Shown: piece after piece, positions 1 to 59,180 of the stretch | Numbering within the stretch: the first letter of the stretch is position 1 | Layout: each line of letters begins with the position of its first letter | Assembly (NCBI GenBank): GCA_903840415.1 | Contig: CAIMFY010000013.1 | Coordinates: forward strand, 1 to 59,180 | Length of the DNA: 59,180 nucleotides | Reading direction: 5' to 3' | Origin: an uncultured Opitutia bacterium | GTDB lineage: Bacteria; Verrucomicrobiota; Verrucomicrobiia; Opitutales; Opitutaceae | Notes under the pieces: model-generated | Seen by the model: only the letters and a program-made list of their open reading frames with translations | What the model was told of the DNA's origin: nothing | The model's database searches: none | Position numbers and translations under genes: made by a program

Positions 1-193
1 AACTGACGCGGCGATCGTTGTGTCCGGTGCAACTCCGGAGATTAACGGCCGCACTCGCTGTTCGCGCGGCCTCATTGGCTCTTTATCTCAATCGGCCTTC
101 ACGGGCTCGTTGCGATAAGAGCCTATGGTTTTTCGAACGGTCAACTTGAAGCAGTGCATACCGCGATTGCTAAATCTAATCTAGACGGCGGAC

Positions 194-586
194 TTACCGA
201 CCGACGAAAACGAGATCCCGCGGCAAGTATTCGATTCGATCAGCCCATTCCCAATTGCCCGCCTCGCGCCAGAAGTTCACCAGCAAGCGGGCTTGCATGC
301 CATAGGCGAAGGCGGACACCGAGCGGCGGAAGAGAATGACGCCTGCATGACCCAAGCCCTCGCGCGTGAGCTTCCCGGCATGCATCGGCATGCTTGAGCG
401 ATCAAAGCCCACTAGGACCATTTTAGATTCACGCAGGGCCATCAGAAGGGCCGGGTCCTTCACCGATAGGTAGGCCCCACTTTCCCAATCTGAAATGTGG
501 ACAATGGGAAAGTCGTGCTCAAGGCGTCGACAGGCGTCCACCAGCCGGTGTGACACATTTTCGTCCGCGAGGAGCCTCGCTTTCAC
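194..586 (-). CDS. DUF5615-like PIN-fold protein, probable toxin
   Basis: The 130-residue protein opens with the acidic D-E-N motif (D8, E9, N10) of the DUF5615/PIN-like family and has a second acidic site at D62 in a GFDRSS stretch, where family members have an F-D-R motif. These proteins are putative ribonuclease toxins. It starts at a GTG that overlaps the TGA stop of the upstream gene (GTGA), so the two are translationally coupled. The partner is a DUF433-like protein, the usual companion of DUF5615. The toxin role comes from family and context and is not shown by the sequence itself. Confidence 0.7.
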   Translation of the reverse strand: MKARLLADENVSHRLVDACRRLEHDFPIVHISDWESGAYLSVKDPALLMALRESKMVLVGFDRSSMPMHAGKLTREGLGHAGVILFRRSVSAFAYGMQARLLVNFWREAGNWEWADRIEYLPRDLVFVGR

Positions 587-945
587 GCGCCGATTTCAAA
601 TTGACGCTGCTGTTCGACCTCGCTCGCAAACGCTTTCGCGAAAGCCAGGGCACACCGCACGAGGGCTAGTGGCCAGCGAAAGTGTTGGGCCGTTTTGGCA
701 ACGGATTTAGCTTCACGGTGGACCTCGACCACTTCCCAAACTCCAACCCTATGGCCAAGCACATACGCCTCCCTGCCGCCAACCGAGTCGCGGAATCCAA
801 CCCCGGGGTATTCTTCTTCCAGCGCCTTTTCCTTCAGATAAAGGCTGCTCAAAGTGGACACCTCCAAGTGCCGGCGCTTCGCTTGTCGGGCCAAGAGCAG
901 CGCCTGATCCTCTTCGATTCGGCAGGATTGCACAATCGTTGGCAT
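583..945 (-). CDS. DUF433-like putative antitoxin
   Basis: The C-terminal half carries the DUF433 pattern: a segment around YPGVGFRDSVGGREAYVLGHR, then a helix-turn-helix-like stretch (AKTAQHFRWPLALVRCALAF). I chose the ATG at 945 because it begins a compact N-terminal segment (MPTIVQSCRIEEDQALLLAR) that resembles a small DNA-binding or RHH-like fold. The frame stays open to a TTG at 1050, which would add 35 residues without clear homology. The 3' end overlaps the DUF5615 gene by four bases. It probably binds and neutralises that protein and represses the operon; this is inferred from the family pairing. Confidence 0.6.
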   Translation of the reverse strand: MPTIVQSCRIEEDQALLLARQAKRRHLEVSTLSSLYLKEKALEEEYPGVGFRDSVGGREAYVLGHRVGVWEVVEVHREAKSVAKTAQHFRWPLALVRCALAFAKAFASEVEQQRQFEIGA

Positions 946-1171
946 GGCGGCAAGGTTGTTTACAACGTAAACGGTGTCAAGAAATGAACGCCGCTCAATC
1001 TCTTGAGCGCTTGGTTGTGGCGCCAAGGGAGTCGTCCCGGTCGCACGCAAATCCGACGGTCCAAGGCAAAGGAAGATCTAGGTGCGCCTCAAGAATCTGT
1101 AAAACGCCGGCTATGCGTCGGTGTCCACTAAATCGGGGCAACCTCAAGATGATATTCCCCACCGTGTGCGC

Positions 1172-3304
1172 TTAGCTTTTTTTCAAGGCTTCCAAGACAG
1201 TCGATGCACTTAAAAGCTCAGGCAACATGACTGGGTCGTTCTTGCCGGGCAGCCAGATGACGTTGAACGGGACCGCCGAGCGATTGTAGGCCGCGAGTTC
1301 GGCGGTGATGCGCGGATCCTTGTTCGTCCAGTCGCCGCGGAGCGTGACGATTTTTTTCTCGGCAAAATATTTCAGGACGTCGTCGTTGTGGAACACGAGT
1401 TTCTTGTTCGCCTGACACGTCGCGCACCAGCGGGCGGTGAAGTCGACGTAGACGATGCGACCTTCGCCGCGAAGTTTCGCGACGGTCTCGGGGCTCCACG
1501 GTTCCCATACAACCTCAGGTGCGCCAGACGCCAGCGCCGAGGCGCTCCGCGCTTCCGCGCTGCGCGGCCAGCCGAGCCATGCGCCGGCGGCGGCGCAAAC
1601 AACCAGTCCGGCGACGCCAAAGCGCACGCGGCCCGCCGAGGCTCCGGGCGCGGTCCAGCGACCATAGACCCAGACACCGAGCGCGACGAGCACGAGGCCG
1701 AAGAGCGCGTTTTGCAGCCCTTCGTCGGTCGTCTGACCAGCAAGCACCCACACGAGATAGCCGACGGTCGCGTAGAGCGGGAACGCCATGAACTGCTTGA
1801 ACGTCTCCATCCACGCGCCGGGTCGCGGTAGCACCTTGATCGCCTGCGGGAAAATCGAGAGCAGCAGGTAGGGCGCCGCGAGTCCGATCGCGATCGCGGT
1901 GAAAATGGCGAACGATTCGAGGGTCGAGAGCGCGAGCGCGGCGCCGAGCGCGGGCGCGAGAAACGGCGCGCTGCACGGCGTAGCGACGACCGTCGCGAGC
2001 ACGCCCGTGAAAAACGATCCGGCGAAACCCGACTTCATCTGCAACTCCGAGCCGACGGCCGTGGCGCCGAGGCCAAACTCGAACACGCCGCTCATGTTCA
2101 TCGCAAACGCGAGCATCACCGCCGCGAGCGAAAATACGAAGGCGGGCGACTGGAGTTGGAAGCCCCAGCCGAGCTGGCTGCCACCCGCGCGCAGCACGGC
2201 GAGCGTGCCGGCGAGCGTCCAGAAAGAGAGCAGCACCCCGAGCGCAAAGACGAGGCCGTGGGCGACGACTTTCTTTTTGTCATGGCCGGATTGGTTGACG
2301 AAACCGAGAATCTTGATGCCGAGGACCGGGAAGACGCACGGCATGAGGTTGAGGATAAGGCCGCCGACGAGGGCGAGGAGCAGCGTGCCGCCGAGGCTGC
2401 CGGAGGCCGTCGGCGTCTGGCCGCTGGCACTCGCAGACTTGGCGCTGGTAACTGCCGGCGCAGCACCAAACACCGTGTCAACGCGAAGTCCACGCAGCAC
2501 ACCACCCGCGAGCCAGCCGCTCTCGGAGGTGAGCACGCCGACAAGTTTTTTCGCATCCGCTGGTCCGTCAGGAGCCACCGGCAGCGTCAGCACGAAACCG
2601 CCGTGACCGTCGGAGGCGACGGTCTGCGGCAACTCGTAAGCCACGAGATTATCGTCGGCGAAGAAATGAAGATCGGTCGGAGCGGATGCGGGTGCTGGGC
2701 CGACCGCTGCCACCGTCAGCGTGATCGTCTTGGGAGAGCGGGCGGCGGAAACCTTCCACGCAGCATCGGTGCGCGGGAGGCCGGAGACGGTCGCGCGGAT
2801 TTTCGCGCCCCACACGGCGTCGGGCTTCGGTGCGTCGGCGGCGACGTTCAGCGTCAGCGAAACATCGGCGTTGCCGGGGATGCAGACGTCCTGACACATC
2901 AACCAACCAGCGCTCGCCGGGAGCGTCACGGTGGCGCCGGGTTTGAGATCGGCGGGCGGCGTGAGGGTGACAGGGAGGAGAAGGTCGGCCTCGTAACCGT
3001 TGCCGACGATGGCGCCGGTGTGGTCGCGCAGGATACTCGGGGCAGGCCACTGAATCTCGCCGGCGGTCCAGCCCGGAGGAAGTTTCCACTCGAGCGTCGT
3101 GACGTAGCCGGTGCCGGGATTAACCCAATAAGTATGCCAGTGTGGATCGTGAATGAGGCGCAACGCGACTGTCACCGGATGGCCGGGTTGCACAGTCGCA
3201 TCGGCCGAAACGAGCGAGGCTTGGACGTGCGTCGGCGTCGCCGCGCGGAGCAAACTAAGAAACACGAGGGGCAGGGCGCAGAGCAGACGGCGGGCGAATA
3301 GCAT
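1172..3304 (-). CDS. dsbD: Protein-disulfide reductase DsbD
   Basis: DsbD carries electrons from cytoplasmic thioredoxin across the inner membrane to periplasmic thiol proteins. The 710-residue protein has a signal peptide (MLFARRLLCALPLVFLSLLR), a periplasmic N-terminal domain with the C-x3-C motif CQDVC, a multi-pass membrane core with the two key cysteines in LMPCVFP and ATPCSAP, and a C-terminal thioredoxin domain with W626-CATC (C627, C630). The frame is open upstream to 3973, but that part has no homology and overlaps the sigma-factor gene, so the start at 3304 before the signal peptide is preferred. Four secreted thioredoxin-fold proteins encoded nearby are plausible electron acceptors. 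Confidence 0.9.
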   Translation of the reverse strand: MLFARRLLCALPLVFLSLLRAATPTHVQASLVSADATVQPGHPVTVALRLIHDPHWHTYWVNPGTGYVTTLEWKLPPGWTAGEIQWPAPSILRDHTGAIVGNGYEADLLLPVTLTPPADLKPGATVTLPASAGWLMCQDVCIPGNADVSLTLNVAADAPKPDAVWGAKIRATVSGLPRTDAAWKVSAARSPKTITLTVAAVGPAPASAPTDLHFFADDNLVAYELPQTVASDGHGGFVLTLPVAPDGPADAKKLVGVLTSESGWLAGGVLRGLRVDTVFGAAPAVTSAKSASASGQTPTASGSLGGTLLLALVGGLILNLMPCVFPVLGIKILGFVNQSGHDKKKVVAHGLVFALGVLLSFWTLAGTLAVLRAGGSQLGWGFQLQSPAFVFSLAAVMLAFAMNMSGVFEFGLGATAVGSELQMKSGFAGSFFTGVLATVVATPCSAPFLAPALGAALALSTLESFAIFTAIAIGLAAPYLLLSIFPQAIKVLPRPGAWMETFKQFMAFPLYATVGYLVWVLAGQTTDEGLQNALFGLVLVALGVWVYGRWTAPGASAGRVRFGVAGLVVCAAAGAWLGWPRSAEARSASALASGAPEVVWEPWSPETVAKLRGEGRIVYVDFTARWCATCQANKKLVFHNDDVLKYFAEKKIVTLRGDWTNKDPRITAELAAYNRSAVPFNVIWLPGKNDPVMLPELLSASTVLEALKKS

Positions 3305-3386
3305 ATTGGGAGGTAGAGTGTAAAACTTCGCTAAGAGGCGCAAATCCGGAGATTTGTTCCCGCTGCGGGCGGAGTGCAGCCAAAAA

Positions 3387-3427
3387 GACGGCGTGGCCGT
3401 TACGCAGTCGCAGGTGGCGACGCCGTC
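3387..3427. repeat. Inverted repeat between dsbD and the sigma-factor gene
   Basis: Perfect 8-base arms GACGGCGT (3387-3394) and ACGCCGTC (3420-3427) are separated by 25 bases. They lie in the 289-base divergent region between dsbD and the ECF sigma gene. This could be a regulatory structure, or a chance repeat in GC-rich DNA. I see no clear promoter hexamers here. Confidence 0.35.
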
Positions 3428-3593
3428 GAAAATGGAGCCATCGGACAGCCCATAGACGAACGGCGGCCATGCGGCCGTAACCAAAAGTGAGGCGCGCTTC
3501 ATTCGGCTCGCATCCATCCGTGATCTCAGCGTGAAATTCGGTGGAAACAGATCCGGAAGAATCCTCCGACCTTCCCATTCCGTTTGCCTACCC

Positions 3594-4145
3594 ATGGCTT
3601 CCGATCCCGCCAATTTCTCCCGCCAACCTGACTTGGAGCAGTCGAACTGGTTCGCCACCGAGGTGCAGCCGCACCGGCCGGCGCTCCGGGCGTGGTTGTT
3701 GGCGCGGTTTTCGACTCTGCCCGATGTGGACGATTTAGTGCAGGAAACGTGTGTGCGGGTGCTCCGCGCCCGCGACGCCAGTCCCATCCGCTCGACCCGT
3801 GCGCTCCTTTTCGCTACGGCGCGCAATCTCGCCCTCGACGCTGTGCGGCGCCAGCGCGTGATTCGCTTCGAACCGATTACGGATGACACCGACTCATCCG
3901 TCTTAGCGGATACCACCGATGTCATCGCCACTGTCAGCAAACAACAGGAGCTCGAGCTCTTGACCAAAGCCATCCAGTCGCTGCCCGAACGCTGCCGCCA
4001 GATCTTTACGCTGCGGACGGCCTACGGTCTCACGCAAAAACAGATCGCCGCCAAACTCGGGGTATCGGAAAGCACCGTGGAAAAACAAGTGGCGCATGGC
4101 ATCCGGCTGTGCGCGGAATTTTTTGCCACCGGCGGGAGCTTTTGA
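3594..4145 (+). CDS. ECF sigma factor, FecI type
   Basis: A 183-residue sigma-70 family protein. Region 2 is seen in DVDDLVQETCVRVLRA with LLFATARNLALDAVRR behind it. Region 4 is seen in LPERCRQIFTLRTAYGL and the helix-turn-helix TQKQIAAKLGVSESTVEKQV. The ATG at 3594 is preferred to an upstream GTG at 3531, which adds 21 unrelated residues. Its stop codon merges with the ribosome-binding site of the fecR-like gene 12 bases downstream, and a TonB-dependent receptor follows. This is the order of FecI/FecR/FecA surface-signalling systems, so it probably directs transcription of the receptor operon. Confidence 0.9.
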   Translation: MASDPANFSRQPDLEQSNWFATEVQPHRPALRAWLLARFSTLPDVDDLVQETCVRVLRARDASPIRSTRALLFATARNLALDAVRRQRVIRFEPITDDTDSSVLADTTDVIATVSKQQELELLTKAIQSLPERCRQIFTLRTAYGLTQKQIAAKLGVSESTVEKQVAHGIRLCAEFFATGGSF

Positions 4146-4157
4146 GGAGAAACACTG

Positions 4158-5186
4158 ATGTCCACCCTAACACCCCAATCGCACCGGCCGATCCCCGACG
4201 CCGTCGCCAAGGAGGCCTCGCTCTGGCTCTCGCGGCGAGATCGCGGGCTCACGGCAGACGAGCAGGACCACTACATGCAGTGGTTGGCCGCTGATCCGCG
4301 CCATGCGGAGGCGATGACACAGCATGCCGCGGCGTTTGAGCGCATGATGCATCTTTACGAGTGGCAGCCGGCCAACACGGCGGAGCCGAATCCCGATTTG
4401 TTTACTCCGCGGCACCGTTCACAGTGGTGGCGTTGGACCGCTGGTCTCGCCGCCGCGGCGGCCCTCATCTTCGGCATCACCACCGCGTGGCGGGCGGCTG
4501 CGCCAGCACCGGTGAAATCGCACCTGCGGGTGAACGAGCGCGTGGCGTTACCCGATGGTTCGCGCGTCGAGCTGAAGGATGGCACCAAGATTGTCGTCCA
4601 GTATTCCGCCACGGAGCGGCGCGTGAAACTCACGGGCGGCGAGGCGCAATTCAGCGTGTGGAAGGATGCCAGTCGGCCCTTCGTCGTCGAGGCGGCCGGC
4701 GTGGAGGTGCGCGCGGTCGGCACGGTTTTCAATGTCCGGCTGGGCGGTCAAGCCGTGGAGGTGCTCGTGACCGAGGGAAAAGTGAAAGTTAATCGCGAGC
4801 CGGTCGCCGCTGGCGCCACTCCCACCCAGACACCCGATCTGTTCGTGGCGGCCGGTGAACAGACGGCGGTGCCGCTCACTGCTGCGCCGCACCCCGCTTC
4901 ACCCGTGGTGGCGCGCGCCACCCCGGAGGAGATTCATCAGTCGCTGGACTGGCAGACACCGCGACTCCAATTTTTCGAGACCCCGCTGACTGAAGCGGTG
5001 GCAGAATTTAACCGACTCAACCTCCATCATCTCACGATCGGCGACGGTGAAATCGGAGCGCTGCACATCGGCGGAACGTTCCGGCCCGACAACGTCGACG
5101 GTTTTGTGCGGTTGCTGAGCACGACGCTGGACGTTCAGGCGGAAGCCGTCGGTGAAAATCAGACTGTGCTCCGACGCCGGCGCTGA
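4158..5186 (+). CDS. FecR-family anti-sigma regulator
   Basis: A 342-residue inner-membrane regulator. An N-terminal cytoplasmic domain (EASLWLSRRDRGLTADEQ, DUF4880 type) should bind the sigma factor. One membrane helix lies near residues 90-112 (WWRWTAGLAAAAALIFGITT). The periplasmic FecR domain follows (ALPDGSRVELKDGTKI, GGEAQFSVWKD, VRAVGTVFNVR), and the C-terminal 80 residues resemble an STN/DUF4974 domain (LQFFETPLTEAVAEFNRLN). A GAGGAG ribosome-binding site at 4144-4149 supports the ATG. It likely relays the receptor's substrate-bound state to the ECF sigma factor. Confidence 0.88.
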   Translation: MSTLTPQSHRPIPDAVAKEASLWLSRRDRGLTADEQDHYMQWLAADPRHAEAMTQHAAAFERMMHLYEWQPANTAEPNPDLFTPRHRSQWWRWTAGLAAAAALIFGITTAWRAAAPAPVKSHLRVNERVALPDGSRVELKDGTKIVVQYSATERRVKLTGGEAQFSVWKDASRPFVVEAAGVEVRAVGTVFNVRLGGQAVEVLVTEGKVKVNREPVAAGATPTQTPDLFVAAGEQTAVPLTAAPHPASPVVARATPEEIHQSLDWQTPRLQFFETPLTEAVAEFNRLNLHHLTIGDGEIGALHIGGTFRPDNVDGFVRLLSTTLDVQAEAVGENQTVLRRRR

Positions 5187-5295
5187 CCGGAAGGCGCACC
5201 GCCGGAAATATTTTTTGAATTGTTACGGTTTAATGCGGCCGGTTCGTCGTGTTCAGAAGCCGACGCCATCGGCGAGTCTCCAACCCAACCACACC

Positions 5296-8200
5296 ATGCG
5301 ATCCTCACTCCTGCTCATCCGCGTGCTGGCACTCAGCGCCCTGCTCGCGTTCACCGCCCAAGCTGCCGACGCCAATAAGAAAACCTACGACCTCCCAGCC
5401 GGCGATGCGGCGGGGGTCCTGAAGCAATTTTCCACCGTCTCGGGCTTCGAAACCCTCTATGCCGCCGACGCGCTCCGCGGCGTGCGCACCGCGGCCCTCA
5501 AGGGTGATTTCACGCCCAAAGAAGCGCTGGACCGCTTGCTGGCCGACACCGGTCTGACAGCCACGCAGGATGCCAAGACGGGAGCCTTTGCCGTAATAAA
5601 GGAAGGGGCCACGGAAAAAAACGACCCGAGCCGTCGCGCCGAAAATAGCGCGGCGGCTGGTGCGGCCGTCACCAAGCCCATCCCGCTGGAGCCCGCGGTC
5701 AAGATGGAGGAAATCCAGGTCCTCGGCTCACGCATCCGCACGACCGAAATCGCCGGTCCGTCGCCGGTGAGCACCTACGACCGCGACTTCATCGAAGCTA
5801 CCGGCGCCATGACTCTGTCGGATTTCTTGAACAAGATTCCCCAGACCTACTCCGGTATCGCCTCCGGCCGCAGCAGCGCTCCGGACGAGTTCAATCCTGA
5901 CTTTGGCCAGAAAACGGAGACCACCACCCCCGCGATCAACATCGCGCTGGGTGTCTCAGATATGGCCCCGGCCCAGACGGGCGTGTCCGGCGTTTCACTG
6001 CGCGGACTCGGCGCCGGCTCGACGCTGGTGCTGGTTGACGGCCGCCGTGCGGCTACGTCCGGCAACGGCAACAAAGGCAGCGACACCCGTGAAGGGTTTG
6101 TCGACCTCAACACCATTCCCCTCGGCATGATCGACCACGTCGAGGTTACGACGGATGGTGCTTCCGCCATTTATGGCGCCGATGCGGTCGCCGGCGTCAT
6201 CAACATCATCCTGAAGAAAAATTATCAGGGCTCGGAAATCGCGAGTAACTATTCGGCCTCGGAACACGGCGGCGGAGGCGAACGCAATCTCACCCTCAAC
6301 CACGGCTTTGTTACCGGCAAGTTGAGTGGTTCCGTTGCGCTGACGTTTTACAACCGGCAGAACGTCGCCGCGAGCGATCGCGCTTTCTCCCGTCACCAGG
6401 ATCATTCGGGCGTCCTCGGGGGCACGAACCTTACGACCGGCACGACGTTCCAAGGCCGCAATTTCACCTTAAACTATGGTTATCCGGCGGTGATTCAGGC
6501 TTCAGGCGGCGTAGTGTCGGGCAACTTTGACGCGATTCCCGGCATTCGAGTCGTGGAGGTTCCCGTCGGCACGACGACGACGCCGACCCTCGCGCAATTC
6601 GTGCAAATCACCACCCCGGCTCCAGGCGCGACCGTGGTAAACTCCTCGGCCCAACGCCGGGGCAACACCTCCACGTTCCTCGACCTCGCACCCGAGGCGG
6701 AGCGGCGCGGCGCTAACGTCGATCTCAAATACAAGTTCAACGACAATATCGAGGCGTTCGGCAGCTATCGCACCAACGATTCGCGTAGCTACATCCGCTC
6801 GCAGCCGACGACGTCGCTGACGGGCTCATTCGGCGCGGCTGTCACCCTGCCGGCGGCCTTCAATCCCTTCAACCAGAACGTCACCGTCGGCATGATCCTG
6901 GCGGACTGGGGTTCATCCTCTCAGCGCGTGCGCACGTTGGCCGATGCGGCGGTCGGCGGTCTCCGCGGCAAGGTGAAGTCTTGGGAATGGGAACTGGGTT
7001 ACTCGTGGCAAAAGCAGGACGTCCGGCAGATCACACGGAGTTTTAACGGCGCGCCGTTTGCCAACCTACTGATCAATCCCGATCCGACCCTGCGTTACAA
7101 CCCGTTCGTTGACCTCTACGCCGCGGGCACGAAGTCGCAAGCCGCCCTACTTGAGCCGCTCTCGGTCTATCCCGAGTTGTATAGTATCTCCAAGACCAAG
7201 GGGGTCGACTTCAGCGCCGATGGCCCGCTGTTCACCTACCGAGGCGGCATCGTGAAGATCGCTGTCGGTGGATCGAGCGAAACCAGCGACGTCTGGAGCC
7301 GGACCACGAGCTTCTCCGCCGTGCTGGTGCCAGTGGCGACTGTGGCCACGGTGAGCGGCGGCCAGAAATCCACTGCTGAGTTCGCCGAACTTTACGTGCC
7401 GGTTTTCGGCAAGTCCAACTCGGCACCGCTCCTTCAGCGCCTCGATTTCCAAGTGGCCGGTCGCAACGAAAAAAACGGCCCGTTTACCAAAGCGGTGCCG
7501 AAATACGGCGTGTCATGGAGTCCCGTCCAATCGCTCCTCGTCCGCGGCAGCTGGAGCCAAGGCTTCCGCGCTCCCGGCCCGACGGAATATCTCGTCGTCA
7601 ACCCGAACCAAACGCTGACGCTGACTGATCCGCTGCGCAACCCGCCGTCCACGCCCGGCGTGATCGTCACGCGTGGCTCCAATCCCGATCCGAAGCCGGA
7701 GTCCTCCGACAACTCGTTCGTGGGTCTGGTCTATGAGCCCAAATTCGCCAAGGGGCTCAACTTCCAAGTCAACTACTACGACACGAAACAGAAGGACGTG
7801 CTGCAGATTCTCACCGCGCAAACCATCCTGAACAACGAGGCCCTCTTCCCGGATCGGGTCACCCGCGCCACACCGACCGCGACTGACATTGCTCTCAATC
7901 AGCCCGGTCAAGTCACGGGGATTAGCCAGATCTTCGTTAACTTCGGGAAAATCGTGAACCGGAGCATGGATCTCACCGCGGACTACACGTTGCCTTGGGA
8001 ACGCTACGGCAGTTTCCGTTTGCAGGTCGCAGCTAACCGGAACTTGGAGTCCACCCGCCAGATCGCCCCGGGCCAGCCGGCGGTGGTGCTGGATGGCGAC
8101 ACGGGCGCGCCGCCAAAATGGAAGATCAACGCCTCGCTCTTCTGGCGCAAGGGCTCGTGGAACGCCTCGGCGTTCCTCTGGCACCTCGATGGATTCAATA

Positions 8201-8475
8201 CGAACAATGCCGGCAGCAACTCGGTGGCGAACACGGCTACGGTCATCTACCTTCCGACTCCCGCGGTCGCCAAGCTCGACCTGCGCCTAGGCTACAATTT
8301 CAAGCAGGGCATCGTCCGCGGCTATGGCAAGAATGTGCGCCTCAGTCTTGGCGTGAACAACGTCCTGGATAAGCAGCCGCCGTTCTCCGACACGCTGTGG
8401 GGCTACAACGCCGGCTTGCACAGCCAGTTGATGATGGGGCGCACCTACGAACTCTCGCTGGCAATCCCGTTCTGA
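5296..8475 (+). CDS. TonB-dependent receptor with STN signalling domain
   Basis: An outer-membrane receptor of 1059 residues that imports a large ligand using TonB/ExbBD energy. After a signal peptide (MRSSLLLIRVLALSALLAFT) comes an STN domain (about 28-100; YDLPAGDAAGVLKQFS), the part that contacts FecR. The plug domain follows (EEIQVLGSRIRT, LSDFLNKIPQ, GLGAGSTLVLVDGRR, DGASAIYGADAVAGVINI), then a beta-barrel ending in the expected phenylalanine (LSLAIPF). The ATG at 5296 is used because the open frame upstream overlaps fecR. The ligand cannot be read from sequence; no siderophore, cobalamin or glycan genes adjoin it. The genes immediately downstream encode secreted thioredoxin-fold proteins, which is unusual. 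Confidence 0.92.
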   Translation: MRSSLLLIRVLALSALLAFTAQAADANKKTYDLPAGDAAGVLKQFSTVSGFETLYAADALRGVRTAALKGDFTPKEALDRLLADTGLTATQDAKTGAFAVIKEGATEKNDPSRRAENSAAAGAAVTKPIPLEPAVKMEEIQVLGSRIRTTEIAGPSPVSTYDRDFIEATGAMTLSDFLNKIPQTYSGIASGRSSAPDEFNPDFGQKTETTTPAINIALGVSDMAPAQTGVSGVSLRGLGAGSTLVLVDGRRAATSGNGNKGSDTREGFVDLNTIPLGMIDHVEVTTDGASAIYGADAVAGVINIILKKNYQGSEIASNYSASEHGGGGERNLTLNHGFVTGKLSGSVALTFYNRQNVAASDRAFSRHQDHSGVLGGTNLTTGTTFQGRNFTLNYGYPAVIQASGGVVSGNFDAIPGIRVVEVPVGTTTTPTLAQFVQITTPAPGATVVNSSAQRRGNTSTFLDLAPEAERRGANVDLKYKFNDNIEAFGSYRTNDSRSYIRSQPTTSLTGSFGAAVTLPAAFNPFNQNVTVGMILADWGSSSQRVRTLADAAVGGLRGKVKSWEWELGYSWQKQDVRQITRSFNGAPFANLLINPDPTLRYNPFVDLYAAGTKSQAALLEPLSVYPELYSISKTKGVDFSADGPLFTYRGGIVKIAVGGSSETSDVWSRTTSFSAVLVPVATVATVSGGQKSTAEFAELYVPVFGKSNSAPLLQRLDFQVAGRNEKNGPFTKAVPKYGVSWSPVQSLLVRGSWSQGFRAPGPTEYLVVNPNQTLTLTDPLRNPPSTPGVIVTRGSNPDPKPESSDNSFVGLVYEPKFAKGLNFQVNYYDTKQKDVLQILTAQTILNNEALFPDRVTRATPTATDIALNQPGQVTGISQIFVNFGKIVNRSMDLTADYTLPWERYGSFRLQVAANRNLESTRQIAPGQPAVVLDGDTGAPPKWKINASLFWRKGSWNASAFLWHLDGFNTNNAGSNSVANTATVIYLPTPAVAKLDLRLGYNFKQGIVRGYGKNVRLSLGVNNVLDKQPPFSDTLWGYNAGLHSQLMMGRTYELSLAIPF

Positions 8476-8487
8476 ATTCTTCGGGCG

Positions 8488-8511
8488 GGCGGGCACATCC
8501 TTGTGCCCGCC
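8488..8511. terminator. Stem-loop after the TonB receptor gene
   Basis: Perfect 9-base arms GGCGGGCAC and GTGCCCGCC enclose a 6-base loop, 13 bases after the receptor stop. No T-run follows, so it is a terminator-like or REP-like hairpin and not a classical intrinsic terminator. Ten bases of the right arm (GTGCCCGCCT) recur at 8543-8552. Confidence 0.5.
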
Positions 8512-8568
8512 TGATAAAATGTGATAATGCGGACACAGGGACGTGCCCGCCTCCCCTCCAATCTCTCT

Positions 8569-11500
8569 ATGAAAACCCCCTGCTTCTCCTGCGTCGCCCT
8601 CGCCGCGTTGCTCATCATCGCGGCCGCACCGCTCCGCGCGCAAACCGCCGTGCCCACGACCGTGCCCACGACCGTGCCCGCGACCGGCGCGCCGGCCGGA
8701 ACCGCCGCGTTTTCCCAGCTGAAGAAGGGCGATGTCGCGCCTGAGTTCACCGTCTCAGGGCCGGAGGGCGCAACGCTCCAGCTTTCCGAACTCCGCGGAA
8801 AGATCGTCATCGTCGACGTCTCAGCCACGTGGTGCGGCCCGTGTCAGGCCGCGATGCCGAACAACGATCGCGTCTTCAAGAAATACGCCGATCAGGGCGT
8901 GGTGCTCGTCGGTGTGACCGCCGACGATACACGCTCCGCCTACGACGGCTGGGTGCAGCGCAACGCAGGGAAATACCAGTTCAAGATGTTCTTCGATCCT
9001 GCGGGGAAAGACGGCTGGAAGGATTCGATCTTCAACACCCAGTATCATGTCACGGGTTTCCCAACGATGTTCGTCATCGGCCGCGATGGCAAAATCTCCG
9101 AGACCGTTTCCGGTGGCGGTCCGGGCGACGATTACCGGCTCGAATACGCGGTGGCCCGCGCCGGTGCGAAAGTCGATCTCGCGAGCATCCCACCCGAGCC
9201 GAAAAAAGATCCGAACGGACCGAAGTCGATTCCCGCGATGACTAAGACTCCAGCTATGCCAGTGGCGAGGGCCGCGAGCACCGCGATGATCGGCATGGCG
9301 GCCCCGGCACCGAAAAGCGGCGGCTTCACCCCAGAGAAATTCGGCAGCGTCGCGCGCGGCGACATGGTGCCCGACTTCACTGTCACCGGCGTCGATGGCC
9401 AGTCCGTCAAGCTTTCGTCGTTCCGCGGCAAGACTCTTCTCATTCAATTCAACACCTCCAACGGCCCGCAGCCGTGGTTCGGAAAAATCGCCGCCACCTA
9501 CAAGGAGCAGGGGCTCACGGCGCTCGCCGTTTTCTCCGCCACCGAGCGCGACGCCTTCGACAAGTGGGTCGCCGCCAATCCCAATCCCGGCTTCGCCGTC
9601 GCCTGGGATCCGGCGGGCAAGGCCTGGGCGGAAAACGCCACCAACACCATCTTCGGCGTCGGCATGTATCCCGCCACCGCCGTGATCAAATCCGACGGCA
9701 CGCTCTGGACTGGCTTCATCGGCATGGGCGACAAGGTCGTCGCGATGACCTACTCGGCGCTCTCTCGCAATGGCATGAAACTCACCACCGAGCACATGGA
9801 CGCGCTCGTCGCCGCCGGTGGCGCCATGCGCGCCGCGGGTGGAGGTGGTGGCAGCGCGCCAGCCGCGACGATCGTGGCGAAGCCAGGGAGTTCAACTCCC
9901 GCTGCCGCGCGTCCTTCGCTCCTCGCCGCCGGCACCGTTGCACCGGATTTCGTGATGCGCGACATCAACGACAAGGAAGTCCACCTTTCGGATTTCAAGG
10001 GCAAGGTGGTCATCCTCGATTTCTGGGCCACGTGGTGCGGTCCTTGCATCGCCTCGATGCCGCACACGCAGGAACTCGCGAAGGAGTTCAAAGACCAGGG
10101 CGTCGTAGTGATCGCCTCGGGCACGAGCGACACGATCGCCGCGTTCAAGAAATGGATTCCAAGCAACCAGCCGAAGTTTCCCGAACTTCAGTTCGTCTTC
10201 GATCCGAACGAGCGCGGTTCCGCGACGTTTGAGGACCGTGCTGCCTCCAAACTTTACCATGTCTCGGGAATTCCGACCAAGTTCATCATCGGCCGGGATG
10301 GCAAGGTGCTCGCCGGGCTCGTCGGCTACGACAACGGAGATGTCCGCACCGAGGCTGTGCTCGCCAAGGCGGGCGTAAAAGTTGACGCCTCCGTGGTCGC
10401 CAAAGGTGAGGCGCAACTCAAGAACGATACTGAAGAAGCGGCCAAACAGGCAGCGGCTCCCGCCCGCCCGCCGTTCATGGAAAATTACGCCAAACTCGTC
10501 GCCGGCCAGCCCGTGCCCGATCTTGATTTGCAGACGGCCGACGGCCAGTCGGTGAAGTTGTCGTCCCTCATCAAGGGCAAGACGGCCATCTTCTCCATTA
10601 CCAGCGGGGGCGGTCTGCGGCCTGATGGCATGGTGGTCTACGAAAATTTCTCCCGCAAATATGCTGATCAAGGCGTGGTGGTTGTCGCTCTCTCTGCCTA
10701 CAGCTCGCGCGAGGATTTCGACAAGTGGCGCACCGCCAACACCGGCAAGTATAGTTTCCCCGTCTACTTCGATCCCGTCGGTCGTGGACCACAGCCGGCC
10801 AAGCCGATGGACGAGATGACGCTCGAGGAGAAGAAGGCCTTCGGCACCGCTCAGCGCGATCACATGGCCAAAGTCGCACCACTGGTATTTACCGGTGGTT
10901 CGATGGCGCCCGTGCCGCACGCCTATGTCATCGATGCGAAAGGTTGCATGGTCGGCATCTGCGTCGGCGGCGGATCGCAAGTCCCCGAAGCCATCGGCAA
11001 CCTCCTGCTTCGCGCCGGCATCAAGCTCGACTCCGCGGACATGCCGAAGAAAGTTTGGACTGCCGCGGAAACCAAGCCGGCCGCGCCGGAAGCGCGCGTG
11101 GAGATGCTCAAGATCGGCGCGCTCGCGCCCGACTTCCCCGCGACTGACGTCGATGGCAAGCCGGTCAAAATTTCGGATTACCGCGGCAAGGTCGTCATCC
11201 TCGATTTCTGGGCGACGTGGTGCGGTCCGTGCATCGCCTCGATGCCGCATACCAACGAAGTTGCCGCGCACTACAAGGATCAGGGCGTGGTCGTGCTCGC
11301 CTCCTGCACGAGCGATGGCCGCGCGGCCTTCGATGCTTGGGTAAAGAAGAACCAGGCCACCTATCCCGAAATGCATTTCTCACACGATCCGCAGGAGCGC
11401 GGCGCCGATCGCGCCTCCCACAAACTCTATGGCGTCGGCGGCATCCCGCAGCAGTTTATCATCGGCCGCGACGGCAAGGTGGCCGCCCTGTGCACCGGAT

Positions 11501-11610
11501 ACCTGAAGGGTGAAGTCATCCTCGAGGGCGCGCTGGCGCAAGCCGGCCTCAAGGTCGATCCCGCGATTGTCGAGAAGGCAAAAACTGATCTCGCCAAACG
11601 CGGACTCTAA
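8569..11610 (+). CDS. Secreted five-domain thioredoxin-fold protein
   Basis: A 1013-residue exported protein (signal peptide MKTPCFSCVALAALLIIAAA) made of five consecutive AhpC/TlpA-like thioredoxin domains. Domains 1, 3 and 5 have the redox motif WCGPC (W88, W489 and W884, each followed by C-G-P-C). Domains 2 and 4 keep the fold landmarks (PDFTVTGVDGQSVKL, PDLDLQTADGQSVKL) but have lost the cysteines: NTSNGPQPWF near residue 295 and ITSGGGLRPDG near 678. Active and inactive domains therefore alternate. The ATG at 8569 starts the signal peptide; an upstream GTG at 8521 would not. It probably reduces or isomerises exported proteins with electrons from DsbD. The large size and serial design are far from ordinary TlpA proteins of about 180 residues. 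Confidence 0.88.
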   Translation: MKTPCFSCVALAALLIIAAAPLRAQTAVPTTVPTTVPATGAPAGTAAFSQLKKGDVAPEFTVSGPEGATLQLSELRGKIVIVDVSATWCGPCQAAMPNNDRVFKKYADQGVVLVGVTADDTRSAYDGWVQRNAGKYQFKMFFDPAGKDGWKDSIFNTQYHVTGFPTMFVIGRDGKISETVSGGGPGDDYRLEYAVARAGAKVDLASIPPEPKKDPNGPKSIPAMTKTPAMPVARAASTAMIGMAAPAPKSGGFTPEKFGSVARGDMVPDFTVTGVDGQSVKLSSFRGKTLLIQFNTSNGPQPWFGKIAATYKEQGLTALAVFSATERDAFDKWVAANPNPGFAVAWDPAGKAWAENATNTIFGVGMYPATAVIKSDGTLWTGFIGMGDKVVAMTYSALSRNGMKLTTEHMDALVAAGGAMRAAGGGGGSAPAATIVAKPGSSTPAAARPSLLAAGTVAPDFVMRDINDKEVHLSDFKGKVVILDFWATWCGPCIASMPHTQELAKEFKDQGVVVIASGTSDTIAAFKKWIPSNQPKFPELQFVFDPNERGSATFEDRAASKLYHVSGIPTKFIIGRDGKVLAGLVGYDNGDVRTEAVLAKAGVKVDASVVAKGEAQLKNDTEEAAKQAAAPARPPFMENYAKLVAGQPVPDLDLQTADGQSVKLSSLIKGKTAIFSITSGGGLRPDGMVVYENFSRKYADQGVVVVALSAYSSREDFDKWRTANTGKYSFPVYFDPVGRGPQPAKPMDEMTLEEKKAFGTAQRDHMAKVAPLVFTGGSMAPVPHAYVIDAKGCMVGICVGGGSQVPEAIGNLLLRAGIKLDSADMPKKVWTAAETKPAAPEARVEMLKIGALAPDFPATDVDGKPVKISDYRGKVVILDFWATWCGPCIASMPHTNEVAAHYKDQGVVVLASCTSDGRAAFDAWVKKNQATYPEMHFSHDPQERGADRASHKLYGVGGIPQQFIIGRDGKVAALCTGYLKGEVILEGALAQAGLKVDPAIVEKAKTDLAKRGL
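8650..8685 (+). repeat. Three 12-base tandem repeats
   Basis: The unit GTGCCCACGACC occurs three times (last copy GTGCCCGCGACC). It encodes V-P-T-T repeats in the linker between the signal peptide and the first thioredoxin domain, so copy-number change would stay in frame and vary linker length. Confidence 0.8.
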
Positions 11611-11685
11611 AATCGCGCGAGGGCAGGCACCGGTGGTTGCTGATTCAGGTATCCTAGGGTTCTGTCTTTCGTCGAAAACATTCTC

Positions 11686-12966
11686 ATGAAAATGACACCC
11701 CTTGGTTTTTACCGCATTACCTTCGCCAGCTTGTGCATTGCAACGATCGTCTCGGCGCAAAACCCGGAGCCCAAGACTCCGGCCGCGCCCGCGAAAGTCG
11801 CGGTGCCGTTCCGCGAGGATTTCGCCAAACTCAAGGCCGGTGAACTCATGCCGGATTTCGCACTGCAAAATGTTGCCGGCCACCCGGCGAGGTTTTCCGA
11901 CTTTGCCGCGGGCAAAATCGTCGTCTTGGGGTTGTTTGGCGGCGATGCCGGCGGCGCCCCGGCGATCATGGCGCAGTGGGAACCGTTGTGGAAAAAATAC
12001 CAGGGAGCCGGCGTCGTGTTTCTCGGCATCGGCAGCTATATCAGCCGCGAAGAGTTTGATCAGTGGCGCACCAAGAACGCGGACAAGTTTTCCTTTCCGG
12101 TCGCCTTCGATCCGGTTGGAAAATATCCCGCCGCGCCCAAGCCGCGCGCGCAAATGACGCCAGACGAAATCAAGGCCGAGACCGCGCGCTACCGGGAATT
12201 TTTTGCCAAGACAATTTCGCAGCTGATCAGCGGAGTCACTGCACCGTATCCGACGACCATCGTGGTCGATGCCAACCGTAAACTCGTGGGTTGGACGAGC
12301 GGCACGCCGACGAATTACAACACCGCCCTCGCCAACCTCCTCCTCCGCGCCGGCGTGAAGCTCGCCGCCGCCGACATGCCTGATCGGATCTATACTCACG
12401 AGGAAACCAAGTCCAAACCACCCGCGGCGGCGGCGGGGGCGACGCGCACGGAGTTGCTCAAGGTCGGAGCCATCGCACCGGATTTCACCACCATCGACCT
12501 CGACGGCAAACCGGTTAAGCTCTCCGACTTTCGCGGCAAAGTCGTCGTGCTCGATTTTTGGGCGACGTGGTGCGGCCCGTGTATCGCCTCGATGCCACAC
12601 ACGAACGAGGTCGCCGCACACTACAAGGATCAGGATGTCGTCGTGCTGGGCTCCTGCACCAGCGACGCCCGCGCGGCTTTCGAAAAATGGGTGAAGGCGA
12701 ACCGCGAGAAATATCCTGACTTTATTTTCACCCACGATTCGGCGGAACGGACTTCCGCGAGCGTCTCCCAAAAACTATACGGCGTGAACGGCATTCCCCA
12801 GCAGTTCGTCATCGATCGCGAAGGCAAAATCGTCGCGCTCGTCAACGGTTACCTCAAGGGCGAGGTTCTCCTCGAAGGTGCACTTGCCCAAGCCGGCCTG
12901 AAAGTTGACCCGGCAATCGTCGCCCAAGCCAAGATCGATCAGGCGAAACGCGACGCCTCGCGGTAA
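11686..12966 (+). CDS. Secreted two-domain thioredoxin-fold protein
   Basis: A 426-residue exported protein (signal peptide around MKMTPLGFYRITFASLCIAT) with an inactive thioredoxin-like domain (PDFALQNVAGHPARFSDF; cysteines replaced in LFGGDAGGAPAIM) followed by an active one (W295-C296-G-P-C299). The pair closely matches domains 4 and 5 of the preceding gene: both active domains read WCGPCIASMPHTNEVAAHYK and both end in nearly the same YLKGEV(I/L)LEGALAQAGLKVD segment. This indicates duplication of a whole inactive-active unit. The gene lies 75 bases after its paralogue and 14 bases before the next thioredoxin gene, so the three are probably one transcript. Confidence 0.88.
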   Translation: MKMTPLGFYRITFASLCIATIVSAQNPEPKTPAAPAKVAVPFREDFAKLKAGELMPDFALQNVAGHPARFSDFAAGKIVVLGLFGGDAGGAPAIMAQWEPLWKKYQGAGVVFLGIGSYISREEFDQWRTKNADKFSFPVAFDPVGKYPAAPKPRAQMTPDEIKAETARYREFFAKTISQLISGVTAPYPTTIVVDANRKLVGWTSGTPTNYNTALANLLLRAGVKLAAADMPDRIYTHEETKSKPPAAAAGATRTELLKVGAIAPDFTTIDLDGKPVKLSDFRGKVVVLDFWATWCGPCIASMPHTNEVAAHYKDQDVVVLGSCTSDARAAFEKWVKANREKYPDFIFTHDSAERTSASVSQKLYGVNGIPQQFVIDREGKIVALVNGYLKGEVLLEGALAQAGLKVDPAIVAQAKIDQAKRDASR

Positions 12967-12980
12967 CCTCTCTTTCGTCT

Positions 12981-14180
12981 ATGAAAACTCGCCTCACCTC
13001 CCTTGTCGTCGCCGCAATGCTGGCAACCGTGCCTGCCAGAGTGTGCGCCCAACCTTCGGCCGCCTCGGCGGCCGACGCCGATTACGCAGCGTTTCAGGCG
13101 AGCCGAAAAATTGCTCCCCCGCCCGAGTTCAAAACCATGAGCCCGGCCGACAAGGCGCGCTGGACCGACTCGGTGCAGGTGAAGTTCGCCGCGGAAGGCG
13201 TCGCCTACTATGAAAGCCACCCCACCGATCCGCACCGCTGGGAAGTCGTGCAATACCTGGGCACGCTCTCGCCGAAGTTCATCAAGGAGATCGGGCCGAA
13301 CTTCGACACCGAAGGCGCCAAGGCGATCACCGTGGACGAGGCCGCCAAAGCCGCTTGGCAGGCGAAACTCGCCTCGCTCAAGCAGGCGATGAGCGTGGCC
13401 ACCGATGTGCCGCCCGGCCCGCGCGAAGAAACGGATTGGTCCGCGTTCGCCAAAACGTTCCGCGAGACCACCGCCGCGATGAAAGCCGGCCAGACTGTGG
13501 ATTGGGCGGCGTTTCGCCCGAAGTTCGATGCCCACGTGAAAAAATATCCGACGCTCGACACGCTGCTGATGCGACGCGCCGACGATTATCTCGGCGCGCT
13601 AAGTCGAAACGTCCCTGAGACCGCCACCGCGGAGTGGGCCTACCTCGCTGAACAATGTCCGAACTTGGCTCTGCGCGCCCACGCAGTCGACCAACTCAAA
13701 TTTGCCGAACGCATGAGCAAGCCGCTCGACATCGCATTTACCGCCGCCGACGGGCGCCCCGTCGACCTCGCGAAACTGCGCGGCAAAGTTGTGCTCGTGG
13801 ATTTCTGGGCCACGTGGTGCGGCCCGTGCAAGGCGGAGATTCCGAACGTGAAAAAAGTGTTCGCCGCCTATCACGACAAGGGCTTCGAAGTGGTCGGCAT
13901 CTCGCTCGAAAACGGCAAGCTTTCGCCGCAGGACACGCCCGAGCAGACGGTGGCGAAACTCGAAGCCGCGAAAAAAATCCTCCTCGATTTCACCACGCAG
14001 AACGAGATGCCCTGGCCGCAGCAGTTCGATGGTAAATTCTGGAAAAACGAAATCTCCACCCGCTTCAACATCGGGATGATCCCCGCGATGTTCCTGATCG
14101 ATCAAAACGGCAAAATCGTCTCGACCAATGCACGGGGTGAGAAGCTCGAGTCCGAGGTCAAAAGGCTGCTGAAACTCTGA
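12981..14180 (+). CDS. Secreted TlpA-like thioredoxin with helical N-terminal extension
   Basis: A 399-residue exported protein (MKTRLTSLVVAAMLATVPARVCA signal). Residues of about 30-245 are alpha-helical and unrecognised; the last 150 form a TlpA/AhpC-type thioredoxin domain with VVLVDFWATW279-C280-G-P-C283-KAEIPN and the cis-proline loop GMIPAMFLID. It belongs to the widespread TlpA disulfide-reductase group, often found beside TonB receptors in Bacteroidota and Verrucomicrobiota. It is the last of three consecutive thioredoxin-fold genes and differs from its two neighbours, so it is not part of the recent duplication. Confidence 0.85.
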   Translation: MKTRLTSLVVAAMLATVPARVCAQPSAASAADADYAAFQASRKIAPPPEFKTMSPADKARWTDSVQVKFAAEGVAYYESHPTDPHRWEVVQYLGTLSPKFIKEIGPNFDTEGAKAITVDEAAKAAWQAKLASLKQAMSVATDVPPGPREETDWSAFAKTFRETTAAMKAGQTVDWAAFRPKFDAHVKKYPTLDTLLMRRADDYLGALSRNVPETATAEWAYLAEQCPNLALRAHAVDQLKFAERMSKPLDIAFTAADGRPVDLAKLRGKVVLVDFWATWCGPCKAEIPNVKKVFAAYHDKGFEVVGISLENGKLSPQDTPEQTVAKLEAAKKILLDFTTQNEMPWPQQFDGKFWKNEISTRFNIGMIPAMFLIDQNGKIVSTNARGEKLESEVKRLLKL

Positions 14181-14210
14181 TGTCGGGTCAGCCTTTTAGT
14201 CCTTTCAGCT

Positions 14211-14231
14211 GATGGAGGCGCCGGCTCCATC
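14211..14231. terminator. Stem-loop after the thioredoxin gene cluster
   Basis: Perfect 7-base arms GATGGAG and CTCCATC enclose a 7-base loop, 31 bases after the thioredoxin gene stop. No T-run follows. It may end the receptor/thioredoxin transcript or act in the leader of the next gene. Confidence 0.4.
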
Positions 14232-14240
14232 GGTGGTAGA

Positions 14241-15698
<1,458 letters not shown>

Positions 15699-15755
15699 AA
15701 TTGCACCACTCCGCCACTCTGCCGCGGCTGGATTATTTTTTAACGCGTCACCGAA

Positions 15756-17081
15756 TCAGACGAGCGGCGTGACACCGGGCGCGGCGATTTCGACCACGGG
15801 AGCGGCGCCCCACGCATAAGCCGGCGGCGTGAGATCGAGCTTCGACGCGCCGAGTAGCCACTGATAGCTGACCTCGCGGCCAGTGTAGGCGGACACCCGG
15901 CCAAGGATCGCAGTGAGCGTCGTCTCTGCGATGCGACGGCCCTCGTTGAGCGGCGTGCCGGCGCGGATACTCCGGATGAGGTCGACGTGCTCCACGTCGT
16001 AGGGATTCTTCATTTCTTTCTTTCCGGCGAACTCCCAGGCCTTCTCGCCCGTGATTTTTCCGGAGGGATCGGCGGCGCCGCGCGTGCCGATCAGCCGTTC
16101 CGACACCCGATTCGAGGCGCCGGGTGCCTGCCGGCAGAAACTCTGCACGCGGGCGCCATTCGCATACTCATACTCGATCGAGAAGTGGTCGAAGGCGTTG
16201 CCGTATTTCGGATCGGTGCGGCTCTGGCGACCGCCCATGCCGAGTGCTTTCACCGGCGGGCCGCCAAACGCCCAGTTCATGACGTCGAGGTTGTGGCAGT
16301 GCTGTTCGACAATGTGATCGCCGCTGAGCCAGGTGAAATAAAGCCAGTTGCGGATTTGGTATTCCATCTCACTCCACTGCGTCGGATGGCCGCGGTGCCA
16401 GAGGCCGCCTTGCATCCAATAGCATTGGCCGCCGACAATTTCGCCGATCGCACCGTCCTTGATGCGCGCCATCGTCTCCAGATAATCGACGGAGTGGCGG
16501 CGCTGCGTGCCGGTGACGAACGCCAGCTTTTTCTGTGCGGCGATGTCCGCGAGTTGCATGACGAGCCGCACGCCAGCCGGATCGACGGCGACGGGTTTTT
16601 CGGCGAAGACGTGCAGTCCTTTCTCAAACGCCGCCTTCAGGTGCATCGGTCGGAAATGCGGCGGCGTGGCCAGCAGCACGAGGTCGATTCCGGAGTTCAT
16701 GACTTGTTGGTAGGCATCGAAGCCCGAGAAGCAGCGTTCGCGCGGCACCGAAAATTGATCAGCGGCGAGCGGCGGCAGCGGGGTCCGGCCCTTGGTGCCC
16801 TCGGTGAAATCCTTCAACGCGGCATCGACACAGTCGGGAAACACGTCGCCCATCGCGACGAGTTGCACCGACGGATCGGCAGCGAGGCAGTTGCGCACCG
16901 CGCCGGTGCCGCGTCCGCCGCAGCCGACGAGACCGATCTTGATGCGGTCGGTGCCGGCAGCGAAGGCGGGCGTGATGCCACCGATGAAAGGCAGCGCGGA
17001 GAACGCAGCGCCGGCCTTGATAAAATCGCGACGCGTGAAATTCGGCGCGACCGCGGTGGAGTTGGCGAGGACGTCAGACAT
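15756..17081 (-). CDS. Gfo/Idh/MocA-family oxidoreductase, Tat-exported
   Basis: A 441-residue NAD(P)-dependent oxidoreductase. A twin-arginine signal is clear (FTRRDFIKAGAAFSALP, RR at 17-18), so it should be exported folded. The Rossmann motif GLVGCGGRGTGAV begins near residue 50, and EKPVAVDPAGVRLV carries the conserved EKP lysine. Such proteins, abundant in Planctomycetes and Verrucomicrobia, act on sugars or inositol-like substrates; this substrate is unknown. The frame is open far upstream (to 18692), but that region is antisense to the tryptophanase gene and has no homology, so the start at 17081 before the Tat motif is chosen. It is divergent from tnaA across a 255-base region. Confidence 0.9.
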   Translation of the reverse strand: MSDVLANSTAVAPNFTRRDFIKAGAAFSALPFIGGITPAFAAGTDRIKIGLVGCGGRGTGAVRNCLAADPSVQLVAMGDVFPDCVDAALKDFTEGTKGRTPLPPLAADQFSVPRERCFSGFDAYQQVMNSGIDLVLLATPPHFRPMHLKAAFEKGLHVFAEKPVAVDPAGVRLVMQLADIAAQKKLAFVTGTQRRHSVDYLETMARIKDGAIGEIVGGQCYWMQGGLWHRGHPTQWSEMEYQIRNWLYFTWLSGDHIVEQHCHNLDVMNWAFGGPPVKALGMGGRQSRTDPKYGNAFDHFSIEYEYANGARVQSFCRQAPGASNRVSERLIGTRGAADPSGKITGEKAWEFAGKKEMKNPYDVEHVDLIRSIRAGTPLNEGRRIAETTLTAILGRVSAYTGREVSYQWLLGASKLDLTPPAYAWGAAPVVEIAAPGVTPLV

Positions 17082-17153
17082 GGCGGGGTGGAGTTTTTTT
17101 GAGGGTTCGAGTGTGACGGGGAAAAATTCGACCGACCTGCGCCACCGGGTTGG

Positions 17154-17191
17154 TGCCGCGCAAACCGCCGCTACCTTGGTTTGGCGCGGCA
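17154..17191. promoter_or_regulatory. Large stem-loop between divergent oxidoreductase and tryptophanase genes
   Basis: TGCCGCGCAAACC (17154-17166) and GGTTTGGCGCGGCA (17178-17191) pair along 13 bases with a single bulged base around an 11-base loop. The site sits between two divergent starts, where a terminator is not expected. It may be an operator or a leader-RNA structure. AATTCGACCG also occurs twice in this intergenic region. Confidence 0.45.
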
Positions 17192-17336
17192 AGGCGTTCA
17201 ATGACGGAACGCGTTTTTGCGCGATTATCAGAACAATGAATCGACGGCAGTGAAGCGCGTCGGGCACGGCTCGCGCGGCGGAGTTTCCTGATGTTTGGAA
17301 GTTGGCGGGGTGGAATTCGACCGGCAGAATCCGGGC

Positions 17337-18737
17337 ATGAAAACCCCGTCGCCGTTTCATACCATCATCGAGCCGTTTCGGATCAAGTCGGTCGAGCCGG
17401 TGAAATTCACGACGCCGGAGGAGCGCGCCGCCAAACTCGCCGCGGCGGGGTGGAACCCGTTTCTGCTGCGCGCGGAGGACGTGTTGATCGATCTGCTCAC
17501 CGACTCCGGCACCGGCGCGATGTCGAAGCACCAATGGGCAGGCATGATGCGCGGCGACGAAAGCTACGCGGGCGCGGAATCTTTCTACCGCTTCGAAGCC
17601 GCGGTGCGCGACATCACCGGACTGCGCCACGTGTTGCCGACGCACCAAGGTCGCGCCGCGGAGCGCATCCTGTTCACGACCGTGCTGAAGCCGGGCGACA
17701 TCGTGCCGAACAACACCCACTTCGACACCACGCGCGCCAACATCGAGGCGCGCGGCGCGATCGCGCTCGATCTGCCGGTGCCCGAGGCACGCCAGCCGCG
17801 GCTCCGCGCACCGTTCAAGGGCAACATCGATCTCGCCGCGCTTGAACGCTGCCTCGCGGAAAACCCGGGCCGGGTGCCGCTGGCGATGATCACGGTCACA
17901 AATAATTCCGGCGGCGGACAACCGGTGTCGCTCGCCAACCTCCGCGGTGCGCGGGAAATTTGCGCGCGCCACGGCGTGCCACTCTTTCTTGACTGCTGTC
18001 GCTTCGCCGAAAACGCGTGGTTCATCAAGCAGCGCGAGGTCGGCTACGCGGATCGATCGCCGCTGGCGATTGCGCGGGAGATGTTCGCCTGCGTGGACGG
18101 TGCCACGATGAGCGCCAAGAAGGACGGCATGGCCAACATCGGCGGCTTCCTCGCACTCAACGACGAGATGTGGACGACGCGCGCGAAGAACAACCTCATC
18201 CTGACCGAGGGCTTCCCGACCTACGGCGGACTCGCCGGCTACGATCTCGAGGCGATTGCGGTCGGATTCTACGAAGCCCTCGACGAGGACTATCTTCGCT
18301 ACCGGATCCGCTCGATCGAATACCTCGGCGATCTGCTCGTGAAAAACGGCGTGCCGATCATTGAGCCGACAGGCGGGCACGCGGTCTATCTCGACGCACG
18401 CCAGTTGCTGCCGCATGTGCCGGGATCGGAATTTCCGGCGTGGGCGCTGTCCTGCGCGCTCTACCTCGCCGGCGGTGTTCGCGGCGTCGAGATCGGATCG
18501 GTGATGTTTGGGCGCCAACCCGACGGCACGGAAAAGCCGCCGGCGATGGAGCTGGTGCGGCTCGCGTTTCCGCGGCGCGTTTACACCCAGAGCCATGTGG
18601 ACTACCTTGGCGAAGTGTTGCTGCACGTACACGGCCGGCGCGAAAAAATCCGTGGGCTCCGAATGACCCAGGCGCCCGAGGTGCTGCGGCATTTCACCGC
18701 GCGTTTCGAACCGATCGCGCCGAGACTGTTCGCGTAA
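17337..18737 (+). CDS. tnaA: Tryptophanase
   Basis: A PLP lyase that converts L-tryptophan to indole, pyruvate and ammonia. The 466-residue length matches E. coli TnaA (471). The PLP lysine is K262 in [14 protein letters not shown]. At the specificity positions it has tryptophanase residues: D130 in HFDTTR (Asp137 in TnaA), I386 in GVEIG (Ile396) and H452 in VLRHFTARF (His463). The neighbouring tpl product has Thr, Arg and Phe at these sites. The frame extends 14 codons upstream, but [20 protein letters not shown] at 17337 matches the family N-terminus. No TnaC-like leader peptide or TnaB permease is visible nearby. Confidence 0.87.
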
Positions 18738-18777
18738 AGGCCACGGGACGCGGACCGGGGCGCGCTGGTGCGCCGGC

Positions 18778-19395
18778 TCAGAGTTTCAAGCCGGCTTGGT
18801 TGAGCGCCCGATCCAGACCGGATTCGGTTGTCGGACCGGCTCCGACTCCAGAATAGAGAATTTTTCCTTCCCGATCGACGAGGTAGAAAGTCGGGATGCC
18901 GGAGACGGAGTAAAGGTGCTTGGCAATGTTTTCCGGAGCCCGGCCGGCGGGATCGAAAACCTTCAGATAGGATGTCTTCACCTCGGGGCTCACCTGCCAG
19001 CCATCGAATTTCTGCTTTGTATCCCACACGCAAACGCCGAGGACGACGAGGCCCTTCGCGCCGAACTTTTGGTGGATCTTCTCCATGTGCGGCATGGTGA
19101 CCTTGCAAGGGCCACACCACGTCGCCCAAAAATCGACGAGCACGAGCTGGCCACGAAAATCGGAAAGCTTCACCGGTTTGCCGTCAGGGGCGTAGGCAGT
19201 GAAGTCGGGGGCGGTCGTGCCGGCAGCGAGCAGGGGTGGGCGCGCGGGTGCGGTGGCGGCCCGTACCACGACGTTGACGAGGCAGACCAAGCCAAGAGTG
19301 ACGGCAGCAAATGCCGGGACAAAATAACGGGGCCGAATGCTGATCGAGGCAACGGCTTCAACAGCCGGAAGAAAATATCGATAACGGAAGCTCAT
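18778..19395 (-). CDS. Membrane-anchored TlpA-like thioredoxin
   Basis: A 205-residue protein with an uncleaved-looking N-terminal membrane helix (about 25-46, YFVPAFAAVTLGLVCLVNVV) and one TlpA-type thioredoxin domain: PDFTAYAPDGKPVKLSDFRG, then W93-C94-G-P-C97-KVTMPHMEK and the cis-proline loop VSGIPTFYLVD. It probably reduces periplasmic disulfides using DsbD. It is convergent with tnaA (40 bases between stops) and divergent from an aldo/keto reductase gene. It is the fourth thioredoxin-fold gene within 11 kb, but is not in the receptor transcript. Confidence 0.88.
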   Translation of the reverse strand: MSFRYRYFLPAVEAVASISIRPRYFVPAFAAVTLGLVCLVNVVVRAATAPARPPLLAAGTTAPDFTAYAPDGKPVKLSDFRGQLVLVDFWATWCGPCKVTMPHMEKIHQKFGAKGLVVLGVCVWDTKQKFDGWQVSPEVKTSYLKVFDPAGRAPENIAKHLYSVSGIPTFYLVDREGKILYSGVGAGPTTESGLDRALNQAGLKL

Positions 19396-19504
19396 CGAGG
19401 GGGTGGTTGAGGTTCAAAGTATCGTGCCGTCATCTTGCTTCAGCGCAAGCCCACCGCGGCGGCTGCGCTTGCCTCATCCGGCACCGAGTGCACGCTGCGC
19501 GGCG

Positions 19505-20497
19505 ATGAACACACGCATTTTCGGGCGCACTGGTCGGTCGGTCGGCGAGGTGGGGCTCGGCACCTGGCAACTCGGCGCCAACTGGGGCGAGGTGACCGAT
19601 GAAACCGCGTTGGCCACGTTGCGCGCCGCTTGGGCGGCCGGCACCACGTTGTTCGACACCGCGGACGTTTACGGCATGGGTCGCAGTGAGACACTCATCG
19701 GAAAATTTCTAAAAGAAATACCCACGGCGAAAGGTAAAGTTTACGTCGCCACGAAGCTCGGGCGCTTCTCGCCGCCGGGCTGGCCGGAGAATTTTTCGCG
19801 CGCCGGCGTGCGCCAGCACACCGAGGCGTCGCTCCAGCGGCTCGGTGTCGAGGCGCTCGACCTCACGCAGTTTCACTGCATCCCGTTCGACGTGCTGCAA
19901 CGCGGCGAAGTGTTCGAGCATGTGCGCGAACTGAAGCGCGAGGGGAAGATCCGCGACTTCGGCGTGAGCGTGGAGTCGATGGCGGAGGCGGATTTTTGCG
20001 TGCGGCAGGAAGGCGTCGCGGCGCTCCAGATCATTTTCAATATCTTCCGCCAGAAACCGATTCACACACTGTTTGCCGAGGCGAAAAAGCGCCACGTCGC
20101 ACTGCTGATCCGCCTCCCACTCGCGAGCGGGCTGCTCGGTGGCAAGATGACGAAGGCGACGGCGTTTCCGGCGAGCGACCATCGCAACTTCAATCGCGAC
20201 GGCCAGCAGTTCAACGTCGGCGAGACGTTCGCCGGCCTGCCGTTCGAGAAAGGGGTCGCGCTGGCCGATGCGCTCAAGCCGCTCGTGCCCGCCGGCCAGA
20301 CGCTCGGTGATCTGGCGTTGCGGTGGTGCCTCGATTTCGACGCGGTGAGCGCGATCATTCCGGGCGCGAAGAATCCCGAGCAGGCGCGCGCCAACGCCCG
20401 CGCTTCGGCGCTCTCGCCACTCGGCGCGGCGTTGCACGCGCAGCTCGCGGATTTCTACACGCGCGAGGTGGCGGCGCACATCCGCGGAGCGTATTGA
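19505..20497 (+). CDS. Aldo/keto reductase
   Basis: A 330-residue NADPH-dependent (beta/alpha)8 reductase. The catalytic tetrad is visible: D51 and Y56 in LFDTADVYGMGRSE, K84 in VATKLG, H125 in TQFHCIP. The cofactor-binding end contains SAIIPGAKNPEQARANA. The ATG at 19505 gives the family N-terminus NTRIFGRTGRSVGEVGLGTW; the open frame upstream is unrelated. The physiological substrate is unknown. A second, different aldo/keto reductase is encoded at 51562-52554. Confidence 0.88.
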   Translation: MNTRIFGRTGRSVGEVGLGTWQLGANWGEVTDETALATLRAAWAAGTTLFDTADVYGMGRSETLIGKFLKEIPTAKGKVYVATKLGRFSPPGWPENFSRAGVRQHTEASLQRLGVEALDLTQFHCIPFDVLQRGEVFEHVRELKREGKIRDFGVSVESMAEADFCVRQEGVAALQIIFNIFRQKPIHTLFAEAKKRHVALLIRLPLASGLLGGKMTKATAFPASDHRNFNRDGQQFNVGETFAGLPFEKGVALADALKPLVPAGQTLGDLALRWCLDFDAVSAIIPGAKNPEQARANARASALSPLGAALHAQLADFYTREVAAHIRGAY

Positions 20498-20581
20498 AGC
20501 GGTCGGGGCCGATTCGCCTCGGCCATCACAATCGGCTCGCAAGTCCGCCGCCGGCCCGTAGTCAAAAGGTGCGCTCCCACT

Positions 20582-20599
20582 CGGCGGTTCACTCCGCCG
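20582..20599. promoter_or_regulatory. Hairpin ahead of the TIR-domain gene
   Basis: CGGCGG and CCGCCG form perfect 6-base arms around a 6-base loop ending 10 bases before the ATG at 20610. It may affect translation initiation. The signal is weak given the high GC content. Confidence 0.3.
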
Positions 20600-20609
20600 G
20601 GATTCTTCC

Positions 20610-22946
20610 ATGCCCGAACCCGCGAACCACGCGATCTTCCTCAGCTACGCCCGCGAAGACACCGACGCGGCCCGCCGCATCGCCGATGCGTTGCGCAGCC
20701 ACGGCCTCGAAGTGTGGTTCGATCAAAACGAACTGCGCGGCGGCGACACGTGGGATCAAAAAATCCGCCGCCAGATCAAGGACTGCACGCTGTTCATCCC
20801 GCTCATTTCCGCCAACACCCAGGGCCGCAAGGAAGGCTATTTTCGCCTGGAGTGGAAACTCGCCGTCGAGCGCACGCACCTGATGGCCGAGGGTGTGCCG
20901 TTTCTCACGCCCGTCGTCGCCGACGGCACCACCGAGTCTTCCGCCGTCGTGCCCGCGGAATTCATGCGCGTGCAGTGGACGCGCCTGCCGGGCGCCCTTG
21001 TGACGCCCCAATTCATTGAGCAGATCAAACGGTTGCTCAGCTCGGCGGCGGCGCCCGCAATAGCCGCACACTCCGAATCGACTACACCCCGGCCCGCGCA
21101 CTCACCTGCTCCGGCCCCCACACCAAAATCCAATTTCCCCATCGCGCTCGTCGGGGCCCTCGGCATCGCCGTGCTCGCCCTTGTCGGCTACATCGCACTG
21201 CGCCCCGGCGGAAAAAATTCTCCGCCGCCCGCGGCGATCGCGCCGGCGCCAGCCAATGCCGAATCGAAACTCGCGCCCACCGCCAACGTCCTGAACAAAT
21301 CGATCGCGATTCTCCCGCTCGCCAACATGAGCGACGACAAGGACACCGGCTTCTTCGCCGACGGCGTCCACGAGGATTTGCTCACCAATCTCGCGCTCGT
21401 GCCCGATCTGAAAGTCGTCTCACGCACCTCCGTCATGCAGTATCGCGGCACGACGAAAACGATGAAACAAATCGGCGAGGAGCTCGGCGTTGCCTACGTG
21501 CTTGAGGGCAGCGTGCGTCGTTCCGGCAACAAGGTGCGTGTCACCGGCCAACTCATCAACACGCGCACCGACGAGCACGTCTGGGCCAAGAGCTACGACC
21601 GCGATCTCACGGACATTTTTTCCATCCAAGCCGAACTCTCGCAGGAAATCGCCGGCGCGCTTTCCGCCGCGATTTCGCCGCAGACGCAGAAATTCCTCGA
21701 ACGGAAGCCCACCGAAAATCCCGTTGCCTACGACGACTTCCTTAAAGGCCGTGCCGCGCGGAACAACGCCCGCATTGGCACTCGCCCGGCGCTCGGCGAA
21801 GCCGAAGGTTTTTTCAAAAGCGCAGTCAGTCAGGACGCTCATTTCGCCGCCGCGTGGGGCGAACTCGCCGTCGTCCATGCGCTTTATAATTTCTGGGGTT
21901 ACGACGGCTCAGCCACCCGGCTCGCCGAGGCCGACGCCGCGATCGCTCAAGCCGTCCGGCTCGCGCCCGATGCGCCTGATGTCATCCGCTCGCTCGGCAC
22001 CTACGCTTACTACGCCTACCGCGATTACAGCCGAGCCAACGAACAATACGAAAAGCTCGCCCGCCTTCAGCCCAACGACGCCACGGTGTTTTCCTCGCTT
22101 GGTCTCATTCAACGCCGCCAGGGCCGCTGGGCCGAATCACTGATCAATCTTCGCCGCGCCGCCGAACTCGACCCCCGCAATTTGAGCTATCTGCGCAACC
22201 TGCTCGTGTCGCTCACCTCTGGCCAACGCTGGTCCGAGGCGCGCGCCGTGCGCCAGCAACTCGTCACGTTGTTACCCAACCAACTGCATGAGAAATTCGA
22301 TCTCGCGGGGATCGAGTTTGATGCCACCGGTTCGCTGGCAGCGAGCGAGGATCTGCTCTCCCGGCTCACGCCCGCCGAACGCGATTCACCACCGGCGATC
22401 TATTTCCGCAAAGGTCTGGCCTATTGCCGCGGCGACTACGCCGAGTTCAAGCGCCTCGATCAACTTCAGCCTTCCTTCGAAGAAGAAGAGGAGCCCTCAC
22501 TCTCGGCGCTCATCGCCGGAGGCGTTTATCTTGCCAGTGGTGACAGCGCAGCCCTCCGCGCCCGCATCGCGGGCCCACTGGAGGAATGGCGGGCGCAGGC
22601 GCAACGGGAGCCGACCAACGTCAAAGCCTGGTCGTTCCTGGCCTCGTTCGAGGCGCTCGCCGGCAACAAGGAAGAGGCCCTCCGACTGGCTCGCAAAACC
22701 GTCGAGATGCTTCCGCTTTCGCGAGACGCCGTCGATGGCCCCACCTACCAGTTTGTTCTCGCTTGGGTCTGCGGTGTGACAGGAGACAAAGATCAGGCCG
22801 TCGCAGTGCTTAGCGAGATGCTAAAAGTCCCGTCGAGTTTTTCGGTCGCCAATCTCCGCGTCATCCCCGCTTTCAAATCGCTCCATGGCGATCCGCGGTT
22901 CGAGGCGCTGCTCAACGACCCGAAGAACAACGCTCCGCTGTTCTGA
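20610..22946 (+). CDS. TIR domain / membrane helix / TolB-like (FlgO) / TPR protein
   Basis: A 778-residue protein in four parts. Residues 1-150 are a TIR domain (AIFLSYAREDTDAARRIADAL, GLEVWFDQNELRGGDTW, RLEWKLAVE; the glutamate in RLEW lies where NADase TIRs have their catalytic acid). A membrane helix follows at about 170-195 (FPIALVGALGIAVLALVGYI). Residues of about 230-345 are a TolB-like/FlgO domain (SIAILPLANMSDDKDTGFFADG, AYVLEGSVRRSGNKVRVTGQL). The rest is TPR repeats. This resembles membrane sensor proteins with TIR or cyclase output. Whether it signals, degrades NAD+ or serves in defence cannot be decided here. It stands alone between an aldo/keto reductase and a hydrolase. Confidence 0.85.
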   Translation: MPEPANHAIFLSYAREDTDAARRIADALRSHGLEVWFDQNELRGGDTWDQKIRRQIKDCTLFIPLISANTQGRKEGYFRLEWKLAVERTHLMAEGVPFLTPVVADGTTESSAVVPAEFMRVQWTRLPGALVTPQFIEQIKRLLSSAAAPAIAAHSESTTPRPAHSPAPAPTPKSNFPIALVGALGIAVLALVGYIALRPGGKNSPPPAAIAPAPANAESKLAPTANVLNKSIAILPLANMSDDKDTGFFADGVHEDLLTNLALVPDLKVVSRTSVMQYRGTTKTMKQIGEELGVAYVLEGSVRRSGNKVRVTGQLINTRTDEHVWAKSYDRDLTDIFSIQAELSQEIAGALSAAISPQTQKFLERKPTENPVAYDDFLKGRAARNNARIGTRPALGEAEGFFKSAVSQDAHFAAAWGELAVVHALYNFWGYDGSATRLAEADAAIAQAVRLAPDAPDVIRSLGTYAYYAYRDYSRANEQYEKLARLQPNDATVFSSLGLIQRRQGRWAESLINLRRAAELDPRNLSYLRNLLVSLTSGQRWSEARAVRQQLVTLLPNQLHEKFDLAGIEFDATGSLAASEDLLSRLTPAERDSPPAIYFRKGLAYCRGDYAEFKRLDQLQPSFEEEEEPSLSALIAGGVYLASGDSAALRARIAGPLEEWRAQAQREPTNVKAWSFLASFEALAGNKEEALRLARKTVEMLPLSRDAVDGPTYQFVLAWVCGVTGDKDQAVAVLSEMLKVPSSFSVANLRVIPAFKSLHGDPRFEALLNDPKNNAPLF

Positions 22947-23070
22947 GCGACGTCTGCCAGCGGCCCGCGCCCGAGCGAGCGATGACGCTTTGAACGGAGT
23001 GATTTCCGGCTCGTTATTGCGTCTGAAAATCGTTCGATTCCACCTTCGTTTGCCGCCCCAACCGCTTCCG

Positions 23071-24276
23071 ATGACTGCCTATCTTGTCCGCTTCCTTGTC
23101 GCCACTTTCGCCATGCCGACACTCCTATTTTCCCAGTCGCAACTCGATCAGCGGTTGCGCGCCGCCGTCGATCGCAAAGATGTGCCCGGCGTCGTCGTGA
23201 TCGCGGGTGATCGTTCGGGCACGATTTATCAGGGCGCTTTCGGCCTTGCGGAAGCCGGCGCGGGTCGCGCAATGACGGCCGACGCAATTTTCCGCATCGC
23301 CTCGATGACGAAGGCGATCACGGCCACGGCCGCGATGCAGCTCATCGAAGCGCGCAAGCTCTCGCTCGACGATCCCGCGGCGAAATATCTGCCCGAGCTC
23401 GCCCACCCACTGGTGTTCGAATCGTTCGATGCCGCCACCGGCGATTACAAGCTGCGGCCCGCCGCCACGGCGATCACGGTGCGGCAGCTCTTCACGCACA
23501 CGTCGGGGCTGGGCTACACGAACTGGAGTGCCATCCTGAACAAATTCAAACCGCGCGCCGGCGAAACTTACGCCGCCGGGCCGTTGCTCTTCGATCCGGG
23601 CACGCAGTGGACTTATGGCACGGGCACGGACATGCTCGGCAAAATCGTTGAGTCGATTTCTGGCCAGTCGCTCGAAGCCTATTTCCGTGAGCACATCTTC
23701 GCACCACTCGGCATGAACGACACCGCGTTCAACGTCCCCGCCGAAAAACAGGCCCGCATCGTCAACCTCCACCAGCGCACCGCCGACGGCACGCTCGTCG
23801 AACAGCCGCGCAAGCCGCCAACCGTCGCCACGCATTTCAACGGCGGCGGCGGGCTCTACTCGACGGTGGGCGACTATCTGCGCTTCCTTCAGATGATTCT
23901 CAACCAAGGCGAACTTCACGGCGCGCGCATCCTGTCCCGCGAGTCAGTCGCGTTGATGAGTCAGAATCAGATTAGCGCCGTCAGTGTGCGCGCATTGAAA
24001 ACCGCGCAACCCGAACGCAGCAGCGACTTCGCCTTTGTCGATGATGGCCAAGACAAGTGGGGCCTTGGCTTCATGATCACCGCGCGCCACGTCGCCGGCA
24101 AACGCGCCGCGGGCAGCCTTAGCTGGGGCGGCATCGACAACACCTACTACTGGTGCGATCCGACGACCGGTGTGGCGGGCGTGATCATGATGCAGCTGCT
24201 GCCGTTTGCCGACACGAAGGCACTCGGCGTTTACGACACCTTCGAGCGCGGCGTCTACCAGCTGATCGAAAAATAG
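23071..24276 (+). CDS. Serine beta-lactamase-fold hydrolase
   Basis: A 401-residue secreted protein (N-terminal hydrophobic segment MTAYLVRFLVATFAMPTLLF) of the class C beta-lactamase/esterase/DD-peptidase family. The nucleophile motif S78-M-T-K81 lies in FRIASMTKAITATAAM; WTYGTGTDMLG holds the Tyr motif and SWGG the position of KTG. Family members act as esterases, D-aminopeptidases or penicillin-binding-like hydrolases, so antibiotic resistance should not be assumed. The ATG at 23071 starts the signal segment. The TAG stop at 24274-24276 overlaps the target duplication of the mobile element, which leaves the gene intact. Confidence 0.85.
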   Translation: MTAYLVRFLVATFAMPTLLFSQSQLDQRLRAAVDRKDVPGVVVIAGDRSGTIYQGAFGLAEAGAGRAMTADAIFRIASMTKAITATAAMQLIEARKLSLDDPAAKYLPELAHPLVFESFDAATGDYKLRPAATAITVRQLFTHTSGLGYTNWSAILNKFKPRAGETYAAGPLLFDPGTQWTYGTGTDMLGKIVESISGQSLEAYFREHIFAPLGMNDTAFNVPAEKQARIVNLHQRTADGTLVEQPRKPPTVATHFNGGGGLYSTVGDYLRFLQMILNQGELHGARILSRESVALMSQNQISAVSVRALKTAQPERSSDFAFVDDGQDKWGLGFMITARHVAGKRAAGSLSWGGIDNTYYWCDPTTGVAGVIMMQLLPFADTKALGVYDTFERGVYQLIEK

Positions 24277-24283
24277 TCGCCGC
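24276..24283. repeat. Left target-site duplication of the mobile element
   Basis: GTCGCCGC directly abuts the left inverted repeat and matches seven of eight bases of GTCGCCGT at 26772-26779. Its first base is the last base of the hydrolase stop codon. Confidence 0.75.
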
Positions 24284-24298
24284 GGCCCTGTTGCATAA
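24284..24298 (+). repeat. Left terminal inverted repeat
   Basis: GGCCCTGTTGCATAA reads inward and pairs with GGCTTTGTTGCATAA read inward from the other end. It resembles IS903-group termini, which begin GGCTTTGTTG. A small hairpin (GTTCC 24304-24308, GGAAC 24315-24319) lies just inside. Confidence 0.85.
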
Positions 24299-24326
24299 AT
24301 GGTGTTCCGTCCTGGGAACCGACGGG

Positions 24327-25241
24327 TCAAGCAACAGCAGCCGTGGTCGGCGTCACCCAGCGGTTGAGGAGGTGAGCACGAAGCAGCGCCTCGTGCTCCT
24401 GATTACGCTCCAAGCGAGAGCGTAACCGCTGGCCGAAAGCGGATTTAAGGCGGTGCATGGCGGACTCCGCGAGAGATCGTCGGTGGTAACCGACGGCGAC
24501 TTTCCAATCCGGACGCCCGAGGAAGCGAGCCTCCTCAATCGCCCGATTGCGCGCTCGCCATGCCGCGCCTGGATGCAGCACAGCGCGCTTGCCGGGCGGC
24601 GAGATTAAATGTGCTCGGTGTCGCTTGGCGGCGGCGTAGCACCTCCGCCGGTCGTAGGCACCGTCGCCGATGACGACCGCGCCGGGTCGCGGTTGCGCGA
24701 CTGCCAGCACGTCGCCGAGCACTTGACCGTCGTGTTTCTGGCAGGAGGTGACCACGCCGGCGACCACGAGCGAAGTCGTTGGATCAACCCCGAGATGGAT
24801 TTTGCGATACGTGCGTCGCTGCAAGCCATGGACGGTGGTCAGCCAAGTGCCTGGACCGCGGATTTGGAGCCCGGTGGAATCGACCACGACACACCCGCCG
24901 GCCTTCGGCCACGTAGGCAACGCGACGCCCGACCGCCGGCGGCAGAGCGTGGACGGGTCCGGCACGGGCAGCGCCCGAAACCCGGCGAGATCGAGCACCG
25001 AGTGCAGCAAGCCGACGGTCTGACGCAACGGCAACCGATACACCTGCTGCAAGACCAGCCCGAGCGCGATCACCGCCTCCAGATCCACGAGTGGGCGTCC
25101 TTGCTCGCCGGAGGCGAGCGGCTGGTCCCACTTCCTCTCCAGATCGTCGCCGAGGTAAATCGTGAGACTGCCGCGTTGGCGGAGCGCGAGATTATATGCT
25201 TTCCAGTGCGAAACGTGCTTGCCGCAGTGATCTCTTGTCAT
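24327..25241 (-). CDS. IS5-family (IS903-like) DDE transposase
   Basis: A 304-residue transposase that should cut and join the element ends. The N-terminal part has WKAYNLALRQRGSLTIYL, a hallmark of the IS903 group. The DDE triad is complete and falls at D121 (VVVDSTG), D193 (VIGDGAYD) and E259, the positions known for IS903. The E lies in the Y-x2-R-x3-E-x6-K signature (YHRRSLAESAMHRLK). I use the ATG at 25241; a TTG at 25250 would add three residues and run into the intergenic palindrome. The length is normal and no frameshift is seen, so it looks functional. It is divergent from tnpB, 17 bases between start codons. Confidence 0.92.
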   Translation of the reverse strand: MTRDHCGKHVSHWKAYNLALRQRGSLTIYLGDDLERKWDQPLASGEQGRPLVDLEAVIALGLVLQQVYRLPLRQTVGLLHSVLDLAGFRALPVPDPSTLCRRRSGVALPTWPKAGGCVVVDSTGLQIRGPGTWLTTVHGLQRRTYRKIHLGVDPTTSLVVAGVVTSCQKHDGQVLGDVLAVAQPRPGAVVIGDGAYDRRRCYAAAKRHRAHLISPPGKRAVLHPGAAWRARNRAIEEARFLGRPDWKVAVGYHRRSLAESAMHRLKSAFGQRLRSRLERNQEHEALLRAHLLNRWVTPTTAAVA

Positions 25242-25242
25242 A

Positions 25243-25258
25243 GTGTTCAAACGAACAC
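25243..25258. promoter_or_regulatory. Palindrome between divergent transposase and tnpB starts
   Basis: GTGTTC-AAAC-GAACAC, a perfect inverted repeat, fills 16 of the 17 bases between the two ATG codons. Neither gene has room for a normal ribosome-binding site here. It could be a shared operator, part of overlapping promoters for leaderless mRNAs, or a hairpin limiting translation of both genes. Confidence 0.55.
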
Positions 25259-26734
25259 ATGCGGCGCGCTGAACTAAAAGTTGAGGACGAAGCCAAAGCG
25301 GCGGCGCTGCCGCCGCAGACCCTTCGTCGCCGGGTGCGGGCGTCTGGCTGCATGCTGGTGATGCAGGAAGCCGCGGCGCAGGTGCGCAACGACGCGAACG
25401 CCCCGCTGCTGTCGGCGCACCACGCCCGAACGAAGCTGCCGTCGAAGATCGATCTCAAGAAGGAATTGAAGCACGCCCCGACCGCGATCGCCCTCGGGCG
25501 GGCGAAGCAGGTGCAGTATGCCGTGGACGATGCCTACGCGATGGTCGCGTCCTTCCGGAGCAACTTATTTGACTGGATCAAGGACCATTCCTCGCGTTGC
25601 GGTAAACCGAAGCCACCGCAGTTTTATCGGCGCGGCCAACGGGCGCGGCTCCGCTTCGACTACCAGGATTTTACGGTTCTCCACGATCGCCTTTATCTCC
25701 CGGAGTCGCTCGGGCTGGGCGTGATTGCGCTCGTAGATCGCCAAGGCGAACCGCTACTCCAGCCCGGCGACCGGTTGGTCGAGGTGCGAATCGAGCCGTG
25801 CCGCTCCCGGCAGTGGGTCCACGTTGACCTTGTGATCCGGCGCAAGCCCGCGCGGCTGATGCCGCGCCTGCTGCTGCGTGGCAACCTCTTCATCGACCTC
25901 GGCGTGGCTCGCCTCGTCACCTGTCTCGACGACGAAAACCTCCTCGCGTTCTTTGTTAGCGGCGGGGCGGCGAAAGCGATCCTGCAGCGCGGCGCCAAGT
26001 GGCACGCGCAGTTCCGCATCGAATCCAAACTCTGGATTCGGCACGGCAAACGCCGGGCTGGGCAACTGGCGGCGCGAAGTGCCCGCCAAATGGACGACTT
26101 GATGAAGAAAGTGGCGCTGCTGGTCGTGACCTACGCGCAGGTGCATCACCTCGCCCGGGTGGTCGTCGGCCGCAACGTGGACTGGAAGCAAGGTGTGAAC
26201 ATGGGGAAACGCCAGAACCAGACGTTCGCGTTCATCCCGCAGGCGAAGTTAATCGCCGCGCTGCGCACGAAGTGCGCCCGCGCCGGTCTGGAATTTATCG
26301 AGACGGAGGAATCGTACACGTCCAAGACGGACCACCTCGCCGGCGAGGCGATGGGTCCGAAACCGAAGGGGTACCGCTGGCTGGGATCACGTCGCTCGCG
26401 AGGCGACTTTCATTCCAGTGTGGGGTTGCGCCTGCAGGCGGACGTGAACGGTTGCATCGGCCTCGGACGAAAAGTAGGAGGCGAGGAGTGGCTGGCGGAG
26501 TTCCGCCAGAAACTCGGAGCTTCTCCAGGAACTAGGCTAGTTCCTCGGAAAGTTCAGGTGAATGGAGTCGGTCCGGAATCTAAACCGACCGCCGGGACCT
26601 GGCATCACCGCCTGCTGTCCCCCAGAACCTGGATGAGTACGCAAGTTGCACTGGTCAAGGCCCGGCTCATCCCCGACCTCCAGTGTGTTACACCCGTAAC
26701 CCGTAACCCACGGGCGTTCCCCATTGCGGCCTAA
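25259..26734 (+). CDS. tnpB: TnpB-type RNA-guided nuclease without zinc ribbon
   Basis: A 491-residue TnpB/IS605-OrfB family protein. TnpB proteins are Cas12-related nucleases guided by an RNA from the transposon end. The RuvC triad is complete: D213 in LFIDLGVARL, E351 in ETEESYTSKTD, D395 in LQADVNGCIG. VVVGRNVDWKQGVNMGKRQN and FAFIPQAKLIAAL are also family landmarks. No cysteines lie between E351 and D395, so the usual zinc ribbon is absent, as in some Cas12f-like members. The first 60 residues lack the normal N-terminal beta-strand (WED) pattern, so the start may be elsewhere or the domain altered. The last 95 residues after DVNG look unlike protein domains and overlap predicted RNA hairpins. 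It is carried in an IS5-type element, not its usual IS200/IS605 or IS607 setting. Confidence 0.85.
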   Translation: MRRAELKVEDEAKAAALPPQTLRRRVRASGCMLVMQEAAAQVRNDANAPLLSAHHARTKLPSKIDLKKELKHAPTAIALGRAKQVQYAVDDAYAMVASFRSNLFDWIKDHSSRCGKPKPPQFYRRGQRARLRFDYQDFTVLHDRLYLPESLGLGVIALVDRQGEPLLQPGDRLVEVRIEPCRSRQWVHVDLVIRRKPARLMPRLLLRGNLFIDLGVARLVTCLDDENLLAFFVSGGAAKAILQRGAKWHAQFRIESKLWIRHGKRRAGQLAARSARQMDDLMKKVALLVVTYAQVHHLARVVVGRNVDWKQGVNMGKRQNQTFAFIPQAKLIAALRTKCARAGLEFIETEESYTSKTDHLAGEAMGPKPKGYRWLGSRRSRGDFHSSVGLRLQADVNGCIGLGRKVGGEEWLAEFRQKLGASPGTRLVPRKVQVNGVGPESKPTAGTWHHRLLSPRTWMSTQVALVKARLIPDLQCVTPVTRNPRAFPIAA

Positions 26735-26771
26735 CCGCGGCGGGTATCATCCTGGATTATGCAACAAAGCC
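26528..26771 (+). ncRNA. Candidate TnpB guide-RNA scaffold (omega/reRNA)
   Basis: The 3' part of the tnpB frame and the element end hold five inverted repeats: GGAACTAG/CTAGTTCC (26528-26544), GTCGGT/ACCGAC (26567-26589), GGGAC/GTCCC (26594-26621), CCCGT/ACGGG (26700-26714) and GCGG/CCGC across the stop codon (26726-26738). In known systems the TnpB guide RNA comes from this place, overlapping the gene's 3' end and reading through the right end into flanking DNA, which becomes the guide. Here the guide would begin GTCGCCGTTACACC at 26772. Location and structure fit; transcription is inferred. Confidence 0.45.
26757..26771 (-). repeat. Right terminal inverted repeat
   Basis: TTATGCAACAAAGCC on the plus strand is the inverted partner of the left end, with two mismatches at positions 4 and 5 from the tip. 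It lies 22 bases after the tnpB stop and about 1.5 kb from the transposase start, which shows that tnpB is inside the element. Confidence 0.85.
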
Positions 26772-26779
26772 GTCGCCGT
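26772..26779. repeat. Right target-site duplication of the mobile element
   Basis: GTCGCCGT follows the right inverted repeat and matches the left flank in seven of eight bases. Its last T is the first plus-strand base of the downstream dehydrogenase stop codon (TTA, read TAA on the minus strand). Confidence 0.75.
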
Positions 26780-27765
26780 TACACCACGCGATCGACCAGC
26801 GGTTCGCCGCTCGTGAAGGCCGCGAGATTGTGCAGGAAGTGCTCCACGATGCGCTCGTCCTGATCGTGCTGGCCGCCGGCGGTATGCGGCGTGATGAAGC
26901 AGTTCGGCGCCGTCCACAGCGGATGCTCCGGCGGCAGCGGCTCCGGATCGAACACGTCGAGATAAGCCGCGCCGAGCCGGCCCGAGCGCAGCGCCTCAAG
27001 CACCGCGCCTTGATCTACAGTGGTGCCGCGACCGACATTGTAGAAGCGCGCGCCCGGCTTCATGCACGCGAGCCGGCGGGCGTTCACGTAGTTTCGCGTG
27101 CTGGCGTTTTCCGGCAGGATGTTGACGACGTGTTCGGCGGTCGCCAGCGCGCTGCTCACGCTCTCCTCCGGAATGATGCGCACGCCGCGCTCGCTGCGCG
27201 TCTGACGGCGGACGGCGATGAGGTTCATGTGAAACGGAGCGAGCAACTCCGCCAGTCGCCGGCCGATGGCGCCGAATCCGAGCATCAGCACCGTCTGGCC
27301 GCCGAGCAGCCGCGAATCGTAACGCCGCTGCTCGTAATGCCACGGATGATCCGCCAACTGGTCACGATGCGACGCGAGTAATTGCCGGCCCAGTGCGAGC
27401 ATCATCGCCAGCACATGCTGCGCACACGGATCGGCGAAGACGGTCGAGACGTTGGAAAACGCCGCGCCGCGCGCGCGAAACGCCTCCTGAAATTCCGGCG
27501 TGTCGTAGCGCGTGTAGCCGGCCGTCGTCACCTCGACCCAGCGCAGCCGCGGGGTCGTCATGCACTGGTTCGCGTCGGGCTGGCCAAACGCCACGTCCGC
27601 CGCTGCCAGCGCCGGATCGGCGCCGCCGGCGGCGAGCACGGAGGTCGAGGCTTTGGCCGCAAACACCAGATGGTGTTCGCGCGTGCCGGCAGCGAGCCGG
27701 CGCATCACGGCGTCGGCAAATTTCGCGTTGCTCCAGATGGTCAGTTTTTCGGAACGATCACTCAT
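26779..27765 (-). CDS. D-2-hydroxyacid dehydrogenase family protein
   Basis: A 328-residue NAD-dependent dehydrogenase. The Rossmann motif is MLGFGAIGRRLAELL; the catalytic Arg lies in FYNVGRGTTVDQ, the Glu in FDPEPLPPEHPLW and the His in FITPHTAGGQHDQ. Family members reduce 2-keto acids or oxidise D-hydroxy acids such as glycerate or phosphoglycerate; this substrate is not clear. The ATG at 27765 starts MSDRSEKLTIWSNAKFADAV; the upstream open frame overlaps the next gene. It is the last gene of a four-gene minus-strand operon, and its stop codon adjoins the mobile-element insertion. Confidence 0.85.
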   Translation of the reverse strand: MSDRSEKLTIWSNAKFADAVMRRLAAGTREHHLVFAAKASTSVLAAGGADPALAAADVAFGQPDANQCMTTPRLRWVEVTTAGYTRYDTPEFQEAFRARGAAFSNVSTVFADPCAQHVLAMMLALGRQLLASHRDQLADHPWHYEQRRYDSRLLGGQTVLMLGFGAIGRRLAELLAPFHMNLIAVRRQTRSERGVRIIPEESVSSALATAEHVVNILPENASTRNYVNARRLACMKPGARFYNVGRGTTVDQGAVLEALRSGRLGAAYLDVFDPEPLPPEHPLWTAPNCFITPHTAGGQHDQDERIVEHFLHNLAAFTSGEPLVDRVV

Positions 27766-27805
27766 GGGGAAAATCACCTGCCGGCTGCCGGCACGGCGCA
27801 CCGTT

Positions 27806-28288
27806 TCACCGCGACGCGAGTTCGAGCCAGACGGTGTGCGGATACTCGGCGTTGCCAAGCGTGAGCACGTGCGCGACCGCCGTGCGGAAGCGGACTTTGC
27901 CGGCGAACGAAATGCGCGCGTCGATGTTGAGGCCGTGCCGCATCAGGCTGTCGTCCGCAACATACTCGATGTGAAACGGAATCGAGCCGCCCTTCGGCCC
28001 GGTGATCGTTTGCTCAGCGAGCACCTGCGGCACCGGCTCCACTTTGGCGCGGTCGCCGATCGGTAGATCCTTGTTGGCCATGGCCCGCATCATCTCCGTC
28101 CCGGCGGGATCGATCACACGCACGACTACCACGGCATCGGCAGGCAGCGCGAGGTCGGACCGAAACTCCACCGTGCCATTCACCGTGCGGTGCGGATCGC
28201 CTTCCTGAGTGATTTCGATGTGAGAGCAACCGGCGCCAACCACGAGGGCGGCGCACGCGGCGAGAAGAGCGAGCGGGTAATTTTTCAT
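27806..28288 (-). CDS. YbaY/YscW-like lipoprotein
   Basis: A 160-residue lipoprotein with lipobox VVGAGC (signal MKNYPLALLAACAALVVGAG). The mature part resembles the YbaY/YscW beta-sandwich family: VNGTVEFRSDLALPADAVVVVRVID, IPFHIEYVADD and the C-terminal VWLELA. Its role in the envelope is not known. It overlaps the upstream agarase-like gene by four bases (ATGA), which indicates translational coupling, and is followed 40 bases later by the dehydrogenase. Confidence 0.72.
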   Translation of the reverse strand: MKNYPLALLAACAALVVGAGCSHIEITQEGDPHRTVNGTVEFRSDLALPADAVVVVRVIDPAGTEMMRAMANKDLPIGDRAKVEPVPQVLAEQTITGPKGGSIPFHIEYVADDSLMRHGLNIDARISFAGKVRFRTAVAHVLTLGNAEYPHTVWLELASR

Positions 28289-29526
28289 GCAGAAATTTTT
28301 TCGGCGACGGCCAGGCGCACGGCGCACCGGACCTTTTCGGCGCGGGCGTTGAACTCGGCCAGCAACTCCGTGTGCTCGCGGGCCTCGGCACCATCGAGGT
28401 GCACGAGGCCACGGGCGAACGGCGGATGCTCGCCGGGCTCGTCCAGCCACTGCCGCCAGAGATAACCTGCCACCGCCGGGTGTCGAGCCGCGCGCTCCAA
28501 CGCCACGCGCCCGCGCTGCAGCATCCGCTCGACGGTCGTGAGGTGCCGCCACGCTCCCGCCGATGCACGCAAAAAACTCTCGTCCGTCCAATTCACATCG
28601 TCCGCCAGCAGCGGCCCGGTGGACGGCGCCGTCGACCCAATCGCCGGCAACTCGTTCCAATCAACCAGCGGTAGATCGACGGCTGGGTAAACACCCGCGG
28701 CCCGCACAAACTCGCCGACCGCGCCGGTGCTGCGTGCACCAAGCAGGAGGTGATGCGGATCGGCGGCGCGAATCGCCGCGGCGGTATCCGTGAAATAACG
28801 GCGGGCGAATTCCTGCGACCAGCGCGCGGCGTCGCGCAGATAACCGCGCGTCGCGAGGCCGTGCTCGGCTCGGGTGAATTCGCGCAGGACTTCCTTGTTC
28901 GCGAGTGGCGTGCCCCAGGCGCGCGCCAACGCGGAGAGTTTACTCCGGTGCGGCGCGAGCACGAATTCCCACGCCGCATGATACGCCGCGAAGCGCGGCT
29001 CCAAGCTCAGGCAAAGTTGAAGCAAGGTCGGCCGCGACGGCTGCCGGACATTCGGTTGCGCCCAGCCCAGCGCGTCATCCGCGACCCAGCCGATGAGCGC
29101 ACGATCCGCTACGAGCGGTGCACAGCGAGCGTGGGCGCGTTCCGCGGCCCGACGCGGCCAGTCGGGATCAAACACATCTGGCAACCGCAGACCCGGTCCC
29201 AGGAGGAGCGGCCCCGTGCCGCAAAAATCCACGGTGGCAAGGAACGCAAGCCCAGCCCAGCACGCGACTCCCTCGCTGCCCACACCCGCGGCGTTGAAAC
29301 CCCATCCTCGCAGTCGGGCCGCCGGGTCACGGGCGGAATCTCCTCCAGACGCGCGCACGCCGTGAACGGCTTTGCAGAAAAACGCCCGGCCATCGGCGTC
29401 GACCAGCCACCAACGCCCCGACCGATCGGGCGCCGTCCGAAAAAATCCCGGCGTGCCGCGCGCGGCTTCCCACCGGAATTCGGCCGGATTCGGCGCGGTC
29501 GGGGAAAGTTCGCCAGCGTGCGGCAT
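28285..29526 (-). CDS. Agarase-like glycoside-hydrolase-fold protein with altered catalytic motif
   Basis: A 413-residue protein resembling agarase-like clan GH-A proteins: RWWLVDADGRAFFCKAVHGV, LRGWGFNAAGVGS and LPDVFDPDWPRR match their N-terminal barrel. Active relatives have D-N-E after the strand that bears the acid/base glutamate. Here the site reads GWVAD150-D151-A152-LGW, so the catalytic Glu appears lost. No signal peptide is visible, which is also odd for a polysaccharide enzyme. It may be a binding protein or act on another substrate. It is coupled to the lipoprotein gene downstream. The family assignment is by motif memory and moderately sure. Confidence 0.55.
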   Translation of the reverse strand: MPHAGELSPTAPNPAEFRWEAARGTPGFFRTAPDRSGRWWLVDADGRAFFCKAVHGVRASGGDSARDPAARLRGWGFNAAGVGSEGVACWAGLAFLATVDFCGTGPLLLGPGLRLPDVFDPDWPRRAAERAHARCAPLVADRALIGWVADDALGWAQPNVRQPSRPTLLQLCLSLEPRFAAYHAAWEFVLAPHRSKLSALARAWGTPLANKEVLREFTRAEHGLATRGYLRDAARWSQEFARRYFTDTAAAIRAADPHHLLLGARSTGAVGEFVRAAGVYPAVDLPLVDWNELPAIGSTAPSTGPLLADDVNWTDESFLRASAGAWRHLTTVERMLQRGRVALERAARHPAVAGYLWRQWLDEPGEHPPFARGLVHLDGAEAREHTELLAEFNARAEKVRCAVRLAVAEKISA

Positions 29527-29592
29527 CGAGCGCGAGACTGGGGCGCGGCCACAAAAAAGGAAAGCGCGCAGTGCGGCCGCGTGCCGGGGCGA

Positions 29593-30243
29593 CTACGGCT
29601 GAGTGCCGCGCGCGCGCGGATTGACGCGAGGCCCGACATTCTGCGGGTTGGCGTTAGGCGGCGGCTGCATCATCGGTGGTGCCGCCGGTCCGGCTTGGCC
29701 GCTTTGTTGCGCCGCCTGTTCACGCATCTGGCGGCGCCGCGCCACTTCACTCGCGACCGCCTCGAGCCGGCGTTGCTCGTCGGCGGGTGTGGGGTTGACC
29801 ACGACCGACCCCGCAATCGCCGGGGGCATGTTGGCGGCCGGGTTCGGCATCGCGCCGGGGAAATTCGGCGCGACTCCGGCCGACGTCACTTTCGCCACAT
29901 GTTGCGCAAGCGTCAGCGCCCGCCCCTGATAGTCGACCGTCACGGTGTCGTGTTCGAGGTCGATTTGTTTCACGACAAAATCGAAAGCCGGATCGCGTTC
30001 GTTGACCAACAGCCAGGCGCCCGACCGGCGCGAAGGATCGACGACGCGGGCTTTTAGCCCTTGGGCGGTTTGCATGATGCCGCGATATTCGAGGGGCGCG
30101 CCGGTGGTCGCCGCCGCTGTTCCCGCCGTCGCCGCCGGCATAAAGGGCGACTTCGCCGCGAGCTGCGCTTCCATGCGGGCCGCACCCCAAAGCGCCACAC
30201 TGAGGGTGACGAAACCACGGAGGGCTGGAGTTCGGATCGACAT
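29593..30243 (-). CDS. Secreted protein of unknown function
   Basis: A 216-residue exported protein (signal MSIRTPALRGFVTLSVALWGAARMEA). The middle, about 50-125, looks like a small beta domain (APLEYRGIMQTAQGLKARVVD, WLLVNERDPAFDFVVKQIDL, VTVDYQGRALTL), reminiscent of GspC/PilP periplasmic domains. The C-terminal third is rich in Pro, Gln, Ala and Asn and probably disordered. The C-terminal domain of the protein at 46235-47773 has a similar look. The start at 30243 fits the signal peptide. It is first in the minus-strand operon ending at 26779. Confidence 0.6.
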   Translation of the reverse strand: MSIRTPALRGFVTLSVALWGAARMEAQLAAKSPFMPAATAGTAAATTGAPLEYRGIMQTAQGLKARVVDPSRRSGAWLLVNERDPAFDFVVKQIDLEHDTVTVDYQGRALTLAQHVAKVTSAGVAPNFPGAMPNPAANMPPAIAGSVVVNPTPADEQRRLEAVASEVARRRQMREQAAQQSGQAGPAAPPMMQPPPNANPQNVGPRVNPRARGTQP

Positions 30244-30327
30244 GGCTTCAACCCGATTTGATAGGAGGCGCGCCCACGGCGTCAAGTAACGCGGGAGAGC
30301 CATCCCGAATAATGCGTCGCAGGAAAG

Positions 30328-32979
30328 TTGCGCAGCCCGGCGTCAATCCACTTGAAGCACGCTGCTGAACTTGTGACTCTGCCCGCACCGGTGAACTTCG
30401 ATCCCGTCCCCTTCACTCTTTCGGAAAGCGCGGTGCTCGAGCGCCTCGGCAGCTCTCCCGGCGGCCACACGGGCGAATCGGCCGCGCGCATCCTGCGCGA
30501 GACCGGTTCCAACACCGTCAACGCCGGTGGCCGGCATTCCTTTGTGCGCGATCTGCTGGAGCGCTGTCGCAATCCGCTCGTCGTGCAGCTGCTGGTAATC
30601 GCCGGCGTCTCCTACTTGATGGACGATCTTCGCTCCACGATCGTCGTCGGCGGCATGGTGTTCCTTAGCGTGGTGCTGTCCTACGTGCAGGAGACGCGAT
30701 CGACGCGGGCCGTCGAAAAGCTCCAGAAACTCGTCAAGACCACCGTCACCGTGCTGCGCGACGGGAAGGAGACCGAAGTCCCGCTGGAGGAAATCGTGCC
30801 GGGCGATATCGTCATTCTCGCCGCGGGCAGCCTCATCCCGGCGGACCTGCGCATCTTGTCGGCGAAGGATTTCTTCGTCACGCAGTCCGCGCTCACCGGC
30901 GAATCGATGCCGATCGAAAAAGGCGCGGACGCGAACCAGCCCGCAGGCCGCGCGCCGTTCGATTTCACCAACGCCTGTTTCATGGGCAGCAACGCCCTGA
31001 GCGGCTCGGCTCGCGGCGTCGTGATCGCCACGGGCAGCCGGACTTATTTCGGCGCGCTCGCCGAAAAGCTGCTGGGCAAACGCGAAGCCACCAGCTTCGA
31101 CAAGGGCATCAAGGATTTCACGTGGCTGATGATTCGCTTCATGATCGTGATGGTCTCGATCACGTTCCTGATTGTCGGGCTGACGAAGCACAACTGGGCC
31201 GAGGCCCTGCTCTTCGCGCTCTCCGTCGCCGTCGGCCTCACGCCCGAGATGCTGCCGATGATCATCACCGTCTGCCTCTCAAAGGGAGCGCTGATGATGT
31301 CGCGCAAGAAGGTCATCGTGAAACATCTCCACGCGATCCAGAATTTTGGGGCGATGGACGTGCTGTGCACCGACAAGACCGGCACGCTCACCCAGGATCA
31401 CGTGGTGCTTGAACGCTACGTCGATGTGACCAACCGGCAAAGCGAGGACGTGCTACGCTACGCCTACATGAACAGCTTTTATCAGACGGGGCTGCGCAAC
31501 CTCCTCGACCGCGCCATCCTCTCGCACACCGACCTCGACGTGGAACGCGAGTGTAAGAAGGTCGACGAAATTCCCTTCGATTTCAAACGCCGCCGCATGT
31601 CGGTTGTCATCGATTACGAGGATCGCCACGTGCTCATCTGCAAGGGCGCCGTCGAGGAAGTCTCTGCCGTCTGCGAAAACTACCAGGTTGACGAAGACAT
31701 CAATCCGCTCATCCGCCTCATCCGCGACGACCTGCTGGACGAATACCGCAACCTCAGCGCCGACGGCTACCGCGTGCTCGCGATCGCCTACCGCGAGTTC
31801 GACAAGACAAAACAGACCTTCGCCGTCACCGACGAATCCGAGATGACGCTCCTCGGCTACATCGCGTTCTTCGATCCCGCCAAAGAAACCTCAGCGAAAG
31901 CGATCGAGGCGCTCGGGCGTTCGGGCGTCGCCGTGAAAATTCTGACTGGCGACAACGAACTGGTGACGCGCAAAGTCTGCGGCGACGTCCGGATGACGAT
32001 CACCAAAATCGTCACCGGTCCGCAGCTCGCCGCGCTCGACGACGCCGGTTTCGCACGCGAAGTCGAAGACGCCAACGTCTTCGCGCGGCTCACGCCCGAC
32101 CAGAAGGAAAAAGTCATCAAGACCCTCCGCGCGAACGGCCACGTCGTCGGCTTCATGGGCGACGGCATCAACGACGTGCTCGCGATGAAGGCCGCCGACG
32201 TCGGCATCTCCGTGGACACCGCGGTCGACGTCGCGAAGGAGTCCGCCGACATCATTCTCCTCGAGAAAAGCCTGCTCGTGTTGGAGGACGGTATCATCGA
32301 GGGTCGGCGGGTCTTCGCGAACATCACCAAGTATATCAAGATGGGTGCGAGTTCGAACTTCGGAAACATGTTCAGCGTGGTCGGCGGCGCGTATTTCCTG
32401 CCGTTCCTGCCAATGGCGCCGATTCAAGTGCTGGTGAACAATCTCCTCTACGACTTCTCCCAGATCGGAATTCCACTGGACCACGTCGACGAGGAATACC
32501 TCGCGAAGCCCCGGCGGTGGAACATCAAGAGCATCCAGAAATTCATGGTTTTCATCGGACCGATCAGCTCGATCTTCGACTACGCGACGTTTGGGCTGAT
32601 GCTTTATTTCTTCGGCTGCGCCGCTTACGTCATTCCGCCCGATGGCGCCACCGCAACTACGGCGAGCCTGACGTTCGAGCGACTCTTCCACACTGGCTGG
32701 TTCGTCGAATCGCTCCTCACGCAGACGCTCATCGTCCACATCATCCGCACGAATCGCATCCCGTTCATCCAGAGCCGGGCGAGCAAGTCCATGTTCTTCA
32801 CCACGCTCGCCGTGATGGCGGTCGGCTGCTGGCTGCCCTACTCTCCGTTCGCCCACTTCCTCGGCTTCGAGCCGCTGCCGGCCGTGTTCTTCGCGTGGAT
32901 GGTTGCCTTCCTCCTCGTCTACAGTGTGCTGACGCACAAAATGAAAACGTGGTTCATCCGTAAATTTGGCTCTGACTGA
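30328..32979 (+). CDS. mgtA: Magnesium-translocating P-type ATPase MgtA
   Basis: A type IIIB P-type ATPase importing Mg2+. The 883-residue frame has the actuator motif LTGESMP, the phosphorylation motif CTDKTGTLTQD with D349, the hinge FMGDGINDVLAMKAADVGIS, and about ten membrane helices including GLTPEMLPMIITV, which places it in the MgtA/MgtB class. The start is uncertain: the TTG at 30328 gives the longest frame but its AGGAAAG lies too close; GTG codons at 30373 and 30391 are alternatives before the conserved core. A PTS EIIA-like gene starts 2 bases after its stop. I see no recognisable Mg2+ leader or MgtA riboswitch in the 84 bases upstream. Confidence 0.9.
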   Translation: MRSPASIHLKHAAELVTLPAPVNFDPVPFTLSESAVLERLGSSPGGHTGESAARILRETGSNTVNAGGRHSFVRDLLERCRNPLVVQLLVIAGVSYLMDDLRSTIVVGGMVFLSVVLSYVQETRSTRAVEKLQKLVKTTVTVLRDGKETEVPLEEIVPGDIVILAAGSLIPADLRILSAKDFFVTQSALTGESMPIEKGADANQPAGRAPFDFTNACFMGSNALSGSARGVVIATGSRTYFGALAEKLLGKREATSFDKGIKDFTWLMIRFMIVMVSITFLIVGLTKHNWAEALLFALSVAVGLTPEMLPMIITVCLSKGALMMSRKKVIVKHLHAIQNFGAMDVLCTDKTGTLTQDHVVLERYVDVTNRQSEDVLRYAYMNSFYQTGLRNLLDRAILSHTDLDVERECKKVDEIPFDFKRRRMSVVIDYEDRHVLICKGAVEEVSAVCENYQVDEDINPLIRLIRDDLLDEYRNLSADGYRVLAIAYREFDKTKQTFAVTDESEMTLLGYIAFFDPAKETSAKAIEALGRSGVAVKILTGDNELVTRKVCGDVRMTITKIVTGPQLAALDDAGFAREVEDANVFARLTPDQKEKVIKTLRANGHVVGFMGDGINDVLAMKAADVGISVDTAVDVAKESADIILLEKSLLVLEDGIIEGRRVFANITKYIKMGASSNFGNMFSVVGGAYFLPFLPMAPIQVLVNNLLYDFSQIGIPLDHVDEEYLAKPRRWNIKSIQKFMVFIGPISSIFDYATFGLMLYFFGCAAYVIPPDGATATTASLTFERLFHTGWFVESLLTQTLIVHIIRTNRIPFIQSRASKSMFFTTLAVMAVGCWLPYSPFAHFLGFEPLPAVFFAWMVAFLLVYSVLTHKMKTWFIRKFGSD

Positions 32980-32981
32980 TC

Positions 32982-33794
32982 ATGCGCAGCATTCTCACCG
33001 CCCTCCAAGAAGGCCGGCTCTTCGAACTCCCCGATGCCGGCAAGTCCCGTGCGCTCGAATTTCTCGCCCGCATTCTCGACGCCAACCCCGACATCGAGGT
33101 CGGCACCGACACGATCGAGGAGGTCCAGAAACGCGAACTCGAGTGCAACACCGGCATCGGTATGGGTGTCGGCGTGCCGCACATCCGCGCGCGTCGCGAA
33201 GAGGGCGATCTTTTTTGCGCCGTGGGATGGTCTGCGCAGGGGATCGACTACGGGTCCCCGGATGGCGCGCGCGTTTATCTCGTCGTGATGTATTACATCC
33301 CCGGCGCGCAGAAGAACGTTTACCTCAAAGAAATTTCCACGCTGGTGAAAGCGATGCGCAAGAGCGGTGGCATCGAGCCCATCGCCCACGCGCCCGATCT
33401 GAACGCCGTCCGCAATCTCCTGCTCGACTGGGTGAGCAACGTTCTTGGCGACGCCGGACCGGAGTCCGTCGCGCGCATGATCAAGCTCGATGTGCGGCAG
33501 ACGCAGACTCCCGCCGCCGCACTGCCGATTCCCGAGGGCACCGTCGTCGCTGGCGCCCGGCCCGAAGCGAAAGTCGCGGCCTTTCAAGTCCTCACCGGCC
33601 CGATCGCTTCGATCGTTTTGTCCAGTGATGCGGCGTGGGTCGCGGCCTTGGAAAAAGAAAATCATCTGGCTCAACGCCTCGCCACCGGCCCGTCGTTTGC
33701 CGCGGGTGGACGGCAAGTGTTTGTGCTCGGCTCGCGCACGTTTGCCGCCGGCCGAGTGCTTTACGACTGCGTGGTGCTCGGCGCCGCACCGTAG
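32982..33794 (+). CDS. PTS EIIA-like protein linked to mgtA
   Basis: A 270-residue protein. The first 150 residues form a mannitol/fructose-type EIIA (PTS EIIA-2/EIIA-Ntr) domain with the phospho-accepting H67 in GIGMGVGVPHIRARRE. The remaining 115 residues (AFQVLTGPIASIVLSSD, VFVLGSRTFAAGRVLYDCVV) are unrecognised. No EIIB or EIIC genes are near, so a sugar-transport role is unlikely. The 2-base spacing from mgtA points to a regulatory role toward the Mg2+ transporter, as EIIA-Ntr has for K+ transport in enterics; this is inference. Confidence 0.78.
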   Translation: MRSILTALQEGRLFELPDAGKSRALEFLARILDANPDIEVGTDTIEEVQKRELECNTGIGMGVGVPHIRARREEGDLFCAVGWSAQGIDYGSPDGARVYLVVMYYIPGAQKNVYLKEISTLVKAMRKSGGIEPIAHAPDLNAVRNLLLDWVSNVLGDAGPESVARMIKLDVRQTQTPAAALPIPEGTVVAGARPEAKVAAFQVLTGPIASIVLSSDAAWVAALEKENHLAQRLATGPSFAAGGRQVFVLGSRTFAAGRVLYDCVVLGAAP

Positions 33795-33878
33795 TCGGAT
33801 CAGAACCGTCGCATCACGTCAGGGCTGGCAAATTTTGCTGTTCGGCATGTCGTGAGACTTAGTCATCATCCTACTCTC

Positions 33879-34829
33879 ATGCGCCACGCCATACTCTTCG
33901 CTCTCGCGGCCCTCACTCTGGCGGGTTGCGCCCGCCGCGGGCCGTCAGGGTTTCAGGGCTATCTCGAAGGCGAATTCATCTACGTCGCGGCGCCGCTCGC
34001 CGGTCAGCTCGAAAAACTCGCGGTGCAAAAAGGCGCTCGCGTCGAAGCCGGCGCGCCGCTTTTCACGCTCGAACGCAGTGCCGAACTCGCCGCTCAACGT
34101 CAGGCGGCGGAGCAACTACGTTCCTCCCAAGCCCGCCTCGCTGATCTGAAAAAAGGCCAGCGCCCGACCGAACTCGCCGCGATCGACGCCCGCCTGCAGC
34201 AGGCGCGCACCGCCGCCGAGTTGTCCAAACTCGATCTCGCCCGGCAGGAAAATCTTTTCGCCACCCACGTCATCGCCGCCAGCGACATCGACCGCGCGCG
34301 GCTCACCCATCAGGGCAACCTGCGCGCCATCGACGAACTCACCGCGCAACTCGCCACGGCGCAACTCGGCAGCCGCACCGACGCCATCGCCGCCGCCGAA
34401 GCGGATGTCAGCGCTTCCACCGCGGCGAAGGATCGCGCGGAATGGAACGTCAACCAAAAGTCCCAGGCCGCGCCGCGCGCCGGCCTCGTCTTCGACACGC
34501 TCTACCGCGAGGGCGAGTTTGTCGCTGCCGCCATGCCCGTCGTCGCCCTGCTGCCCCCGGAAAATCTCAAGGTGCGGTTTTTTGTCTCCGAAACGGAATT
34601 CGCCGCGCTGAAGGCGGGCGCCACCGTGCGCGTCGCTTTCGACGGCGGCGCAACCGCCGACGCCCGCATCAGCTACCTCTCACCGCAACCGGAATACACC
34701 CCGCCCGTCCTCTACAACCGCGACAACCGCGCGAAACTGGTGTTCATGATCGAGGCCGTGTTTACCGACGCCGCCCGCGCGCGCGACCTGCACCCCGGCC
34801 AACCGGTCGACGTCTCGCCGGTGCTGTGA
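33879..34829 (+). CDS. HlyD-family membrane fusion lipoprotein
   Basis: A 316-residue periplasmic adaptor. A lipobox is present (ALAALTLAGC). The lipoyl-like half motif YVAAPLAGQLEKLAVQKGARVEAGAPLFTLE precedes a long helical hairpin (about 65-200, rich in Ala, Gln, Arg) and the second half AAPRAGLVFDTLYREGEFV. It resembles YbhG/YhiI adaptors that pair with ABC-2 exporters. The ATPase gene begins 7 bases later. The ATG at 33879 is chosen over a GTG 27 bases upstream because it begins the lipoprotein signal. Confidence 0.87.
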   Translation: MRHAILFALAALTLAGCARRGPSGFQGYLEGEFIYVAAPLAGQLEKLAVQKGARVEAGAPLFTLERSAELAAQRQAAEQLRSSQARLADLKKGQRPTELAAIDARLQQARTAAELSKLDLARQENLFATHVIAASDIDRARLTHQGNLRAIDELTAQLATAQLGSRTDAIAAAEADVSASTAAKDRAEWNVNQKSQAAPRAGLVFDTLYREGEFVAAAMPVVALLPPENLKVRFFVSETEFAALKAGATVRVAFDGGATADARISYLSPQPEYTPPVLYNRDNRAKLVFMIEAVFTDAARARDLHPGQPVDVSPVL

Positions 34830-34836
34830 TCTGCCG

Positions 34837-35763
34837 ATGAGTGCGACGGATTTCGCCATCGACGTCGCCGGCGTCACGAAAAAATTCGGCGGCAAGACCG
34901 TCGTCAACGCGATCGATCTTCAGGTGAAGCGAGGCGAAATCTACGGCTTCCTCGGCCCCAACGGCTCCGGCAAGACCACGTTCATCCGCATGCTCTGCGG
35001 CCTGCTCACCCCCGACGCTGGGAGCGGCACCTGCCTCGGCTACGACGTGCTGCGCGAGCAGGCCGAGATCAAGCGGCACGTCGGCTACATGACGCAAAAG
35101 TTCAGTTACTACGAAGACCTCAGCCTCCGCGAAAACCTCGATTTCATCGCCCGCATCTACGACGTGCCCGACCGCGCCGGTGCCGTGCAACGTAGCTTGG
35201 ATCGGCTCGGCCTCGCGAACCGCAGCGCGCAACTCGCCGGCCAACTCTCCGGCGGCTGGAAACAGCGCCTCGCCCTCGCCGCCTGCCTGATTCACGACCC
35301 TCAACTCCTTCTGCTCGACGAACCGACCGCCGGCGTCGATCCGAAGGCGCGCCGCGAATTTTGGGACGAGATCCACACGCTTGCAGCCGGCGGCCTCACT
35401 GTGCTCATAACCACGCACTACATGGACGAAGCCGAGCGTTGCCACCGCCTCGCCTACCTTGCCTATGGCAACCTCCTCACGCGCGGCACCGCGCACGAGG
35501 TCATCGCCTCCGCTCAACTCACGACGTGGATGGTGAGCGGTCCCGATTTACGCGACGTGGCGGCGGCCCTGCGCACCCACGATGGCGTCGAACAAGTCGT
35601 CGCCTTTGGCACCACGTTGCACGTCAGCGGCCGCGATGCCCAAAAACTCGACGCCGCGATCGCCGCCGTGCGCGACCCGCGCCACGAGTGGAAAAAAATC
35701 CGTTCCGGTCTCGAAGATGTGTTCATCAGCCTGATGGACGCGGCCCGCGATAACTTCGCCTGA
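34837..35763 (+). CDS. ABC-2 type exporter ATPase
   Basis: A 308-residue ATPase with Walker A GPNGSGKTT, the Q-loop in YMTQKFSYYEDL, signature LSGGWKQRLALA, Walker B LLLLDEPTAGVD and the switch His in LITTHYMDEAERC. The C-terminal 80 residues are a typical extension of drug or multidrug ABC-2 ATPases (YbhF/CcmA-like). It drives the permease encoded 2 bases downstream. E. coli YbhFSR has two permeases; only one is seen here, so the permease may act as a homodimer. Confidence 0.9.
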   Translation: MSATDFAIDVAGVTKKFGGKTVVNAIDLQVKRGEIYGFLGPNGSGKTTFIRMLCGLLTPDAGSGTCLGYDVLREQAEIKRHVGYMTQKFSYYEDLSLRENLDFIARIYDVPDRAGAVQRSLDRLGLANRSAQLAGQLSGGWKQRLALAACLIHDPQLLLLDEPTAGVDPKARREFWDEIHTLAAGGLTVLITTHYMDEAERCHRLAYLAYGNLLTRGTAHEVIASAQLTTWMVSGPDLRDVAAALRTHDGVEQVVAFGTTLHVSGRDAQKLDAAIAAVRDPRHEWKKIRSGLEDVFISLMDAARDNFA

Positions 35764-35765
35764 CG

Positions 35766-36905
35766 ATGACACCGCGCCGCTTCACGTTTCACCGGCTCTG
35801 GGCCATTGTGATGAAGGAATTCATCCAGATGCGGCGCGACCGAGTGACGTTCGCGATGATGATCGGCATTCCGCTGATGCAGCTCATGCTCTTCGGCTTC
35901 GCGATCAATTCCGATCCGAAACACCTACCAACCGCCATCCGCGCCGCGGATCAGGGGCCGTTTGCGCGCACGCTCGTCGCGGCGCTGCGGCACAGCGATT
36001 ATTTTTCCCTCGTGCGTGAGGCGCAGACGGAAGCCGAGGCGCACAACCTCCTCCAACTCGGCGAGGTGCAGTTCGTCATCAACATCCCTGAGGACTTCTC
36101 GCGCAAACTTCTTCGCGGCGAGCAACCGACCGTGCTGATCGAAGCCGATGCCACCGATCCTGCCGCGACCGGTCCCGCACTCTCCGCCGTTCGCGCGATC
36201 GCGAACTCGGTGCTCGACCGCGATCTCACTGGATCGCTCGCCCGCCTGCGGGCGAAGGACGGCCCGTTGAATTTTTCCATCCACGCCCACTACAACCCGG
36301 AAAACATCACGCAATACAACGTCGTGCCCGGCCTCATGGGCGTGGTGCTCACGATGACGATGGTCGTCATCACGTCGCTCGCCATCACGCGCGAACGGGA
36401 GCGTGGCACGATGGAAAATCTGCTCGCGACGCCGGTGCGCCCGTTTGAGGTGATGGTTGGAAAAATCCTGCCCTACATCGCTGTCGGCTACATTCAGGTC
36501 ACGCTTATCCTGGTGGCGGCGAGGTTTCTGTTTGGTGTGCCGATGGTCGGCAGTCTGCCGCTCGTTTACGCGGTGTCGCTGCTCTTCATCGCCTGTAATC
36601 TCGCGATGGGCATCACCTTTTCCTCGCTCGCATCGAATCAACTCCAGGCGGTGCAGATGGCATTCTTCTTTTTCCTCCCGTCGATTCTGCTCTCGGGCTT
36701 CATGTTTCCCTTTCGCGGGATGCCGGAGTGGGCGCAATGGATCGGCACGTGCCTGCCCAACACCCATTTCCTCCGCATCGTCCGCGGCATTCTGCTAAAA
36801 GGAAATGGCCCCGCCGAAATTTTACCGGAAATCTGGCCGCTGCTCGCGTTCCTCGTGATCGCGATGACGATCGGCGTGAAACGCTACCGGCAGACGCTGG
36901 ATTGA
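35766..36905 (+). CDS. ABC-2 type transporter permease
   Basis: A 379-residue inner-membrane permease of the YhhJ/YbhR type. It has an N-terminal helix (MMIGIPLMQLMLFGFAI), a large periplasmic domain (about 45-175) and five C-terminal helices with the ABC-2 motif ITRERERGTMENLLATPVRPFEVMVGK. With the preceding adaptor and ATPase it forms a tripartite exporter that would need a TolC-like outer-membrane channel from elsewhere. Its substrate is unknown. Its stop lies 3 bases from the convergent stop of the CAP-domain gene. Confidence 0.9.
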   Translation: MTPRRFTFHRLWAIVMKEFIQMRRDRVTFAMMIGIPLMQLMLFGFAINSDPKHLPTAIRAADQGPFARTLVAALRHSDYFSLVREAQTEAEAHNLLQLGEVQFVINIPEDFSRKLLRGEQPTVLIEADATDPAATGPALSAVRAIANSVLDRDLTGSLARLRAKDGPLNFSIHAHYNPENITQYNVVPGLMGVVLTMTMVVITSLAITRERERGTMENLLATPVRPFEVMVGKILPYIAVGYIQVTLILVAARFLFGVPMVGSLPLVYAVSLLFIACNLAMGITFSSLASNQLQAVQMAFFFFLPSILLSGFMFPFRGMPEWAQWIGTCLPNTHFLRIVRGILLKGNGPAEILPEIWPLLAFLVIAMTIGVKRYRQTLD

Positions 36906-36908
36906 GCG

Positions 36909-39596
36909 TTATGGCACTTCGTAAACCTCGACGATTACGAAGCCTCCGGCGGTGCCGCTGGCCGGACTGACTTGCGCGGTGTAGTTGCCGGGCGCGAGCG
37001 TGACGAGCAGCATCGCGTCCTTGCTGGCGGTGTCGCTCACCGCAAAGGCGCCGACGCTGGTGGCCGCCGCCACGATCGCGGCGCCGCCGGCCCAGTCGTT
37101 GTTGGTCGCCACCACCGCCGCCGGGCTAACGCTGATGTTGTTGAGCGTGAGCTGCGGATCGGACATGACGCCACCGACGCCGAACGGGGCGAGCCCCGGG
37201 CCGATCGCGCGGATCAAGACTGTGCGGGCCGTCGCGCCGCCGATCACGATGCCGGCAGTGAGCGTGGCGCCGGCCGCGATTTGCTTGAGCACGGAAACAT
37301 TGATGAGGCGCGGCGTCGTGGCCGTAAACGCGCCGGCGCTCGTGGCATCGTAAAGTTCGGCGATCACGCTGCCCGCGCCATTCCCGGCATCGCTGACTTG
37401 CATCGTGTAGCTGCCCGGGGCGAGCGAGGGCAGAAAAATTCCGGCGTCCGTGGAAGTAGCGTCGACGTAGGCAAAGGCGCCGACCTGCGCAAACGCGGCG
37501 CTGAGCACGGCGCTGCCGCCCCAGTTGTTGTTGGCCGCGACGAGCGCGGCCGGGCTCACGCTGGTGCTGTTGAACGCGAGGGTCGGATCGGGGAGCACGT
37601 TGGCGACACCGAACGGAATGAGTGCCGGGCCGGCGGCGCGCGCAACGAGGGCTTTGTTGCCACTGGTGCCCGCGCCACCGAGCACAGTGCCAAGCGTCAT
37701 CGTCTCGCCCGCCGCCAGCGGCGCGAGGATCGAGAGGTTGATGATCCGGCCGGGATTCGCCGCAGCGGCGGCATCGATCGCAGTGACGAGCGTGACCGGG
37801 CCCCATTCGAGCGGATAGGAGCCGAAAAGCACGCCGCGAGCCTGCAGGCCGAGCGCGCCGGCCGCCGCGGGCGTGAACGAAAAATTGGCGACGCCGGCGA
37901 CGTTGGTCGCCACGCCGGCAGTGACGCTTTGCACGCCGGTGAGCGTAAGGTTATCGATGAACCAGCCGACGGTGTTGGTGGCGGTCGGGACGAAGGCGGT
38001 GCCCGATGGGTCGATGGTAAACGCCAGCCGCACGCGCACAGTGCGACCGGCGTAGGCGGCGAGCGAGAGGCTGCGGTTGACGAACGCGGCTTCGGTCGAA
38101 GCGGGGAACGAGGAGGTCGAATCGGAGGTGCCGGGCTGCGTGAACACATCGCTCCACAAGTTGCCGTCGTCGGTGGACACCTGCACGTGTGCGACCTCGA
38201 TTGACGTCGCGATGCCGAGGCGGCTGAGCAGCGCGATCGCGGACGACATGCCGGACACATAAAAAGTCTCCGGCAGCACGAGCAGCTGCGGCGAGCGCGG
38301 CGAAAGGTGTGCGAGTCGGTAGGCCGCAGCCCCGGCGCCGACGGTGATCGGTTGCACGATGTTGTAGCCGACGGTGGTCGTGGCGGCGAGGCCATCGAGG
38401 CCATTTTCCGCGGAGTAAATTTTGGCGAAGGCCGTGAGCGTGAGCGGGCGCCAGTCGAAGCTGTCGGCAAATGTCGGCGCCGCGACGGCGTAGGTGCTCG
38501 CAGTGCCGACGGCGGGCGCGGTGGGCCCGGTGACGGCCACAGGCACGGCGTCGGCGCCTGCGACTTCGGGATCGAAGACCGTGACGTTGTAGGAAAAATT
38601 CTGCGCCGCGCCGTTGAGGCGGACGTTGTACACGTTGACGGTGTAGGTCGTGTCGGCCGACGGTTTCGGGTGCGGTGCAATCACGGTGCCGGCATTGCCG
38701 TCGTAGAGCCAGACGAGCATGGGCTCGCCGAGGTTGGCGGCGAGCGGCTCAAGGGCGACGGCGACGCTCTGGCCGGCGCGCGTCATCGTCACCGTGGCGC
38801 CGGAAAAATCCGCGCCGGGATAGGTGAACGACCAGCGCGGCCAGACGAGTTGATACGGCACGAAGCCAGCGGGCGGATAAGGCACCTGGACGGTGCGCGT
38901 GGCGGGGCGCGCGGCGCCGAACTGGCCGTCCATCACCCAAGTAGTGTTGCTGGACAGGAACGTGCTGTTGCCGGGCACATCGCCGGTGCCCATCTCGCGC
39001 GTCTGCGGGTAAACCAGCCAGCGGCGGTGGCCGGCCGCCGCGTTGTTCGCGCCGTCGTCGCGCATATAGGCGGCGATGGCGTCGGGGCCGGTGTTGCCGA
39101 GCGCGAGGTTAGAGCTGGCCGCCGCCTCGGCGCCGGCGGCGGTGTAGAACGTCCACGTCGTCGGGATGCCGGTGTGCTGGAGCGTGTTGTTGGCGCTCAT
39201 CATCAGCGCGGCTTGCTGGGCCTTGGAGTTGAAGGCGGCATTGAGCGTGACGGTCGCGGGCACTCCGACGAGGGCGCGGAAAAAATTGATGCGCACCCGC
39301 GTGGCTTCCTTGAACGCCGCGCTGGTGTCGCCCGCCGCACCGGTGGCGTAATTGCCCGTCCAATCCATCGCCACGCCGTCGGAGGCGGCGTAAACAGCGC
39401 GATAAAACTGCCGCACCTCCTCGCGCGCCGCAGGGTTGACCGTCAACGGAGTGCTCGTCGCGGCGGCCCGCGGAACGAGTGGCGACATCGCACGAAGCGC
39501 GGCCATCCGCTCCGGCTTTGGCGCGACCGGTTGCGCGGCTAGCGGCACCGCCGCGAACCAGAGCGCAACGGCAAAAATCCGGAACCGTGGCATCAT
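36909..39596 (-). CDS. Large secreted CAP-domain protein with C-terminal tandem repeats
   Basis: An 895-residue exported protein (signal MMPRFRIFAVALWFAAVPLA). Residues of about 60-240 are a CAP/SCP domain (FNSKAQQAALMMSANNTLQHTG, ASSNLALG, GHRRWLVYP; His residues in QHTG and GHRRW). The middle has beta-rich, immunoglobulin-like and MAM/jelly-roll-like stretches. The last 270 residues are two diverged copies of about 130 residues: (R/G)(I/L)IN(L/V)S, (A/R)A(A/I)GP(A/G)L(I/A)PFGV, (N/D)W(G/A)G, LAPG(S/N)YT. Such repeats close many secreted proteins of Opitutaceae. The function is probably at the cell surface; the ligand is unknown. Confidence 0.8.
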   Translation of the reverse strand: MMPRFRIFAVALWFAAVPLAAQPVAPKPERMAALRAMSPLVPRAAATSTPLTVNPAAREEVRQFYRAVYAASDGVAMDWTGNYATGAAGDTSAAFKEATRVRINFFRALVGVPATVTLNAAFNSKAQQAALMMSANNTLQHTGIPTTWTFYTAAGAEAAASSNLALGNTGPDAIAAYMRDDGANNAAAGHRRWLVYPQTREMGTGDVPGNSTFLSSNTTWVMDGQFGAARPATRTVQVPYPPAGFVPYQLVWPRWSFTYPGADFSGATVTMTRAGQSVAVALEPLAANLGEPMLVWLYDGNAGTVIAPHPKPSADTTYTVNVYNVRLNGAAQNFSYNVTVFDPEVAGADAVPVAVTGPTAPAVGTASTYAVAAPTFADSFDWRPLTLTAFAKIYSAENGLDGLAATTTVGYNIVQPITVGAGAAAYRLAHLSPRSPQLLVLPETFYVSGMSSAIALLSRLGIATSIEVAHVQVSTDDGNLWSDVFTQPGTSDSTSSFPASTEAAFVNRSLSLAAYAGRTVRVRLAFTIDPSGTAFVPTATNTVGWFIDNLTLTGVQSVTAGVATNVAGVANFSFTPAAAGALGLQARGVLFGSYPLEWGPVTLVTAIDAAAAANPGRIINLSILAPLAAGETMTLGTVLGGAGTSGNKALVARAAGPALIPFGVANVLPDPTLAFNSTSVSPAALVAANNNWGGSAVLSAAFAQVGAFAYVDATSTDAGIFLPSLAPGSYTMQVSDAGNGAGSVIAELYDATSAGAFTATTPRLINVSVLKQIAAGATLTAGIVIGGATARTVLIRAIGPGLAPFGVGGVMSDPQLTLNNISVSPAAVVATNNDWAGGAAIVAAATSVGAFAVSDTASKDAMLLVTLAPGNYTAQVSPASGTAGGFVIVEVYEVP

Positions 39597-39653
39597 AGTG
39601 GGAAATATTTCGCAGTTACGGAGAAAAAGCGGACCTCCGCTGCGTCCACGCGC

Positions 39654-40895
39654 CTAATTCTTAACTGCCGCCACGAGTTTCCCGGCGAGCGGCCCGGGCA
39701 GGTGCATCGTCTGTGTGGGGAACGCAAACGACAGCCCGCGCGCTTCGATGGCGCGCATGAACGCGAGGTTCAACCGCTGCTTGAGTTTCATGTGCGCAGT
39801 GAAGTCCGGGTTCTTCGCCACGTAGACCACCCAGATATCCATCGACGACGCGTTGAAGTCGCGAAAATAGACGTGCACCGACGATCCATCGACCTCGGCC
39901 TCGCCGACGATGATTTCTCGCAACTGGTCGATCAGCGCCTCCATCTGGTCGGGGCGCGTGTCGTAAGTGAGGCCGAGCACTTGCTCAACGCGGCGACCGG
40001 TGAAGCGCGTGAGATTTGTGATCGGTTCAGTCGCGACCGCCTTGTTCGGGATGACGACCAGCGATCGGTCGAGGAGGCGGATTTTCGTGGAGCGCAGGCC
40101 GATGTCTTCAACGTTGCCAGTGTTAGCGCCGATTTTCACCAAATCGCCCACCCGAAATGGTTGGTCCATCACCACGACGAGCGAACCGAATAGATTCGCG
40201 ATCGTGTCCTGGGCGGCGAGGGCGAAGGCCAGTCCGCCGATGCCGAGGGAGGTGAGGAGCGCGCCGACTTTGGCCCCGAGGCTGTCGGCGATGATGATGA
40301 GGCCGATGATCACCGTGACGACGAAGAGTGTCTTTTTGATCAGCGGCATGAACGTCGCGACCGTCATATGCTTTTCGTGCGCGATTTCCTCCAGGTGATC
40401 GAGGATGGCTCCGCCGGCGCGGATGAAGCCCCACAGCAGCACGCCGAGCACCGCGATGATCGCGCCGTTGCCGATGATGTTGTCCGCGCGCTCTGACAAC
40501 TGCAGCACGGTGAGCGCCGCGAAGATACCCAGCACCATCATGAGCATCGACACCGGTTCTTCGAGCGCGGGGAATAGCTTGTCGTCGAGCGTCGTCTCGG
40601 TCTTCGCGGCCAGTTTCTTCAGGTAGAAAAAGATGACGTTAGTGATAACATGCCGGAGTAGAATCGCGGCCAGGAGGACGACGCCGCAGGCGAGATAGTG
40701 AAACAACTGGTCGTCGATGTTCGGGAAAAAATGATGCAGCCAAACGACGAAGCGTTCGAGCAAGTCGGTGACTTCCTTTTGGGCGACCGGTGCCGACGCC
40801 GCAGCGGGAGCAGCCGGCGGCGGCGCCGGATCGGCGGCGCGGACGGCCGCCAAGGGCACCAGAGTCGAGAAAACGAGGAAAAGGCGGCGTGTCAT
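39654..40895 (-). CDS. MscS-family mechanosensitive channel
   Basis: A 413-residue small-conductance channel that opens under membrane tension. It has a signal-like N-terminus (MTRRLFLVFSTLVPLAAVRA), an Ala/Pro-rich linker, several membrane helices and the pore helix plus beta domain: GIGGLAFALAAQDTIANLFGS, FRVGDLVKIGANTGNVEDIGLRST, VVIPNKAVATEPITNLTR. The C-terminal alpha/beta domain ends in LPGPLAGKLVAAVKN. It probably protects against osmotic downshock. It is divergent from the terC-like gene. Confidence 0.9.
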   Translation of the reverse strand: MTRRLFLVFSTLVPLAAVRAADPAPPPAAPAAASAPVAQKEVTDLLERFVVWLHHFFPNIDDQLFHYLACGVVLLAAILLRHVITNVIFFYLKKLAAKTETTLDDKLFPALEEPVSMLMMVLGIFAALTVLQLSERADNIIGNGAIIAVLGVLLWGFIRAGGAILDHLEEIAHEKHMTVATFMPLIKKTLFVVTVIIGLIIIADSLGAKVGALLTSLGIGGLAFALAAQDTIANLFGSLVVVMDQPFRVGDLVKIGANTGNVEDIGLRSTKIRLLDRSLVVIPNKAVATEPITNLTRFTGRRVEQVLGLTYDTRPDQMEALIDQLREIIVGEAEVDGSSVHVYFRDFNASSMDIWVVYVAKNPDFTAHMKLKQRLNLAFMRAIEARGLSFAFPTQTMHLPGPLAGKLVAAVKN

Positions 40896-41038
40896 GGAGC
40901 GCGCGTTTCAACGCCCACGCGGCGCAAAGTCAAGGGGGTGCCGTGGCGGCAGTGGCGCCGTGACGACGGAATCACAGAGGAATTTTCCAGCACTTCCCCG
41001 CTTGCCCGCGGCGCTTTCCCGCGGCCAAACTTCGGGTG

Positions 41039-42007
41039 ATGCTTCCCCTGTTCGCCGCGATCACCGCCATCCCGTTGTGGGCATGGGGGGCGTTTTTTTT
41101 GTTCATCACGGCGATGCTCGCGCTGGATCTGGGGGTATTGCAGCGCGATTCCCACGAGATCAAGATGCGCGAAGCGCTGGCGTGGTGTGCCGTCTGGGGC
41201 GCACTGGCGATCGCGTTCAGCGGACTCGTGTGGCGGTGGCGCGGTGGCGAGGCGGGCCAGCAGTTTCTCGCGGCGTATCTCATCGAACTGTGCCTGAGCG
41301 TCGACAACGTGTTTGTCTTCATCCTCATCTTCGCGTTTTTCAAGGTCGAGCCGCGCTATCAGCATCGGGTATTGTTCTGGGGCATCATCGGCGCAGTGCT
41401 CACGCGCGGAGCGTTCATCCTTGTCGGAGTCGGCGTCATCGCGCGGTTTCACTGGGTGCTCTATTTGTTCGGTGCGTTCCTGGTTTACACGGGCATCAAG
41501 CTCGCTCGGCCGACCGACGGGGAGAACGAAATCGACCCCGGGAAAAATGCCGCCGTGCGGCTTTTCCGCCGTCACTTTCCCGTCAGCGATCAGTTTCACG
41601 GCCAGAAATTTTTCGTGGAGATCGAGGGCCGGCACGTCGCCACACTGCTTTTCATCGTGCTGCTCGTCGTCGAGACGACGGACGTGGTCTTTGCAGTCGA
41701 TTCCCTGCCGGCAGTGCTCGCCATCACGAAGAACGGATTCATCGCGCTCACTTCGAACATCTTTGCGATTCTCGGACTCCGCTCACTATATTTTGCGCTG
41801 AGCGGCATCATGCAACTCTTCCGCTTCCTCAAGATCGGGCTCGCCGTGATTCTAGTGTTCATCGGCCTAAAGATGCTCGCCGAACCCTGGATCGAAATCT
41901 CGACCACCACATCGCTCGGCGTCATCGGCGGCGTGCTCACGACGGCGGTATTGATGTCGGTGCTGATAACGCCGCCACCGGCAAATTCGGGATCCAAGTC
42001 ACCGTAA
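41039..42007 (+). CDS. TerC/Alx-family membrane protein
   Basis: A 322-residue protein with about nine membrane helices. TerC-family landmarks are ELCLSVDNVFVFILIF and VVETTDVVFAVDSLPAVLAIT, whose acidic residues are proposed to bind Mn2+ or Ca2+. The length equals E. coli Alx, a manganese exporter. The ATG at 41039 is preferred to an overlapping GTG at 41036. No yybP-ykoY manganese riboswitch could be recognised in the 140 bases upstream. Confidence 0.9.
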   Translation: MLPLFAAITAIPLWAWGAFFLFITAMLALDLGVLQRDSHEIKMREALAWCAVWGALAIAFSGLVWRWRGGEAGQQFLAAYLIELCLSVDNVFVFILIFAFFKVEPRYQHRVLFWGIIGAVLTRGAFILVGVGVIARFHWVLYLFGAFLVYTGIKLARPTDGENEIDPGKNAAVRLFRRHFPVSDQFHGQKFFVEIEGRHVATLLFIVLLVVETTDVVFAVDSLPAVLAITKNGFIALTSNIFAILGLRSLYFALSGIMQLFRFLKIGLAVILVFIGLKMLAEPWIEISTTTSLGVIGGVLTTAVLMSVLITPPPANSGSKSP

Positions 42008-42068
42008 GCCTGAGGCGGTAGCGGCGGCCATCGAACGCCGCTACCAGACAGAGGAATCCGGTGCCGGC

Positions 42069-42476
42069 TCAGCTCACCGCAATCCTGCGCGGCTTGATCG
42101 CGGCGGCTTTCGGTAGCGCGACGCGCAGGACGCCAGCGTTCAGGTCGGCGTGGATTTTCTCGAGGTCGACGGAGTTGTCGTGCTCAAGCACGAGCTCGAA
42201 CGGGACATCCACGCTTTCGCGATAGAGCGCCGTCCAGCCCTCGGGCTGTTTCCACGTGCGGCGACCGATGATGCGGAACTGATCTTGTTCGACCGTCATT
42301 TCCAAGCCGTCCTTCGTGACTCCGGGCAGTTGCACGGTCACGCCGAAGGCGTCGTCGGTTTCCTTGATTTCGTAGGCCGGTTTGATCGCGGGACCGATGT
42401 CCGGGCTGTTCGCGACTCCGGACCGGCGCGCCGGAATGCGAGTGAGCGTGGGAATGAGCGTGTTGAAGAGTGACAT
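42069..42476 (-). CDS. Small heat-shock protein, Hsp20 family
   Basis: A 135-residue alpha-crystallin-domain chaperone: FGVTVQLPGVTKDGLEMTVE, LNAGVLRVALPK (the A-x-L-x-N-G-V-L-type motif) and a short tail. It should hold unfolding proteins during stress. An AGGAGA ribosome-binding site precedes the ATG. It follows another hsp20 gene by 43 bases, so the two are co-transcribed; they differ enough in sequence to form mixed oligomers. Confidence 0.92.
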   Translation of the reverse strand: MSLFNTLIPTLTRIPARRSGVANSPDIGPAIKPAYEIKETDDAFGVTVQLPGVTKDGLEMTVEQDQFRIIGRRTWKQPEGWTALYRESVDVPFELVLEHDNSVDLEKIHADLNAGVLRVALPKAAAIKPRRIAVS

Positions 42477-42519
42477 AGTGAATTTCTCCTTGAAATGGTT
42501 TGGTTGTGCGGGCGGATGA

Positions 42520-42978
42520 TTACTTCACGGCGACGGTAATTTTCTTTGGCTTGGCTTCCTCGCGCTTCGGGAGCGTGACGGTGAGGATGCCGTTTTCGTA
42601 GAGGGCGCTGACCTTGTCGGTATGCACGGCGTCGTTGAGGCTGACGGAGCGGCTCAACGCGAAAGACTCCTCGCCTTTGCCGTCGGCCGCAGGTGCCTTG
42701 CGCGCAGCGGTGATATTCAGGTAGCCGTCGACCACTTCGACGTTGATGTCATCGCGGCTGACCCCGGGCAGTTCGGCCCGCACATAGGTGTTGTCCTTGT
42801 CCTCGTAGAGATCGACTGGGAAGCGCGTCGGGGAAGCGACGCTGCCGTATTCGCCGAGGGCGTTTTCAAACAAGCGATCCATCTCGGTCTCGAGACCGGA
42901 CCACGGTAAGCGAGCGCTGCCACCCCAAACGGGTGCCAGACTGCGGGAGGTTGGATAGGTGTAACGAACGAGTCTCAT
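42520..42978 (-). CDS. Small heat-shock protein, Hsp20 family
   Basis: A 152-residue Hsp20 with a longer N-terminal arm (SGLETEMDRLFENALGEYG) and a typical alpha-crystallin domain: FPVDLYEDKDNTYVRAELPG, then YENGILTVTLPKREEAKPKK. The ATG at 42978 has AGGAGA at good spacing; the open frame upstream is unrelated. It is the first gene of an hsp20 pair and divergent from a MalY-like gene over 231 bases. No CIRCE-like repeat is seen in that region. Confidence 0.92.
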   Translation of the reverse strand: MRLVRYTYPTSRSLAPVWGGSARLPWSGLETEMDRLFENALGEYGSVASPTRFPVDLYEDKDNTYVRAELPGVSRDDINVEVVDGYLNITAARKAPAADGKGEESFALSRSVSLNDAVHTDKVSALYENGILTVTLPKREEAKPKKITVAVK

Positions 42979-43209
42979 AATCTTGGTCTCCTGTGAATGG
43001 GTTAATGGTTGGCGAACGAGCGGACTAGTCGCACGCGGAATGCCGAGCGACTGCAGCGAACAACTCACGCAACCAGCGTATTTTGGCTAGGTCGCCCCAT
43101 ACAGCGGGTGCGCAAAAATTTCACTTTGTGCCATCCCACCACGGGTATTTCCGACACAAATTGTCCGTGCGTCCGCCGCCGGACACATGGTTTACTCACC
43201 GCTCAAAAT

Positions 43210-44364
43210 ATGACTTTCGACTTCGACACTCCCGTGGATCGCACGGCCACCGATTCCCAAAAATGGCAGAAATATGCCGGCCGCGACGTGCTACCGCTGT
43301 GGGTCGCCGACATGGATTTTCGCTGCGCGCCCCCGATCCTTGCCGCGCTGCACGAACGTGTGGACCAGGGTCACTTTGGCTATGCCCGACCCGTGAAATC
43401 CACCGTCGCAGCGGTCGTTGGCGCCATGGAGCGGAACTACGGCTGGAAAATCGACGGCTCGTGGATCGTTTGGCTGCCGGGACTCGTCGTCGGACTCAAC
43501 GTCACCGCACAAGCCTTTGCCGCGGTCGGCGACGAAGTGCTGACACTCTCGCCGGTCTACCCGCCGTTCATAACCGCGCCCAAGAATTCGGCCCGCGTTT
43601 CCGTGCAGGTGCCGTTCGTTTTGGCCCAAGGGACATGGACGATCGATTGGGCCGCGCTCGAACGCGCCGTTACGCCGCGCACCCGACTCTTCTATCTTTG
43701 CAATCCGCACAATCCACTCGCCCGCGTCTGGCGGCGCGACGAACTCACGCGCCTCGCGGAGTTTTGCGTGCGGCACAACCTCGTCCTGTGCTCCGACGAA
43801 ATCCACTGCGACCTCATCCTTGAGCCGGCGCTCCGGCATGTGCCTACGGCGCTGCTCTCACCGGAAATCGCGGCGCGCACCATCACCCTGATGGCTCCGA
43901 GCAAGACCTACAACGTCCCCGGTCTCGGCACTTCCTTCGCGATCATTCCCGACACCGCGCTCCGCGGCCGCTTTGTCCGCGCCACCTCCGGCATCGTCGC
44001 TGAGGTCAACAATCTCGGTTACACTGCCTGCGAAGCCGCCTATCGGGACGGCGAACCGTGGCGCCAAGCGCTCCTCGCCTACCTCCGAGGCAACCGCGAT
44101 TTTATTTTGGACTTCGTCGCGCGCGAGTTACCCGGTGTGCACATCGAGGCGCCCATCGAGGCGACCTATCTCGCGTGGCTCAACATCGCCGCCCTCGGCC
44201 TTGCCGATCCGATCGCGCATTTTGAAAAACACGGTGTCGGCCTCAGTGAATGCTCCTACTTCGGCGCCGCACCGGGCACGCACGTCCGCCTCAACTTCGG
44301 TTGCACGCGCGCGACGCTCGCCGAAGCGCTCCGCCGCATGAAAGCGGCGATCGCGGCGAAATAA
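43210..44364 (+). CDS. MalY/PatB-family aminotransferase, cystathionine beta-lyase type
   Basis: A 384-residue PLP enzyme. N-terminal LPLWVADMDFRCAPPI is the MalY/PatB hallmark; SPVYPPF, NPHNP, CSDEIHCDLI and the PLP lysine K232 in MAPSKTYNVPGLG follow. These enzymes cleave cystathionine or other C-S bonds (giving homocysteine, pyruvate and ammonia) or act as aminotransferases. The ATG at 43210 matches the family start; 67 upstream codons in frame have no homology. A tRNA-dihydrouridine synthase gene begins 5 bases after the stop. Confidence 0.9.
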   Translation: MTFDFDTPVDRTATDSQKWQKYAGRDVLPLWVADMDFRCAPPILAALHERVDQGHFGYARPVKSTVAAVVGAMERNYGWKIDGSWIVWLPGLVVGLNVTAQAFAAVGDEVLTLSPVYPPFITAPKNSARVSVQVPFVLAQGTWTIDWAALERAVTPRTRLFYLCNPHNPLARVWRRDELTRLAEFCVRHNLVLCSDEIHCDLILEPALRHVPTALLSPEIAARTITLMAPSKTYNVPGLGTSFAIIPDTALRGRFVRATSGIVAEVNNLGYTACEAAYRDGEPWRQALLAYLRGNRDFILDFVARELPGVHIEAPIEATYLAWLNIAALGLADPIAHFEKHGVGLSECSYFGAAPGTHVRLNFGCTRATLAEALRRMKAAIAAK

Positions 44365-44369
44365 ATTTC

Positions 44370-45482
44370 ATGCGCCTCGGCTCACACGAGCTTTCGTCGA
44401 ATTTGTTTCTCTCGCCGCTCGCTGGTTACACCAACCTGCCGATGCGGCTCACGCTGCGCGAACTCGGCGGCCTCGGCTGGGTGACGACCGATCTCGTCAA
44501 CGCCCGCTCGCTCCTCGAACGCAACCCGACCGCGCTCAAACTCGTCGCAACCTCGCCCGAGGATCAACCGATGGCGATCCAGCTGTTTGGCAGCGTGCCG
44601 GAGGAGATGCGCGACGCTGCCACCATGTGCGAGGCGCTCGGCGCGCAGGGCGTGGACATCAATATGGGCTGCCCGGTGAAGAAAGTCGTCAAAATCGGCG
44701 GCGGCTCCGCGATGATGACCGAACTCGACAAGACCGCCGCACTCGTCCGCGGCATGATTGCCGCCGTGAAAATTCCCGTGACCGCGAAGATGCGGCTCGG
44801 CTGGGACGACGACAATCTCACCGCGCCCGATCTCGCGAGGGTGTTAGAGGACGTCGGAGTCGCGGCGATTTTCGTGCACGGGCGAACGCGCGCCCAGGGG
44901 TTTTCCGGCGGAGTCAATCTTGCCGGCATCCGCGCGGTCGTGCAGGCCGTGAAGACGATCCCGGTCATCGGCAACGGCGACATCACGACGCCCGCGGCCG
45001 CGAAACATATGATCGACGAGACGGGCTGCGCCGGCGTGAGCATCGGTCGGGGCGCGTTTTACGATCCGTGGATATTTCGGCGCACCGAAAAATTCCTGCG
45101 CACGGGCGAATTGGATCCGGAACCGAGTTTCACCGAGCGAGTGCGAGTGATGCAGCGACACTTCGAGCGCTACGTCGAATTCTACGGCGAAGAGCACGGC
45201 GCGAAACTTTTCCGCAAAGTCGCGCCGTGGTATGCGAAGCGTTTCGGCCCGGCGAAACCGTTCAAGCAACGGATCATTTCGATCCGGTCGCGGGCAGATT
45301 TCGCGGCGGCGATTGCGGAGTATCTGGAGTGGCGGGCACAGTTTTGCGACGCTGACGGGCGGCTGATGGAGAAATACGCGCCGGCGCCGATGATGGCGTC
45401 GTTTATGCGCGAGCCGGGCGAGGCCGACGTGTTCGCCCGCGATTCAATACCGGTGCCAAAAGGTCCGGTCGACGTGTGGTGA
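44370..45482 (+). CDS. tRNA-dihydrouridine synthase
   Basis: A 370-residue flavoenzyme that reduces uridine in the tRNA D-loop. LSPLAGYTNLPMR (FMN-binding N-terminus), VDINMGCPVKKVVKIGGGSAMM with catalytic C101, FVHGRTRAQGFSG and VIGNGDI are Dus signatures; the pattern is closest to DusB. The C-terminal helical tRNA-binding region is present. It starts 5 bases after the MalY-like gene and is followed 49 bases later by a marC-like gene. Confidence 0.9.
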   Translation: MRLGSHELSSNLFLSPLAGYTNLPMRLTLRELGGLGWVTTDLVNARSLLERNPTALKLVATSPEDQPMAIQLFGSVPEEMRDAATMCEALGAQGVDINMGCPVKKVVKIGGGSAMMTELDKTAALVRGMIAAVKIPVTAKMRLGWDDDNLTAPDLARVLEDVGVAAIFVHGRTRAQGFSGGVNLAGIRAVVQAVKTIPVIGNGDITTPAAAKHMIDETGCAGVSIGRGAFYDPWIFRRTEKFLRTGELDPEPSFTERVRVMQRHFERYVEFYGEEHGAKLFRKVAPWYAKRFGPAKPFKQRIISIRSRADFAAAIAEYLEWRAQFCDADGRLMEKYAPAPMMASFMREPGEADVFARDSIPVPKGPVDVW

Positions 45483-45531
45483 ATGCCCTCGGGCGCTTGA
45501 ATTTCCGGCAGTTCGTTGCGAGCCTCGCCGA

Positions 45532-46212
45532 ATGCACAGCGTCGGACATTTTTGGCAACTCATCCTCGGCACGGTCATCGCGCTGCTGCCGTTGATCAAT
45601 CCGCTGGCGACGGCGCCGACGTTTCTCGCCATCACCGAGGGCGATTCGCGCGAACGGCGGCTGCAGCAACTCCGGATGGCGTGCGTTTACATGGTCGCGA
45701 TCCTCGTGAGTTTTCTCATCGGCGGCACGTTTATCATGGGCTTTTTCGGGCTGTCGATTCCGGGCCTGCGGATCGCGGGTGGTTTGCTCGTCGCCGGCAT
45801 CGGGTCGGGGATGCTGATGGCACCGGCCCACGAGACGGCGAAGGACGATCCAGTCCAAGTGGCGGCACGCGCGAAACGTGATGTCTCGTTTTCCCCGCTC
45901 GCCATGCCGATGATGAGCGGCCCGGGTTCGATCGCCGTGACGATTGGATTCACTTCACTCTCCACCGGCTGGCTCGACTATGTCGCGATCATCCTTGGGA
46001 TTCTGGCGGTGGCAGCGATCACCTATGGCGTGCTGCGGCTCTCCGAGCGGATCGTGGGCGTGATCGGCGTGAATGGCATGAACGCGCTTTCAAAGGTGAT
46101 GGGGTTCATCATCCTTTGCATCGGCGTCCAGTTCGTCGTCAATGGCGTGCTCGGCATCGTCCAGGATCCCGATGTGATCCGCGCGATCCGGGACGCGGTG
46201 GTGCAGCACTGA
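45532..46212 (+). CDS. MarC-family integral membrane protein
   Basis: A 226-residue protein with six predicted membrane helices. The family is seen in LLPLINPLATAPTFLAIT at the N-terminus, SPLAMPMMSGPGSIAVTIGF in the middle and a C-terminal helix pair. The MarC family was once linked to multiple antibiotic resistance; its transport activity is still unclear. It is convergent with the proline-rich protein gene (22 bases between stops). Confidence 0.88.
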   Translation: MHSVGHFWQLILGTVIALLPLINPLATAPTFLAITEGDSRERRLQQLRMACVYMVAILVSFLIGGTFIMGFFGLSIPGLRIAGGLLVAGIGSGMLMAPAHETAKDDPVQVAARAKRDVSFSPLAMPMMSGPGSIAVTIGFTSLSTGWLDYVAIILGILAVAAITYGVLRLSERIVGVIGVNGMNALSKVMGFIILCIGVQFVVNGVLGIVQDPDVIRAIRDAVVQH

Positions 46213-46234
46213 GCGGAAACAGCGGTCAGACTTC

Positions 46235-47773
46235 TCAGTAGCGGCGCGTGACGACGGCGCCGGACTTGTCCTTGAAGAGGATCAGTTTTTTCTCCGGATC
46301 GATGTTGTCGAACGTGATGCCGAGCGTGGACTCGACGACGTCGCCGGCACGCGCGAGGCGGCCGTTGAGCATCACGCGAGGTGGCTCACCTTGAAACACG
46401 CCGCTGATTTTCGCGTTGGCGACGAAGGCGCGAAACGCCGGGCTCGCCTCGGCGGCGGCCGAAACATCGGAGTTGGTCGCCGACACGCCGGGCGCGATCG
46501 GACTCGAGGTCGCGACGGTCTGCGGGACCGGGGCGGGACGGCTGGCAGGTTTGTCCGCCGGCACAGCGGGCTTGTCGCCGTCGGTGATGGCGCCGACGGC
46601 ATCACGGCCTTGGCCGCTGACTTCGCGCTTGCCGATCACATCCTTGGCTTTGTTGACGGCATTGACGGGTGCGTGGGCGATCGCGTTTTGGGTCTCCGAC
46701 AATCCGGGCGTCGGTTGCGCGGGTTTGTTCGCCAGCGCGGGCGCGGGCGCGGTGGCACTCGGCGCGGGCGCAGCCGGGGTGGTGGGAGCCGCACTCTTTT
46801 TTGGTAGCTCGGTTTTTAACGTCATCTTGTCGTGGATGCCGCCACCGGCGGAGGAACCGAAAGTATTGATCGCGAACTGAACACCCCACCCCACCAGAAT
46901 CAGACCGGCGATGACGGCATATTTGAAGTAACCGTGTTTCCAAAGCGGCACCTTTTTCTCCGGCACATTTTCTTCCGGAATCACCGGCTCGTTCCGGGCG
47001 TCGATATGCGGGATCGCCGGAGTGGTCTTGCCCGGCTTCGGCGGTGCCACGACCGGAAATGGTGGCAATGTTTTCGGTTTTGGAGCGCTACCGGGCGGGG
47101 GCGGCGGAAACGGAGGTTTCGATCTCGGTGCGGCACCTGGAGGCGGCGGCAGGCTGGCGGCGGCAAGGACCGAGGTCGGTGGCGGGGGCGGAATTGAGGC
47201 GGCGGGCGGCGGCGCACCGGGGACTTTCGGCTTGAACTTGAATTTTCCCGACTCGGCGGCGGGAGGTGCGACCTCGGACGTCGGCGCGGCGGAAATGGAC
47301 GGAAGCGGCGAGGCAACCGGCTCGGGCGTTGGTGGCAACGGCGACGCTTCGGGAGGCAGCGCAGCGGGCGCGACGGCCCCAGCCACTGCCGCCGGCTCGG
47401 CGACGCGCGGTTTCAAACGAATGCGCGGCGGGCCGCCAGCCGCGGGCGCCTCGGCGGACGTGGCGGCGGAAATCTCCGGCGCGGCCACCACACCAGCAGG
47501 CGGCACATCAATAACGGGAGCCGACTCAGGCGCGACACCGGCAACCGCAGTCGGTTCAGGGGTGGCGGGCGCCAGGCGCGGCTTGAGGCGAATTTTCGAT
47601 CCAGCCTCCGCGGCGACAGCTGCATCAGTCGGAGCGGAAACGACCGCGGCGGGCGGTGGCGTGGTCGTTTCGGCAGGGACACCGGGAGTGGCGGCGGCCG
47701 TTTCTCCTTCGGCGGGCTTCAGGCGTGGTTTGAGCCGAAGCGCGGGCGGCGGAGGCGTTTGCTCGTCACTCAT
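46235..47773 (-). CDS. Proline-rich single-pass membrane protein
   Basis: A 512-residue protein without recognised family. The N-terminal 290 residues are Pro/Ala-rich and probably disordered, with four copies of a basic motif: LRLKPRLKP, IRLKPRLAP, IRLKPRVAE and FKFKPKVPG, the first near residue 12. One membrane helix follows at about 300 (FKYAVIAGLILVGWGVQFAI), then a second Ala/Pro linker. The C-terminal 65 residues form a small beta domain (ISGVFQGEPPRVMLNGRLARAG-like) reminiscent of GspC/PilP domains. The layout suggests cytoplasmic repeats and a periplasmic domain, as in TonB- or PilP-type linkers. Its function is unknown. GGAG precedes the ATG at 47773. Confidence 0.65.
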   Translation of the reverse strand: MSDEQTPPPPALRLKPRLKPAEGETAAATPGVPAETTTPPPAAVVSAPTDAAVAAEAGSKIRLKPRLAPATPEPTAVAGVAPESAPVIDVPPAGVVAAPEISAATSAEAPAAGGPPRIRLKPRVAEPAAVAGAVAPAALPPEASPLPPTPEPVASPLPSISAAPTSEVAPPAAESGKFKFKPKVPGAPPPAASIPPPPPTSVLAAASLPPPPGAAPRSKPPFPPPPPGSAPKPKTLPPFPVVAPPKPGKTTPAIPHIDARNEPVIPEENVPEKKVPLWKHGYFKYAVIAGLILVGWGVQFAINTFGSSAGGGIHDKMTLKTELPKKSAAPTTPAAPAPSATAPAPALANKPAQPTPGLSETQNAIAHAPVNAVNKAKDVIGKREVSGQGRDAVGAITDGDKPAVPADKPASRPAPVPQTVATSSPIAPGVSATNSDVSAAAEASPAFRAFVANAKISGVFQGEPPRVMLNGRLARAGDVVESTLGITFDNIDPEKKLILFKDKSGAVVTRRY

Positions 47774-47869
47774 GATCTCCAGCAAAAAACATTTTTTTCG
47801 ATGACGCGAAACCAAAAAGATTCACTCGCGGTCTTTCAGCGCACCACCCAACTTCTCACCCCCCACCGC

Positions 47870-48130
47870 ATGTCCATGACCCGACGCCTGCTCCTCACCC
47901 TCCTCACCACGACCGCCGTGCTCGCCGCCGGCTGTTCGCATTTCAAGAAATCCGCGCCCAAGCCCACCACCGGGATCGCCGGCGAAGTCGAGGCCGACTT
48001 CAAGGTCCGCTGGGTCGATAAACGCACCGCCGAACTCGTCGCTCACGGCCAAGCCGCCGAAGCCGCGCGCACGCAGGCCACGACCGAGTTCAACGAACGC
48101 TACGGCTACACCAGCGCGGCGCAGAAATAA
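47870..48130 (+). CDS. Small lipoprotein of unknown function
   Basis: An 86-residue protein with a lipobox (LTTTAVLAAGC) and a charged, helical mature part (VRWVDKRTAELVAHGQAAEAARTQATTEFNERYGYTSA). Two close ATG codons (47870 and 47876) both give a lipoprotein signal; the first is used. It is divergent from the proline-rich membrane protein gene, 96 bases apart, and stands alone. Confidence 0.65.
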   Translation: MSMTRRLLLTLLTTTAVLAAGCSHFKKSAPKPTTGIAGEVEADFKVRWVDKRTAELVAHGQAAEAARTQATTEFNERYGYTSAAQK

Positions 48131-48174
48131 GCCGCCGGTGCCGGCAGCGCGGTCGCGAGCTCGACGCCCCGCTG

Positions 48175-48183
48175 CCCCCCCCC
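48175..48183. repeat. Run of nine C residues upstream of rarD
   Basis: C9 lies 15 bases before the GTG start of rarD. Long G/C homopolymers are slippage-prone and could vary promoter or leader spacing, or mark a sequencing weak spot. Confidence 0.6.
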
Positions 48184-48198
48184 GCCGAGCGTTCGATC

Positions 48199-49110
48199 GT
48201 GACTACTTCTCCGCCCGCAGATCCCAATGCCGCGGCGCAGGCCCGGACCGGCGCGTTGGCGGCGGCGCTGTGCTACTTCCTGTGGGGCCTCGTGCCGCTC
48301 TACTGGAAGCAACTCGCCGCGATCAACCCGCTCGAACTGATCGCCCACCGCCACGTCTGGTCGCTCGGTTTCGTGCTGCTGGTGATTTTCGCACAAGGCC
48401 GTTTCCACGAGGTGCGCGCGGCGCTCGGCACGGCCCGCGGTGTGGCGATCAATTTTCTGAGCGCCACGCTGCTCACGGTGAACTGGCTCGTCTACGTCTG
48501 GGGCGTCAACACCGGCCACGTGATCGAGACAAGTCTCGGCTATTTTCTCGTGCCGCTCGTCAATGTCGCCGCCGGCCGCTTTCTCCTCCACGAACACCTC
48601 CGCCGACTGCAATGGCTGGCCATCTCGCTGGCCGCCACCGGCGTGGCGGTGATGGTTTTTCAACTCGGCCACCCGCCCTGGATCGCCCTTACGCTCGCCT
48701 GCACGTGGGGCGCCTACAGTCTCATGCGGAAACAATCGCCGCTCGGTTCGCTCACCGGCCTGACCGCCGAGACGCTGTTGCTCGCGCCGCTCGCCCTCGG
48801 GTTTCTCCTCTGGCAACACCACTCCGATGCGGGTGCGCTCGGGCGCGTGAACTTCGCGACTCATGCGCTCCTGATCAGTTCGGGCGTGATTACGGCGGTG
48901 CCGCTCCTGCTGTTCGCGTTTGGTGCGCGGCGCATCCGGCTCTCGACCACGGGGCTGCTGCAGTACATTGCCCCCACTGTGCAGCTCACGATCGGCGTGC
49001 TGGTTTATCACGAGCCGTTCGCCCGCGACCGCGCCGCGAGCTTCGCGTTTATCTGGGTCGGTCTCGCGCTCTACACGGCGGACAACCTCTGGGCACAGCG
49101 AAAAAAGTAA
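48199..49110 (+). CDS. rarD: EamA-family transporter RarD
   Basis: A 303-residue transporter with ten predicted membrane helices. The RarD hallmark is at the N-terminus (ALCYFLWGLVPLYWKQLAAINPLELIAHR), with NWLVYVWGVNTGHVIETSLGYF following; the C-terminal EamA copy ends in FIWVGLALYTADNLW. RarD proteins are drug/metabolite-superfamily exporters of unknown substrate. The GTG at 48199 is the best start, though its ribosome-binding site is weak. A C9 tract lies just upstream. Confidence 0.9.
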   Translation: MTTSPPADPNAAAQARTGALAAALCYFLWGLVPLYWKQLAAINPLELIAHRHVWSLGFVLLVIFAQGRFHEVRAALGTARGVAINFLSATLLTVNWLVYVWGVNTGHVIETSLGYFLVPLVNVAAGRFLLHEHLRRLQWLAISLAATGVAVMVFQLGHPPWIALTLACTWGAYSLMRKQSPLGSLTGLTAETLLLAPLALGFLLWQHHSDAGALGRVNFATHALLISSGVITAVPLLLFAFGARRIRLSTTGLLQYIAPTVQLTIGVLVYHEPFARDRAASFAFIWVGLALYTADNLWAQRKK

Positions 49111-49156
49111 GGCGCGCTCGACTCCGCCCTCCGATCGGTTTCAGTTTTTTCGTCCC

Positions 49157-49954
49157 ATGAAAAAACTCCTCCCTCCCCTCGTCTTCGTTCTTGCCGCGTG
49201 CCTTTCACAAGCCCTCGCGCAATCTCCGGCCGCTGCTCCGGTGGCGCCTCCGCCGGTCGCTCCGGCGTCCGTTCAAAAAGTCGATGCCTCCGCCGCGATC
49301 GAAAAGAAGGATCCCACCGGCAGGTTTCGTTGGATGCATGAGTCGTTCCTTGCCCGCGCGAAAAGTCCGATGGACATTCTCTTTCTCGGCGACTCCATCA
49401 CCGAGGGTTGGATTAAAGCGCCGCACGTCTGGGATCATTTTTACGGCATGCTCCGGCCGGCCAATTTCGGCATCGGCGGCGATCAGACGCAGCACGTCAT
49501 CTGGCGGATCGAAAACGGCGAACTCGACGGCACGCATCCGAAAGTCGTCGTGCTCATGATCGGCACCAACAATTCCAGCGCGCACACTGCGGAGGAAATC
49601 GCCGCCGCCGACAAAAAGATCGTCGAACTGATCCGGGCGAAGATTCCGGAAACGAAAGTGCTTCTCCTCGCGATCTTCCCCCGTGGCGCGCGCAAAGATG
49701 CCCAAGGTGTGGTCACCGAAGCCGCGATGGCCGATGCGTCCAAACGCATGGCAGCTATCAAAGGCGCCAACGCCGAACTCGCCAAACTCGACGACGGAAA
49801 ATCCGTTCGCTTCCTCGACATCGGCGATAAATTCCTCGGTCAGGACGGCAAGATTCCGTGGCAGCTCATGCCAGATCAACTGCACCCGACCACCGCCGGC
49901 TACCAACTCTGGGCCGAGGCGACGCAAAAGCTGCTGACGGAAATGCTGAAGTAA
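49157..49954 (+). CDS. Secreted SGNH/GDSL hydrolase
   Basis: A 265-residue exported esterase-fold protein (signal MKKLLPPLVFVLAACLSQALA). The SGNH blocks are all present: S80 in ILFLGDSITEGW, the glycine block NFGIGGDQTQ, the asparagine in MIGTNNSS, and the D240-x-x-H243 pair in PDQLHPT. It resembles PAF-acetylhydrolase-like and sialate/carbohydrate esterases common in Planctomycetes and Verrucomicrobia. The substrate is likely an acylated glycan or lipid. The ATG at 49157 starts the signal peptide. Confidence 0.9.
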   Translation: MKKLLPPLVFVLAACLSQALAQSPAAAPVAPPPVAPASVQKVDASAAIEKKDPTGRFRWMHESFLARAKSPMDILFLGDSITEGWIKAPHVWDHFYGMLRPANFGIGGDQTQHVIWRIENGELDGTHPKVVVLMIGTNNSSAHTAEEIAAADKKIVELIRAKIPETKVLLLAIFPRGARKDAQGVVTEAAMADASKRMAAIKGANAELAKLDDGKSVRFLDIGDKFLGQDGKIPWQLMPDQLHPTTAGYQLWAEATQKLLTEMLK

Positions 49955-50016
49955 AGGGTCTCGCGGCCGCCGGGTCGCAAGGGGACTCCGGCGGCCGCGG
50001 CACGTTCGGCGGCGCT

Positions 50017-51075
50017 TTAATTCAGCGACGCCATGTCGATCACGAAGCGGTATTTCACGTCGCTCTTCAGCATGCGTTCGTAGGCTTCGTTGATCTGATC
50101 CATTCGGATCATCTCTATGTCGGACGTGATGTTGTGCTCGCCGCAGAAATCGAGCATCTCCTGCGTCTCCGCGAGGCCGCCGATCAGCGAACCGGACAGG
50201 CTCTTGCGTCCCATAATCAAGGCGAACGACGCAACGGGCAACGGCTTCTCGGGCGCGCCGACGAGCGTGAGGTTGCCGTCGGGCGCGAGCATCTGGAGAT
50301 AGGCATTGAGGTCGTGCTCGGCCGACACGGCATCAAGGATGAAATCAAACGTCCCCGCGTGCTTCGCCATTTCGTCGGGGTTGCGCGAGACGACGACTTC
50401 GTGCGCGCCGAGCCGGATCGCGTCATCGCGTTTCGAAGGCGAGGTGGTGAAGACGACGACGTGCGCTCCAAACGCGCGGGCGAATTTCACTCCCATGTGG
50501 CCAAGTCCACCGAGGCCGACGATGCCGACTTTCTTGCCGGGGCCGACCTTCCAGTGGCGAAGCGGCGAATAAGTCGTGATGCCCGCGCAGAGCAGCGGCG
50601 CGACCGCGGCGAGGTTGAGATTCTTCGGCACGCGCAGGACGAAATGCTCGTCGACGACGATGCCTTTCGAGTAACCGCCATAGGTCGGCAGGTTGAGATG
50701 TTTGTCCATCGAGCCGTAAGTCATGACCATCGTCGGCGAAAATTGCTCAAGGCCTTTGCGACACATCGGGCACGACAGGTCGGCGTCCACGAGGCAGCCG
50801 ACGCCGGCGATGTCGCCGGGTTTGAACTTGGTGACCTTCGGTCCGACCTTCGTCACGCGGCCGACGATTTCGTGGCCGGGCACAGCGGGAAACTGGGTGA
50901 AGCCCCATTCGTTGCGCGCGAAGTGGAGGTCGGAGTGGCAGACGCCGCAGAAGAGGATATCGATCTGCACATCGCGATCGGTCGGCTCGCGACGCGGAAT
51001 CGTGGTGGCTGCGAGCGGCGTCGTGGCGGCAGTTGTAGAATAGGCTTTGACGGAATAGGCGCGTGGTTTGGACAT
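50017..51075 (-). CDS. Zinc-dependent alcohol dehydrogenase, YahK/CAD type
   Basis: A 352-residue medium-chain dehydrogenase that probably reduces aldehydes with NADPH. Catalytic zinc ligands are C46 in CGVCHSD, H68-E69 in PGHEIVG and C163 in PLLCAGITTYSPL; the Rossmann motif is VGIVGLGGLGHMGVKFA. The structural zinc site, normally four cysteines, reads D99-x2-C102-x2-C105-x7-S113, so two of the four ligands are replaced by Asp and Ser. It precedes no gene closely downstream, but a cupin and an aldo/keto reductase gene lie just upstream on the same strand and may share a transcript. Confidence 0.9.
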   Translation of the reverse strand: MSKPRAYSVKAYSTTAATTPLAATTIPRREPTDRDVQIDILFCGVCHSDLHFARNEWGFTQFPAVPGHEIVGRVTKVGPKVTKFKPGDIAGVGCLVDADLSCPMCRKGLEQFSPTMVMTYGSMDKHLNLPTYGGYSKGIVVDEHFVLRVPKNLNLAAVAPLLCAGITTYSPLRHWKVGPGKKVGIVGLGGLGHMGVKFARAFGAHVVVFTTSPSKRDDAIRLGAHEVVVSRNPDEMAKHAGTFDFILDAVSAEHDLNAYLQMLAPDGNLTLVGAPEKPLPVASFALIMGRKSLSGSLIGGLAETQEMLDFCGEHNITSDIEMIRMDQINEAYERMLKSDVKYRFVIDMASLN

Positions 51076-51124
51076 GGGAGAGTATGCGAGTTTAAGGAGG
51101 GCGCAGTTCCGGATTGGCGCAACT

Positions 51125-51520
51125 TCAGGCGAGATATTGTTCGTCGGTAACTTTCTCCAGCCAGTCGACAGGTTTGCCGTTGAGGGATTCTTGAATGGCG
51201 ATGTGCGTCATCGCGGTGGTGGGTGCGGCGCCGTGCCAGTGCTTTTCGCCCGGCGCGAACATGACGACATCGCCCGGCCGGAATTCCTCGATCGGTCCGC
51301 CCCAGCGCTGTGCGCGGCCGCAGCCCGCCGTCACGATCAAAATCTGCCCGAGCGGATGCGTGTGCCACGCGGTGCGAGCGCCGGGCTCGAAGGTGACGGC
51401 ATTGCCGGCGGTGCGCGCGGGATCCGTCGCGGGAAACAACGGATCGATCCGCACGGTGCCCGTGAACCAGTCGGCGGGACCTTTGGCGGAGGATTGCGAA
51501 CCGGCACGTTTGATTTCCAT
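51125..51520 (-). CDS. Cupin-domain protein
   Basis: A 131-residue single-domain cupin. Metal-binding motif 1 is [20 protein letters not shown] and motif 2 is [18 protein letters not shown], with His residues of both intact. Proteins of this kind often sit with aldo/keto reductases and alcohol dehydrogenases in stress or aldehyde-detoxification clusters regulated by AraC proteins, as here. The exact activity is unknown. Confidence 0.88.
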
Positions 51521-51561
51521 GGTGAGAGACCGTCGTCGGGTTATCGCGATTTCGCCAGCAC

Positions 51562-55324
<3,763 letters not shown>

Positions 55325-55387
55325 GCTCCGAGCGTAGGAATCGCCGCGCCGAATCCAAGCGCGGAGCGCGAAGTTTTCTGCAGGAGG

Positions 55388-55861
55388 TCAGCCCTTCTTG
55401 AAATCCAGCACTTCCATCTCGAACACCAGCGTCGCGTTGCGCGGGATTTTCGGCGGCGAGCCGCGCGTGCCGTAAGCCAGCTCCCCCGGAATAATCACGA
55501 GACGCTTCTCGCCCGGCTTCATCTGTTGCAAAATCTGCTCCCAACCTTCGATGACCATCCCGCGCGCGACGCGAAACGAAAACGGATGCTCGCGGTCGAG
55601 GTTGCGATCGAACTCCGTGCCGTTGAGCAACCGACCAATGTAGAGCACCGAAGCGCGATCGCCGGGCTTACCCACCTCGCCGCTGCCCTGCTGCAGCACG
55701 ATGTAGCGGATGCCCGTGCTCGTCTTCTTCGCCTCCGGCCACGTCTTCTCGACAAACACGAGGTCGTCGGGCGGCAACTTCTCGCGCTGCGCCCGCAGCA
55801 CCGGCGCCGCAAACACGGAGATCAGCAGCAAACTCAGGATGATTTTAGCCACAGATTTCAT
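55388..55861 (-). CDS. FKBP-type peptidyl-prolyl isomerase
   Basis: A 157-residue exported isomerase (signal MKSVAKIILSLLLISVFAAPVLRA). The FKBP domain is complete: VLYIGRLLNGTEFDRNL, FSFRVARGMVIEGWEQILQQMKPGEKRLVIIPGELAYG and the final strand ATLVFEMEVLDF. Trp in EGWE and Tyr in LAYG line the active site. It probably assists folding of periplasmic proteins. It is divergent from the CtBP-like gene over 65 bases that contain a triple repeat. Confidence 0.92.
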   Translation of the reverse strand: MKSVAKIILSLLLISVFAAPVLRAQREKLPPDDLVFVEKTWPEAKKTSTGIRYIVLQQGSGEVGKPGDRASVLYIGRLLNGTEFDRNLDREHPFSFRVARGMVIEGWEQILQQMKPGEKRLVIIPGELAYGTRGSPPKIPRNATLVFEMEVLDFKKG

Positions 55862-55887
55862 AGGTAAATACGGATAAGGCTTCCGGC

Positions 55888-55914
55888 ATCCGTGGCATCC
55901 GTGTAATCCGTGGT
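55888..55914. repeat. Three 9-base tandem repeats ATCCGTG-NN
   Basis: ATCCGTG occurs at 55888, 55897 and 55906, spaced exactly 9 bases. It lies in the divergent region between the FKBP and dehydrogenase genes, 13 bases before the latter's ATG. Similar ATCCGTG-rich extragenic DNA is frequent in Verrucomicrobia genomes, from memory. Confidence 0.7.
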
Positions 55915-55926
55915 CAAAGTATTTCC

Positions 55927-56898
55927 ATGAATCGTCCTCTCGTCGTCATCCTCTGCCCGAAGGAGTTTCAGTTCACCGACCACGGCGCCACCGTCGAGAC
56001 TCCGTTCCTCGCCGACGTCGCCGACTTGAAAACTGTCTGGCTCGACTTCAACGCCCCTTTTCCCGCCGACGTGCTCGACGCCCATGCGCTCATCCTTTGG
56101 CACGGCCCACTCGTCAGCGCCGATCTGATCGCGCGGATGAAAAATTGCCGCGCCATCATCCGCAACGGCGTTGGCTTCGACAGCGTCGATATTGCCGCCG
56201 CCGCGAAAGCCGGCATTCCCGTCTGCAACGTGCCCGACTACGGCACTGAAGAAGTCGCCGACCATGCGATCGCGCTCACGCTCGCGCTCTATCGCCAGCT
56301 CTTCCCGCTCGACGCCGAGGCGAAAAGACTCGGATGGATCATTAACGTGTCGGCCAAAATGCGGCGGCTCCGCACGCAGACCTTCGGCATCGTCGGCCTC
56401 GGTCGCATCGGCACGGCGGCGGCGCTGCGCGCCAAGGCATTCGGCTTCCGCGTCGTGTTTTTCGATCCCTACGTGCCGGTCGGCACACACAAGGCGATCG
56501 GCGTGGAGCGCCTCAGCTCGCTCGACGAACTCCTGAAAATTTCCGACACGGTTTCGATCCACTGCCCGCTTTCCAACGAGACGCGCGGCATGATCGGCGA
56601 AAAGGAAATCGCGCGCATGAAACCGGGGGCCTTTCTCGTCAACACCGCGCGTGGCGACATCGTGCAAAAAGCGCCGGTCTTCGCCGCGCTCCACTCCGGC
56701 CACCTCGCCGGCGCCGGCCTCGACGTCGTCGAAGCCGAACCGCTCCGCACCGCCGCGGAGGCCGCGACGCCGAATCTGATCGTCACGTGTCACGCCGCGT
56801 TCTGCTCGCCCGAAGGCATGATCGAGATGCGCAGCACCTCCGCGAAAATCGCCCGCGCCGCCGTGCTCGGCGAACCGGTGTGGAACCGGGTCAACTAA
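55927..56898 (+). CDS. CtBP-like D-2-hydroxyacid dehydrogenase
   Basis: A 323-residue NAD-dependent dehydrogenase of the C-terminal-binding-protein-like branch. IIRNGVGFDSVDIAAA opens the conserved core; the Rossmann motif is GIVGLGRIGTAAALRAKAFG with the acidic residue in FFDPYVP. The catalytic Arg lies in FLVNTARGDIV, Glu in DVVEAEPL and His in VTCHAAFCSPEG. The substrate is unknown. It is the second gene of this superfamily in the window, with a distinct sequence from the one at 26779-27765. The next gene starts 14 bases later. Confidence 0.88.
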   Translation: MNRPLVVILCPKEFQFTDHGATVETPFLADVADLKTVWLDFNAPFPADVLDAHALILWHGPLVSADLIARMKNCRAIIRNGVGFDSVDIAAAAKAGIPVCNVPDYGTEEVADHAIALTLALYRQLFPLDAEAKRLGWIINVSAKMRRLRTQTFGIVGLGRIGTAAALRAKAFGFRVVFFDPYVPVGTHKAIGVERLSSLDELLKISDTVSIHCPLSNETRGMIGEKEIARMKPGAFLVNTARGDIVQKAPVFAALHSGHLAGAGLDVVEAEPLRTAAEAATPNLIVTCHAAFCSPEGMIEMRSTSAKIARAAVLGEPVWNRVN

Positions 56899-56912
56899 CG
56901 TCGAGTCTGTCT

Positions 56913-58247
56913 GTGAGATTTTCGCGCGCCACCCTGCTCTTTGTCTCGCTGGCGACCATCATCCTATGGGCGCCGGCCGCCGTGCCACCATCGGCCACTC
57001 CGCTGCCAGCGCTCGACGATGCAAGCAGCCGAGAACTCGCTGCGATTCGCGAAAAAGTCGCCCAAGAAAAGGTCCGACTCGGCGAAAAAGCCGGCATCCC
57101 CGAGGTGCCCGACCAATTCCAGCCAATACCGCCGGACGCTCGTTGGCTGACCGGGACGGAAGCGAAGCACGCATTCGCGAAGGGACCGGCCAAGCTCGAA
57201 AAAATGCGTTGGTGGAGAATCGGGATCGACCCAACGAAGCTCGATCACGCGCTGCGCGAACCGGCGTCGGTAGTCTCGGGCGGCGTGCACGCGCAACGCG
57301 CCCACCTCGAGGGCGGCGAACGCGCCCTCGCCATGGCGCGTGAGGCGGCGGATTTTCTGGTTTGGGCGCAAACACAGGGTGGCACTGGGGTGTTCCCGTT
57401 TCCCGCGTCGCCGGGCAAAGCGAATGACCGCGCTTTTGCTGCCGCCGCTAACTTCCTGAAAAAGGCCGCGCAAGCCGGCAAATTGGACGCTTGCGTGCAT
57501 AACGGCTGGATCGTCGACGATAACGCCGATGGCGGGTTGCAGTTCGACAACGGCGAGGCAGGCGTCGCGTTACTCGAACTCTACGAAGTCACACATGAAC
57601 TCAACTACCTCGAATCGGCCCAGAAGGCGGCGGACTGGGCACTCGCCCGTCCGCTCGCGCGCAACTGGAATTACAACAGTTTCTCTGTCTATCTGCTCGC
57701 CAGGACATTCGCCGTAACGCACGAGGCGAAGTATCTTGCGGCAGCCGTGCGGAAGGCGCGCGTCGGCGTGATCCCAGGTCAGCTCACCGACGGCCCGCGG
57801 GCCGGGCGCTGGCTCGACCCGCACAACGCCCGGCCGGCCTACCACTATATCATGATGCGCGCCCTGGCCGAACTCGCCGCGGTGTTACCGAAAGGCAGTC
57901 CCGACCGCGCCGAAGTGATGCGTTCGCTGCAGCTCGGCCTGCGCGCGCGCAATCAGGATTTTCTCGGCGCCGGAGCGCCCAACAAGGACAAGGCGATGGA
58001 AGCGCTCGTATTCGTTAACCGCAGGTTTTCCGACGAACCAGATTTCCTGCGGGCCTCACTTTCTGGCGAGGCGCTCGACGCGCTGGCGAAACTGGTCTCG
58101 ACCCAATACCTTCGCGGCGGAGATCCACTGGGACCGCGCGAGGGGAGTCTGTTTCTCGAATACGTCGTGACGCGCAGCTCCGCACCGTTATTGCCCGGAG
58201 CAGACAACGACCACACCAACCTCGCGCCAGCGACGCGCGATCGTTAG
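56913..58247 (+). CDS. Secreted alpha-helical toroid-like protein
   Basis: A 444-residue exported protein (GTG start; signal RFSRATLLFVSLATIILWAP). The rest is alpha-helical with repeated helix pairs such as AGVALLELYEVTHELNYLESA, ADWALARPLARNWNYNSFSVY and YHYIMMRALAELAAVLP. This pattern recalls (alpha/alpha)6 six-hairpin glycosidase or lyase folds, but I recognise no catalytic signature and cannot name a family. The GTG at 56913 is chosen because it begins the signal peptide. The stop codon overlaps the convergent glycosylase stop by three bases. Confidence 0.6.
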   Translation: MRFSRATLLFVSLATIILWAPAAVPPSATPLPALDDASSRELAAIREKVAQEKVRLGEKAGIPEVPDQFQPIPPDARWLTGTEAKHAFAKGPAKLEKMRWWRIGIDPTKLDHALREPASVVSGGVHAQRAHLEGGERALAMAREAADFLVWAQTQGGTGVFPFPASPGKANDRAFAAAANFLKKAAQAGKLDACVHNGWIVDDNADGGLQFDNGEAGVALLELYEVTHELNYLESAQKAADWALARPLARNWNYNSFSVYLLARTFAVTHEAKYLAAAVRKARVGVIPGQLTDGPRAGRWLDPHNARPAYHYIMMRALAELAAVLPKGSPDRAEVMRSLQLGLRARNQDFLGAGAPNKDKAMEALVFVNRRFSDEPDFLRASLSGEALDALAKLVSTQYLRGGDPLGPREGSLFLEYVVTRSSAPLLPGADNDHTNLAPATRDR

Positions 58248-58870
58248 CTTTTAGACCCGACCTGCGCCGGCATTCGCAACGCGGCGTGCGCCGCCACGAG
58301 CTTGAGCGCGCGGTTGAGTAGCGTCTTGCCTGGCTCCATCCGGTGCCACGGCGACGCGCCCGACGGATGCGGCAGCGGAATGCAATCGACCGCGTGTCCG
58401 CGGTATTCGATCGAGAATTCTTTTCCGATCACGTCGTTGAGCGGAGCCGGCGGCATGAACTGCGCGATCGCAAGCTTGCCGACGGGCAGCACGAGTTGCG
58501 GCTTTAGCAGCGCGAACTCGCGCTCCAGCCACGCTGCGCAATTTGCAATTTCATCGGGTGCCGGCACGCGGTCGCCACCAGTTTCTTTTTTCCCCGGAAA
58601 ACAGCGGCACACCGCCGCAAAATAGATGCGGTCGCGCACTTCGTCCTCGGTCCAGCCGAGCGACGCGTTGAACCACTTGAAGAGCGTCTTACCCGCGGTC
58701 CACGCGAACGGCCGGCCGAGCTTCGGCTCCTTGTCGCCCGGCGCCTGCCCGACGAGAATCACCCGGCTCGCGACCGCCCGGCCGACGACGACCGGCTTGT
58801 GCATCTGCGGGCAACAGGCGCAGGCGCGGAGCGCGGCGAGATATTTTTCGACGGAAGAGAAAGTGGGCAT
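58244..58870 (-). CDS. Uracil-DNA glycosylase family protein with Fe-S cluster motifs
   Basis: A 208-residue enzyme that removes uracil from DNA. Motif A is LVGQAPGDKEPKLGRPFAW; the second catalytic motif is LPHPSGASPWHR with H168. Cysteines in RACACCPQM (C17-C20) and VCRCFPG with C111 in PDEIANC match the [4Fe-4S] ligands of family 4/5 glycosylases. The ATG at 58870 is followed by a normal N-terminus. Its TAA stop interlocks with the TAG of the convergent upstream gene (TTAG at 58244-58247). Confidence 0.88.
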   Translation of the reverse strand: MPTFSSVEKYLAALRACACCPQMHKPVVVGRAVASRVILVGQAPGDKEPKLGRPFAWTAGKTLFKWFNASLGWTEDEVRDRIYFAAVCRCFPGKKETGGDRVPAPDEIANCAAWLEREFALLKPQLVLPVGKLAIAQFMPPAPLNDVIGKEFSIEYRGHAVDCIPLPHPSGASPWHRMEPGKTLLNRALKLVAAHAALRMPAQVGSKS

Positions 58871-58899
58871 GGTGGCGCAGGCGTCTCGCCTGCACCACC
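58871..58899. repeat. REP-like hairpin upstream of the glycosylase gene
   Basis: GGTGGCGCAGGCG and CGCCTGCACCACC form 13-base arms with one mismatch around a 3-base loop, starting right at the glycosylase ATG. A second hairpin lies 8 bases further on. The form is that of a bacterial extragenic palindrome. Confidence 0.65.
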
Positions 58900-58907
58900 A
58901 ATCGAAA

Positions 58908-58924
58908 GCAGGCGCGACGCCTGC
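58908..58924. repeat. Second REP-like hairpin
   Basis: GCAGGCG and CGCCTGC form perfect 7-base arms around CGA. It shares the GCAGGCG core with the preceding hairpin, so the two form a paired unit between the glycosylase and helicase genes. Confidence 0.65.
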
Positions 58925-58936
58925 GCTACTCTATTC

Positions 58937-59180
58937 TTACCGCCGGCCGCGGTAACGGTTAAAGCTGCCTTTGTGCCGGATCTGGCCGGGGAGGCTGCCG
59001 CGTCCGCGCTGGTGCTGCGGTTCCTCGGTGCGCGCGACGAAGGCTTTGTAGGGAAAACCTTCGAGCCGCAGTTCGGGAATCTTTGCGCCGATAAAGCGCT
59101 GGATGTCGCGGATGTCGCCGGCGTTTTCCGGGGTGACGAGCGTAAACGCGTCGCCCACCGCCTGCGCGCGGCCGGTGCGG
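58937..59180 (-). CDS. rhlE: DEAD-box RNA helicase, C-terminal end (partial)
   Basis: The frame enters from the window edge and ends at 58937. It begins with R-T-G-R-A-Q-A, the end of helicase motif VI (HR-x-GR), then GDAFTLVTPENAGDIRDIQ and FIGAKIPELRLEGFPY, which closely match the C-terminus of RhlE-type helicases, and a basic Arg/Gly/Gln-rich tail (HQRGRGSLPGQIRHKGSFNR). RhlE-type proteins unwind RNA in ribosome assembly and RNA turnover. The rest of the gene lies beyond 59180. Confidence 0.85.
   Translation of the reverse strand, partial: RTGRAQAVGDAFTLVTPENAGDIRDIQRFIGAKIPELRLEGFPYKAFVARTEEPQHQRGRGSLPGQIRHKGSFNRYRGRR

What the first reader, a model, noticed from the sequence alone, without database searches (positions are those of the whole stretch)
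24284..26771. IS5-family DDE element carrying a TnpB RNA-guided nuclease
One pair of inverted repeats and an imperfect 8-bp target duplication enclose both a full IS903-like transposase (D121/D193/E259) and a TnpB with intact RuvC triad (D213/E351/D395). Known TnpB carriers are IS200/IS605 (Y1 transposase), IS607 (serine) or stand-alone genes; prokaryotic DDE elements with TnpB are not something I know as an established class. If such elements recur, this is a distinct pairing of cut-and-paste transposition with RNA-guided donor-site cleavage, comparable to the DDE links of eukaryotic Fanzor proteins.
Basis: partly seen in the sequence, partly recalled or inferred. Interest (0 to 1): 0.88.

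Follow-up and report, generated by a model that had tools for sequence, protein, structure and literature searches.

The report
Cut-and-paste transposon carrying RNA-guided nuclease TnpB
A bacterial jumping gene of the cut-and-paste (IS5) type carries an RNA-guided DNA cutter of a kind usually found with quite different jumping genes, and its insertion sites look arranged so that the cutter could recognise the empty site and help the element stay put.

Summary
Confirmed and strengthened. Window 24284-26771 is one mobile unit: an IS5-family DDE transposase and a divergent TnpB inside one pair of inverted repeats. The same 2.49-kb unit, both genes open, stands at a second site in this genome (88%), in a congener (78%) and in another Opitutae MAG (81%); both genes are under purifying selection. 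New: a target-site signature. All 20 left flanks collected carry (A/G)TAG at the start of an 8-9-bp target duplication, and all 15 right flanks begin with G. The empty site would read RTA(G) followed by the sequence a right-end guide RNA would copy, the TAM-plus-guide geometry of TnpB, offset by the duplication. The tnpB 3' end and right repeat share a conserved RNA fold with a few compensatory changes. Fifteen ends of tnpB-less IS5 relatives lack TAG (small control). Guide RNA and cleavage are inferred, not shown; a transposase-only cause of the motif remains possible. One 2023 paper says TnpBs occur only with IS200/605 and IS607; another mentions excluding TnpBs linked to other transposases, and the survey behind it could not be read. 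Verdict: a rare, lineage-restricted new variant.

The parts
24273..24276 (+). ATAG: putative TAM; its G is the first base of the target duplication (TAG is also the stop codon of the upstream beta-lactamase-like gene)
   Evidence: RTAG in 20 of 20 left flanks (19, one)
24276..24283 (.). left copy of the 8-bp target duplication, GTCGCCGC
24284..24298 (+). left terminal inverted repeat GGCCCTGTTGCATAA
24327..25250 (-). tnpA, IS5-family DDE transposase, 307 aa
   Evidence: dN/dS 0.12-0.19 among four copies
25259..26734 (+). tnpB, RNA-guided nuclease homologue, 491 aa, D213/E351/D395
   Evidence: dN/dS 0.18-0.22 among five copies, one of them partial
26645..26649 (+). GTTGC, upstream strand of the putative guide-RNA pseudoknot, inside tnpB
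   Evidence: coordinates read
26687..26700 (+). hairpin GTTAC-ACCC-GTAAC; GTCGC/GCGAC in most other copies, two compensatory pairs
   Evidence: coordinates read
26726..26738 (+). hairpin GCGG-CCTAA-CCGC, stem invariant in 13 of 13 rows, whose loop holds the tnpB stop codon (26732-26734)
   Evidence: coordinates read
26560..26771 (+). aligned region taken as the 3' part of the presumed right-end guide RNA (omega RNA) scaffold; the true 5' limit is not known
   Evidence: synonymous divergence falls toward the tnpB 3' end
26757..26771 (-). right terminal inverted repeat; its GCAAC (26761-26765, plus strand) is the 3' strand of the putative pseudoknot
26772..26779 (.). right copy of the target duplication, GTCGCCGT; presumed start of the encoded guide

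Best explanation
A single transposon in which an IS5-family DDE transposase does the moving and a TnpB nuclease secures retention. Shown from sequence: both genes lie inside one pair of terminal repeats, the unit stands at several sites with 8-9-bp target duplications, both genes are under purifying selection, the left flank reads RTA at the boundary of a duplication that starts with G, and the tnpB 3' end plus right repeat conserve an RNA fold. Inferred: the tnpB transcript is processed into a right-end RNA whose scaffold ends at the right repeat (or one base beyond, at the fixed G), so that its guide is the duplicated target plus right flank. TnpB then cleaves DNA reading RTA(G)-guide, i.e. 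the empty site on a sister or repaired chromosome, and repair from the occupied copy restores the element. The occupied locus is spared: at its left junction only 8-9 bp match the guide before the element begins, and at its right junction the element end replaces the TAM.
For: Recurrence of the complete unit. Target signature: RTAG in 20 of 20 left flanks (17 with 8-bp, 3 with 9-bp spacing to the element) and G first in 15 of 15 right flanks; TAG starts at only 0.26% of plus-strand positions in the window. Eight left/right pairs have perfect duplications (seven of 8 bp, one of 9 bp); the window pair is 7 of 8. In the one paired 9-bp case the motif follows the duplication boundary, not the distance from the left end. 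It is one-sided: TA directly after the duplication in 2 of 9 paired sites. Control: 0 of 15 ends of tnpB-less IS5 relatives carry TAG there. RNA: 94.9% of cells pair against 32-44% when slid; three pairs have changes on both sides, two of them in one hairpin. Synonymous divergence falls toward the tnpB 3' end. Triad invariant with other TnpBs.
Against: No expression, RNA, cleavage or transposition data. Two spacings (8 or 9 bp) were allowed; 11 of the 20 left ends have no matched right end, and several are truncated remnants. One left end (L155) was accepted by eye from about 30 bases, without a BLAST match. Some ends belong to sibling copies. Five of the 8 perfect pairs join two contigs. The one-sided motif could be an unusual preference of this transposase. 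The TnpB scores below NCBIfam's guided_TnpB cut-off and lacks a C4 zinc finger. Single-sequence folds are not clearly more stable than shuffles (z -0.33 to -2.17); the pseudoknot shows no compensatory change; 29 of 500 shuffles reach the number of both-side-changed pairs and the number of further pair types is not above shuffles. The structure prediction failed (pLDDT 35).
Confidence: 0.74

Rival explanations
1. The transposase alone prefers RTA|G and inserts in one orientation; TnpB is a passenger or acts in some other way, and the TAM-like register is a by-product.
For: IS5-family transposases can have target preferences (recalled); the ends of the duplication (G first 19/19, C last 11/19) look like a symmetric transposase preference; derivatives without tnpB also sit at TAG (G001:C59 facing left ends; truncated remnants), as expected for a transposase-set target, though a TnpB acting before their decay or in trans would also allow it.
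Against: The RTA part is one-sided although the terminal repeats are nearly symmetric (2 of 9 TA on the other side); 0 of 15 ends of tnpB-less relatives show it, but these relatives are only 40-44% identical; tnpB is under purifying selection with its triad intact.
Confidence: 0.16
2. The TnpB of this element has become something else, for example an RNA-guided repressor or a weapon against competing elements, and no longer cuts the donor site.
For: TnpB-related proteins with other roles exist (TldR, PMC13418256, search listing with start of abstract); the usual RuvC-II glutamate is missing and E351 sits at the alternative position six residues before the zinc-finger site.
Against: D213, E351 and D395 are invariant in 8 of 8 aligned TnpBs; one ortholog of a clade with rearranged RuvC-II is active in vitro (PMC10278001, passages); the flank signature fits donor-site targeting.
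Confidence: 0.07
3. Chance adjacency: an ordinary ~1-kb IS5 element beside an unrelated tnpB, or an assembly error.
For: In a sample of the phylum 18 of 23 TnpB loci stand with Y1 or serine recombinases; the genomes carrying the unit are multi-contig assemblies, the named ones MAGs.
Against: Complete units at four sites in three genomes with the same ends; duplications directly outside the composite; both genes diverge at similar rates between copies.
Confidence: 0.03

Closest known systems
IS200/IS605 elements (Y1 TnpA + TnpB)
   Same: TnpB gene at the right end with the guide taken from beyond it and a role in retaining the element (published, passages of PMC10278001 and PMC10432273); a TAM-like motif in the left flank
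   Different: here a DDE transposase, terminal inverted repeats and an 8-9-bp target duplication; the TAM-like motif stands one duplication length away from the left end
IS607 elements (serine recombinase + TnpB)
   Same: two of the five TnpB relatives on plasmids whose surroundings I opened stand beside an IS607 transposase (Campylobacter coli, 31% identity, and Segatella copri); the first right-flank base is fixed (G), as described for ISXfa1 where it belongs to the scaffold (PMC10711439, passages)
   Different: no serine recombinase; target duplications present
IS5 family, IS5_2 model (ISPam2, ISRhba5 and similar)
   Same: DDE transposase 40-44% identical, GGCNNTGTTGCA ends, 9-bp duplications at two of the sites examined
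   Different: the relatives opened are about 1.05 kb by my reading, have no tnpB annotated beside them and show no TAG at the target
Fanzor1 in eukaryotic and viral DDE transposons, e.g. IS4-type ESvi-1B with 8-bp duplications
   Same: TnpB-family nuclease riding a DDE element with terminal repeats and duplications (PMC3627910, passages)
   Different: this protein has DLG, not the DPG motif given for Fanzors (PMC10711439, passages); it is bacterial, its duplication is variable in sequence, and a pseudoknot candidate is kept

Membership tests
IS5 family insertion sequence | DDE transposase of the IS5 type | tested here: met
   NF033579 220.8 bits vs cut-off 140
IS5 family insertion sequence | short terminal inverted repeats and a short target duplication | tested here: met
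   15-bp ends; 8-9-bp duplications in 8 perfect pairs
IS5 family insertion sequence | length about 1 kb with transposase only (as in the plasmid relatives examined) | tested here: not met
   about 2.49 kb with tnpB in 4 of 4 complete copies
TnpB (RNA-guided nuclease) | RuvC D-E-D triad | tested here: met
   D213, E351 (alternative position), D395 invariant in 8 of 8 sequences
TnpB (RNA-guided nuclease) | profile match above curated cut-offs | tested here: inconclusive
   PF07282 and TIGR01766 above, NF040570 and PF01385 below cut-off
TnpB (RNA-guided nuclease) | C4 zinc finger | tested here: not met
   absent here; no full C4 in the five other aligned TnpBs either
TnpB (RNA-guided nuclease) | right-end guide RNA with guide beyond the boundary | tested here: inconclusive
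   conserved fold and flank register; no Rfam family matches above its gathering score; no RNA data
TnpB (RNA-guided nuclease) | RNA-guided DNA cleavage next to a TAM | not testable with these tools
   needs an assay
IS200/IS605 | Y1 (HUH) TnpA in the element | tested here: not met
   the two long ORFs that fill the element give DDE and TnpB domains, not Y1
IS607 | serine recombinase TnpA | tested here: not met
   as above
Fanzor | DPG motif in RuvC-I | tested here: not met
   DLG in the three aligned copies; definition from PMC10711439 passages

The most novel reading that the evidence does not exclude
A distinct class of bacterial DDE transposon that has co-adapted with TnpB: its terminal repeat doubles as the pseudoknot strand of the guide RNA, its target duplication forms the first part of the guide, and the nuclease's TAM requirement imposes the one-sided target motif and the orientation of surviving insertions. 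RNA-guided retention would then be compatible with a duplication-making cut-and-paste transposase in prokaryotes, mirroring the eukaryotic Fanzor-DDE pairings.
Probability: 0.55. Interest if true: 0.86.

Novelty: new variant of a known kind. Interest (0 to 1): 0.79.

Why it matters
PMC10711439 (passages read) asks why TnpBs occur only with IS200/605 and IS607 while eukaryotic Fanzors ride many transposon types. This element is a bacterial counter-example with enough anatomy to suggest how a TnpB could be fitted to a transposase that duplicates its target: the TAM stands at the far edge of the duplication and the guide begins with the duplication. It gives a small testable system for whether RNA-guided retention helps cut-and-paste elements, and predicts an RTA(G) TAM.

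Tried and rejected
Structure prediction on four locus proteins gave pLDDT 35, so no fold search was run. A profile search of solved structures found nothing at E 0.1. Viral contigs: 49 candidate stretches, none a relative. Plasmids: 72 records with a TnpB match, all under 60% identity and none covering 80%. Rfam: nothing meaningful. Orthologous empty sites: the window's left flank has only a 30-base match in G001 and none in G025 or G452. In one search (four joined sites of nine; searched in G000, G001, G452, G025) G001:C59 carries the rhodanese-like gene of the C101 site without the element, ending ...AAAATAG, with another gene in between, and G000:C33 lacks the element at the C44|C10 site; the intergenic sequence is not conserved, so these are unoccupied loci, not base-perfect empty sites. 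One search used too strict a limit (E 1e-30) to say anything about distant transposases.

Rows dropped before counting: eight pattern matches without element homology (L059, L069, L075, L076, L077, L079, L153, L154); their printed flanks show no TAG at the 8- or 9-bp position (read by eye). C45 of G452 was not counted as a right end because it is cut after six bases and pairs with C7. C20 of G001 was counted at neither end because only two flank bases remain. IS26-like ends (recalled) in L101 were left out of the controls; L102 and L103 gave no end by the pattern and were not used. The controls come from seven transposase loci on five plasmids, two of them the same IS; one of the 15 ends is a stray further end in L095.
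Full report
What is there. The window stretch 24284-26771 is bounded by near-identical inverted repeats (GGCCCTGTTGCATAA / GGCTTTGTTGCATAA) and by GTCGCCGC / GTCGCCGT flanks. Inside are two divergent genes whose start codons stand 8 bp apart: tnpA (24327-25250, minus strand), an IS5-family DDE transposase, and tnpB (25259-26734, plus strand), a TnpB homologue.

It recurs as one unit. A DNA search of the window's own genome (G000) finds a second complete copy on contig C101 at 88% and a degenerate copy on C38 that is split by other sequence (the inserted DNA was printed). The congener G001 has a complete copy on C69 (78%) and many partial ones, several at contig ends as expected of a repeat. 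A scan of GTDB genome contigs gives five loci from 153 candidate stretches: a complete copy in an Opitutae MAG (L043; its genome is G452), three loci in the Umea MAG whose contig numbers and lengths match G001, and a partial one in a permafrost Opitutaceae MAG (L046). So complete units were seen at four sites in three genomes. It is rare: 3 of 95 genomes of the relatives search (own, G001, and a 33-residue contig-end fragment in G025), 2 of 372 of the order search, and in the phylum search 3 of 387, of which only the window's own genome holds the unit. No ~1-kb tnpA-only copy was seen; the left ends outside complete copies that I checked (twelve loci) are truncated remnants or stop at contig ends.

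Selection. Pairwise dN/dS is 0.18-0.22 for tnpB (five copies) and 0.12-0.19 for tnpA (four copies). Along tnpB the mean synonymous difference among four copies is 0.45 (alignment columns 1-60), 0.49 (61-205), 0.36 (206-410) and 0.29 (411 on), while the replacement difference is 0.18, 0.09, 0.08 and 0.14: at the 3' end the protein is freer but silent sites are more held, as expected if the 3' end also encodes an RNA.

Target sites. I collected left junctions: 19 by homology and one more, L155, by eye. In all 20 the flank reads A/G-T-A-G, with the G starting 8 bp (17 cases) or 9 bp (3 cases) before the element. All 15 right flanks (14, L152) begin with G. Eight left/right pairs share a perfect duplication starting at that G (C101, C38, C69, C95|C12, C44|C10, C110|C63 with 9 bp, G452 C45|C7 and C98|C8); the window pair is 7 of 8. 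Five of these eight pairs are inferred by joining contig ends; the remaining 11 left ends have no matched right end. In the paired 9-bp case the motif moves with the duplication boundary, so it marks the position where the right end joins the target. It is one-sided: TA follows the duplication in 2 of 9 paired sites (window and C38). The G...C ends of the duplication (G first 19/19; C last 11/19) may be the transposase's own symmetric preference (L155 was not in that count). TAG is rare in this DNA (0.26% of window positions on the plus strand).

Controls. Fifteen ends of tnpB-less IS5 relatives on plasmids, 40-44% identical in transposase, show no TAG at the 8- or 9-bp position. Two sites have 9-bp duplications (GACCTGAGC, GATCAATAT; read); the other ends have no duplication that I could recognise, so this control is small. 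Eight chance matches to the repeat pattern lack TAG as well (by eye).

Why this fits TnpB. In IS200/605 the right end marks the scaffold end of the guide RNA and the guide is encoded outside (PMC10278001, passages). In IS607 the fixed first base of the right flank belongs to the scaffold (PMC10711439, passages). Here the empty site would read RTA-G-N7..., and the right flank reads G-N7...; a guide that starts at the right flank, or one base later, finds its match directly behind RTA or RTAG. That is the geometry a TnpB needs, shifted from the element's left end by the duplication. The filled site offers no such target. This is inference from anatomy; no base-perfect empty site was found.

RNA evidence. 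An alignment of 13 right ends folds into hairpins. For the structure I named, 94.9% of cells form standard pairs, against 32-44% when partners are slid; three pairs have changes on both sides (29 of 500 shuffles reach three), two of them in one hairpin (GTCGC/GCGAC to GTTAC/GTAAC), carried by two of the G000 copies (window and C101) and so perhaps one event each. The structure was derived from the same alignment, which favours it. The GTTGC-GCAAC pseudoknot candidate, about 110 nt apart, is kept in 12 of 13 rows in four of its five pairs and in 10 of 13 in the fifth; the exception, G001:C12, has no homologous sequence upstream. It shows no compensatory change, and GCAAC is constrained by the terminal repeat anyway. 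Single-sequence folds are not strongly more stable than shuffles. Yoon et al. report a pseudoknot as conserved among TnpB guide RNAs (PMC10711439, passages).

Protein evidence. The aligned TnpBs share D213, E351 and D395; the glutamate at the usual RuvC-II position is absent and E351 sits six residues before the zinc-finger position, the 'alternative E' of Yoon et al.. The best plasmid match, from Campylobacter coli (31% identity), stands beside an IS607 recombinase, as does the Segatella match; three others opened do not show one (one of these records has no annotation). Capture from an IS607-type element, whose guide scaffold already takes in a fixed flank base, is a plausible origin but untested.

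Is the pairing widespread? Of 23 TnpB loci in other genomes of the phylum (at most six scored per genome, 288 genomes), 16 have a Y1 transposase within the fetched flanks, 2 a serine recombinase, 5 neither, and none an IS5-like transposase (partners sought with one Y1, two serine and two IS5 queries only). The one other genome with an IS5_2 hit among 273 of the order (G521) has no tnpB in its 2.55-kb locus. The pairing was therefore seen only in this lineage. No metagenome scan was available.

Literature. [quoted passage not shown] PMC9956272 (passages) classes its 39 TnpB elements from six species into IS605, IS607 and IS1341. [quoted passage not shown] I believe that survey is the PNAS paper tried, which is not held. 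PMC3627910 (passages) describes Fanzor1 in IS4-type elements with 8-bp duplications. The listings of ten searches (titles and abstract starts) showed no paper on a bacterial IS5 or other DDE element with TnpB; most papers of subscription journals are missing from that library.

Verdict. The composite is real, has moved and is maintained. TnpB as a TAM-dependent, right-end-guided nuclease acting on the empty site is the best reading (0.74); a transposase-only origin of the motif is the main rival (0.16).

Noticed in passing
G000:C38:48497-51910 (L004, L003, L157): A degenerate copy with a perfect 8-bp duplication is interrupted by about 1.3 kb that looks like another insertion sequence (its ORF resembles an ISAzo13-type transposase, by recall) and has lost part of tnpB.
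   Followed up: partly
G001:C59:2632-2840 (L042): Two left ends of the element face each other about 210 bp apart, each with TAG at its own outer flank; probably a rearrangement or mini-element.
   Followed up: partly
G001:C95, C59, C111 (L012, L042, L155): A left-end subfamily shares GTTGCATTAGCTG followed by GTTCCTCC-like sequence instead of the window's left end; it still sits at ATAG/GTAG.
   Followed up: no
G001:C66, C99, C55, C27 (L027, L029, L033, L038): Left ends with only the last part of tnpA run straight into unrelated sequence without a right end: truncated remnants, still with RTAG at the outer flank.
   Followed up: partly
window 25241-25262 and 26561-26734: tnpA and tnpB start 8 bp apart, so each promoter presumably lies in the other gene; the tnpB C-terminal extension (about residues 435-491) beyond its aligned relatives may be the guide-RNA region read through.
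   Followed up: no
window 20610-22946 (+): A 778-aa ORF that begins like a TIR domain (FLSYAREDTDAARRI, by recall) and seems to continue with repeats; not studied.
   Followed up: no
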